From assembly GCA_903928685.1 (NCBI GenBank), contig CAIYRS010000061.1:1-34613 (forward strand): a stretch of 34,613 nucleotides of DNA, written 5' to 3'. Source of the DNA: an uncultured Methylococcaceae bacterium (lineage in GTDB: Bacteria > Pseudomonadota > Gammaproteobacteria > Methylococcales > Methylomonadaceae). The notes below the pieces were generated by a model. It did not search any database. It had not been told where the DNA came from and worked only from the letters and a program-made list of their open reading frames with translations. A program made the translations under genes and the position numbers. Of this stretch, positions 1-34,613 are shown piece by piece (positions within the stretch are counted from its first letter, which is position 1; every line of letters begins with the position of its first letter).

Positions 1-64
1 CCTTGCCGGGTAAAAAATCTTTTATACGTTCCCATTGGTCATCCCTTAAAACAGTTCGATCCAT
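1..64 (-). CDS. IS5-family transposase, N-terminal fragment
   Basis: The first 21 codons on the minus strand read MDRTVLRDDQWERIKDFLPG and one more residue before the window edge. The pattern 'L-x-D-x-Q-W-x-x-I-x-x-x-L-P' is the usual opening of IS5-family (IS402/IS1112-like) transposases, whose catalytic DDE domain would lie beyond the window. The start is the ATG complementary to 62-64. Only the fragment can be seen, so it is unknown whether the transposase is intact. Confidence 0.7.
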   Translation of the reverse strand, partial: MDRTVLRDDQWERIKDFLPGK

Positions 65-137
65 GATTTTCCAAGGCAAATGGCTATTAAAACACGCCAA
101 TGGGCTTATTTGTTTAGAATTGGTTGAGAACGCCCCC
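1..137 (-). mobile_element. IS5-family insertion sequence, partial (left part only)
   Basis: The window opens inside an insertion sequence. The 5' end of a transposase gene reads out on the minus strand, and about 70 bases of untranslated leader separate its start codon from the probable element tip. The tip is placed near 137, where the minus strand changes from host coding sequence to a G-run followed by GCGTTCTCAACC. The host bases at the junction read CTA, which suits the short TA-containing targets known for IS5-family subgroups. The other end and the target duplication lie outside the window, so the boundary is inferred from the broken host gene. Confidence 0.55.
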
Positions 138-206
138 TAGTTCGAATACTTCCGGTTGCAGTTTTTCGGTGAGGGTTTGTTTGAGTTTTTCGTGGAGGGT
201 TTGCAT
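114..206 (-). pseudogene. Truncated BolA-like gene, cut by the IS element
   Basis: A 30-codon frame on the minus strand opens with MQTLHEKLKQTLTEKLQPEV and then FEL, which resembles the N-terminal helix of BolA-family proteins (iron-sulfur trafficking and stress morphogenes, where L-x-P-x-x-L-E-L-x-D is typical). After that the frame runs into the IS sequence and stops at 114-116. The usual BolA continuation (D-x-S-x-x-H-x-G-H) is absent, which fits disruption by the insertion. The family match rests on about 23 residues, so the assignment is tentative; the truncation itself is clearer. Confidence 0.4.
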
Positions 207-253
207 GTTTTTTGAGGGAGTATTTTTTGAGTGGGGTGTAAAGAATGCTGGAA

Positions 254-544
254 TTAAACCCTGTATTGCCAATAATCAGGCTCTCTATGTAAGTGCATAA
301 CGGCAATTATATAAATGTTGTCATTTTCTTCGGCATACAAAACCCCGTAAGGGGAGCGCCTGACCAGCGACCTTCTAATCTCGCTGTCTATGACTGTCCA
401 CGCTTTTGGAAAAGCGGCGATGCGTTCAATGGTTGCTTGAATTTCTACGGCAAAGTCGAAGCCCAAACGGTTTTCGATGGCTTGGTAATAATCAATGGCG
501 GCATTAAATTCAGCTTCCACCTCAGGGTGAAAAACGATATTCAC
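254..544 (-). CDS. ParE/RelE-superfamily toxin
   Basis: A 96-residue protein of the ParE/RelE toxin fold. It shows the F-H-P-x-x-x-x-E-F start, an amphipathic helical pair (residues 10-45) and the C-terminal strands with R-R-S-L-V-R-R-S-P-Y-G-V-L-Y and H-x-x-R-x-P-x-Y-W typical of this family. Known members inhibit gyrase or cleave mRNA on ribosomes; which one applies cannot be told from sequence. It begins with GTG, whose first base is the last base of the antitoxin stop codon, so the two are translationally coupled. Length is normal for the family and no damage is visible. Confidence 0.85.
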   Translation of the reverse strand: MNIVFHPEVEAEFNAAIDYYQAIENRLGFDFAVEIQATIERIAAFPKAWTVIDSEIRRSLVRRSPYGVLYAEENDNIYIIAVMHLHREPDYWQYRV

Positions 545-765
545 TACTGAAATCTATCGGCTATTTTTTTAAATACTTCGGCATTTGGAATGGCTGTCAC
601 TTCGCCAGATTGCAGTTGTTGCAGCCGATGTTTGGCAACTTCAACCCATTTTTTATCCAGTTCGGCTTCGGGCGTATTTAAACTGCGAAGCAATGAATCG
701 ACGACTTTCGCCCGTTCGTCGATGGGTAAGGATACGGCTTCTGCGATAAGGTCTTGGGTTTTCAT
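544..765 (-). CDS. Antitoxin, Unstab_antitox (TIGR02574-like) family
   Basis: A 73-residue acidic, helical protein. The segments L-P-x-D-E-R-A-K-V-V-D-S-L-L-R-S-L, then W-x-x-x-A-x-x-R-L-x-Q-L-x-S-G-E-V-x-A-I-P and E-V-F, follow the 'putative addiction module component' family, which is usually encoded just upstream of a ParE/RelE toxin. It should bind and neutralise the downstream toxin and probably represses the pair. A strong ribosome-binding site (AAGGAG) precedes the ATG at 763-765. Order (antitoxin first) and the one-base overlap with the toxin are standard for type II modules. Confidence 0.85.
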   Translation of the reverse strand: MKTQDLIAEAVSLPIDERAKVVDSLLRSLNTPEAELDKKWVEVAKHRLQQLQSGEVTAIPNAEVFKKIADRFQ

Positions 766-803
766 GGTTGCTCCTTTTTCAATGCCGTTGCTTTTGAATA
801 TGT

Positions 804-836
804 AGACCTTTCAGGTTTATAAAACCTGAAAGGTCT
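804..836. repeat. 33-bp palindrome, AGACCTTTC family, copy 1
   Basis: A near-perfect inverted repeat with arms AGACCTTTCAGGTTT and AAACCTGAAAGGTCT around a short AT core. A second copy with the same outer arms (AGACCTTTCA) lies at 18592-18624. This copy lies between the antitoxin and DUF2442 genes. It could fold into a transcript hairpin for either strand, but no clear U-tract follows it. Confidence 0.75.
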
Positions 837-858
837 TATCTGACGGAGTTTGTTATGG

Positions 859-1128
859 TTAAGCGACTTGCTCTTCAAAATGCAATAAACCTTGCTCCGC
901 CAATTTCCGATGGATATTTGCCGGGCTTAATTCCAAACCATTCGACCAAGCTAATGCGCCTAATTCCAAATAATATTGCTTGAAATAGGCATCATCGTTT
1001 AGCGGCGTGGTTAATTCCGTTTGCCTATCAAGTAAAGGTTGCAGATCATAATCACCATAAGATTTATCAGAAAAATACAGCCGCAAAACCCGTTGCTGTA
1101 GATAGTGTGCTTGGGTGATTTTAATCAT
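859..1128 (-). CDS. DUF2442 domain protein
   Basis: An 89-residue protein whose order of features (Y-x-L-x-L-x-F-S-D-x-x-x-x-x-Y-D-L-x-P-L, then F-x-x-x-x-L-E-x-G-x-L-x-W-x-N-G-L-E-L-S-P) matches the DUF2442 family. DUF2442 proteins are small and usually encoded directly after a DUF4160 gene; the pair is often suspected to be a toxin-antitoxin module, but its function is not established. Here it overlaps by 8 bases the surviving tail of a DUF4160 gene, and its ribosome-binding site (AGGAG) lies inside that tail. Because the partner is broken, this may be an orphan. Near the C-terminus L-S-P-A-N-I-H-R-K-L is preserved. Confidence 0.75.
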   Translation of the reverse strand: MIKITQAHYLQQRVLRLYFSDKSYGDYDLQPLLDRQTELTTPLNDDAYFKQYYLELGALAWSNGLELSPANIHRKLAEQGLLHFEEQVA

Positions 1129-1204
1129 TGTCTGCTCCTGGAATGCGTTGCAATGGCTTTAAGTCAACGGCGTATTGCCAATCCATCAACAATTCATCTT
1201 TTGC
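1121..1204 (-). pseudogene. DUF4160 gene remnant (C-terminal tail only)
   Basis: The last 25 or so codons (K-D-E-L-L-M-D-W-Q-Y-A-V-D-L-K-P-L-Q-R-I-P-G) match the usual C-terminus of DUF4160 proteins, in which E-L-L-x-x-W precedes a short P-L-x-x-I-P-G tail. Everything upstream in the same frame is translated repeat DNA (features such as P-K-L-Q-L-G and Q-A-G-A-W-E-R-A), and the N-terminal half of the family is missing. The open frame therefore continues to 1348 only by chance. The remnant directly precedes the DUF2442 gene, the usual partner order. Confidence 0.6.
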
Positions 1205-1318
1205 TCGTTCCCAAGCTCCGGCTTGGGAATGCAGGTTTGGAAGCTCTTGCTTCCTATGATTCTTGAAGCTAGAGCTTCTGATACTTGAGTCCCCAAGCTG
1301 GAGCTTGGGGACTAGCGT
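1205..1318. repeat. Composite palindromic repeat (four hairpins)
   Basis: Four successive hairpins are visible: TTCCCAAGC/GCTTGGGAA (1208-1229), GGAAGC/GCTTCC (1239-1254), GAAGCT/AGCTTC (1265-1278) and GTCCCCAAGCT/AGCTTGGGGAC (1289-1312). The first and last share the CCAAGCT-x-AGCTTGG core in related form. This composition of a 'CCCAAGCTCCGGCTTGGG' hairpin with companions is a familiar dispersed intergenic repeat of environmental proteobacteria and cyanobacteria. It sits between sucD and the DUF4160 remnant and has replaced the rest of that gene. Confidence 0.8.
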
Positions 1319-1338
1319 AAATACGAAATAGCGGGCAT

Positions 1339-2205
1339 TTAAAAACACGCCTTCATCGCCACACCAATATCCGTCGGCGAGCTAACCACTTCAATCCCCG
1401 CTGCTTTCAACGCAGCAATTTTGCCCGCCGCTGTGCCTTTGCCGCCTGTGACGATTGCGCCCGCATGACCCATGCGTTTGCCTGCTGGCGCGGTTTGTCC
1501 GGCGATATAGGCTACGACAGGTTTGGTGACGTGGGCTTTGATGTAGTCTGCCGCGTCTTCTTCTTCACCGCCGCCGATTTCGCCGACCATGACGATGCCT
1601 TTGGTTTTGTCGTCAGCTTGGAAACGGCTTAAGACATCCACGAAGTTCATACCATGCACGGGATCGCCGCCGATGCCGACGCAGGTACTTTGGCCTAGGC
1701 CTTGGGCGGTGGTTTGGTGGACGGATTCGTAAGTTAACGTGCCGGAACGCGAGACGATGCCTATCGAGCCGGGCAAGTGGATTTTCGCGGGCATGATGCC
1801 GATTTTGCATTCGCCGGGGGTGATAATGCCTGGGCAGTTTGGGCCGATGAGCAACGCGCCTGTGCCTGCCATTGCGGCTTTGACACGCAGCATTTGTAGG
1901 ATGGGGATGCCTTCGGTGATGCAGACGATGAGTTTGATGCCTGCATCGACGGCTTCGAGTATGGCGTCGGCGGCGTAGAACGGCGGCACATAGATGACGC
2001 TGGCGGTTGCGCCTGTGCTGTCTACTGCCGCTTGTACGGTGTTGAACACGGGCAGACCCAAATGGGTTTCGCCGCCGCGTTCGGGGGTTACGCCGCCGAC
2101 CAGTTGCGTGCCGTAATCTAGCGCTTGTTGGGAGTGGAATGTGCCTTGTTTGCCTGTGAAACCTTGGCAGATAACTTTGGTGGTTTTGTCGATTAAGATG
2201 CTCAT
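1339..2205 (-). CDS. sucD: Succinyl-CoA ligase, alpha subunit
   Basis: The 288-residue alpha subunit of the ligase that converts succinyl-CoA, ADP or GDP and phosphate to succinate, CoA and NTP in the TCA cycle. The Rossmann CoA-binding domain contains [12 protein letters not shown] (residues 13-24). G-P-N-C-P-G-I (121-127) and the phosphohistidine region G-H-A-G-A-I (H247) are intact. The longer open frame adds 35 residues that the family lacks; I place the start at the ATG at 2203-2205, which follows AAAGG at proper spacing and gives the expected family length. It lies 55 bases after sucC and should be co-transcribed with it. Confidence 0.95.
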
Positions 2206-2239
2206 GTTATGCCTTTGCTGCGGGTAAGTGGCGAGTGTG

Positions 2240-2267
2240 GGAATAAAAAAACATGTTTTTTTACTCC
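2240..2267. repeat. GGAGT palindrome, copy 1 (spans the sucC stop codon)
   Basis: Arms GGAATAAAAAAACAT and TGTTTTTTTACTCC pair with one wobble. On the minus strand the right arm reads GGAGTAA, which supplies the last codon (GAG) and stop codon (TAA) of sucC. It is one of five related palindromes in the window (with 18527, 24452, 29869 and 29926). The U-rich half could help terminate transcription or set the sucC/sucD ratio. Confidence 0.7.
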
Positions 2268-3424
2268 TTTGCCAAGGCGACAACTTGCTCTGCCGCGTGC
2301 GCCAAATCATCGGCGGCGTATAAATTCAGTCCGGTGTCTTTTAACAAGGCTTTGCCTTCTTCAACATTCGTACCTTCCAAACGCACCACCACAGGCACGG
2401 CGACATGGATTTGTTTGATAGCCTCCAAAATGCCTTGGGCAATCACGTCGCATTTGACGATGCCGCCGAAGATATTCACCAACACGGCTTTGACATTGCC
2501 ATCCGCTAAAATCAGCTTGAAGGCTTCGCAGACTTTTTCGACCGTTGTGCCGCCGCCGACATCCAAGAAATTGGCAGGCAAACCGCCTTTGAGTTTGACC
2601 AAATCCATGGTCGCCATCGCCAAACCAGCACCATTGACCATACAGCCGATATTGCCGTCTAAAGTAATGTAGTTCAGGCCAAATTGTTGCGCTTCGTTTT
2701 CTTTGTCATCTTCTTGCGCGGGGTCTTTCATTGCCAAAATATCGGGGTGTAAGGCGATGGCATTGTCGTCAAAATTGATTTTGGCATCTAAAGCCATCAG
2801 CTCGCCGCTGTCGGTTTCTATCAGCGGGTTGATTTCAATTTGGCTGGCATCTTTGGCTAAAAACAAGTTGTACATGCCGTGCATGATGGTCGCCAAGGCT
2901 TTGTGCTGTGTGCCGTGCAAGCCCAAGGCGTAGGCGACATTGCGGCATTGGTAGCCTTGCAATCCTGCTGCCGGATGGACAGGGACGGTGAGGATTTTTT
3001 CTGGGGTTTCATGGGCGACGGTTTCAATGTCCATGCCGCCTGCCGCTGAGGCGATGAAGATCAGCCGCTCGCTACCGCGATCCAATACCAAACTTAAATA
3101 CAACTCGCGTTTGATCGGGTAGGTTTTTTCGACTAGCACCGCGTCTATCGGCAAGCCTAAGGCATCGGTTTGTTGGGTGACTAAACGTTTGCCGAGCAAA
3201 TCCGCCGTAAATTCTGTAACTTCCGCAATCGATTTTGCTAATTTGACACCACCCGCTTTGCCGCGACCGCCCGCATGGACTTGCGCTTTGACCACCCAAG
3301 CTGCGCCATCCAAATCTATAGCGATGGTTTTTGCTTGCTCAGCTAGCGTGGCCTGCGCGCCGTCGGGGACAGGAATCTGGAATTGCCGGAACAATTGCTT
3401 GGCTTGATATTCATGGATGTTCAT
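2261..3424 (-). CDS. sucC: Succinyl-CoA ligase, beta subunit
   Basis: A 387-residue beta subunit, one residue shorter than the E. coli protein. The N-terminus [12 protein letters not shown] and the ATP-grasp segment [15 protein letters not shown] (residues 46-60) are diagnostic. The metal/nucleotide site I-E-I-N-P-L-I and the C-terminal segments N-G-A-G-L-A-M, F-L-D-V-G-G-G and N-I-F-G-G-I-V form the subunit interface. It joins SucD in a heteromer of the TCA cycle. The ATG at 3422-3424 follows AGGAG. It is divergent from pilS, with 115 bases between them for both promoters. Malate thiokinase MtkA is a paralogue; the succinyl type is favoured by overall similarity. Confidence 0.95.
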
Positions 3425-3539
3425 TTAAAGCTCCTAGTTGACCGAGATGCGGTGCGGTGTTTTCTTAAGTGTTCACTTCAATGCTATGATTGCCATACTG
3501 TTAAAATTCTAGCGACGTGCTAACGCAATACTATTTTTA

Positions 3540-5174
3540 ATGCCCATGTCCCCCAACAATAAAGAGACCATTTTCCCTTGCCCGTTTTCGCCAAGTTACG
3601 GCATTCCTGAAGACCAAGCGTGGTCGTTATTAAAAATTTTTTTAACGTACCGCTTTATATTGGCCTGTCTTTTTATTTCCATGCTTTATGGCTTGATTGA
3701 TTCTAGCGCCTTAGATTTCACTTTTAACCAAATTTACATTTATAGCAGCCAATCTTATCTGCTACTAACCATTTTTTCAGGAATCTTGGTAATTTGGCGC
3801 TTTGCCCCTTATGCCTGGCACAGCCAATTACTCATTCTTACCGATATTGTTATCCTTACCCTGCTGATGCACGCTTGCGGCGGCGTTAAAAGTGGCATCG
3901 GCATTTTAATTGCGGTGTCTATTGCCTCTAGCGGACTATTGATTGGCGGGCGTTGCGCGATGCTATTTGCGGCCTTAGCCAGCCTTGCGGTACTGGTTGA
4001 GCAACTGCTATTTTTTGAGCTACATGGTTCAGCAACCAGCTCCTACACATACGCGGGTATGCTCGGTGCGGTTTATCTGACGATTGCTTTTTTAAGCCAC
4101 TTTTTTGCCCAACGCACCGAACAGGCATTTAAAATTAGCCAACAGCAATCCAAAACCATTGTTAAGCTGGAAGATTTAAACCAGTACATTATCCAGCATT
4201 TACGCTCTGGGATAATCATCACCGATGAAAAACAAAACATCCAATTGCTTAATGAAGCAGCAATGCGACTGTCTTATCTGGCAGTAGATCCCAGTAATTT
4301 AAGAGACATATCCATCAACCTATCCGAAGCCTTCCACGCTTGGTTAATTGGCAAAAACCAAGATGCCATGCGCGTGGAAATGCCTAACCAAGGCCGTATT
4401 TATTGCCGCTTTACGGCCTTGCCAACCCATCATGAAATGCTGTACATGATAATCATTGAAGACACGGGGCTTTATAAACAGCGTTTGCAGCAAAGTAAAT
4501 TAGCCTCTTTAGGCCGACTTGCCGCCAGTATTGCCCATGAAATCCGCAATCCGTTAAGCGCTATCAGCCACGCCCAACAATTGCTCTCAGAAAGCCCTCA
4601 ATTAACCGCACAAGACCAACGTTTAACCACTATTATCCATACCCATTGCCATCGGGTTAACCGCATCATTGAAGACATTTTGCTGCTCTCCAGACGTTCA
4701 GATTCAAGGCGGGAAACGCTGTTGCTGCAATTGTGGTTGGTGAATTATCTTGAAGATTTTATTGAAGAACATCGTTTAACCGCAGATACCTTTACGTTAA
4801 CGCAAGCAAGCGACCCCATTTACATCAATATGGATACCGGGCATTTAAAACAGATTTTGGACAATTTATGCATGAATGCCATCCGTTATGGCAAACCTGA
4901 TAGCACACCGATTATCATCCGCAGCGTTAAAAACGAAAATACGCCGATTATTGAAGTTATTGATAATGGAGATGCTATCAGCGAAGAAACCAGTAAACAT
5001 TTGTTTGAACCATTTTTTACCACCTCCCCTTCTGGCACGGGTTTAGGGCTTTATATCTCTAAAGAACTGGCTGAATTAAACCAAGCCAATTTGCTCTATT
5101 ACCTTACTGAAAACAATCACAACTGTTTTCAACTTCGCCTATTAGATGCTGCAAAAAATTTGATTGAAATATGA
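3540..5174 (+). CDS. pilS: PilS-type sensor histidine kinase
   Basis: A 544-residue membrane kinase. About six hydrophobic helices fill residues 30-190, as in PilS of type IV pilus control. A PAS-like region follows (about 210-310), then the dimerisation and phosphoacceptor helix with I-A-H-E-I-R-N-P (H333), and an ATPase domain with N-box D-N-L-C-M-N-A-I-R-Y-G (441-451), G1 V-I-D-N-G-D and G2 G-T-G-L-G-L-Y-I-S (499-507). It should phosphorylate the PilR encoded next to it; the reading frames overlap by ATGA. PilS in Pseudomonas senses pilin levels in the inner membrane. No strong ribosome-binding site precedes 3540, and the methionine two codons on is an alternative start. No pil structural gene is in the window. 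Confidence 0.88.
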   Translation: MPMSPNNKETIFPCPFSPSYGIPEDQAWSLLKIFLTYRFILACLFISMLYGLIDSSALDFTFNQIYIYSSQSYLLLTIFSGILVIWRFAPYAWHSQLLILTDIVILTLLMHACGGVKSGIGILIAVSIASSGLLIGGRCAMLFAALASLAVLVEQLLFFELHGSATSSYTYAGMLGAVYLTIAFLSHFFAQRTEQAFKISQQQSKTIVKLEDLNQYIIQHLRSGIIITDEKQNIQLLNEAAMRLSYLAVDPSNLRDISINLSEAFHAWLIGKNQDAMRVEMPNQGRIYCRFTALPTHHEMLYMIIIEDTGLYKQRLQQSKLASLGRLAASIAHEIRNPLSAISHAQQLLSESPQLTAQDQRLTTIIHTHCHRVNRIIEDILLLSRRSDSRRETLLLQLWLVNYLEDFIEEHRLTADTFTLTQASDPIYINMDTGHLKQILDNLCMNAIRYGKPDSTPIIIRSVKNENTPIIEVIDNGDAISEETSKHLFEPFFTTSPSGTGLGLYISKELAELNQANLLYYLTENNHNCFQLRLLDAAKNLIEI

Positions 5175-6523
5175 AAAGACCCCTCGCTTTAATTGTTGAC
5201 GATGAACCCGACATCAGTGCTTTATTAGAAATCACCTTAAATCAAATGTCGGTGGATACTTACTGCGCCCATAACGTCACCGCCGCCAAAAAACTGCTTA
5301 AGGAAAACCAATTTGATCTCTGCCTGACCGATATGCGCCTGCCCGACGGCTCTGGTTTGGAATTGGTTGATTTGGTGCAAACACTGGACAAGCCCTTCCC
5401 TATCGCAGTGATTACCGCCCACGGCAATATGGACACCGCCATTTTGGCGATGAAAAAAGGCGCGTTTGATTTTATCTCTAAGCCTGTGGATTTGTCCTTA
5501 CTGAGGCAGTTGGTCAACAACACCATTAGCTTGACTGACACCAATATCGAAGGCAAAGAACGGCGCATGCGCCATATTTTGCTGGGCGATTCTAAAATCA
5601 TGCGGGAAATCCGTTCCAAAATCGGCAAATTGGCTCGCAGCCAAGCGCCTGTGTATATCAGCGGCGAATCTGGTTCTGGTAAAGAATTGGTGGCAAGGTT
5701 GATTCATCAACAAAGCTCGCGCGCAGACAACCCTTTTGTTGCCATCAATTGCGGGGCAATTCCGTATGAACTCATGGAAAGTGAGTTTTTTGGTCATAAA
5801 AAAGGCAGTTTTACTGGCGCTATCAGCGACAAAAAAGGACTTTTTCAAGCGGCTGAAGGCGGCACTTTATTTTTGGATGAAGTCGCAGATTTACCCGCAC
5901 CGTTGCAAGTGAAATTACTACGCGCCATTCAAGAGAAAAAAATCCGTGCCGTTGGTGACCACCAAGAAATTGCTGTCAATATCAGGCTGTTAAGCGCAAC
6001 CCATCGGGATTTGGCAAAAATGGTGCAGGAAGGCAGTTTTCGGCAAGATTTGTACTATCGGATTAACGTTATCGATCTGCACATTCCACCACTGCGTGAA
6101 CGTGGTGAAGATATTACCGTGCTGACTGAAAATATCTTAGATAGGCTTACCAAAATCAATGACTTGCCAAAAACCCGCTTATCCAATGCGGCGTTTTCGG
6201 CGTTACGGCAATATGATTTTCCGGGTAATGTCCGCGAGTTGGAAAATATCCTTGAGCGCGCGCTGGCCATGTATGACGGACATATCATCGAAGCGGATGA
6301 CCTGAGCTTACCATCAACTATATCAACGGCTAATAATAATGATCCTGCAGATTACGATCCGGCAATGGGAAGCTTGGAAGATTTTTTAGAAGAGATTGAA
6401 AGAAAAGCCATTATTGTGGCTTTAGAGGAAAACAAATGGAATAAAACGGCGGCGGCTAAACAGCTAGGCCTAACTTTTCGCTCTTTCCGATACCGCTTGA
6501 AAAAACTGAATTTAGAAAATTAG
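5171..6523 (+). CDS. pilR: PilR-type sigma-54 response regulator
   Basis: A 450-residue NtrC-class activator. The receiver domain (1-120) has the acidic pair V-D-D, phosphoacceptor D54 in L-T-D-M-R-L-P-D-G and K104. The AAA+ domain has Walker A G-E-S-G-S-G-K-E (165-172), the sigma-54 contact loop G-S-F-T-G-A (212-217) and Walker B G-T-L-F-L-D-E. The loop reads GSFTGA rather than the commoner GAFTGA, as in Pseudomonas PilR. A Fis-type helix-turn-helix closes the protein (N-K-T-A-A-A-K-Q-L-G, ending R-Y-R-L-K-K-L). In known systems PilR drives pilA from a sigma-54 promoter. It overlaps pilS by four bases. Confidence 0.92.
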   Translation: MKRPLALIVDDEPDISALLEITLNQMSVDTYCAHNVTAAKKLLKENQFDLCLTDMRLPDGSGLELVDLVQTLDKPFPIAVITAHGNMDTAILAMKKGAFDFISKPVDLSLLRQLVNNTISLTDTNIEGKERRMRHILLGDSKIMREIRSKIGKLARSQAPVYISGESGSGKELVARLIHQQSSRADNPFVAINCGAIPYELMESEFFGHKKGSFTGAISDKKGLFQAAEGGTLFLDEVADLPAPLQVKLLRAIQEKKIRAVGDHQEIAVNIRLLSATHRDLAKMVQEGSFRQDLYYRINVIDLHIPPLRERGEDITVLTENILDRLTKINDLPKTRLSNAAFSALRQYDFPGNVRELENILERALAMYDGHIIEADDLSLPSTISTANNNDPADYDPAMGSLEDFLEEIERKAIIVALEENKWNKTAAAKQLGLTFRSFRYRLKKLNLEN

Positions 6524-6536
6524 GCCGTCTGCGTGA

Positions 6537-7028
6537 TTAGGCTTGATACTTTGCTAAACTTTCCAACTGGGCAACGGCATCCTTAATTAAGGCTTCTGTT
6601 GGCGCATCCAGTTCGGTGTTTTTATAAACTTTAGGCAACAGGCCTTCGGTAACTAAAGCCTCTTTTATCCAACGTTTCATAAACCGATAATTGTTGGCTA
6701 CCGCAGATACTTCTCCGGTATTTGGATCACGGATTCCTGTCTTTGCTGCGGTGGCTATCACCGTTGGTTTTATCGTGGTTTTTTTGCTAGCTGGCTGACG
6801 TGGTTTAGGTGTCGCTGGAGCAATAACGGCGGCGGTTTCTACAACTGCTGCAATCACTGGTTCAGGTTTTGGTTTTGGAGTTACTGAAGCCTCAACAACT
6901 TCTGGTATTTCTACGATGGTTTCTGCAACTGGCGTTACAGCGGCACTGCCCTTCTGTTTTTCATTAACAATATTGTAGACAACATAGGCAACAAAAATTG
7001 TTGTCAAAATAAATAATACTTCTGTCAT
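6537..7028 (-). CDS. Membrane-anchored Pro/Ala-rich protein of unknown function
   Basis: I do not recognise a named family. From the ATG at 7026-7028 it has 163 residues. An N-terminal hydrophobic helix (about 3-20) is followed by a long linker rich in Pro, Ala, Val and Lys (about 28-95, with P-K-P-K-P-E-P), then a compact, probably helical C-terminal part containing I-R-D-P-N-T-G-E-V and Y-R-F-M-K-R-W-I-K-E-A-L. The open frame could begin two codons earlier at GTG, but AAGGGG is well spaced for the ATG. The architecture (anchor, flexible spacer, small domain) suggests an inner-membrane tether reaching into the periplasm or cytoplasm. It converges on pilR with a 13-base gap. Confidence 0.7.
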   Translation of the reverse strand: MTEVLFILTTIFVAYVVYNIVNEKQKGSAAVTPVAETIVEIPEVVEASVTPKPKPEPVIAAVVETAAVIAPATPKPRQPASKKTTIKPTVIATAAKTGIRDPNTGEVSAVANNYRFMKRWIKEALVTEGLLPKVYKNTELDAPTEALIKDAVAQLESLAKYQA

Positions 7029-7187
7029 ATCCACCCCTTAATGTTTTTAATTTTTATTATTTTCATAATCTCAAAAAGATCTTGAAATTAGTTACACATT
7101 GGCGAATATACCAGAAGCATTCTATTTAGGTAAATTATAACTGCCTAAAAATCCTAAACTTAGCACCGTCCTAAACCATTTTCCGTA

Positions 7188-7376
7188 TCAAAAAGGAATA
7201 TCGTCAACTTTTTCCGCCGCTTTATCAATGGCATCATGCGCTGTATTGCCCACCCCCGGTACAACTGAGACCACAGCAGCACCTACGCGCATCGGCACAC
7301 TCGCCACTTTAGTCAAAACACAACCTTGCGCTGCAATAGTAGCTATTGCCAACAAAACCAATTTAACGGCTTTCAT
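7188..7376 (-). CDS. Small lipoprotein, DUF6726-like
   Basis: A 62-residue protein with a lipoprotein signal: K at positions 2 and 5, a hydrophobic stretch and the lipobox A-Q-G-C (C19). The mature part V-L-T-K-V-A-S-V-P-M-R-V-G-A-A-V-V-S-V-V-P followed by an acidic helix ending D-D-I-P-F matches a family of tiny lipoproteins common in beta- and gammaproteobacteria (I believe DUF6726). The hydrophobic mature segment could insert in the outer membrane. The function is unknown. GAAGGGG precedes the ATG. It lies just upstream of thrC on the same strand as the last gene of that cluster could be read, 27 bases past the thrC stop. Confidence 0.75.
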   Translation of the reverse strand: MKAVKLVLLAIATIAAQGCVLTKVASVPMRVGAAVVSVVPGVGNTAHDAIDKAAEKVDDIPF

Positions 7377-7403
7377 ACTGCCCCTTCCAATGTAATTATT
7401 GGT

Positions 7404-8474
7404 TTATAACACATCCAAAATAGCACGTTTAACCGCATCCAAATCGGCTTCGATAGTCACAGGTTGGGTATCTGCACATTGTTTCATGGCAATTTCGGGA
7501 TCTTTAATGCCGTTGCCTGTTAATGTGCAAACAATGGTGCTGCCTTCTGGGATTTTTCCGGTACTGATGTCGTGCAAAGCACCTGCCAATGATGTCGCCG
7601 ATGCGGGTTCACAAAACACGCCTTCGAATTGCGACAACATTTTTTGCGCAGCCAAAATTTGTTCATCGCTAAATTTATCAAACCAACCGCCGGATTCTTT
7701 CTGTACCGCCCAAGCCAAATCCCACGATTGCGGGTTGCCGATACGGATAGCAGTCGCTAAGGTTTCTGGGTTTTCTATAGCATGTCCGGCAACAAATGGT
7801 GCAGCGCCTGCGGCTTGATAACCACACATGACTGGGCGGTTACCGCAAACCCGTTCGGTCGCGTATTCTTTATAGCCTTTCCAATAAGCGGTGATGTTGC
7901 CCGCATTGCCAACGGGTAAGCAATGGAAATCCGGTGCAAAACCCAGTTCATCAACAATTTCAAAGGCAGCGGTTTTTTGGCCTTCAATACGGAATGGGTT
8001 GATGGAGTTAACAATCGTCACTGGCGCAAGCTCGGCGACTTCTTTCACTAAGGCCATGCCTTTATCGAAATTGCCATTGATTTGGATAATTTTGGCATCG
8101 TACATTAAAGTTTGCGCCAATTTGCCCAAGGCAATTTTGCCTTCAGGAATCAACACAAAGGCTTTGATGCCCGCCCGTACCGCGTAAGCAGCGGCAGCGG
8201 CTGAGGTATTGCCCGTCGATGCACAGATAATCGCTTGGCTACCCGCTTCCACCGCTTTGGTGACAGCCATGGTCATACCACGGTCTTTAAAAGAACCGGT
8301 AGGATTCAAACCTTCAAATTTCACATAAATAGTGACATCTTTACCGATTAATTTCGGGATGTTTTGCAGTTGGATTAACGGCGTATTGCCTTCGCCCAAA
8401 CTGATAATGCGGGTGTCTGCACTAACTGGCAGGCGTGAGCGGTAGCGTTCAATAAGTCCGGTGTAACGGGTCAT
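7404..8474 (-). CDS. thrC: Threonine synthase
   Basis: A 356-residue fold-type II PLP enzyme that converts O-phosphohomoserine to threonine, the last step of threonine synthesis. The PLP lysine is K63 in N-P-T-G-S-F-K-D-R-G-M, S-T-G-N-T-S-A-A-A-A-A-Y-A is the substrate loop, and G-N-A-G-N-I-T-A binds the PLP phosphate. The length fits the shorter class of threonine synthases. AGGA precedes the ATG. It is the distal gene of an alaC-hom-thrC order on the minus strand, but a toxin-antitoxin pair now lies between it and hom. Confidence 0.94.
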   Translation of the reverse strand: MTRYTGLIERYRSRLPVSADTRIISLGEGNTPLIQLQNIPKLIGKDVTIYVKFEGLNPTGSFKDRGMTMAVTKAVEAGSQAIICASTGNTSAAAAAYAVRAGIKAFVLIPEGKIALGKLAQTLMYDAKIIQINGNFDKGMALVKEVAELAPVTIVNSINPFRIEGQKTAAFEIVDELGFAPDFHCLPVGNAGNITAYWKGYKEYATERVCGNRPVMCGYQAAGAAPFVAGHAIENPETLATAIRIGNPQSWDLAWAVQKESGGWFDKFSDEQILAAQKMLSQFEGVFCEPASATSLAGALHDISTGKIPEGSTIVCTLTGNGIKDPEIAMKQCADTQPVTIEADLDAVKRAILDVL

Positions 8475-8496
8475 AGGGAATCCTGTGGTTTTATTT

Positions 8497-8901
8497 TTAT
8501 AAAAGTATCAATTTAAATTCATTAATAGAAAGCACCGTGAGCTTTGGAAACTCAACTATTTTCAATTCATTAAAATGCTTATCTTCGGTCACCACAAAAT
8601 CTGCATTACCAGCAATAGCACAATCTACAAATTTGTTGTCGTCTTTATCAGCGTTAATCAACTGCCATTTATAGTAAATGTCTTGTTTATGCACACTGGG
8701 TAAGGTAATTAACATTTCAACAATATTATGAGCAATCATTGGCGTGGTTTTGCGCGCCAATATTTCAGCGTATTCGCCCAATATGTCGTTACTGATGATT
8801 AACTCAAATTGCCCAGCTAAAAGTGCGTCGAAGATAATGCGAAAAGGCGATTTTTTGGGCAGCGATACCAATAAAATATTGGTGTCTAACACTACCCTCA
8901 T
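8497..8901 (-). CDS. PIN-domain toxin (TIGR00305-like)
   Basis: A 134-residue PIN-fold ribonuclease. V-L-D-T-N-I-L-L (D5 onward) supplies the first acidic residue and E44 of G-E-Y-A-E-I-L falls where the family has a glutamate. D-K-D-D-N-K-F-V-D-C-A-I and A-D-F-V-V-T-E-D provide the remaining acidic cluster. The catalytic set for metal-dependent RNA cleavage looks complete. It matches the 'putative toxin-antitoxin system toxin, PIN family' group, distinct from classic VapC. Its ATG overlaps the antitoxin stop as ATGA. It is placed between hom and thrC. Confidence 0.85.
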   Translation of the reverse strand: MRVVLDTNILLVSLPKKSPFRIIFDALLAGQFELIISNDILGEYAEILARKTTPMIAHNIVEMLITLPSVHKQDIYYKWQLINADKDDNKFVDCAIAGNADFVVTEDKHFNELKIVEFPKLTVLSINEFKLILL

Positions 8902-9128
8902 TGCGGTTCATAAGGTGTTCTTAAATGCTCACTAAGCCATTTTTCAATGGTTGTTTCATTCCAGGAATGCTCTTCCCAGAGTTTGTCCATTTCCTGAGTC
9001 GCTTTATCCGCAAAATAATTGGCCAGCATGTTTTTAATATCCAATAGCTGTTCATCACTAGGCTGGTAACTAAAAATTTTTAGCAATTCCAGTTGCAGTG
9101 AAGTCAATTTTTGCGGTTGCGGATTCAT
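8898..9128 (-). CDS. Probable antitoxin of the PIN toxin
   Basis: A 76-residue, mostly helical and acidic protein encoded immediately before the PIN toxin with a four-base overlap. The segments S-L-Q-L-E-L-L-K-I-F-S-Y and D-E-Q-L-L-D-I-K-N-M-L-A-N-Y-F-A-D-K-A and the W-x-E-x-x-W-N-E-x-x-x-E-x-W-L-x-E-H-x-R-x-P tail recur in small proteins paired with this PIN group. It should bind and block the toxin. No classical DNA-binding motif is obvious, so autoregulation cannot be claimed. Confidence 0.75.
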   Translation of the reverse strand: MNPQPQKLTSLQLELLKIFSYQPSDEQLLDIKNMLANYFADKATQEMDKLWEEHSWNETTIEKWLSEHLRTPYEPQ

Positions 9129-9167
9129 GGCGACTCTTTAATATTCAGTAAATTTGTGGGTAATAAT

Positions 9168-10478
9168 TTATCCCAGCGTCTCAAGCCGAATCCTACATAC
9201 CTTGCCGCTGACCGTACTCAAAGCTTCTATTGCAACAATCGCTGCGTTCATTTCTTGCTCTAAGGTGATTTGTGTCAACAAAATAATTGGCACCGCAGTT
9301 TCACCTTTTAAAGGTTCTTTTTGGATGATGGCTTCAATGCTGATGTTGTGGCTCGCCAAAATGCGGGTGACATCTGCCAGCACGCCCGGTTTGTCTTCAG
9401 CATTCAGACGTAAATAGTAAGCGGTTTTAATGCGCTCTGCTGCCAACACGGGAATATCTGCCAAGGCATCCGCTTGGAAAGCCAAATGCGGTACACGGTT
9501 TTCAGGGTCAGACGTTAATGCCCGTACCACGTCGATCACATCGGCAACCACCGCTGAAGCGGTCGGTTCTGCACCTGCGCCCGCACCGTAATACAAACTT
9601 GGGCCAACTGCATCGCCTTTTACCAATACCGCATTCATAACGCCGTTGACATTAGCAATCAACCTGCGTTCTGGAATTAAGGTGGGGTGTACCCGCAATT
9701 CAATGCCTTCTGCGGTTTTGCGCGCAATACCCAGATGCTTAATGCGATAACCCAGTTGTTCCGCGTATTCAACATCGGTGCGGGTAATCTGGGTGATGCC
9801 TTCGGTATAGACTTTTTCAAACTGTAAAGGGATGCCAAAAGCGATAGATGCCAAGATAGTCAATTTGTGGGCCGCGTCTATGCCTTCAACGTCGAAAGTC
9901 GGATCGGCTTCGGCATAACCTAAGGCTTGGGCTTCAGCCAAAACATCGGCAAAATCGCGGCCTTTGTCACGCATTTCGGTAAGGATGAAATTACCTGTGC
10001 CGTTGATAATGCCAGCCAACCATTGAATTTGGTTGCCGCTTAAGCCTTCACGAATAGCTTTGATAATGGGAATACCGCCTGCAACTGCCGCTTCAAAAGC
10101 GACGATTACGCCTTTTTCACTGGCTTTGGCAAAAATTTCATTGCCATGTAAGGCAATTAAAGATTTGTTGGCAGTGACCACATGTTTGCCATTAGCAATC
10201 GCGGTCAGCACCATGTCTTTTACTGCGCCAGCACCGCCGATTAATTCCAAAACAATGTCGATTTCTGGATCATTAATGATGTCCATCGGATCATTGGTGA
10301 GGGTAATGCCTTCGGTATTGCAAATGCGTGGTTTGGCTAAATCTTTTGCCGACGCACGGGTAATGACTATATCCCGACCAGCTCTACGGGCAATTTCAGC
10401 CGCATTGCGCGTTAACACATTGACCGTACCGCCACCGACAGTACCTAAACCTAATATGCCCACTTTTATTGGTTTCAA
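9168..10478 (-). CDS. hom: Homoserine dehydrogenase
   Basis: A 436-residue enzyme that reduces aspartate semialdehyde to homoserine with NAD(P)H, the branch point to threonine and methionine. The Rossmann motif G-L-G-T-V-G-G-G-T-V (residues 10-19), the catalytic-domain segment N-G-T-G-N-F-I-L-T and a C-terminal ACT domain (from about 350, L-N-A-E-D-K-P-G-V-L-A-D-V) that usually gives threonine feedback control are all present. The start codon is TTG (10476-10478), preceded by a well-placed GGAG; no in-frame ATG lies upstream before a TAG stop. It is 48 bases after alaC and belongs to the same probable operon. Confidence 0.95.
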   Translation of the reverse strand: MKPIKVGILGLGTVGGGTVNVLTRNAAEIARRAGRDIVITRASAKDLAKPRICNTEGITLTNDPMDIINDPEIDIVLELIGGAGAVKDMVLTAIANGKHVVTANKSLIALHGNEIFAKASEKGVIVAFEAAVAGGIPIIKAIREGLSGNQIQWLAGIINGTGNFILTEMRDKGRDFADVLAEAQALGYAEADPTFDVEGIDAAHKLTILASIAFGIPLQFEKVYTEGITQITRTDVEYAEQLGYRIKHLGIARKTAEGIELRVHPTLIPERRLIANVNGVMNAVLVKGDAVGPSLYYGAGAGAEPTASAVVADVIDVVRALTSDPENRVPHLAFQADALADIPVLAAERIKTAYYLRLNAEDKPGVLADVTRILASHNISIEAIIQKEPLKGETAVPIILLTQITLEQEMNAAIVAIEALSTVSGKVCRIRLETLG

Positions 10479-10526
10479 AGCAAACTCCAGCTAAAAATAA
10501 TATTTTTTGGTATGCAAGCCGACATG

Positions 10527-11717
10527 TTATTGGCCTTGCTTTTCGTCTTTTTTCATCATGGCGCGGATGCCACGAATGGCTTGGCGGGTGCGGTGCTCAT
10601 TTTCAATCAAGCCAAAACGCACATGGTCATCACCGTATTGACCAAAGCCAATACCTGGGGCAACCGCCACTTTCGCTTCCAACAACAGTTTTTTAGAAAA
10701 CTCCAGCGAACCCATTTCCAGATACGGCTCAGGAATTTTCGCCCAAACAAACATGGTCGCCTTGGGTTTTTCAACAGGCCAGCCGATAGAATTCAGGCCT
10801 TCACACAAGACATCACGGCGTTTGCAATACATGTCGGCAATTTCGGCGACACAGTCTTGCGGGCCTTCCAGCGCAGCAATCGCGGCGATTTGTATGGGCG
10901 TAAACGTACCGTAATCCAAATACGATTTAATCCGCGCCAACGCCGACACCAATTCTTTGTTGCCGCACATAAAGCCAACCCGCCAGCCCGGCATATTGTA
11001 ACTTTTGGACATGGAGAAAAATTCTACGGCAATGTCCTTTGCGCCTTCCACTTGCAGGATAGATGGGGCTTTGTAGCCATCAAAAACAATATCGACGTAA
11101 GCAATATCATGCACCACCCAAATGCTATGTTCTTTTGCCAAGGCGATGATTTTTTCAAAGAAATCCAATTCCACACATTGGCTAGTAGGGTTGCCTGGAA
11201 AATTCAGGATCAACATTTTCGGCTTAGGCCACGATTCCACGATGGCTTTACGCAGCTCTTCAAAAAAATCCACACCCGGAATTAATGGCACATGGCGCAA
11301 ATCAGCGCCCGCAATCACCACGCCATACGGATGGATGGGATAAGCAGGATTCGGCACTAACACTACATCCCCAGGCCCTAAGGTGGCTAAAGCCAAATGC
11401 GCCAAACCTTCTTTTGAGCCAATGGTGACTATGGCTTCCGATTCCATATCCAAATCGACATCGTAACGGGTTTTATACCAATTACAGATCGCACGTCTTA
11501 ATCGAGGAATACCTTTCGACATGGAATAGCGATGAGTATCTTCGCGCAAGGTCGCTTCAACCATTTTATCGACAATATGCTTTGGCGTAGGCTGATCGGG
11601 ATTGCCCATACCAAAATCAATAATGTCTTCCCCCGCCGCCCGTGCTTTGGCTTTTAGTTCGTTAACAATATTAAAAACGTAAGGTGGTAAACGACTTATT
11701 CGGTGAAATTGTTCCAT
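10527..11717 (-). CDS. alaC: Alanine-type aminotransferase, AlaC family
   Basis: A 396-residue fold-type I PLP aminotransferase. The PLP lysine is K238 in S-M-S-K-S-Y-N-M, the aspartate that contacts the pyridine nitrogen is D204 in V-V-H-D-I-A-Y, and the P-N-P-A-Y-P and N-F-P-G-N-P-T-S loops are conserved. The N-terminus with L-P-P-Y-V-F and D-F-G-M-G-N-P-D matches AlaC (YfdZ), which makes alanine from pyruvate and glutamate. In many beta- and gammaproteobacteria this gene precedes hom and thrC, as here. Other substrates of this subclass cannot be excluded. Confidence 0.9.
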
Positions 11718-11766
11718 TAACAGCTCTTAGCCAATCAATCTATGGGGGGAATTAAAAAAACTGTTT

Positions 11767-11795
11767 AAGGTACTGTTGGAAAAAAAATATGTCAA
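11767..11795 (-). promoter_or_regulatory. Possible promoter of the alaC-hom-thrC block
   Basis: On the minus strand a perfect -35 box TTGACA (11790-11795) is followed after 17 bases by TACCTT (11767-11772), a poor -10. It lies 50-78 bases upstream of the alaC start. The -35 match and the spacing are good but the -10 matches only three of six positions, so this is a suggestion only. No attenuator or riboswitch is visible in the leader. Confidence 0.3.
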
Positions 11796-11927
11796 ATATT
11801 AACGCTTCCCGCAAATACCCAAATCATCTAATCAAACCACGCTTTGCTACCTTTATTGTTGGTTGACAGTAGCATAGGCAGTATTTTCAGCAACCAAAGC
11901 CTATAAAATAAATTTACTTAGACATGG

Positions 11928-13007
11928 TTAACGGGCGAAGGCAGCATCGGCGATTGCCGAAAAGCTATCAACATCCTCAACCGCCGCTGCCGCACGCCGA
12001 ATCAACTCCAAATTGCTGGACAAGTCCATCATGCCGCCTATCGACAACGTCATCAGCATCGCTTCAAACGGGTAAGCCAGATGCAGCCGATAGCGTTGCC
12101 ATAAATGCTCAAAATCAACAACAACACCTTGCTGCTGTAAAACATGCCGATAGGTTTCTAGCAACTGCCGCTCATGGAGGCGACGGGTTTCTGGGCTAAC
12201 TGCCGTCGCCAAAAAATACGCTATATCGCTGATGCCCTCACCGCCACGAACCAATTGCCAATCCAAAAATCCTGGCTGGTTTTGTTGCCAAAACAAATTG
12301 CCGGGATGGCAATCATGATGTACCAAGGTCTGAATGCCTTGGCCCATAAACGCCATCACCCGATTGCGTTGCTGTGCATAGCGGATAGCCAATTTCTGCA
12401 AAGGCTTGGCTATCAACTGCCCAGCCCGTTGTAAACCGCGTTTCATCAATGGCTCAGCCAATATTGAACCCAAGTGCTGCTCAGCTTTCAGGCCACTGCC
12501 AGCTAACCAACGATAACCCGGATTATCATCTAGCTTCCCCCAAAAATGACCATGGAAACGCGCCAACTGCTCCACTACCAGCGCAGCTTGCGGCAAACTT
12601 AAAACATCGCAGGAATGCCCAGGAATGCCACCGGACGCTTCAATATCCGCTAAAACCAAAGTGGAGCCTTTAATAAAGTGACTTTGAGCGGCAAGCACCG
12701 TTGGCAAAGCTAACGGCACAGTTGCAGCAATATGTTTATAAAACAACACTTCCTTATGCAACAATTGCGGCAAAGCGGTAATTAACCGCGCCCGCCAATT
12801 TAATGACGGTAATTTCACAAACCATTGTCGTGGGATATGTTCAGGGGCATTGTGGTTAACAGCAACACGGACACGGGTTGTCGTGCCGACATCAACATCC
12901 GTTATTGCAATTTTTTTTACTTGATAGCCAAGGCCTTGCTTGTTAACAACGGCCTGAGCCCACGTCGTCGTCAACACGTTTGGGTGGCTGGCAATAATGA
13001 TAGGCAT
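11928..13007 (-). CDS. Aminoglycoside-phosphotransferase/EcKinase-like kinase
   Basis: A 359-residue protein of the small-molecule kinase fold (APH / ecdysteroid-kinase-like). The Brenner-type catalytic loop H-H-D-C-H-P-G-N-L-F-W (H230-W240, with D232 and N237) and the metal-binding F-L-D-W-Q (D249) are intact, as is the N-lobe lysine region W-F-V-K-L-P (61-66). A typical D-I-A-Y-F-L segment (261-266) follows. The substrate is unknown; members of this group phosphorylate diverse alcohols, and resistance should not be assumed. Only a weak ribosome-binding site precedes 13007. A MITE-like repeat begins 20 bases upstream of the start, so its promoter may lie in or beyond that repeat. Confidence 0.8.
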   Translation of the reverse strand: MPIIIASHPNVLTTTWAQAVVNKQGLGYQVKKIAITDVDVGTTTRVRVAVNHNAPEHIPRQWFVKLPSLNWRARLITALPQLLHKEVLFYKHIAATVPLALPTVLAAQSHFIKGSTLVLADIEASGGIPGHSCDVLSLPQAALVVEQLARFHGHFWGKLDDNPGYRWLAGSGLKAEQHLGSILAEPLMKRGLQRAGQLIAKPLQKLAIRYAQQRNRVMAFMGQGIQTLVHHDCHPGNLFWQQNQPGFLDWQLVRGGEGISDIAYFLATAVSPETRRLHERQLLETYRHVLQQQGVVVDFEHLWQRYRLHLAYPFEAMLMTLSIGGMMDLSSNLELIRRAAAAVEDVDSFSAIADAAFAR

Positions 13008-13026
13008 GATAAGTTACCGAAATCTA

Positions 13027-13216
13027 AGAACGTGTTTTAACGGCTGCTACGCGGTTCGATTGCGGCGTTGCGCGGTGCTCGAAATCCTCATGTACTACAG
13101 TACACTCCGGTTTCTCCGCTCCGTGCGCCTCGGCAATAGCTCCTGCATTGCTCTACCTTCTGCATCCATGCAGGCGTTGCACTCAAACCGCTCGCCACGC
13201 TTTTAAAACACGTTCT
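13027..13216. repeat. MITE-like element, 190 bp, with 14-bp terminal inverted repeats
   Basis: The ends AGAACGTGTTTTAA (13027-13040) and TTAAAACACGTTCT (13203-13216) are perfect inverted repeats. Inside are a GTACTACAGTAC palindrome (about 13094-13105), a TGCATCCATGCA hairpin, and GC-rich subterminal blocks (13041-13074 and 13173-13200) that are partly complementary. No protein is encoded. Size, ends and internal structure fit a non-autonomous transposable element or a large REP-like unit. The right end overlaps the stop codon of the adjacent GIY-YIG gene. No clear target duplication was found. Confidence 0.7.
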
Positions 13217-13487
13217 AAACGTGACTATGTCGTAAACCATTAGCTTCAGAGGCAATCAACAGCCATTTTTGTTCCCGGCTTAGGCTTTTTATCGCTATTT
13301 CGCGTTTGCTGGCGGTACTACGATTGTGGCCTGATTCCACATACAACAGCGTTTTTGGCTGCCTGCCGCGAAAATACTTAGCGCCTTTTTGCTGCTGATG
13401 CTGCTCAAAGCGTCTGGACACTGCTGTAGTGATGCCTGTATAAAGCGAGTTATCCGAACACAAAATGATATAAACACACCAATTCAT
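13215..13487 (-). CDS. GIY-YIG domain protein (UPF0213-like)
   Basis: A 90-residue single-domain GIY-YIG protein. V-Y-I-I-L-C-S-D-N-S-L-Y-T-G-I-T gives the GIY...YIG-type motif in its usual bacterial variant, followed by R-R-F-E-Q-H, K-G-A-K-Y-F-R-G-R and a C-terminal K-R-E-I-A-I-K-S-L-S-R-E-Q-K. Members are putative small nucleases of unknown role. The start is set at the ATG 13485-13487, where family similarity begins; an upstream ATG at 13538 would overlap the divergent gene. The TAG stop (13215-13217) is shared with the edge of the repeat, so the last few residues may not be the original ones. Confidence 0.82.
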   Translation of the reverse strand: MNWCVYIILCSDNSLYTGITTAVSRRFEQHQQQKGAKYFRGRQPKTLLYVESGHNRSTASKREIAIKSLSREQKWLLIASEANGLRHSHV

Positions 13488-13514
13488 AGTGAGATTAACA
13501 AGGGGTTGTAAAAC

Positions 13515-13982
13515 ATGACTGAGCCAACGGAACAACAACTTATAGAGAAACCGATGCTAGGCTGGCGTGAGTGGGCGGCCTTACCGGAATTGAATATCAG
13601 CCAAATAAAAGCCAAAGTTGATACTGGTGCACGCTCTTCGGCTTTACACGCATTTGCGATCGACCCTTACAAAAAAGGCAAACAAGCGTGGGTAATGTTT
13701 GCCCTGCATCCTATCCAAAAAGAATCCGATACCGTGATTGAATGCCATGCTGCGGTAAAAGACCGCCGTATTGTCTCAGATTCTGGCGGTCATAAACAAC
13801 GCCGCTACGTGATAGAAACCCCGTTAATCCTTGGCGTACACACCATTAATGCAGAAATCACCCTCACCAACCGTGACAGCATGTTGTTTCGGATGTTAAT
13901 CGGGCGCACCGCCATGACCAATCGCTTTTTGATTAACGCCCAAGCATCTTATATACAAGGTAAGCCGCTGGTATCGGTTTAA
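13515..13982 (+). CDS. RimB-like retropepsin-type peptidase (PF05618)
   Basis: A 155-residue protein of the family once called ATP-dependent zinc protease. The hallmark V-D-T-G-A-R-S-S-A-L-H-A (D36 in the D-T-G triad) shows a retropepsin-like aspartic-peptidase fold. R-R-Y-V-I-E-T-P-L and the C-terminal L-I-G-R-T-A-M-T-N-R-F-L-I are also typical. Family members are often linked to RimK-type glutamate ligases; none is visible here. GGGG lies ten bases before the ATG. It is divergent from the GIY-YIG gene, 27 bases between starts. Confidence 0.85.
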   Translation: MTEPTEQQLIEKPMLGWREWAALPELNISQIKAKVDTGARSSALHAFAIDPYKKGKQAWVMFALHPIQKESDTVIECHAAVKDRRIVSDSGGHKQRRYVIETPLILGVHTINAEITLTNRDSMLFRMLIGRTAMTNRFLINAQASYIQGKPLVSV

Positions 13983-13986
13983 AGCA

Positions 13987-14302
13987 TTTGTCCACGAACG
14001 GCACGAAAAGACACGAAAAACAGCGTAAAAATAAGGCGTCAAAAAAACAGGTTTTATTTTCGTAGGGGCGAGCGGCTGCTCGCCTTGTCGCGTCAGGATT
14101 TGCTTCGGATTATTTAAAAGGCGGACAGCCGTCCGCCCCTACAGGGGAAGAATTATAGGATGTGCTGAGGTACGAAGCGCATCAATCGCGCAAGAACTCG
14201 ACAGATGCGCTTCGTACCTCAGCACATCCTATGCGTCAGCAACAGCCTAAATCAATTTCTACCCCATTACGTTCGTGCTTTTTCGTGCCGTTCGTGGACA
14301 AA
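13987..14302. repeat. Three nested inverted repeats upstream of cstA
   Basis: The stretch between the RimB-like gene and cstA is almost wholly inverted repeats. An outer 23-bp perfect pair lies at 13987-14009 and 14280-14302 (core CACGAACGGCACGAAAA). Inside, a pair with outer arms GTAGGGGCG/CGCCCCTAC (14062-14070, 14134-14142) carries two smaller hairpins. Next to it is a perfect 28-bp pair at 14155-14182 and 14205-14232 with a 22-base loop (arms include GAGGTACGAAGCGCAT). The three arm sequences are unrelated, so separate repeat families appear to have inserted in one another. The remaining 120 bases before cstA hold its probable promoter, which I cannot define. Confidence 0.85.
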
Positions 14303-14423
14303 ATCATTAAAAAACCAAACTTACAGCGCCGTTACCTAAATACAACAACTTTGTGTTTAATCCTGTAGCCTTAGTCCAATATTTCTGGATAATCCTCTCA
14401 ATTTCGACACCTGCACAAAACTT

Positions 14424-16493
14424 ATGAATACGCTGCTGAAAAACGCTATTTGGATACTCGTGGCAATACTTGGCGCCGCTGCGGTTGGTGGCATTGCCAT
14501 CAATCGCGGGGAAAGCATCAACTCGCTGTGGTTTGTGGTCGCCGCATTGTGCGTATATTCCTTGGCTTACCGATTTTATGCCGCGTGGATTGCCGCGACG
14601 GTATTAACGGTCGATGCCACACGGGCAACGCCTGCCGAACGCCTTGAAAACGGACACGATTTTGCGCCAACCAACCGCTGGATTGTCTTCGGTCACCATT
14701 TTGCCGCCATTGCCGGCCCCGGGCCTTTAGTTGGCCCAACCTTAGCCGCACAATTTGGCTACTTGCCGGGGACTTTGTGGATATTAATTGGCTCGGTGCT
14801 AGGCGGTTGCGTACAAGACATGTCCATCCTATTTTTCTCCACCCGCCGCAATGGTCGCAGCATCGGGCAAATGGCGCGTGATGAATTAGGACCATTGGGC
14901 GGCACAGCGGCGTTAATCGGCACGTTTGCCATCATGATAATTTTGATCGCGGTGCTAAGCCTGATCGTGGTCAACGCCATGAAACACAGCCCTTGGGCCA
15001 CTTTCACCGTTTCCGCTACCATTCCTATCGCCATGTTTATTGGCATCTACATGCGTTACTTACGCCCCGGACAAGTAATGGAAGCGTCAGCTATCGGTGT
15101 CGCGTTGTTATTGCTATTCGTCGTCGCAGGCGGCTGGGTTGACCATAACGAAATGCTACGCGGCTGGTTTGACCACGATGGCTTAACGCTAGCCTGGGGC
15201 ATCATGCTGTATGGTTTGGCAGCGGCAATCCTGCCCGTCTGGTTGCTGTTAGCCCCGCGTGATTATCTATCCACTTATATGAAACTTGGCACGATTACCT
15301 TATTGGCAGTCGCCATCGTCATCTTGCAACCCAGCGTAAAAATGCCTGCGGTAACGCAATTTATTGACGGCACTGGCCCTATTTTTGGCGGTAAATTGTT
15401 CCCGTTTGTGTTCATCACCATTGCTTGCGGCGCTATCTCTGGCTTCCATGCGTTGATTGCCTCTGGCACTACGCCGAAATTATTAGCCAATGAACGCGAC
15501 ATCCGCATGATTGGTTATGGCGGCATGGCCTTAGAATCCATGGTTGCCATCATGGCGATGGTGGCGGCGACGGTATTAGATCCTGGCGTGTTCTTCGCCA
15601 TCAACAGCCCCGCAGGTATCGTCGGCAAAGAAGCGGTTGATGCTGTGGCAAAAATTTCTGGCTGGGGATTTCCGGTCACAGTCGAGCAAATGCGCTTATT
15701 GGCGGAACAAATGGGTGAAACCACTTTGTTTGCCCGAACTGGCGGCGCACCATCACTGGCGGTTGGTATGGCAAGCATCTTCGGCAGTGCCTTTGGCAAC
15801 AGCTTGCTGGCGTTGTGGTATCACTTTGCCATTATGTTCGAAGCCATTTTTATCCTTACCACGCTAGACGCAGGCACACGCGTAGGCCGCTTTATGTTGC
15901 AAGATATGCTCGGTAATATCTGGCCGAAAATGGCAGAAACCTCTTGGCTGCCATCAATGTTGCTCAGCAGCTGCTTGGTAGTCGCTGGCTGGGGGTATTT
16001 TTTGTACATCGGCGTGATCGATCCGAATGGCGGGGTGAATATCCTCTGGCCTTTATTTGGCATGGCTAACCAAATGTTGGCGGCGATTGCTTTGTGTGTA
16101 GGCACAGGCATTTTGGTGAAATCCGATAAAATCCGTTATGTCGGCGTAACCGCTTTGCCGTTATTGTGGCTGATTATTGTCACCACCACGGCAGCGTGGC
16201 AAAAACTCACCAGCAGCGATTTGCGTATTGGCTTTATGGCTGCTGCCGAAGATTTACAAGCAAAATTGGCATCCGGCGCATTGCCCGCAGAAAAAGCTGC
16301 CGTAGCACCGCAACTGATTTTCAACCTGCATTTAGATGCACTGTTAACGCTGTTTTTTATCGGCATTTTGTGGCTGATCGTGTTTGATATGCTGCGGGTT
16401 TGCGTGCGCTATCTAAACGGTCAGCCAGTGCTGCCATTAACAGAAACCCCGCACAGCCCTAGCCGTTTCGTTGAAGATTGGGTGCGTGACTAA
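14424..16493 (+). CDS. cstA: CstA-family carbon-starvation transporter
   Basis: A 689-residue membrane protein with about sixteen hydrophobic helices. The family blocks G-P-G-P-L-V-G-P-T-L-A-A-Q-F-G-Y-L-P-G (about 97-115), D-M-S-I-L-F-F-S-T-R-R-N-G-R-S and S-G-F-H-A-L-I-A-S-G-T-T-P-K are present, and length equals E. coli CstA (about 700). CstA and BtsT import peptides or pyruvate under carbon limitation. A YbdD-type gene follows with a one-base overlap (TAATG), the same pairing as in E. coli cstA-ybdD. A strong ribosome-binding site is not evident. The dense inverted repeats upstream may affect its leader. Confidence 0.93.
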   Translation: MNTLLKNAIWILVAILGAAAVGGIAINRGESINSLWFVVAALCVYSLAYRFYAAWIAATVLTVDATRATPAERLENGHDFAPTNRWIVFGHHFAAIAGPGPLVGPTLAAQFGYLPGTLWILIGSVLGGCVQDMSILFFSTRRNGRSIGQMARDELGPLGGTAALIGTFAIMIILIAVLSLIVVNAMKHSPWATFTVSATIPIAMFIGIYMRYLRPGQVMEASAIGVALLLLFVVAGGWVDHNEMLRGWFDHDGLTLAWGIMLYGLAAAILPVWLLLAPRDYLSTYMKLGTITLLAVAIVILQPSVKMPAVTQFIDGTGPIFGGKLFPFVFITIACGAISGFHALIASGTTPKLLANERDIRMIGYGGMALESMVAIMAMVAATVLDPGVFFAINSPAGIVGKEAVDAVAKISGWGFPVTVEQMRLLAEQMGETTLFARTGGAPSLAVGMASIFGSAFGNSLLALWYHFAIMFEAIFILTTLDAGTRVGRFMLQDMLGNIWPKMAETSWLPSMLLSSCLVVAGWGYFLYIGVIDPNGGVNILWPLFGMANQMLAAIALCVGTGILVKSDKIRYVGVTALPLLWLIIVTTTAAWQKLTSSDLRIGFMAAAEDLQAKLASGALPAEKAAVAPQLIFNLHLDALLTLFFIGILWLIVFDMLRVCVRYLNGQPVLPLTETPHSPSRFVEDWVRD

Positions 16494-16678
16494 TGCTTGC
16501 TAAACTTACAACCCTATGGCAAGGTTTACGGCAGTTATCGGGCGATGATGCCTATGAACGTTATTTACATCATTACGCCCAGCATCATGCCGACAGTGGT
16601 GAAGCACCGTTAACCAAAGCGGCTTTTTTCAAGCAATGGCAAGATAAAAAATGGCAAGGCATAAACCGCTGTTGCTAA
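16493..16678 (+). CDS. ybdD: YbdD/YjiX family small protein
   Basis: A 61-residue soluble protein with the family pattern L-x-G-D-D-A-Y-E-R-Y-L-x-H-Y near residue 20, then P-L-T-x-x-A-F-F (slightly varied from the usual L-S-x-x-E-F-F) and a K-x-W-x-x-I-N-R-C-C tail. It is translationally coupled to cstA. In E. coli the small partner (YbdD, or YjiX for BtsT) is needed for normal transporter activity. The length is normal. Confidence 0.88.
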   Translation: MLAKLTTLWQGLRQLSGDDAYERYLHHYAQHHADSGEAPLTKAAFFKQWQDKKWQGINRCC

Positions 16679-16699
16679 CAACTATTTAAGAGAGACTTT

Positions 16700-17245
16700 A
16701 TGAACATCAAAAACTTCGCTTTAACTGCCGCCGCTTTTTTGGCGATGTTAATTGCCTCCCCCTCATACGCTGGCGGGGAAATTTTTAAATGCAAAACCGA
16801 CCAAGGCATGAAATACCAAAAATCGCCTTGTGCGGAAAGCGAACAAAGCGTTTCTTCGTTTGCTGCGCCTAAAAACTCGGGACAACCGAGTAAACGCAGC
16901 CTGACTTTAGACCAAGGTTTTGGTGGGCATTATTTTTTGGCGAGTGAAGTTAATGGCAATCCGTTGACATTTGTCATTGATACTGGCGCAACCGTGGTTT
17001 CTTTACCCGAGTCCTACGCCACTAAGGCAGAGCTGAAATGTAAGCAATCAGTGGCGATGGAGACCGCGAATGGACAGACCGCCGCCTGTGTCGCCATCAT
17101 TGATAAATTAAAATTGGGGCCGTTTACGCTAAGAGATGTGGAAGCGGCTATCGTGCCAAATTTAAGCCAACCACTGCTGGGGATGAATGTGTTACAGCGT
17201 TTTAGCATTACCCAAGACAATAACCGCATGGTTATTTCTGAATAA
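16700..17245 (+). CDS. Secreted retropepsin-like aspartic protease with DUF4124-like N-terminus
   Basis: A 181-residue exported protein. A signal peptide ends at A-S-P-S-Y-A (24). A short region with I-F-K-C-K-T-D-Q-G-M-K-Y-Q-K-S-P-C (DUF4124-like, two Cys) follows. The catalytic domain has F-V-I-D-T-G-A-T-V-V-S-L-P (D94) and the C-terminal L-L-G-M-N-V-L-Q-R-F motif of the TIGR02281 clan AA family. One aspartate per chain means it should act as a dimer. It probably works in the periplasm on unknown substrates. It follows ybdD by 21 bases with AGAGA before the ATG and may be read through from cstA. Confidence 0.87.
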   Translation: MNIKNFALTAAAFLAMLIASPSYAGGEIFKCKTDQGMKYQKSPCAESEQSVSSFAAPKNSGQPSKRSLTLDQGFGGHYFLASEVNGNPLTFVIDTGATVVSLPESYATKAELKCKQSVAMETANGQTAACVAIIDKLKLGPFTLRDVEAAIVPNLSQPLLGMNVLQRFSITQDNNRMVISE

Positions 17246-17263
17246 TGATTTTTTATGACTACC

Positions 17264-17311
17264 TTAAGGAACTGCTGAACTTGTCGAAGGCTTTGTTCAG
17301 CGATTCCTTAA
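17264..17311. terminator. Inverted repeat between convergent genes, likely bidirectional terminator
   Basis: Arms TTAAGGAACTGCTGAAC (17264-17280) and GTTCAGCGATTCCTTAA (17295-17311) pair with two mismatches around a 14-base loop with TTGTCGAAGG. It lies between the protease gene and the oppositely directed membrane-protein gene, whose stop codon is inside the right arm. The hairpin could end both transcripts. The core also resembles the dispersed 'GAACTTGTCGAAGG' repeats seen in proteobacterial genomes. Confidence 0.55.
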
Positions 17312-17820
17312 TTCACATCGACATTATTGTTGTTAGTAAAACGCTTTCTGGCACGGATCAGAGAAGCGATTACCGCTACCAACAAGGCCAATAGCGACAT
17401 TTCCAGCATCAAAAAAGCGGCAATCTTAAAATAGGCGAAATACGGGTGGACAAAGCGCACTAACCAACCACCCGCTTCATCGGCAATAGCAGATACATAG
17501 ACGATGCTGTTTAGCCAAATTTTCAGCCTTACCGAAAACTCGGTCATCAGCATCAAATGCGTTAAGGTGACCGCCAACATCCCCATTGAAAATAAGTGGA
17601 AATGCGAAACTTCCAACATGCCTTCATAACTGCGTGGCTGGGTAAATAGGGCTTCTGAACCCAGATAATAACCAACCACCGCATCCGGCGTTAATGCCAT
17701 CCGATGAAAAAACATCAGGCCATTACTAAGCCAAAGCAACAAGATGTACGCCAAGAACATCAGTACGACGGTATTTAACAAGGCCTTACGCTGCTGTTCA
17801 CCAGTAACAAAATAACGCAT
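17308..17820 (-). CDS. Four-helix, His-containing inner-membrane protein (partner of flavoprotein)
   Basis: I do not recognise a named family. The 170 residues carry four hydrophobic helices (about 13-40, 70-95, 100-120 and 125-160). Histidines lie at helix ends or within helices: F-F-H-R, V-S-H-F-H-L-F-S-M-G-M-L, T-L-T-H-L-M-L-M and F-V-H-P-Y-F. The spacing in the second helix (H, then 12-14 residues, H) could hold a heme or contact a quinone, as in small cytochrome b-like proteins. This is inference. It is the last gene of the minus-strand group, overlapping the FMN-binding protein gene by one base, so the two are likely to work together in electron transfer across the inner membrane. Confidence 0.6.
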   Translation of the reverse strand: MRYFVTGEQQRKALLNTVVLMFLAYILLLWLSNGLMFFHRMALTPDAVVGYYLGSEALFTQPRSYEGMLEVSHFHLFSMGMLAVTLTHLMLMTEFSVRLKIWLNSIVYVSAIADEAGGWLVRFVHPYFAYFKIAAFLMLEMSLLALLVAVIASLIRARKRFTNNNNVDVN

Positions 17821-18365
17821 TAGTGGGATTCCTGAGGTTTTATCATGATTTCGTACATAGCCATCACTTTACGGATGCTGGTTAATGCTGATCGGGTGCT
17901 GAGGGTTGCGCCGCTAATGCCGTCAACGCCTTGGGAGAAATCCATTGCCGCTAACGGACGCTTAAACAAACTGCTGTACCAATGTTCCGGTGGTTGGTAT
18001 TCCGGGGGCTCATGGAACGCCAAGGTGACTACATCTTGCAATTGCCCATCAGCGGACAAGACTATCATCAAGGTTTCTGGTTTAGTGCGGACGTTGTTGG
18101 TTTCAATCGCCACATATCGGTTGATTTTGTCTTGGGTTTTGCTGACATAAAAACTGAACAAACCCGATTCCAGCTTGGTTTTTGCCAGTGCTTGAATTTT
18201 GGCGATTTGTTCATCGTCAGGAAATAACGATAGCGTTTCCACTGGCGTGCCTTTACCAAAGGCCAATTCCATCGCTTCATTTTTGCTGTAAAAAATGGTG
18301 GCAAAACTGGGGGTAATGGTGGCTGCTAATACGCTAACTAGAAGTAGCTGGATTATAAATTTCAT
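17820..18365 (-). CDS. Periplasmic FMN-binding (covalently flavinylated) protein
   Basis: A 181-residue protein with a signal peptide (M1 to about 22, ending S-F-A) and a C-terminal FMN_bind domain. The flavinylation motif D-G-I-S-G-A-T-L-S-T (148-157) is complete; by analogy with NqrC and RnfG, T154 would carry FMN through a phosphoester made by an ApbE transferase. No apbE is in the window. The open frame extends 79 residues upstream, through repeats, with no family support; the ATG 18363-18365 begins a proper signal peptide. It is followed, with TAATG overlap, by the four-helix membrane protein and preceded by a porin. It should act in the periplasm as an electron carrier. Confidence 0.85.
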   Translation of the reverse strand: MKFIIQLLLVSVLAATITPSFATIFYSKNEAMELAFGKGTPVETLSLFPDDEQIAKIQALAKTKLESGLFSFYVSKTQDKINRYVAIETNNVRTKPETLMIVLSADGQLQDVVTLAFHEPPEYQPPEHWYSSLFKRPLAAMDFSQGVDGISGATLSTRSALTSIRKVMAMYEIMIKPQESH

Positions 18366-18526
18366 GGGGTTAGTCGCTGAAAACAGGCTTTTAAATGGAA
18401 AATCTTGACCGCGATAGCTGTCAATTGGTAATAAGCCTTCACTGACAAAAAAGCTTGTTGGTATTTTAACAAACACCAACAAGCCCGTCTGTTTTAGCAA
18501 AAGCATTTGATTGAATAGCTTGGATA

Positions 18527-18552
18527 GGAGTCCAAAACATGTTTTGGACTCC
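18527..18552. repeat. GGAGT palindrome, copy 2 (26-bp perfect)
   Basis: A perfect palindrome with arms GGAGTCCAAAACA and TGTTTTGGACTCC. The identical 26 bases occur again at 29869-29894. It lies in the 291-base gap between the porin and the FMN-binding protein gene, and could act as a processing or partial termination site that lowers expression of the distal genes. Confidence 0.8.
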
Positions 18553-18591
18553 AACCTTCGCAACGGATACACGAAGCTAGCGGTAATGCGA

Positions 18592-18624
18592 AGACCTTTC
18601 AAGTTTTAAAAACTTGAAAGGTCT
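18592..18624. repeat. 33-bp palindrome, AGACCTTTC family, copy 2
   Basis: Arms AGACCTTTCAAGTTTT and AAAACTTGAAAGGTCT form an almost perfect palindrome 33 bases past the porin stop codon. It is the counterpart of 804-836. The change of G to A in the left arm is matched by C to T in the right, so pairing is kept between copies. Confidence 0.8.
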
Positions 18625-18656
18625 GGATTGGGATAAAAACCACCCAAAACCAATGC

Positions 18657-20057
18657 TTAGAAAATAAAGCCAAAGCCTAAGTTGAAATCATCCGGCAAAT
18701 CGCCTTTTTTGGCGGTGAAATTGCGGTAATCGGCTTTTATGACCACGTTAGGTATGGGTTTGTATTGCAGACCAAACTGGTAGATTTTCCGGTCTTGGCT
18801 AAGATCATCGGCAAAGCCCGTTGGCGCGCTGGCAATGGTATCCATTTGCTCATAACGGAAAAATGGCGCTAGGTATTGCAAAGTATCAGGTATCAACAGC
18901 GGCAACACGTCGTAACCAACTTCTGAATACCAGCCATAGTTTTCTGAACCAATCGTTTGTCCAGCGGCAGCACTGAGTATATCGGCATCGCCAATATGTC
19001 CCCATGAACCCAAAGTACGGAATTCCCAGCCATGGTATTTTACTTGCACGTGGCCTTCATAAAGCTGAGTGAATACATTAGCTTTACGTCCTCCAAAGTC
19101 GGTGTTTTGTCCAGAGTTGCCGACATACGCCGAGCCGCCTAGCGTCACGCCCGGCAATTGCTTTGGTGTGTAATCCATTCTTGCCACATAGCCAAAATCT
19201 TCGGCTTTGGCTTGGCTTCCGCCGCCACGGCCTTCGCTAATACCACTAGAGGCAAATCCTGAGGCATTTAATCCATTGACCAAATAAGTGGTGTAGGTCA
19301 AGCTAGGTGTGATTTGCCCAAACAAGCCCACACCCATTTCCCGCCATGTACTGGGGATAATTACTTGTTCCACCATCGGACGGTTATTACCAAAATAGAA
19401 TGGCGGCTCATGAATTTGGTTGATAAAACCCATAGGCATTAACACCAAACCCGCACGGACATTGGCGATAGGGTCAATGAAAAAATCTAAAGCAGCAAAT
19501 TCAACCGATACTTCACCCTTTTCTTCTGAACCTTCACCCGTGGTGGCGTGTTCAAATTCCAGCTCACTGTTGAACAAAATGCGGTCAGAAAATTTATAAC
19601 CGGCATATAAAACAATGCGTTTTAAATCAATCGTATCTTTTTTGTCGCCTTTATCACCCGTAACCGCTTGATAACTGCCCTCACCGTAACCGCCAATAGA
19701 CAAGCCTTTACCAACTTGGTAAACCTTGGATGCCGCCGGCCCTAAACCATAGGCACTTTTGTATTTGGCTTCATCAGGAATGGTTAGATTTGTCCGTAGC
19801 TTTTCCACTTCTTGGCTTAACACATCGGTTTTGCGCTCTAAAGTTTTCACTGCTGCTGGATTAGCGACAACTGGCGCTGCACTAGTGGTAGTTGCTGCGG
19901 GTGCAGTTGCCAATTTGGCTTTCATGGCATCAATTTGTTGCTGCTGGGCTTCGATGATTTTCCACATGTCTTCCATCGTCTTTGGCTTCTCTAAAGCAAT
20001 AGCCGAGGTACTGATTGCAAACAACGTAGAAAATAAAATGGGGTTTTTTAGTTTCAT
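18657..20057 (-). CDS. Outer-membrane beta-barrel porin (OprO/OprP-like)
   Basis: A 466-residue exported protein. The signal peptide ends near S-A-I-A (about 22). A trimerising coiled-coil segment follows (30-95, with M-W-K-I-I-E-A-Q-Q-Q-Q-I and a second heptad run before L-R-T-N), then alternating aromatic beta strands to a C-terminal phenylalanine (F-N-L-G-F-G-F-I-F), the signal recognised by the BAM machinery. The layout resembles phosphate-selective porins O/P, but the substrate is not shown by sequence. A good promoter with a Fur-box-like palindrome lies just upstream. The downstream genes encode a periplasmic flavoprotein and a membrane protein, which suggests uptake of a metal or metal complex followed by reduction. 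Confidence 0.85.
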   Translation of the reverse strand: MKLKNPILFSTLFAISTSAIALEKPKTMEDMWKIIEAQQQQIDAMKAKLATAPAATTTSAAPVVANPAAVKTLERKTDVLSQEVEKLRTNLTIPDEAKYKSAYGLGPAASKVYQVGKGLSIGGYGEGSYQAVTGDKGDKKDTIDLKRIVLYAGYKFSDRILFNSELEFEHATTGEGSEEKGEVSVEFAALDFFIDPIANVRAGLVLMPMGFINQIHEPPFYFGNNRPMVEQVIIPSTWREMGVGLFGQITPSLTYTTYLVNGLNASGFASSGISEGRGGGSQAKAEDFGYVARMDYTPKQLPGVTLGGSAYVGNSGQNTDFGGRKANVFTQLYEGHVQVKYHGWEFRTLGSWGHIGDADILSAAAGQTIGSENYGWYSEVGYDVLPLLIPDTLQYLAPFFRYEQMDTIASAPTGFADDLSQDRKIYQFGLQYKPIPNVVIKADYRNFTAKKGDLPDDFNLGFGFIF

Positions 20058-20091
20058 TGATAATAACTCTCATTTAGCTTCTGGTGTAAGG

Positions 20092-20133
20092 ATTATAATT
20101 GACCTCAAACCAAATGCAAACGATTCTTATTTG
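20092..20133 (-). promoter_or_regulatory. Porin promoter with Fur-box-like palindrome over the -35
   Basis: On the minus strand a -35 box TTTGCA (20115-20120) and a perfect -10 box TATAAT (20092-20097) are spaced by 17 bases. The -35 sits inside a 23-bp imperfect palindrome (20111-20133; plus strand CAAATGCAAAC, then GATTCTTATTTG). It matches 20 of 23 positions of the CAAATGAGAAC / GATTCTCATTTG type of Fur site known from proteobacteria. Occlusion of the -35 by Fe-Fur would repress the porin and probably the flavoprotein genes when iron is plentiful. The comparison was made by eye. Confidence 0.65.
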
Positions 20134-20325
20134 AAAGCTAAATTTGTCTAAAAATAAATGCCCAGTGACAGGATAAAAAACACCAAGAGATCAAATTTTC
20201 GATTTTTATGGGGAATATCGCAGTTACTTTGCCCGCTTGGTGCACTCAAAATAAAAGCTAAGCAATAACTATCTGAGAAAAGACAGGTAGGCGAAACTAT
20301 TTCACCTACCTTTTGTGAACATCAA

Positions 20326-21090
20326 TTAACAACCAACCTGACCTGTTAATATTTTACTGGCGACAGTTTCTGTGCTGCCGTTACAAAAAGAATAGCTGCC
20401 ATTGCCATTATCGTAAACGCTATACGCTGTTGGGCCACTGCCAGTATACGAATACGAAACAACACTTCCTGTACCTGAGCCTGAAATACTCCAAGTGCCG
20501 ACATCAGAGGTTTTATCAACTGGATCATTAGCGCCTTTTTTCCAATCGGTTAACGTACCGCCGCTTTTATGAAATTCCTGAGCCGCCCAATTGCCACTGC
20601 TACCGACACAAACAGTGTTGCCTGTTAACAAACTGCTTAAAGTCACTGTGGAAGTCGAGCCTTTCACCGTCTCAGTTACTTTCGGCGCCGTCGCACTAGA
20701 GCCATTAACATCAATATTTTTTACATCACCAGCATTACTACTGGTGAAAAGTATATTGAGATTGCCATCAATGCCTCCAGAACTCCAGCCACTCAACTTG
20801 CCGGAGTAATTTCCACCCGTCCCTTTACCTGAAGTCGCGCCATCCACCAAATTGACAAACGCTGCCGCGACTTGTGCAGCCGAAAGCGAAGTCGAGCCAG
20901 TGAATGTTAACCCGCCCACGGTAACCGAAGCCTTATTCGATAAAGTGGTAGAACCAAAATTAACGCTATTAACTTCAAATACCACAGTACCAGCGGCCTG
21001 AATCTGCTTAGTACCCGGACAAGCCGCCATCACCTCACCAATACCTGCCAGCCCCGCTAACAAGCTAATAAAAATCACACGTTTCTTCAT
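20326..21090 (-). CDS. Secreted beta-rich protein with adhesin-like repeat domain
   Basis: A 254-residue exported protein. A signal peptide ends V-M-A-A (about 22). The first half resembles domains of large bacterial surface proteins: V-T-V-G-G-L-T-F-T-G-S-T-S-L-S-A-A-Q-V-A (59-78 region), A-A-F-V-N-L and a Gly/Ser/Thr-rich strand pattern. The second half holds W-A-A-Q-E-F-H and S-Y-S-F-C-N-G. Four cysteines in the mature part could form two disulfides. The ATG 21088-21090 (after GGGG) is preferred to a TTG four codons earlier. I do not recognise a defined function; a surface or matrix role is a guess. It is divergent from the VanZ/Wzy-like gene. Confidence 0.7.
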   Translation of the reverse strand: MKKRVIFISLLAGLAGIGEVMAACPGTKQIQAAGTVVFEVNSVNFGSTTLSNKASVTVGGLTFTGSTSLSAAQVAAAFVNLVDGATSGKGTGGNYSGKLSGWSSGGIDGNLNILFTSSNAGDVKNIDVNGSSATAPKVTETVKGSTSTVTLSSLLTGNTVCVGSSGNWAAQEFHKSGGTLTDWKKGANDPVDKTSDVGTWSISGSGTGSVVSYSYTGSGPTAYSVYDNGNGSYSFCNGSTETVASKILTGQVGC

Positions 21091-21182
21091 TACTATCCCC
21101 AATACTCTGATTAAAAAAATTCTGTTCTAGCCCTAGCATCATCTATGCTATTGGCATCCCTACTACTTATCCGGCGACCAAA

Positions 21183-24100
21183 ATGCCAAACCGCGTATTT
21201 TTTTATGCCTTCTTGCTCTATCTGCTGTTTGTGGTTTACGGCAGCCTTGTGCCATTGGATTATAAGCCGATACCTATTACCGACGCATTAAGCCATTTTA
21301 AAGCCATCCGGCTGCTGGATTTAGGGATTGAATCACGCGCCGACTGGGTTGCCAACATTTTGCTCTACATACCCTTGGCATTTTTAGGCGTAGCAGCCAG
21401 CAGCGCGATTAAACAGCCACTTACCCGCCTTATTGCGATTATCAGCACCAGTGCTTTTTGCTTAGCAACCGCGGTAGGCATTGAATTTATACAACAATTT
21501 TTCCCGCCCCGCACCGTTTCCATCAACGACTTAATTGCCGAAAGCCTCGGTACCACCATCGGCATTGCCATCTGGTTAGGCTTTGGCAAAACCCTTACCC
21601 GACTTTACCAACAACTCAGCTTAAGCAATCTGCTGTCAGCAAAAGCCGCTGTGCTTTTATATTTATGCGTCTATACCTTGCTTAATCTGTTCCCGTTTGA
21701 CTTTGTTAAATCTTTCTTAGAATTAGAAGACAAATTGGCTAGCGATAGCGTCGGGCTGTTCATCGCGCCAGATGCACTCAGCAATGGCCTGCGTTTTGTA
21801 GTCCGTTTACTTATAGAAATACTGTTGCTGATGCCCGTTGGCTATTTACTTTGCTTACGCGCTTACAATCCCCATAAGCTGTCATTAAACCTCATCTTTG
21901 GCCTGCTGTTAGGATTGGTGCTGGAAAGCCTGCAATTACTGGTATTTTCCTCAACCGCCCAAGGCATTTCTGTAGTCACGCGCATGGCAGGCATGGGCTT
22001 AGGGACATTACTGTTTAGATGGCAAAAAAAACAACAGCTCAGTGATTGGCAACCGCGCTTCAAACCCATCGTTCACGCCGCCATCATCCCTTACCTACTA
22101 TTAGCGATAGCCATCAACGATGGTTTTAATGGCAACTGGCTAAGCCCAAGCCAAGCCGCCGCAAAGCTCGCCGACACCCATTTCCTACCGCTGTATTATT
22201 TTTACTACACCACCGAAACGCTGGCGATGGTGAGTTTATTAAGCAATGTCGCCTTGTACCTGCCCATAGGCGTACTGTTTTGCTTATATGCTTTAGGCAC
22301 AGGAAAAAGCTACAAACCACACTGGGCAACAGTAGGCTTCAGTAGTTTTGGTTTTGCGATAATCATCGAAATAGGCAAACTGTTTTTACAAGAAAAACAT
22401 GCCGACCCCACCGATTTAGCGATTGCCTTTATCGCCGCTGCGGGCAGTTATCAGTTACTGCAACAACTCTCACAACGGCTAATGCCCAAACCTGTCATTG
22501 CCGACATCTCCAGCATTACGCCAACCAGCCCAACTGCCAACACCGACTATCAATTCAACCGCCAAGCCCTGCCCTTACTTATGCCGCTAGTGCTTGGCAT
22601 TTTTTGGATGCTTTTCGATTACCCCTTACACAACATCGCCTTAACACTAGGCCTACTCGCCTATGCGCGATTACTTTGGTTATACCCAAACGCTTGGTTA
22701 ATAGTATTGCCCGCATTATTGCCGATAGCCGATTTTGCCCCGTGGACAGGCCGATTTTTTATCGATGAATTTGATTTACTGCTAGCCGCCACCGTTGCCG
22801 TGCATGTTTCCAGAAAATACCAAGCCCGTTTACCCCGCCTGTTCTCACTCAGAACTGGCCTATTACTGGCGGCGTTTGTTTGCACTTACACCGCCAGCAT
22901 GCTCATCGGGCTATTGCCGTTAGCAGAATGGGATGCCAATGCCTTCAACAACTATTACAGCAATTACAACAGCCTACGAATTGCCAAAGGCGTGGCTTGG
23001 GCATTTTTGTTATTGCCGTTATTAAAACGCAGCTGGAAAAACCCACAACAAACCCGGCACTATTTCAGCTACGGTTTATTAATCGGCCTCAGCGGCGTAG
23101 CGACATTCACCCTGATAGAACGCTGGGTATTTCCAGGCATCAGCGATTTTTCCACCGACTACCGCATCAACGCCCTGTTTTCCACCATGCACACCGGCGG
23201 CGGGCATATAGAATCGTATCTCGCTTTATCCATGCCGTTTATTACCATGCTGTTTTTAGCCGAACAGCAACGCTTGGCAAAAGCAGCATTCGCCACATTA
23301 TTATTTGCAGGCAGCGTTTATACCTTATTGATGACCTATTCACGCGGCGGCTACCTCAGCTTAGTCGCCGCAGCAACCGTACTGGCAATCGGCTTGCTGA
23401 TCTGTTACCGCCAACGCTTATTCTCAATCTGGCAAAACAGGAGCGCGGGCATCTTGCCCGCCAATGCCATCTTCGCCCTGGTCTTGCTGGCACTAGCAGC
23501 AAGCATCGCCATCCCAGTTCTCAACGGCAGCTACATCCAACAACGCTTTAACATAGCCGAACACGACAAAAACCTCCGCTCCTTCCACTGGCAAGATGCC
23601 TTGGCAATGCGCGATGACAGCCTATTAACCAGCCTATTCGGCATGGGCTTAGGCAGTTATCCACGGACATTTTTCTGGCTAAATAACGAAGACAGCCATA
23701 TCGCCACCTACCAAATTGCAAGCGAAGCCGGAAATCCCTACCTACGGCTAGGCGGTGGTGATGCGCTATTTTTGGGGCAATATCTGGACATAAAACCGCA
23801 TAGCAACTACCTGCTAAGCATGGACATCCGTAGCGCCGAAGCCAACTTAAGCCTGAACGTATCCCTGTGCGAAAAATCCCTGCAATACGCATTCCGCTGC
23901 CAAACCATCAACAGCAACACCCAAGGGGAAAACTGGCTACATTTAGAAACTTCCTTAAACAGCGAAGTTGTCGGCGAAAAATCTGCCGACATTGCTGGCG
24001 GCATCTTATCCCGCCCCGTACAACTGGCTTTTTATAACGGCAACGGCTTTGGCAAATTCATCGCCATCGATAACGTACAACTCACCGACAGCGATGGAAA

Positions 24101-24458
24101 TAAGCTGATTAACAATGGCAATTTCACTGACGGCAGCGATTTTTGGTTTTTCTCCACCGAAAAACACAACCCGTGGCATATTTTCAATCTTTGGGTAGAT
24201 GTCTTATTTGCCACCGGATACCTGGGTTTACTCGCTTTTAGCTCGCTAATATTAATCACCCTCTACCGCCTTTGCAGCCGCCTAAAAACCGACAGCTTCG
24301 CCGCCATACAACTCGCCGCCTTCAGTGGTTTTTTAGTGGTCGGCTTTGTCGACAGCCCATTCGACGCCCCGCGCTTAACCTGGCTATTCTTTATGATGGT
24401 GTTTTTTGCCTTAGCAAGCACCAGAAAACGCTATCGCACCGCATTGGCAACGGAGTGA
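21183..24458 (+). CDS. Multi-module VanZ-like / O-antigen-ligase-like membrane protein
   Basis: A 1091-residue membrane protein with an unusual layout. Three successive VanZ-like units are visible by eye: about 1-140 (Y-G-S-L-V-P, then A-D-W-V-A-N-I-L-L-Y-I-P-L, V-G-I-E-F-I-Q-Q-F-F and S-I-N-D-L-I-A-E), 155-290 and 300-430 (N-V-A-L-Y-L-P-I-G; E-I-G-K-L-F-L; D-P-T-D-L). Then an O-antigen-ligase/Wzy-like core (about 460-835) with T-Y-S-R-G-G-Y-L-S-L near 719. A soluble loop (about 845-1005) contains L-I-N-N-G-N-F-T-D-G-S-D-F-W-F-F-S, reminiscent of carbohydrate-binding beta-sandwich domains, and terminal helices follow. A role in assembling or ligating surface polysaccharide is likely. A short palindromic repeat lies in frame near residue 755. 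Confidence 0.75.
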   Translation: MPNRVFFYAFLLYLLFVVYGSLVPLDYKPIPITDALSHFKAIRLLDLGIESRADWVANILLYIPLAFLGVAASSAIKQPLTRLIAIISTSAFCLATAVGIEFIQQFFPPRTVSINDLIAESLGTTIGIAIWLGFGKTLTRLYQQLSLSNLLSAKAAVLLYLCVYTLLNLFPFDFVKSFLELEDKLASDSVGLFIAPDALSNGLRFVVRLLIEILLLMPVGYLLCLRAYNPHKLSLNLIFGLLLGLVLESLQLLVFSSTAQGISVVTRMAGMGLGTLLFRWQKKQQLSDWQPRFKPIVHAAIIPYLLLAIAINDGFNGNWLSPSQAAAKLADTHFLPLYYFYYTTETLAMVSLLSNVALYLPIGVLFCLYALGTGKSYKPHWATVGFSSFGFAIIIEIGKLFLQEKHADPTDLAIAFIAAAGSYQLLQQLSQRLMPKPVIADISSITPTSPTANTDYQFNRQALPLLMPLVLGIFWMLFDYPLHNIALTLGLLAYARLLWLYPNAWLIVLPALLPIADFAPWTGRFFIDEFDLLLAATVAVHVSRKYQARLPRLFSLRTGLLLAAFVCTYTASMLIGLLPLAEWDANAFNNYYSNYNSLRIAKGVAWAFLLLPLLKRSWKNPQQTRHYFSYGLLIGLSGVATFTLIERWVFPGISDFSTDYRINALFSTMHTGGGHIESYLALSMPFITMLFLAEQQRLAKAAFATLLFAGSVYTLLMTYSRGGYLSLVAAATVLAIGLLICYRQRLFSIWQNRSAGILPANAIFALVLLALAASIAIPVLNGSYIQQRFNIAEHDKNLRSFHWQDALAMRDDSLLTSLFGMGLGSYPRTFFWLNNEDSHIATYQIASEAGNPYLRLGGGDALFLGQYLDIKPHSNYLLSMDIRSAEANLSLNVSLCEKSLQYAFRCQTINSNTQGENWLHLETSLNSEVVGEKSADIAGGILSRPVQLAFYNGNGFGKFIAIDNVQLTDSDGNKLINNGNFTDGSDFWFFSTEKHNPWHIFNLWVDVLFATGYLGLLAFSSLILITLYRLCSRLKTDSFAAIQLAAFSGFLVVGFVDSPFDAPRLTWLFFMMVFFALASTRKRYRTALATE
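23445..23461. repeat. REP-like hairpin inside a coding region
   Basis: GCGGGC-ATCTT-GCCCGC is a perfect hairpin. With its flanks it reads in frame as R-S-A-G-I-L-P-A-N, a peptide that recurs wherever this 'GAGCGCGGGCATCTTGCCCG' repeat is translated. It lies in a predicted loop between the hydrophobic segments of the Wzy-like core, so the insertion appears tolerated. Confidence 0.65.
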
Positions 24459-24476
24459 AAAAACACGTTTTTTCAC
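24452..24476. repeat. GGAGT palindrome, copy 3 (spans the stop codon)
   Basis: Left arm GGAGTGAAAAAAC and right arm GTTTTTTCAC form a hairpin over the end of the VanZ/Wzy-like gene. The GAG-TGA in the left arm supplies the last codon and stop. This mirrors copy 1 at sucC. A T-run inside the 3' arm could assist termination. Confidence 0.7.
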
Positions 24477-24504
24477 ATCAAACAATCAATCTGAGCAATC
24501 CATC

Positions 24505-24825
24505 ATGACAACCCCAGACGAAAACACCCTAGCCGCCATTCTCCAGTATTTCCCCAACCACGACCCAGCGCCACTGGTCGCCATCGTCAACCGTTACGGT
24601 ACAGAAACCTACGAAAATGAAATCGCGCGGGTACGCCTCGCCATTATCCAACTCAGTGCTGGCAATGAAGAAAAACTAGCTTATTTTGTCGACATCGCAA
24701 AAACCGACTATCGGGATGTACTGGCATGGCAGCAATTAGCGCCAATATCAGAAGAAGAAGGCCAAAAACTCCAAGCCCAAGCGCGGGAAATAATAGCAAA
24801 ATGGGGCAAGCCGTCCGCTGAATAA
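24505..24825 (+). CDS. Small conserved-looking soluble protein, unknown function
   Basis: A 106-residue helical protein with no signal or membrane segment. Notable features are P-A-P-L-V-A-I-V-N-R-Y-G-T-E-T-Y-E near the start, R-V-R-L-A-I-I-Q-L-S-A-G-N and a pattern D-Y-R-D-V-L-A-W near 70, followed by a charged helix. It begins 46 bases past the large membrane protein on the same strand, with the palindrome between them. I do not recognise the family. The codon pattern and composition look like real coding sequence. Confidence 0.65.
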   Translation: MTTPDENTLAAILQYFPNHDPAPLVAIVNRYGTETYENEIARVRLAIIQLSAGNEEKLAYFVDIAKTDYRDVLAWQQLAPISEEEGQKLQAQAREIIAKWGKPSAE

Positions 24826-25444
24826 CTGAAAGGAGACAGGTTTATCCACAAAGGACACAAAGTATGACGAAATAAAATTGCGCCGGATGGTCGAAACTAC
24901 AAACATGCGGCAATTCGAATGAACTAGGCTCGTAACAATCGCGGTAACACAAACGATGTCATTGTAGCGGGGCGGCGGCTATCCCCCTTTAGCTCATTTG
25001 GGTAAACCCAACCTGGTGGATGAATTGCCGATTATTTGATTACGGCGAGATATTAAAAGCACGCGAACATAAATCTCACCAAGCAAATAACCCCTTATTT
25101 TGGTCGATGCGCCGACGGCGATAATTGATAAACGTAGAAAGCCATTAAGACTTAATCGCTTATCTCTCAACCTAAACAGTCGTTACACCGAAGCGTTGGA
25201 ATAACAAAAATATGTCAGCTTATTTAACACTGACTTTTTATTACTTATATAACCAGCTGAATTTTTTTAAAGAAAAATATGGCGCGTTTTTTGCTAATCG
25301 TCTGACGCAATACTAATTTGCAGCGTAGCTAGTTAGCGTCTGCCCAATCCCTGATATTGCAATGAACTGCACGCAGTACCCATAATTCCATACCATAACC
25401 ATTTTACTTAAACAAAACAGATCCTTTATTTTGGAGAGATTGTC
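24826..25444. other. 619-base non-coding stretch
   Basis: No supported gene, RNA or strong repeat was found. The left part has a few stop-riddled frames, the right part is AT-rich. The last 20 bases hold a ribosome-binding site (GGAGA) for the PEP-CTERM gene, and its promoter must lie in the AT-rich half, but I cannot define boxes. Confidence 0.5.
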
Positions 25445-26182
25445 ATGATAAAAAAAATCCTATCTTCAGCATTACTAGCCGCTGCGGCTAGCATGAGTGT
25501 TGCTGCAAACGCGGCCTACACTACATATTTCGGTGAGGACTTGGGTCTAGGCGAAGCTAAATTCTTGAATTCAAGGCCAAATTCAAATGCGGCTAACGCC
25601 AGTTTTTTGTCGCGCCTAACCAACCCAGGCGTTGCAAATTTTGAAAATTTTGCGGATAACACCGCCAATCCTAGCATCAACTTTGGAAGCGCTGGCATAA
25701 CCGCCACATTATCAGGAGGCAGCGTTGCCAGCACCGCCAATGGAACAACCAATGGTGTCGGTCGCTATGGAATTTCTGGGGACCCAGACGGTAACGGTAG
25801 AGATAGTTATTATGAAACCAGTTCTGCTTTAACGTTGACATTTTCCAGCCCCGTGGGGGCATTTGGCTTCTATGGAATTGATATTGGTGACTTCAATGGT
25901 CAAGTTACCGTAACCACGGTCGGTGGCCTAAGTAAACTTTTCAATGTTGGAAACACGCTTAATGGAGCAGGCGGAGGTGTGTTGTTCTGGGGCTTAATTT
26001 CTGACACCGCCACATTTACCAGCATTTCATTTGGCAACACAGCCTCTGGAACCGATTTTTTTGGTTTTGACAATTTTACTATTGGCTCACTTACCCAAAT
26101 TACACCAACAACAGTACCGGAGCCAAGCACCTTCATTTTGATGTTGGCTGCACTGCATTTTTTTCGCAAACGTAAAATTTAA
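25445..26182 (+). CDS. PEP-CTERM exported protein (exosortase substrate)
   Basis: A 245-residue protein with an N-terminal signal peptide (cleavage likely after A-N-A-A, about 24) and a C-terminal sorting signal: V-P-E-P-S-T-F, a hydrophobic helix and R-K-R-K-I. Such proteins are processed by an exosortase and sent to the surface or extracellular matrix. The middle (about 60-215) is rich in Gly, Ser, Thr and Asn with a beta-sandwich look: N-F-E-N-F near 70, G-F-Y-G-I-D-I-G-D-F-N-G-Q and D-F-F-G-F-D-N-F-T-I-G. GGAGA precedes the ATG. The gene stands alone between two long non-coding stretches; no exosortase gene is in the window. Confidence 0.9.
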   Translation: MIKKILSSALLAAAASMSVAANAAYTTYFGEDLGLGEAKFLNSRPNSNAANASFLSRLTNPGVANFENFADNTANPSINFGSAGITATLSGGSVASTANGTTNGVGRYGISGDPDGNGRDSYYETSSALTLTFSSPVGAFGFYGIDIGDFNGQVTVTTVGGLSKLFNVGNTLNGAGGGVLFWGLISDTATFTSISFGNTASGTDFFGFDNFTIGSLTQITPTTVPEPSTFILMLAALHFFRKRKI

Positions 26183-27043
26183 ATTTCAATCTCGTTCGCT
26201 GAAGGCACAGTGAACTTCGAACCAGAGTCGGGATAAGTTAGTGCCGTTAGTTCCTCGTAGCCCTTATCGCTACCAGCGTTTTTTTTCGGGCATGCTTTTC
26301 GCGAAGAATAAAATGCAACCGGGCGATGTTGGCGCGTATTGTAATTGGCACGATGTCCCGATCCCCTCGTTGGGTTGGGGCGGGACGACGCCAGCTTGAG
26401 AATCAATACGCAAAAATAGCGACTAGCTTATTCGGTTTTCGCCCATCCCCAAACTCCGGCATGTGAATGCCATTCTGAAAGATATTGATTCCTTTCGATG
26501 AATTTGATGGGCTTCAACCCATCCTACCCCCTTAGATGCCATAACAAACACGGCATCCTGAATTAAAAATAATTTCTGCTGGCATACGCACGCCAAAAAT
26601 CCCTGAATATCCGGAAAGCCCCATAGGGTAAGGAAATTTTGTCCCAGAGTGTCCTTACAACGGTATTGTTTTTTCCGCAGGCGTTACTTCCGTTCTTGAC
26701 GATGTCTTAGCTTTGGCAGTTCCGGCATCAGTTGGTTACTGCTTCTCTAATCATTCCCTTTACCCTAAGCTATCATTAAAAATTTAGCCACTACTAAATT
26801 TTCTTTACGGGGGGATATTAAAACTCCATTGTATTTTCAGGATGCTTCTTAATTCATGCTTTAATTTCTATTTAAAAGATAATTAACAAACCCTTGCTTT
26901 GCCGGACAACCCAGAGAATCATCGATGAGCTTCCCAATCTGTGAACTGCCTACAAAAAATAGAGAATACAAACGATGCCCCCGCCTTTAGTTAGGCACAC
27001 CCTATAAATCCACCTATTATCCTGCCCAAAACTCAAAATAGAA
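26183..27043. other. About 860 bases without a supported gene
   Basis: This gap contains a small hairpin repeat, GATGGG-CTTCAA-CCCATC (26506-26523), a form of a common dispersed repeat, preceded by a degraded CCCCAAACTCCGGCATGTGAAT stretch split across 26449-26470 that resembles a decayed copy of the 1205 repeat. A 52-codon open stretch without a start (26632-26787) looks like a decayed or chance frame. The rest is AT-rich and shows nothing I can name. Confidence 0.5.
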
Positions 27044-27079
27044 TGTTACAGATAAAACAATAATGTTATATTTAAAACA
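27044..27079. promoter_or_regulatory. Two tandem TGTT-N8-AACA sites before chrB, candidate operator
   Basis: TGTTACAGATAAAACA (27044-27059) and TGTTATATTTAAAACA (27064-27079) are direct repeats 20 bases apart, and each is itself an inverted pair TGTT...AACA. The second touches the chrB ATG. Two half-turn-spaced sites on one face of the helix at the 5' end of a regulator gene suggest autoregulation by ChrB. This is by pattern only. A Shine-Dalgarno sequence is not evident for chrB. Confidence 0.4.
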
Positions 27080-28014
27080 TGACTTATCTAATCCTAATCA
27101 TTTCCCTTACCACCGAAAACACCAGCATCCGTATGCGGGTTTGGCGGGCGGTTAAAGCTTCAGGCGCGGCGGTGCTGCGGGATGGCGTGTATTTATTGCC
27201 TAATCAGGAAACTTGCCTTAACGCCTTCACCGCCATCAGCGCGGACTTACAAAACCACGGCGGCATTACCCAATTGCTGGGTTGCGAAGCGCTTGATGGC
27301 GCGGATTTCAAGCCTTTATTTGACCGCACCCCGGCTTATACGGCGTTATTGGCAGAGCTTGAGGCTTTCAGTAAACAGCTAGACCACAGCCAACAAAGCC
27401 AAAAAACTTTACGCAAATTACAAAAACAATTTGCCGCCATAACAGAAAGCGATTTTTTCCCTGGCGAGGCGCAAAATCAAGTGGCGTCGGCTATGCAAGC
27501 ACTGGAAGCAAAATTAAAACAACTGCTTTCCCCAGACGAACCTCAGCCGCAAGATAACGCCATCAGCCAACTTGCCATCGCCGATTTCCAAGGCAAACAC
27601 TGGGCAACCCGGCAACGCCCGTGGGTAGACCGCTTGGCTTCGGCATGGCTGATCCGTCGGTTTATTGACCCTAACGCAGAATTTATTTGGCTAGCCGCGA
27701 TCAGCGATTGCCCTGCACACGCCTTGGGTTTTGATTTTGACGGCGCGCGCTTTAGTCATAGCGGCAACAAAGTGACGTTTGAAGTCTTGCTACAAAGCTT
27801 TTCGCTAACGCAACCCGGCTTACCCGCACTGGCGGGGCTGGTGCATTTTCTGGATGTCGGCGGTATCCAACCCGCTGAAGCCATCGGTGTTGAAGCGGTA
27901 TTAGCTGGATTACGCAATTCCCTAAATGACGACCAACAGTTACTGGATGCCGCATGTATGGTTTTCGACAGTTTATTGACCGCATTTGCGACAGGAGTAA
28001 AACCCCATGAATAA
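27079..28014 (+). CDS. chrB: ChrB chromate-resistance regulator
   Basis: A 311-residue two-part protein. The N-terminal part has M-R-V-W-R-A-V-K-A-S-G-A-A-V-L-R-D-G-V-Y (19-38), the ChrB signature. The C-terminal ChrB_C domain starts at about 172 with W-A-T-R-Q-R-P-W-V-D-R-L-A-S-A-W-L-I-R-R and includes H-F-L-D-V-G-G. In Ochrobactrum and others ChrB senses chromate and regulates chrA. It overlaps chrA by 8 bases. The spacer between domains (about 115-165) is helical and charged. A second ChrB_C protein is encoded after chrA. Confidence 0.9.
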   Translation: MTYLILIISLTTENTSIRMRVWRAVKASGAAVLRDGVYLLPNQETCLNAFTAISADLQNHGGITQLLGCEALDGADFKPLFDRTPAYTALLAELEAFSKQLDHSQQSQKTLRKLQKQFAAITESDFFPGEAQNQVASAMQALEAKLKQLLSPDEPQPQDNAISQLAIADFQGKHWATRQRPWVDRLASAWLIRRFIDPNAEFIWLAAISDCPAHALGFDFDGARFSHSGNKVTFEVLLQSFSLTQPGLPALAGLVHFLDVGGIQPAEAIGVEAVLAGLRNSLNDDQQLLDAACMVFDSLLTAFATGVKPHE

Positions 28015-29383
28015 CCCAGACCCGACTAACTTAAGCAAACCCGAACCCGTCAGTTTTGCCGAAGCCTTCCGTTTTTGGCTGAAATTAGGCTTTATCAGTT
28101 TTGGTGGCCCAGCCGGACAAATCGCCATCATGCACCAAGAGTTGGTGGAAAACCGCCGCTGGCTTTCGGAAAAACGCTTTTTACATGCGCTTAATTACTG
28201 CATGTTATTGCCTGGCCCAGAAGCGCAACAATTGGCGATTTACATCGGCTGGCTGATACACAAAACCTGGGGCGGCATTGTCGCTGGCAGCTTGTTCGTG
28301 TTGCCGTCTTTATTGATATTGATTTTGTTATCGTGGGTTTACATTGCTTTTGGCGATGTCACTTGGGTGGCAGGCTTGTTTTACGGCATTAAACCCGCCG
28401 TCACCGCCATCGTTCTGCAAGCCGCGCACCGCATCGGCTCACGGGCGTTAAAAAACAAATTATTGTGGCTGCTGGCAGGCTTATCGTTTCTGGCAATTTT
28501 TGGCTTACATGCGCCATTTCCAGCGATTGTTGCCATCGCCGCCTTAATTGGCGCAATCGGCGGACGCTTCGCCCCAGATTACTTCAAAGCAGGCGGCGGT
28601 CATGGCAAAGCCGATAAAACCTTCGGTCCCGCGTTGTTGGATGACGATAATGCCGCCCTGCCCCACACCCAGTTCCGTTGGTCACGGCTGTTGATTTTGT
28701 GTGCAGTCGGCATCGCGTTATGGATAGTGCCGATGGCAGCGTTGACCTTGCAATACGGTTGGGATCACGCCCTTACCCAGATGGGCTGGTTTTTTACCAA
28801 AGCCGCGTTGATGACCTTTGGCGGTGCTTACGCGGTGTTGCCATACGTTTACCAAGGCGCGGTGGAACATTACCACTGGTTACTGCCGCAACAGATGATT
28901 GACGGCCTGGCCTTAGGCGAAACCACGCCAGGGCCATTAATTATGGTGGTGACGTTTGTCGGCTTTGTCGCTGGCTGGACGCAAGCGATCTTCGGCCCAG
29001 ACCAACTGGCTTTGGCGGGCGCGGTGGCGGCAACGCTGGTGACTTACTTCACCTTCCTGCCCAGCTTTCTGTTTATTTTGGCAGGCGGCCCCTTAGTGGA
29101 ATCCACCCACGGCAACCTAAAATTTACCGCGCCATTAACCGCGATAACCGCCGCCGTGGTTGGTGTTATCTTAAATCTAGCATTGTTTTTTGCCTGGCAT
29201 GTGCTGTGGCCCACAGGCTTTGAAGGCAATTTCGACTGGCTAGCCGCCGTTATCGGCTTGTTGGCAATGCTAGCCTTGTTCCGCTACAAAATCAGCGTAA
29301 TTCGCGTCATCGCCGCCGCCAGCATGATTGGCTTATTGGCGGTATTTGTTAAGCCTTGGTTGTTATCGTTAGGCATTTTTTAA
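28007..29383 (+). CDS. chrA: Chromate efflux transporter
   Basis: A 458-residue membrane protein of the CHR superfamily with two homologous halves. The first opens with F-R-F-W-L-K-L-G-F-I-S-F-G-G-P-A-G-Q-I-A (about 22-41) and L-L-P-G-P-E-A-Q-Q-L-A (64-74). The second has F-F-T-K-A-A-L-M-T-F-G-G-A-Y-A and L-G-E-T-T-P-G-P-L-I-M, the repeat of the G-P motif. About ten to twelve helices. It expels chromate with the proton or membrane gradient. It is preceded by GGAG inside chrB and followed by the ChrB_C gene after 16 bases. Confidence 0.93.
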   Translation: MNNPDPTNLSKPEPVSFAEAFRFWLKLGFISFGGPAGQIAIMHQELVENRRWLSEKRFLHALNYCMLLPGPEAQQLAIYIGWLIHKTWGGIVAGSLFVLPSLLILILLSWVYIAFGDVTWVAGLFYGIKPAVTAIVLQAAHRIGSRALKNKLLWLLAGLSFLAIFGLHAPFPAIVAIAALIGAIGGRFAPDYFKAGGGHGKADKTFGPALLDDDNAALPHTQFRWSRLLILCAVGIALWIVPMAALTLQYGWDHALTQMGWFFTKAALMTFGGAYAVLPYVYQGAVEHYHWLLPQQMIDGLALGETTPGPLIMVVTFVGFVAGWTQAIFGPDQLALAGAVAATLVTYFTFLPSFLFILAGGPLVESTHGNLKFTAPLTAITAAVVGVILNLALFFAWHVLWPTGFEGNFDWLAAVIGLLAMLALFRYKISVIRVIAAASMIGLLAVFVKPWLLSLGIF

Positions 29384-29399
29384 TCACCAGAGACCCACC

Positions 29400-29855
29400 A
29401 TGCAATGGATTACCCGCGAACGCCCAAAAATTGACCGCATCGCCTGCCCGTGGCTGATTGCCCGTTTTATTGATACCGAGGCAGAGTTCCTTTATGTGCC
29501 TGCTCAAGAAGTACTGGAAGTTGCGGCGGCAACAGGCGCAATCCCCTACGATATTCCCGATGTGGAGCTATCGCATGTCGGTGAGTTATGCAGCTTTGAT
29601 GCTTTCTTGAAAAAATACGCTTTAGATACGCCAGCTTTACAGCAACTGGCGGCAATTGTGCGCGGTGCCGATACCTCAAATTTGGCATTGACTCCGCAAT
29701 CGGCGGGTTTGTATGCGATTTCCTTAGGCTTATCGCATAATTTTGCTGATGACCATGCGCTATTGCAGCAAGGTATGGTGATGTATGACGCGCTGTACGC
29801 GTGGTGTGAACATTGCCAATCGGAAAGCCATAACTGGCCGCCGAAGTTGTCGTAA
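29400..29855 (+). CDS. Stand-alone ChrB C-terminal domain protein
   Basis: A 151-residue protein made of the ChrB_C domain alone. W-I-T-R-E-R-P-K-I-D-R-I-A-C-P-W-L-I-A-R (3-22) aligns directly with the C-terminal half of the upstream ChrB. It lacks the N-terminal regulatory part. The domain is thought to bind metal or act as a redox/chromate-related enzyme, but its activity is not settled. The gene closes the chrB-chrA operon and probably arose as a paralogue of the ChrB tail. Confidence 0.87.
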   Translation: MQWITRERPKIDRIACPWLIARFIDTEAEFLYVPAQEVLEVAAATGAIPYDIPDVELSHVGELCSFDAFLKKYALDTPALQQLAAIVRGADTSNLALTPQSAGLYAISLGLSHNFADDHALLQQGMVMYDALYAWCEHCQSESHNWPPKLS

Positions 29856-29868
29856 AAACCGGGCTAAT

Positions 29869-29894
29869 GGAGTCCAAAACATGTTTTGGACTCC
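29869..29894. repeat. GGAGT palindrome, copy 4 (identical to 18527-18552)
   Basis: The same 26 bases as copy 2, arms GGAGTCCAAAACA / TGTTTTGGACTCC, 14 bases past the stop of the ChrB_C gene. It probably ends or processes the chr transcript. Confidence 0.8.
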
Positions 29895-29925
29895 AAAATC
29901 TTAAAAATTCTTTCGATAATCCAAC

Positions 29926-29950
29926 GTGAAAAAACTTGTTTTTTCACTCC
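29926..29950. repeat. GGAGT palindrome, copy 5
   Basis: Left arm GTGAAAAAAC, right arm GTTTTTTCACTCC. Reading from the minus strand it is GGAGTGAAAAAAC, as in copy 3. It lies 20 bases beyond the stop of the minus-strand lipoprotein gene, so copies 4 and 5 together separate two convergent genes. Confidence 0.75.
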
Positions 29951-29969
29951 AAAAAACTCACACCCCGCA

Positions 29970-31703
29970 CTAATTTAACTGCGATTTATCCAACTCCACC
30001 TTAAACGCCTCAACCATCGCCTTGCCAGTAGTTGGCATAATCGACGATAAATACATCACCCCATCAACTAACAGCGGCATAGACAACTGCCTGCCACTGC
30101 CTTGCAATGCTTGCTGGGCGACTATGCTGCCATCTTTGGCGCGGATGCCGTACAAAGTGCCGGGCGCGCCAATATCCACCAACCAGATAATAGCTTCGTT
30201 GCCAATATTGGTAGTCAGCAGCGGAAAGGACGGATGGCTTCGGAACATATTTAAAGCATTAGCGTTGTTGGCATCAGGAAATTGCCAGAAACGCTGTAAC
30301 TTTGGTTGACCATTTTCCAAAACGATTTTTAATGCCACCACGCCCGCGACATTGGTTTTATCAGGGCTAAACGTGGGGATAATCACCACCGGATCACCGT
30401 CAACCACGGTCTGCACGGGCTGGGTGACTATCATCCCCGCCCAGCTGAGTTTGCATAAATCCGTTGGCGAGCCACAAAGTTTGGCAATTTGTAAGCGGTC
30501 GTATTGTTTGCCGATATGTTCGGCATCGACCAGATACGCGCCACCGTCTTTGCCTGCCTGTACCAGCACTTGGCGACCATCTGGTAAGGTGATTTTTATC
30601 GGGGTATTCGCGCCCAAGTCGTAATCCATCCACGCCATACACTCCAAAAAGCCTTTGCCATCGCATTCGTGGAACGGCGGTTTTAATGGCGCATTGCCTT
30701 GGCTTAGGCGCGGCACAAACAGATTTTTACAAGAGCTAAGGCAAGCTTCATCGGGATTAAAAGGATCAAACTTGGCACATAAGCCGGTATCGCAAGCGGC
30801 ATCAAATTTTAAGCCAGGCTTAACACGCATTAGGGAATTGCCATAATCTTGCCGCGCCAAATCAATTTGACCATTCCCGGTGGGGATAAATAATTGCATT
30901 TCGTCACCGCTGGCATCAAGCAACGGCCCGCTGGGTACCCATAAACCACCGCCGCAAATCATTTCTTGCGTGCCAAATTCGGTATTGGTGCGGCAGTTGG
31001 TTTCAGGCGTGGTCAACAAGGTGTTTTTAATGGCCTGATTAACGCCATGTTGTTGCCAGGCATCCATATCAATCTCAAACAACCAACCATGAAACGGCTG
31101 AACATCGCCCGCATTGCCATACGCGGCATAGACATAACCCAGCTGGCTGCCCTTGGGTTGCCAGTGTTTGAGCGCGGCATGGGAAAAAACCGTCGGCGGA
31201 TTAAAATTGACTATGCCCTTGCCATCAAGCGTTGCTTGGCTGGCAGTCACTGTCAGCACCGGAAAACGCGCATCCCATTGGCGGCTAGCCAAATCCAACA
31301 CCGCGATACGATGGCTAGTGCGTTCGCCTTTTTCCAAACATTGGTAAGACACCACCAGTTTGTCGCCAATTATCACTGGCGTAGCTATTAATTGCGCTTG
31401 CTGGTTTTGCGGAACAGGCACTTGCCGTTGCCATAACAACAAGCCCGATTTAGCCTCCAACGCGGCAACCGTACCATCAGAAACCGAGACTATCAGCTGT
31501 GGCAAACCGTGTTTTGCATCGAATAACGACGAGGCAATAATGCTGGCGTTAAATTTTACCGATGGCTTGGTAGCACTAGGAAAAACAGGGCTTAAATGGA
31601 ATTTTTCTGGCGCAGATGTCAGTGGCAAAACACTGCACGCGCTAAGCAATAGATTGGCTATGAAGGCGATAGCCATTAACAAAAAGGGCCTGACGAAAAT
31701 CAT
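29970..31703 (-). CDS. PQQ-type beta-propeller lipoprotein
   Basis: A 577-residue lipoprotein: signal helix, then lipobox L-S-A-C (C23). The mature part shows propeller-blade motifs such as S-D-G-T-V-A-A-L-E-A-K-S-G-L-L-L-W-Q (80-97), W-V-P-S-G-P-L-L-D and G-K-D-G-G-A-Y-L-V-D-A. About a dozen cysteines are present, many in one insert (C-D-T-G-L-C, A-C-L-S-S-C, H-E-C and L-E-C, about residues 310-360). W docking motifs resemble PQQ-dehydrogenase blades, but catalytic calcium/PQQ residues cannot be verified, and this may be a structural propeller of the BamB or DUF type. The start lacks a good Shine-Dalgarno; an inner ATG (M10) would still give a signal peptide. Confidence 0.78.
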   Translation of the reverse strand: MIFVRPFLLMAIAFIANLLLSACSVLPLTSAPEKFHLSPVFPSATKPSVKFNASIIASSLFDAKHGLPQLIVSVSDGTVAALEAKSGLLLWQRQVPVPQNQQAQLIATPVIIGDKLVVSYQCLEKGERTSHRIAVLDLASRQWDARFPVLTVTASQATLDGKGIVNFNPPTVFSHAALKHWQPKGSQLGYVYAAYGNAGDVQPFHGWLFEIDMDAWQQHGVNQAIKNTLLTTPETNCRTNTEFGTQEMICGGGLWVPSGPLLDASGDEMQLFIPTGNGQIDLARQDYGNSLMRVKPGLKFDAACDTGLCAKFDPFNPDEACLSSCKNLFVPRLSQGNAPLKPPFHECDGKGFLECMAWMDYDLGANTPIKITLPDGRQVLVQAGKDGGAYLVDAEHIGKQYDRLQIAKLCGSPTDLCKLSWAGMIVTQPVQTVVDGDPVVIIPTFSPDKTNVAGVVALKIVLENGQPKLQRFWQFPDANNANALNMFRSHPSFPLLTTNIGNEAIIWLVDIGAPGTLYGIRAKDGSIVAQQALQGSGRQLSMPLLVDGVMYLSSIMPTTGKAMVEAFKVELDKSQLN

Positions 31704-31787
31704 GGATAGATAAATTTAAGGTATGCGTCGCTAACGGTTGCGTTCTGACTGTGGCTGAGGGAAATAGTGCGGGGATCGTACTGGATA

Positions 31788-33017
31788 TTAACCAAAAAAC
31801 AGGTAAGTAACGGCAATAGCGGCGAGCACTCCGGCAAAGTCGGCGATTATCCCACAACTGATAGCGTGTCGGCTGTATTTGATGCCGACCGCGCCGAAAT
31901 AAATCGCCAGCACATAAAAGGTGGTTTCGGTGCTGCCTTGAATGATGCAACTTAAACGTCCGGCAAAAGAATCCGGCCCCAAGGTTTTCATGGTATCAAT
32001 CATCATCGCCCTTGCCCCGCTCCCGCTAAACGGTTTGATAAACGCAGTCGGCAAGCCATCCACAAAACGTTCATCCAACAAGAAAAATTGCGCCAGATAA
32101 CGAGCGCCTGCGTTTAACAAATCCAACGCGCCACTGGCACGGAACACACCGATTGCCACCAACATGGCAACCAAATACGGCACGATGGTGATGGCTGTTT
32201 GAAAGCCTTGTTTAGCGCCATCAACAAAGGCTTCATAAGCATTTATGCGCCGATAAACGGCAGTAAGCAAAAACGCCACCACTAAAGAATACAAAATGAC
32301 ATTACTGATTAACGCCGATTGCGCCAGCATTTCCGCTTGTGGCAACTGGGCAAAATACGCCAACAGACCGCCGACCAGCAAAGTGAGGCCGCCCAAATAG
32401 GCCATAACCACCTTATCCAGCAAATTGATTTTTTGCACAAACGCCACCGCCAACAAACCCGCCAAAGTTGACAGATAAGTCGCCAGTAAAATCGGGATAA
32501 AAACATCGGTAGGATTCGCCGCGCCCAATTGCGCGCGGTAAGTGAAAATCGTCACCGGAAACAGCGTTACCGAGGAGGTATTGATGACTAAAAACAAGAT
32601 TTGCGGATTACTGGCGGTATCTGGCTTGGGGTTTAAGGTTTGCAGGGCTTGCATAGCCTTAATGCCCAGTGGAGTGGCGGCATTATCCAAACCCAACATA
32701 TTGGCGGCGATATTCATCACCATTGCCCCCAAAGCCGGATGATCGCGCGGCACCTCTGGCATCAAACGGCTAAATAAAGGCGTTAAACCCTTGGTCAAAA
32801 ACCCCATCACCCCGCTGCGTTCGCCTATTTGCATAATGCCCAACCATAAGCTCAACACCCCAGTTAAACCTAAGGCAATATCAAACGCCGATTTGGATGA
32901 GGCAAACATCGCCGTCATCAACTCCGCAAACGCCTGCGGCTGACCGAAAAAAACCAGCTTGACCAGCGCGGTGACAAACGCAGCCAGAAAAAAGAATATC
33001 CAAATGGCGTTAAGCAT
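31788..33017 (-). CDS. Fused SpmA/SpmB-type nucleoside-recognition membrane protein
   Basis: A 409-residue membrane protein containing two Gate/nucleoside-recognition halves, as in 'spore maturation protein' A and B joined. The first half has M-Q-I-G-E-R-S-G-V-M and N-M-L-G-L-D-N-A-A-T-P-L-G; the second has P-Y-L-V-A-M-L-V-A-I-G-V-F-R-A-S-G-A and I-Q-G-S-T-E-T-T-F-Y-V. This fused form is common in Gram-negative bacteria that do not sporulate; the role is unknown, perhaps transport. The start is set at ATG 33015-33017, where the first helix begins; a further 21 codons would overlap the previous gene. Confidence 0.85.
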   Translation of the reverse strand: MLNAIWIFFFLAAFVTALVKLVFFGQPQAFAELMTAMFASSKSAFDIALGLTGVLSLWLGIMQIGERSGVMGFLTKGLTPLFSRLMPEVPRDHPALGAMVMNIAANMLGLDNAATPLGIKAMQALQTLNPKPDTASNPQILFLVINTSSVTLFPVTIFTYRAQLGAANPTDVFIPILLATYLSTLAGLLAVAFVQKINLLDKVVMAYLGGLTLLVGGLLAYFAQLPQAEMLAQSALISNVILYSLVVAFLLTAVYRRINAYEAFVDGAKQGFQTAITIVPYLVAMLVAIGVFRASGALDLLNAGARYLAQFFLLDERFVDGLPTAFIKPFSGSGARAMMIDTMKTLGPDSFAGRLSCIIQGSTETTFYVLAIYFGAVGIKYSRHAISCGIIADFAGVLAAIAVTYLFFG

Positions 33018-33042
33018 GGTGGCTATAAACCGATAATTGTTA

Positions 33043-33339
33043 TCACTTTCCGCGCCGAATCTCACGCAACATAAAACCATAAAGGCTTTCCACCTTCTCC
33101 CGCGCCCAAGGCGTTTTCCGCAAAAACTTCAAGCTGGAACTAATACTAGGATCAGAACTGAAACACTTTAACGGAATCTGCTCCGCCAACCTGCCCCAAC
33201 CATAATAAGCCACCAACTCCGTGACTACCGTCTCTAAGGTAACGCCATGCAACGGGTTATTGCGTTGTTTGATTGGTTTATCGGTGCTTTCAGTATCGGC
33301 GGCGGGTGAATCTGTAGCGGCAGTATCGGTTGGTTTCAT
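33043..33339 (-). CDS. VF530 family DNA-binding protein (DUF2132)
   Basis: A 98-residue protein. After a poorly conserved acidic/Thr-rich N-terminus (1-25), [16 protein letters not shown]-x-x-Y-G-W, P-x-K-C-F-x-x-D-P-S-I-x-S-S-L-K-F-L-R and [10 protein letters not shown] follow the VF530 family pattern. It is the probable first gene of a unit with the SpmA/SpmB-like gene, 25 bases upstream. Known members bind double-stranded DNA; their biological role is unclear. Confidence 0.88.
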
Positions 33340-33581
33340 TGGCGGTCTTCGCTGAAAAGGGATGGCTCTAAAATAGCCATCAGAAAAAGGGAAGTACGAT
33401 TAAATGGTTTCGCCTGGCAATAAACGAAAAGCCAGACCTTACGCCAGAAATAGCAAATAATTCAATCGCTTTGTTTTTTTATGGCAAAGACCATAACATA
33501 GCCACCCTTAAATTTCATCTTGGACAAGCACCAAAAAATTGTTTTAGAGAAAACAAAAACTGTTTACATATAAAAATAACA

Positions 33582-33596
33582 GTGTTAACTTAACAC
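33582..33596. promoter_or_regulatory. Palindrome GTGTTAA-C-TTAACAC, candidate TetR operator
   Basis: A perfect 7-bp inverted repeat with one central base, 18 bases before the start of the TetR-family gene and inside an AT-rich probable promoter. TetR-type repressors commonly bind such a site at their own gene. It could serve only the tetR gene, because the nearest gene in the other direction, VF530, is 243 bases away. Confidence 0.45.
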
Positions 33597-33613
33597 CGTA
33601 AATTAATAAGCCT

Positions 33614-34258
33614 ATGCCACCAAAAATAAAAACAACCGAAGAACGCGAACAGTTACGCATGATTATCCTCGATGCCGCCCGCAACTTATTTGTCGAGCGC
33701 GGCATCGAAGCGGTATCCATGCGCGAGATTGCCAAGCAAATCGGCTACTCGGCAACCACTTTGTACAACTACTTCGCCGATAAAGAAGCCTTGCTGCAAG
33801 CCATCTGCGATACCGATTTTTTGGCTTTGGCGACGGGGATGAGGGAGATTATGCAAATCCCCTGCCCTATTTTGCGGATTCAGGCCTTGTGCAAAGGCTA
33901 TGCCCAGTTTGCACTGCAACATCCGGGACATTATCGGTTTATGTTCATGACGCCACGCGCACCGTGCAATTTGGAGATTACCGATATAGAACACGGCAAC
34001 ACCGAGCAAGACGCTTACGCGCAATTGCAGGTGGTCGTAAAAACGGCACTGGACGCAGGTTTGTTTCGGGAAGAATTGCAGGACAGCGAACTGGTCGCGC
34101 AAACCATATGGGCAGGTGTGCATGGGGTTTGTTCGCTAGAGATTGCGCTAGGCAATGATGTTTGGATGGAATGGACGGCGATAGAAGCCCGGCTGGCGCT
34201 GATGCAGGATGTGATGTTGCGGGGATTGTTGCGGGAATCTGGAACGATTGCACATTGA
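33614..34258 (+). CDS. TetR/AcrR-family regulator
   Basis: A 214-residue repressor-type protein. The N-terminal HTH has I-L-D-A-A-R-N-L-F-V-E-R-G (18-30) and V-S-M-R-E-I-A-K-Q-I-G-Y-S-A-T-T-L-Y-N-Y (35-54). The C-terminal ligand region includes Q-H-P-G-H-Y-R-F-M-F and matches the WHG-containing group (W-A-G-V-H-G). The effector is unknown. It is an orphan: no efflux pump or oxidoreductase follows, only repeat DNA. A palindrome sits just upstream. Confidence 0.9.
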   Translation: MPPKIKTTEEREQLRMIILDAARNLFVERGIEAVSMREIAKQIGYSATTLYNYFADKEALLQAICDTDFLALATGMREIMQIPCPILRIQALCKGYAQFALQHPGHYRFMFMTPRAPCNLEITDIEHGNTEQDAYAQLQVVVKTALDAGLFREELQDSELVAQTIWAGVHGVCSLEIALGNDVWMEWTAIEARLALMQDVMLRGLLRESGTIAH

Positions 34259-34264
34259 AAAATT

Positions 34265-34344
34265 AAGTAGGGTACGCTGTGCGTACCTTTCAACATCGTC
34301 ATCGCCGTTCGCCTGATTAATGGTACGCACAGCGTACCCTACTT
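34265..34344. repeat. Long inverted repeat GTAGGGTACGC...GCGTACCCTAC
   Basis: A perfect 23-bp pair at 34265-34287 and 34322-34344 with a 34-base loop; each arm also has internal symmetry (GGTACGCTGTGCGTACC). It lies six bases past the TetR stop and may act as its terminator. Repeats with this GTAGGGTACGC core are scattered in other environmental genomes. Confidence 0.82.
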
Positions 34345-34613
34345 GGCTGACGTTACGCAGTAATGCGCTTTTCTCCCGTTTGCCGCGTCGAGCACCGGAG
34401 TATTTGCCGGGAATAGCCCGTTAGGGGTGCGGCATGGATGCCGCACGGCGGCAGATGGGCAGGAAGCCCATTCTGCCGTCCCCCGACAAATGCGAGGAGC
34501 GCAAGACATCAGCGGCAATCGGGCCGCCTTTTCTTTGGCTACTTTCTTTTGGCCGAAAATTGCTCCTGCATTTTCGGCATTCGCCACATCCTTGTGGCTT
34601 GCGGCGCAAAAGA
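34345..34613. repeat. Multi-hairpin dispersed repeat, running off the window
   Basis: Two hairpins are prominent: GTGCGGCAT-GG-ATGCCGCAC (34427-34446) and CGGCAGATGGGC/GCCCATTCTGCCG (34449-34478, one bulge). On the minus strand the DNA can be read as lysine-rich frames such as G-Q-K-K-V-A-K-E-K-A-A, a hallmark of a repeat often miscalled as a gene. I see no Shine-Dalgarno or conserved domain, so it is given as repeat and not as coding sequence. The right end is not reached. Confidence 0.6.

Follow-up and report, generated by a model that had tools for sequence, protein, structure and literature searches.

HiuABC of Caulobacter crescentus is a Fur-regulated set of three genes that combines an outer-membrane importer with an inner-membrane redox protein for ferric complexes (PMC13001220). 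A similar design is predicted for a locus of an uncultured Methylococcaceae bacterium, analysed here in a window of 34,613 nucleotides (contig CAIYRS010000061.1), which encodes a porin, a secreted FMN_bind protein and a small membrane protein named mem4. Unlike this module, HiuABC relies on a TonB-dependent receptor and a PepSY protein, and its substrate has been demonstrated, whereas that of the module is predicted; in the accessible text, no FMN_bind protein is described among the three HiuABC gene products (PMC13001220).

A membrane redox protein with an extracytosolic partner is also typical of PepSY-like flavinylation systems, whose Fur-linked case, Shewanella SO1188-1190, is read as serving iron reduction (PMC8238504; PMC2667191; PMC2535785; PMC12442407). 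Here the membrane protein is of the PepSY type and the flavin domain usually DUF2271 (PMC8238504), whereas mem4 matches no PepSY model. On the published description, SO1188-1190 was rejected as the same system and kept as an analogue only, its membrane protein being PepSY-type. SO1189 itself we take to be a DUF2271-type flavin protein. Near the module in kind are both the ApbE-DUF4405 systems (PMC11334425) and the clusters L218-L222, in which an outer-membrane barrel, an FMN_bind relative and a small membrane protein stand in one row together with ApbE. These clusters differ from the module in that ApbE lies within them and mem4 is replaced by another small membrane protein, which is DUF4405-like in L218 and without a Pfam match in L219 and L221. 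The module shares its iron link with FTR1-type permease systems and with published FMN_bind-containing P19/FTR1 clusters (PMC8238504), and one mem4 paralogue has an FTR1-Rieske gene for a neighbour; in contrast, the module gene cluster contains no FTR1, which is confined to two of 138 loci (L072 and L078), both belonging to the paralogue. NqrC and RnfG share the fold of the module's FMN domain. The three-gene set is undescribed in the literature searched, which covered few subscription journals; of known systems, the Fur-regulated PepSY systems and the ApbE/DUF4405 clusters come closest to it. How methanotrophs take up iron is said to be poorly characterised; for Methylomonas DH-1, Feo is named as the probable main route, and growth on methanol requires Fe(III) (PMC13274454).

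The initial annotation had placed a porin, a secreted FMN_bind protein and a four-helix histidine protein at 17308-20133, and all three are found there (Table 1); the ORF coordinates also bear out the one-base overlap given for the FMN_bind and mem4 genes. The porin, which ends in Phe and whose N-terminal region reads as coiled-coil-like, matches no Pfam family above cut-off and contains neither TonB plug nor TonB barrel domains. Among its relatives (a set of 24 of 36 porins), barrel families match some weakly, and a TonB barrel model matches two of the 24 at E 0.00069 or weaker, with no plug model listed. None of the seven window proteins scanned against families is a TonB receptor, a ferrous transporter, an ApbE or a member of the Nqr/Rnf families, save for a sub-cut-off RnfG match of the FMN_bind protein itself.

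Table 1. Features of the module locus, in window coordinates.
Feature	Position	Strand	Description
Fur-like box AAATAAGAATCGTTTGCATTT	20112..20132	-	starts 75 bases before porin start; overlaps -35 hexamer
Sigma-70-like promoter TTTGCA-17-TATAAT	20092..20120	-	hexamers match 10/12
Porin	18657..20057	-	ORF, 466 aa, C-terminal Phe
Palindromic repeat	18592..18624		many genome matches; by sequence matching in genome
Second palindromic repeat	18527..18552		many genome matches; by sequence matching in genome
Intrinsic-terminator-like hairpin	18451..18486	-	between porin and FMN_bind gene
FMN_bind protein	17820..18365	-	ATG at 18365, stop ending 17820, 181 aa
mem4	17308..17820	-	ORF, 170 aa

Across 101 genomes (its own and 100 relatives), mem4 and the FMN_bind protein occur in the same 61 (E <=1e-50 and <=1e-15, respectively), and 60 of these also hold a close porin (E <1e-100); in the single porin-less genome, the contig starts 546 bases before the FMN_bind match. 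Relaxing the mem4 cut-off to E 1e-30 adds two genomes, one with the paralogue only (G050) and one with a fragment (G045), neither with an FMN_bind match, while E 0.001 yields 70 genomes, the extra ones holding weak relatives. One list of relatives comprises the best 80 of 275, with the culturable Methylobacter luteus, Methylovulum miyakonense and Methyloglobulus morosus among them, and two genome samples of 369 and 398 were used at E 1e-15. Co-occurrence in relatives had been named in the initial annotation as a point on which its reading could fail, and it survived. At 113 distinct mem4 loci (the 138 minus those with identical mem4 DNA or none), the FMN_bind gene is called beside mem4 at 111, with the one-base overlap at 91 of them, and a porin is called at 93, in 92 cases on the same strand; of the 20 loci where no porin is called, nine have porin pieces. 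Methylococcales as an order retain this arrangement, and it recurs, at 25-54% identity, in three genomes of f129, a different gammaproteobacterial family. The reading that we favour, with about even confidence, is a co-inherited Methylococcales envelope redox module serving iron uptake, in which a Fur-controlled porin is joined by an electron path from mem4 through the FMN_bind protein to Fe(III).

The promoter proposed upstream of the porin is present, its -35 hexamer overlapped by the Fur-like box, in a region where promoter-like matches number 7 against 6.3 expected by chance. The initial annotation counted 20 of 23 bases shared with a Fur-box form that it does not name; 14 of the 23 positions at the box are self-complementary, and the box 19-mer agrees with the textbook Fur sequence GATAATGATAATCATTATC at 11 of 19. 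A different 19-mer of the window's upstream matches the textbook form best (13/19), a score reached by 16% of shuffles. With the textbook match weak and the best 19-mer equalled so often by shuffles, the box is indistinguishable from chance from this sequence alone. As a detector, too, the textbook 19-mer by itself was set aside for lack of power, with 22 of 90 upstreams at P <=0.05; in its place, a motif was trained on the upstreams of orthologous porins and scored leave-one-out against control upstreams. At a threshold of at least 10 bits, this motif places a box at -100 to -55 in 80 of the 89 relatives' porin upstreams that measure 150 bases or more (the motif was built from 87 of them), as opposed to 16 of 674 upstreams of mechanically picked control ORFs, some of these 16 lying on divergent neighbours and possibly being the same site. 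Conservation at orthologous porin promoters, likewise named beforehand as a refuting test, thus holds, and in diverged relatives the orthologous boxes reach up to 16 of 19 matches to the textbook sequence. The predicted Fur-like box is therefore established through its conservation in relatives, not through the window sequence alone. One relative (L199) has a similar box 28 bases ahead of the ATG of its FeoA-FeoB genes, and a further such box, at L191, lies beside siderophore-type genes; two relatives' boxes that were read (L180 and L197) adjoin no evident iron genes. Within this genome, the module-box pattern gives eight matches against none in the control, one of them the module itself; no iron gene lies beside the three others read (L182, L185 and L201), the further matches being L189, L193, L195 and L198. 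Textbook Fur boxes give three matches against two in the control, and by eye none of them adjoins an iron gene.

The box is tied to the porin. Where the porin stands apart from the FMN_bind-mem4 pair, it has the box in four of four genomes (L225, L227, L228 and L229), while the separated pair has a box of its own in none of the four. A fifth genome with porin and pair apart, G084, has a weak box on both sides. In the window, porin and FMN_bind gene are separated by 291 bases with a terminator-like hairpin in between, which does not fall in those parts of the gap that have matches at other places in the genome; the two gap palindromes account for 80 match rows there, often both strands of one place. 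Neither the repeats nor the hairpin appear in the initial annotation. Among relatives, a loose rule finds a terminator-like hairpin in 25 of 71 porin-FMN gaps of 20-400 bases. Since the box precedes lone porins and not the lone pair, and a hairpin lies between them in the window, it is only the predicted Fur control of the porin that is well supported. Of the iron-limitation module originally proposed, co-inheritance and the conserved box thus stand, while iron control of all three genes from one box does not follow. The same observations would be expected if the porin alone were iron-regulated and the FMN_bind-mem4 pair a separate, differently controlled electron-transfer unit that is co-inherited with the porin but serves a wider function. 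This is the best of the alternatives and nonetheless unlikely: just one of 61 pair genomes lacks the porin, and that one at a contig start (G016), 30 of 92 same-strand porin-FMN gaps measure at most 120 bases, and the gene order extends to f129.

The FMN_bind domain (PF04205) exceeds its curated cut-off (26.8 bits vs 22), and a signal-like N-terminal stretch suggests that the protein is exported. The intact D-x-x-S-G-A-T motif claimed for it is found as DGISGAT (within DGISGATLS). Of 40 family members, 22 preserve D-x-x-[ST]-G-A-T in full and 31 preserve [ST]GAT, the other nine having AGAT; around the HEPPEYQPP stretch, LAFHEP, EY and P are invariant. The structure model (mean pLDDT 90.4) has NqrC and RnfG as its closest structural neighbours (PDB 4u9s, 8rb9 and others; best E 2.8e-3), and a sequence search of the PDB returned three matches only, at E 0.18 or worse. 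ApbE genes are present in all 12 genomes searched, with two in this genome; they are found as well in three searched genomes without the module and hence are not module-specific. Five distant FMN_bind relatives each adjoin ApbE and a small membrane protein. Domain, [ST]GA[ST] motif and genomic ApbE together give the window protein the sequence features of flavinylated FMN_bind proteins, among which it is predicted to belong.

For mem4, the structure model (mean pLDDT 83.7) agrees with the four-helix histidine protein first proposed, having four long helices and one short. All 41 aligned sequences, that of the window among them, share E70, H73, H75, H88, K100, E115, W119, R122 and K132. Of the histidines that would matter for paired haem ligands of a b-type cytochrome, three (73, 75 and 88) are invariant, while H39 is kept in 37 sequences and H125 in 32. 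Neither Pfam (no match below E 0.4) nor NCBIfam (none up to E 1) contains a matching family, and sequence models set mem4 apart from the NapH-, MsrQ-, PepSY-, DsbD-, NQR/RNF-like and DUF4405 classes. No match was found among plasmids or by sequence in the PDB, and the fold search gave no convincing match (best E 0.069). In distant relatives, a CxxCH motif, a c-type haem insert, separates helix 1 from the HxH helix in four of four sequences read; mem4 itself is without it. Tentatively, and with somewhat less than even confidence, we suggest that mem4 represents an additional class among the transmembrane electron carriers that serve extracytosolic flavoproteins: related to a membrane c-type cytochrome but minus the haem-c segment, it would pass electrons to a separate flavin protein as an iron-free substitute and, together with the Fur-controlled porin, would supply the ferric reductase step still lacking in methanotroph Feo uptake. 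Its relationship to cytochromes suggests a way in which flavin may take the place of haem under iron shortage, and an undescribed membrane family would be added to flavin-based envelope electron transfer.

In the envelope redox module as we envisage it, low iron would release Fur from its box so that the porin is made, possibly along with FMN_bind protein and mem4, and the porin would admit small ferric complexes into the periplasm. There, mem4, with its invariant acidic and histidine residues presumably near the periplasmic face, would take electrons from the quinol pool and hand them to the secreted FMN_bind protein, presumably flavinylated by the cell's general ApbE. The FMN_bind protein would reduce Fe(III) to Fe(II), which could then enter through a ferrous transporter such as FeoB. 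The module is thus a concrete candidate for the reductive step of methanotroph iron uptake.

The iron link gains support independent of the box, though from one locus type, in that a mem4 paralogue lies 13 bases after a gene fusing FTR1 (115 bits) to a Rieske domain (42 bits), an arrangement found in two genomes and absent from the other 136 loci examined. Two of 46 records with FTR1-like plasmid matches were opened, one without a mem4-like annotation and the other unannotated. In FTR1 systems, iron is generally oxidised, and the paralogue could therefore mean the opposite electron flow, a periplasmic donor being oxidised via the FMN_bind protein and mem4 into quinone, coupled to FTR1-type oxidative iron uptake. 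Such a route would suit L078, where a gene of the multicopper-oxidase type lies about 2.8 kb upstream, on the far side of a transposase gene; with FTR1-Rieske limited to the two loci, however, and the flavinylated partners in published iron-linked clusters read as reductases (PMC8238504), we consider it decidedly improbable. Very unlikely, in our view, is a role for a different metal, most of all copper, on which methanotrophs depend to oxidise methane, with the Fur-like site answering a mixed metal or redox signal: a putative Fur box does precede a copper-responsive gene cluster in Methylococcus capsulatus (PMC4831470), but both the close textbook match of the diverged relatives' boxes and the FTR1 link of the paralogue speak for iron. 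Least probable of all is that the pair feeds periplasmic enzymes such as a di-haem peroxidase/MauG-type protein as an iron-sparing cytochrome replacement, for which a CCP_MauG-type gene cluster is present at 14 of the 111 loci clustered, in three arrangements, and the distant mem4 relatives are cytochromes, but such genes are absent from the window locus and the other 97 clustered loci, many of them cut by contig ends. As to arrangement, the peroxidase gene of one locus (L065) comes after the porin, on its own strand.

The grouping of a porin, an FMN_bind protein (FMN protein) and the membrane protein mem4 is real and old. A survey of 101 genomes, comprising the source genome and 100 relatives, identified mem4 in 61 genomes at E 1e-50 or less. 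The FMN protein, at a threshold of E 1e-15, occurs in those 61 and no others; 62 genomes encode a close porin (E below 1e-100), and 60 encode all three proteins. The source organism is a methanotroph within the order Methylococcales, and the best 80 of 275 relatives include Methylovulum, Methylobacter, Crenothrix and Methyloglobulus. One genome carries the FMN and mem4 genes (the pair) without a porin on a contig that begins 546 bases ahead of the FMN match (G016), another a porin alone on a 3.7-kb contig (G054), and a third a porin with a mem4 fragment (G045). Relaxing the mem4 threshold to E 1e-30 adds this fragment and the lone mem4 paralogue of G050, both in genomes without an FMN match; at E 1e-30 the barrel is found in 80 of 101 genomes, the 18 beyond the close-porin set being more distant.

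The FMN gene is called next to mem4 at 111 of 113 distinct mem4 loci, 91 of which show the one-base overlap that the initial annotation correctly described in the window. The two exceptions are L172, where tblastn reveals an FMN relative, and L072, which holds the paralogue. A porin start is called at 93 of the 113 loci (92 on the same strand, one on the opposite strand); porin pieces occur at nine of the other 20, and five of the remaining 11 have less than 1.9 kb of upstream sequence. In a class sample of 369 genomes, mem4 matches at E 1e-15 are confined to two genomes of this order and three of another gammaproteobacterial family, and in a phylum sample of 398 genomes the source genome is the sole match. 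The three-gene order, which had been proposed as a search target in other Methylococcales, is kept there and also in that second family, at identities of 37-42% (porin), 25-35% (FMN protein) and 52-54% (mem4). The three proteins almost certainly function jointly.

Coordinates and loci of the module genes and of related features
Feature	Sequence	Position	Strand	Basis
Porin	window	18657-20057	-	ORF
FMN_bind protein, predicted secreted	window	17820-18365	-	ORF + Pfam
mem4, membrane protein, 170 residues	window	17308-17820	-	ORF
Fur-like box, overlapping the -35 hexamer	window	20112-20132	-
FTR1 permease-Rieske fusion, then mem4 paralogue, then LysR regulator	L072	1631-4316
Same gene row	L078	3690-6375
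CxxCH/SHIHLF membrane protein, distant mem4 relative	L074	692-1849
Same type	L075	1928-2863
Same type	L076	3-827
Same type	L077	1749-2504
Di-haem peroxidase/MauG-type gene	L040, L051, L061, L065, L068, L084, L094, L107, L115, L118, L132, L135, L143, L147

The box motif was trained without a Fur model on 87 porin upstream regions, and the learned motif, AAATAAGAATCATTTGCATTT, lies about 75 bases 5' of the porin start. In leave-one-out scoring, 82 of 89 porin upstreams reach at least 10 bits; among 674 control upstreams, taken from other ORFs of these loci, 16 do. The sites match the textbook Fur 19-mer at a mean of 11.9 of 19 positions (5.3 elsewhere), which exceeds all 500 permuted consensus sequences (maximum 11.15). 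Diverged relatives show near-textbook boxes of up to 16 of 19 (L058, L069), porin upstreams of the second family carry weak Fur-like matches (6 to 12 bits), and the box would be inconspicuous if judged from the window sequence by itself. Similar sites in relatives lie 28 bases before the ATG of FeoA, with FeoB next (G035, L199), and between siderophore-type genes including a confirmed lysine/ornithine monooxygenase (G046, L191); two others have no evident iron genes alongside (L180, L197).

Four genomes in which porin and pair stand apart have the box at the porin (L225, L227, L228, L229) and none before the pair (L047, L045, L131, L059), and a fifth, G084, scores weakly at both (L226, L063). 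The lone porin of G054 has a box (L223); none was found at that of G045, whose start is uncertain (L224). At L065, where the pair is divergent from the porin, a single box may serve both. The predicted site therefore belongs with the porin: the anticipated conservation of a Fur site holds there (80 of 89 upstreams, between -100 and -55) and fails for the pair standing apart (0 of 4). Fur control of the porin, predicted from these motifs, is highly probable.

The window's porin-FMN gap of 291 bases holds two palindromic stretches, short repeats of two kinds (18527-18624) with numerous matches across the genome (80 rows, in which a site is often counted on both strands), and a strong terminator-like hairpin between these and the FMN gene. 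Relatives' gaps are at most 120 bases in 30 of 92 cases and at most 300 in 69; of the 71 gaps 20-400 bases long, 25 contain a terminator-like hairpin by a loose rule. Porin and pair could plausibly be co-transcribed in many relatives; for the source genome this is doubtful.

The FMN protein exceeds the Pfam FMN_bind cut-off and contains DGISGAT, the intact D-x-x-S-G-A-T motif reported earlier. Among 40 aligned family sequences GAT is invariant, the D is replaced by Q or E in 12 and the S/T by A in nine. The window protein is likely to bind its flavin covalently; for some family members this is uncertain. An AlphaFold model of the window protein (mean pLDDT 90.4) is structurally closest to NqrC and RnfG (best E 2.8e-3), with no neighbour reaching E 0.001. 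For mem4, there was no Pfam match below E 0.4, no NCBIfam match up to E 1 and no convincing match in a structure search. Charges at the termini suggest that both ends lie inside, which would bring E70, H73, H75, E115, R122 and K132 near the periplasm.

In G050 and G043, a mem4 paralogue with 45% identity starts 13 bases 3' of an FTR1-Rieske fusion gene. The two loci have identical FTR1 genes, and L078 has a multicopper-oxidase-type gene about 2.8 kb upstream, past a transposase gene. This is a single locus type, which none of the remaining 136 loci examined shows; the ordinary module is also present in G043 and not in G050. The FTR1 adjacency is an iron link independent of the Fur box. Weaker mem4 relatives (hmmsearch E 4e-12 to 4e-8; ORFs of 252-386 residues) align to the mem4 profile in two parts, a weak first (3-8 bits) and a second of 28-41 bits. 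All four read carry a CxxCH placed after helix 1 and before the SHIHLF helix, with no Pfam family over cut-off. Compared with them, mem4 resembles a membrane protein of cytochrome type from which the haem-c segment is missing. Further weak mem4 matches, at times several per genome, occur in the survey.

In a phylum sample of 349 genomes, the FMN protein matches at E 1e-10 in six, including the source genome. The other five, all Gammaproteobacteria (L218-L222), each carry a row of same-strand genes for an outer-membrane barrel (DUF6662 in L219 and L220, Porin_O_P in L218), an FMN protein, a confirmed ApbE and a small membrane protein, interrupted in L222 by one short ORF. Three of the five small membrane proteins were scanned: that of L218 exceeds the DUF4405 cut-off, those of L219 and L221 match no Pfam family. 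DUF4405 proteins are described as binding haem b and accompanying ApbE (PMC11334425). Given these rows, mem4 occupies the position of such a membrane protein. ApbE genes lie elsewhere in the source genome, but are shared by three genomes that lack the module. Di-haem peroxidase/MauG-type genes cluster at 14 of 111 loci (PF03150 in one member scanned): after the porin in eight (with the porin inverted at L065), after mem4 in five and divergent from the porin at L068; that of L143 is in two pieces. Since their identities span 27 to 85%, they may have reached module loci several times.

In the proposed scheme, quinol would give electrons to mem4, which would hand them to the FMN protein for reduction of ferric iron; the Fur-controlled porin would let small ferric complexes in, and a ferrous transporter would take up the product. 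The electron direction and iron substrate are putative, and we regard the case for the whole scheme as evenly balanced. By Pfam, mem4 matches none of the five flavinylation-associated transmembrane classes, several tied to iron, in the portion of Meheust and colleagues' account considered (PMC8238504). Nearest in function, as far as the excerpted source describes it, is HiuABC, a Fur-regulated importer with a PepSY protein (PMC13001220). Methanotroph iron acquisition is called poorly characterised in an extract of another (PMC13274454).

Elsewhere in the window, Pfam matches at 14424-16678 mark a CstA-type transporter gene with a small Sel_put gene behind it, and 20326-21102 encodes a predicted secreted protein with no Pfam match. 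A further predicted secreted protein (25445-26182) has what we take to be a PEP-CTERM-like tail, and 27079-29855 presumably holds a chromate-transporter-like gene between two ChrB-like genes.
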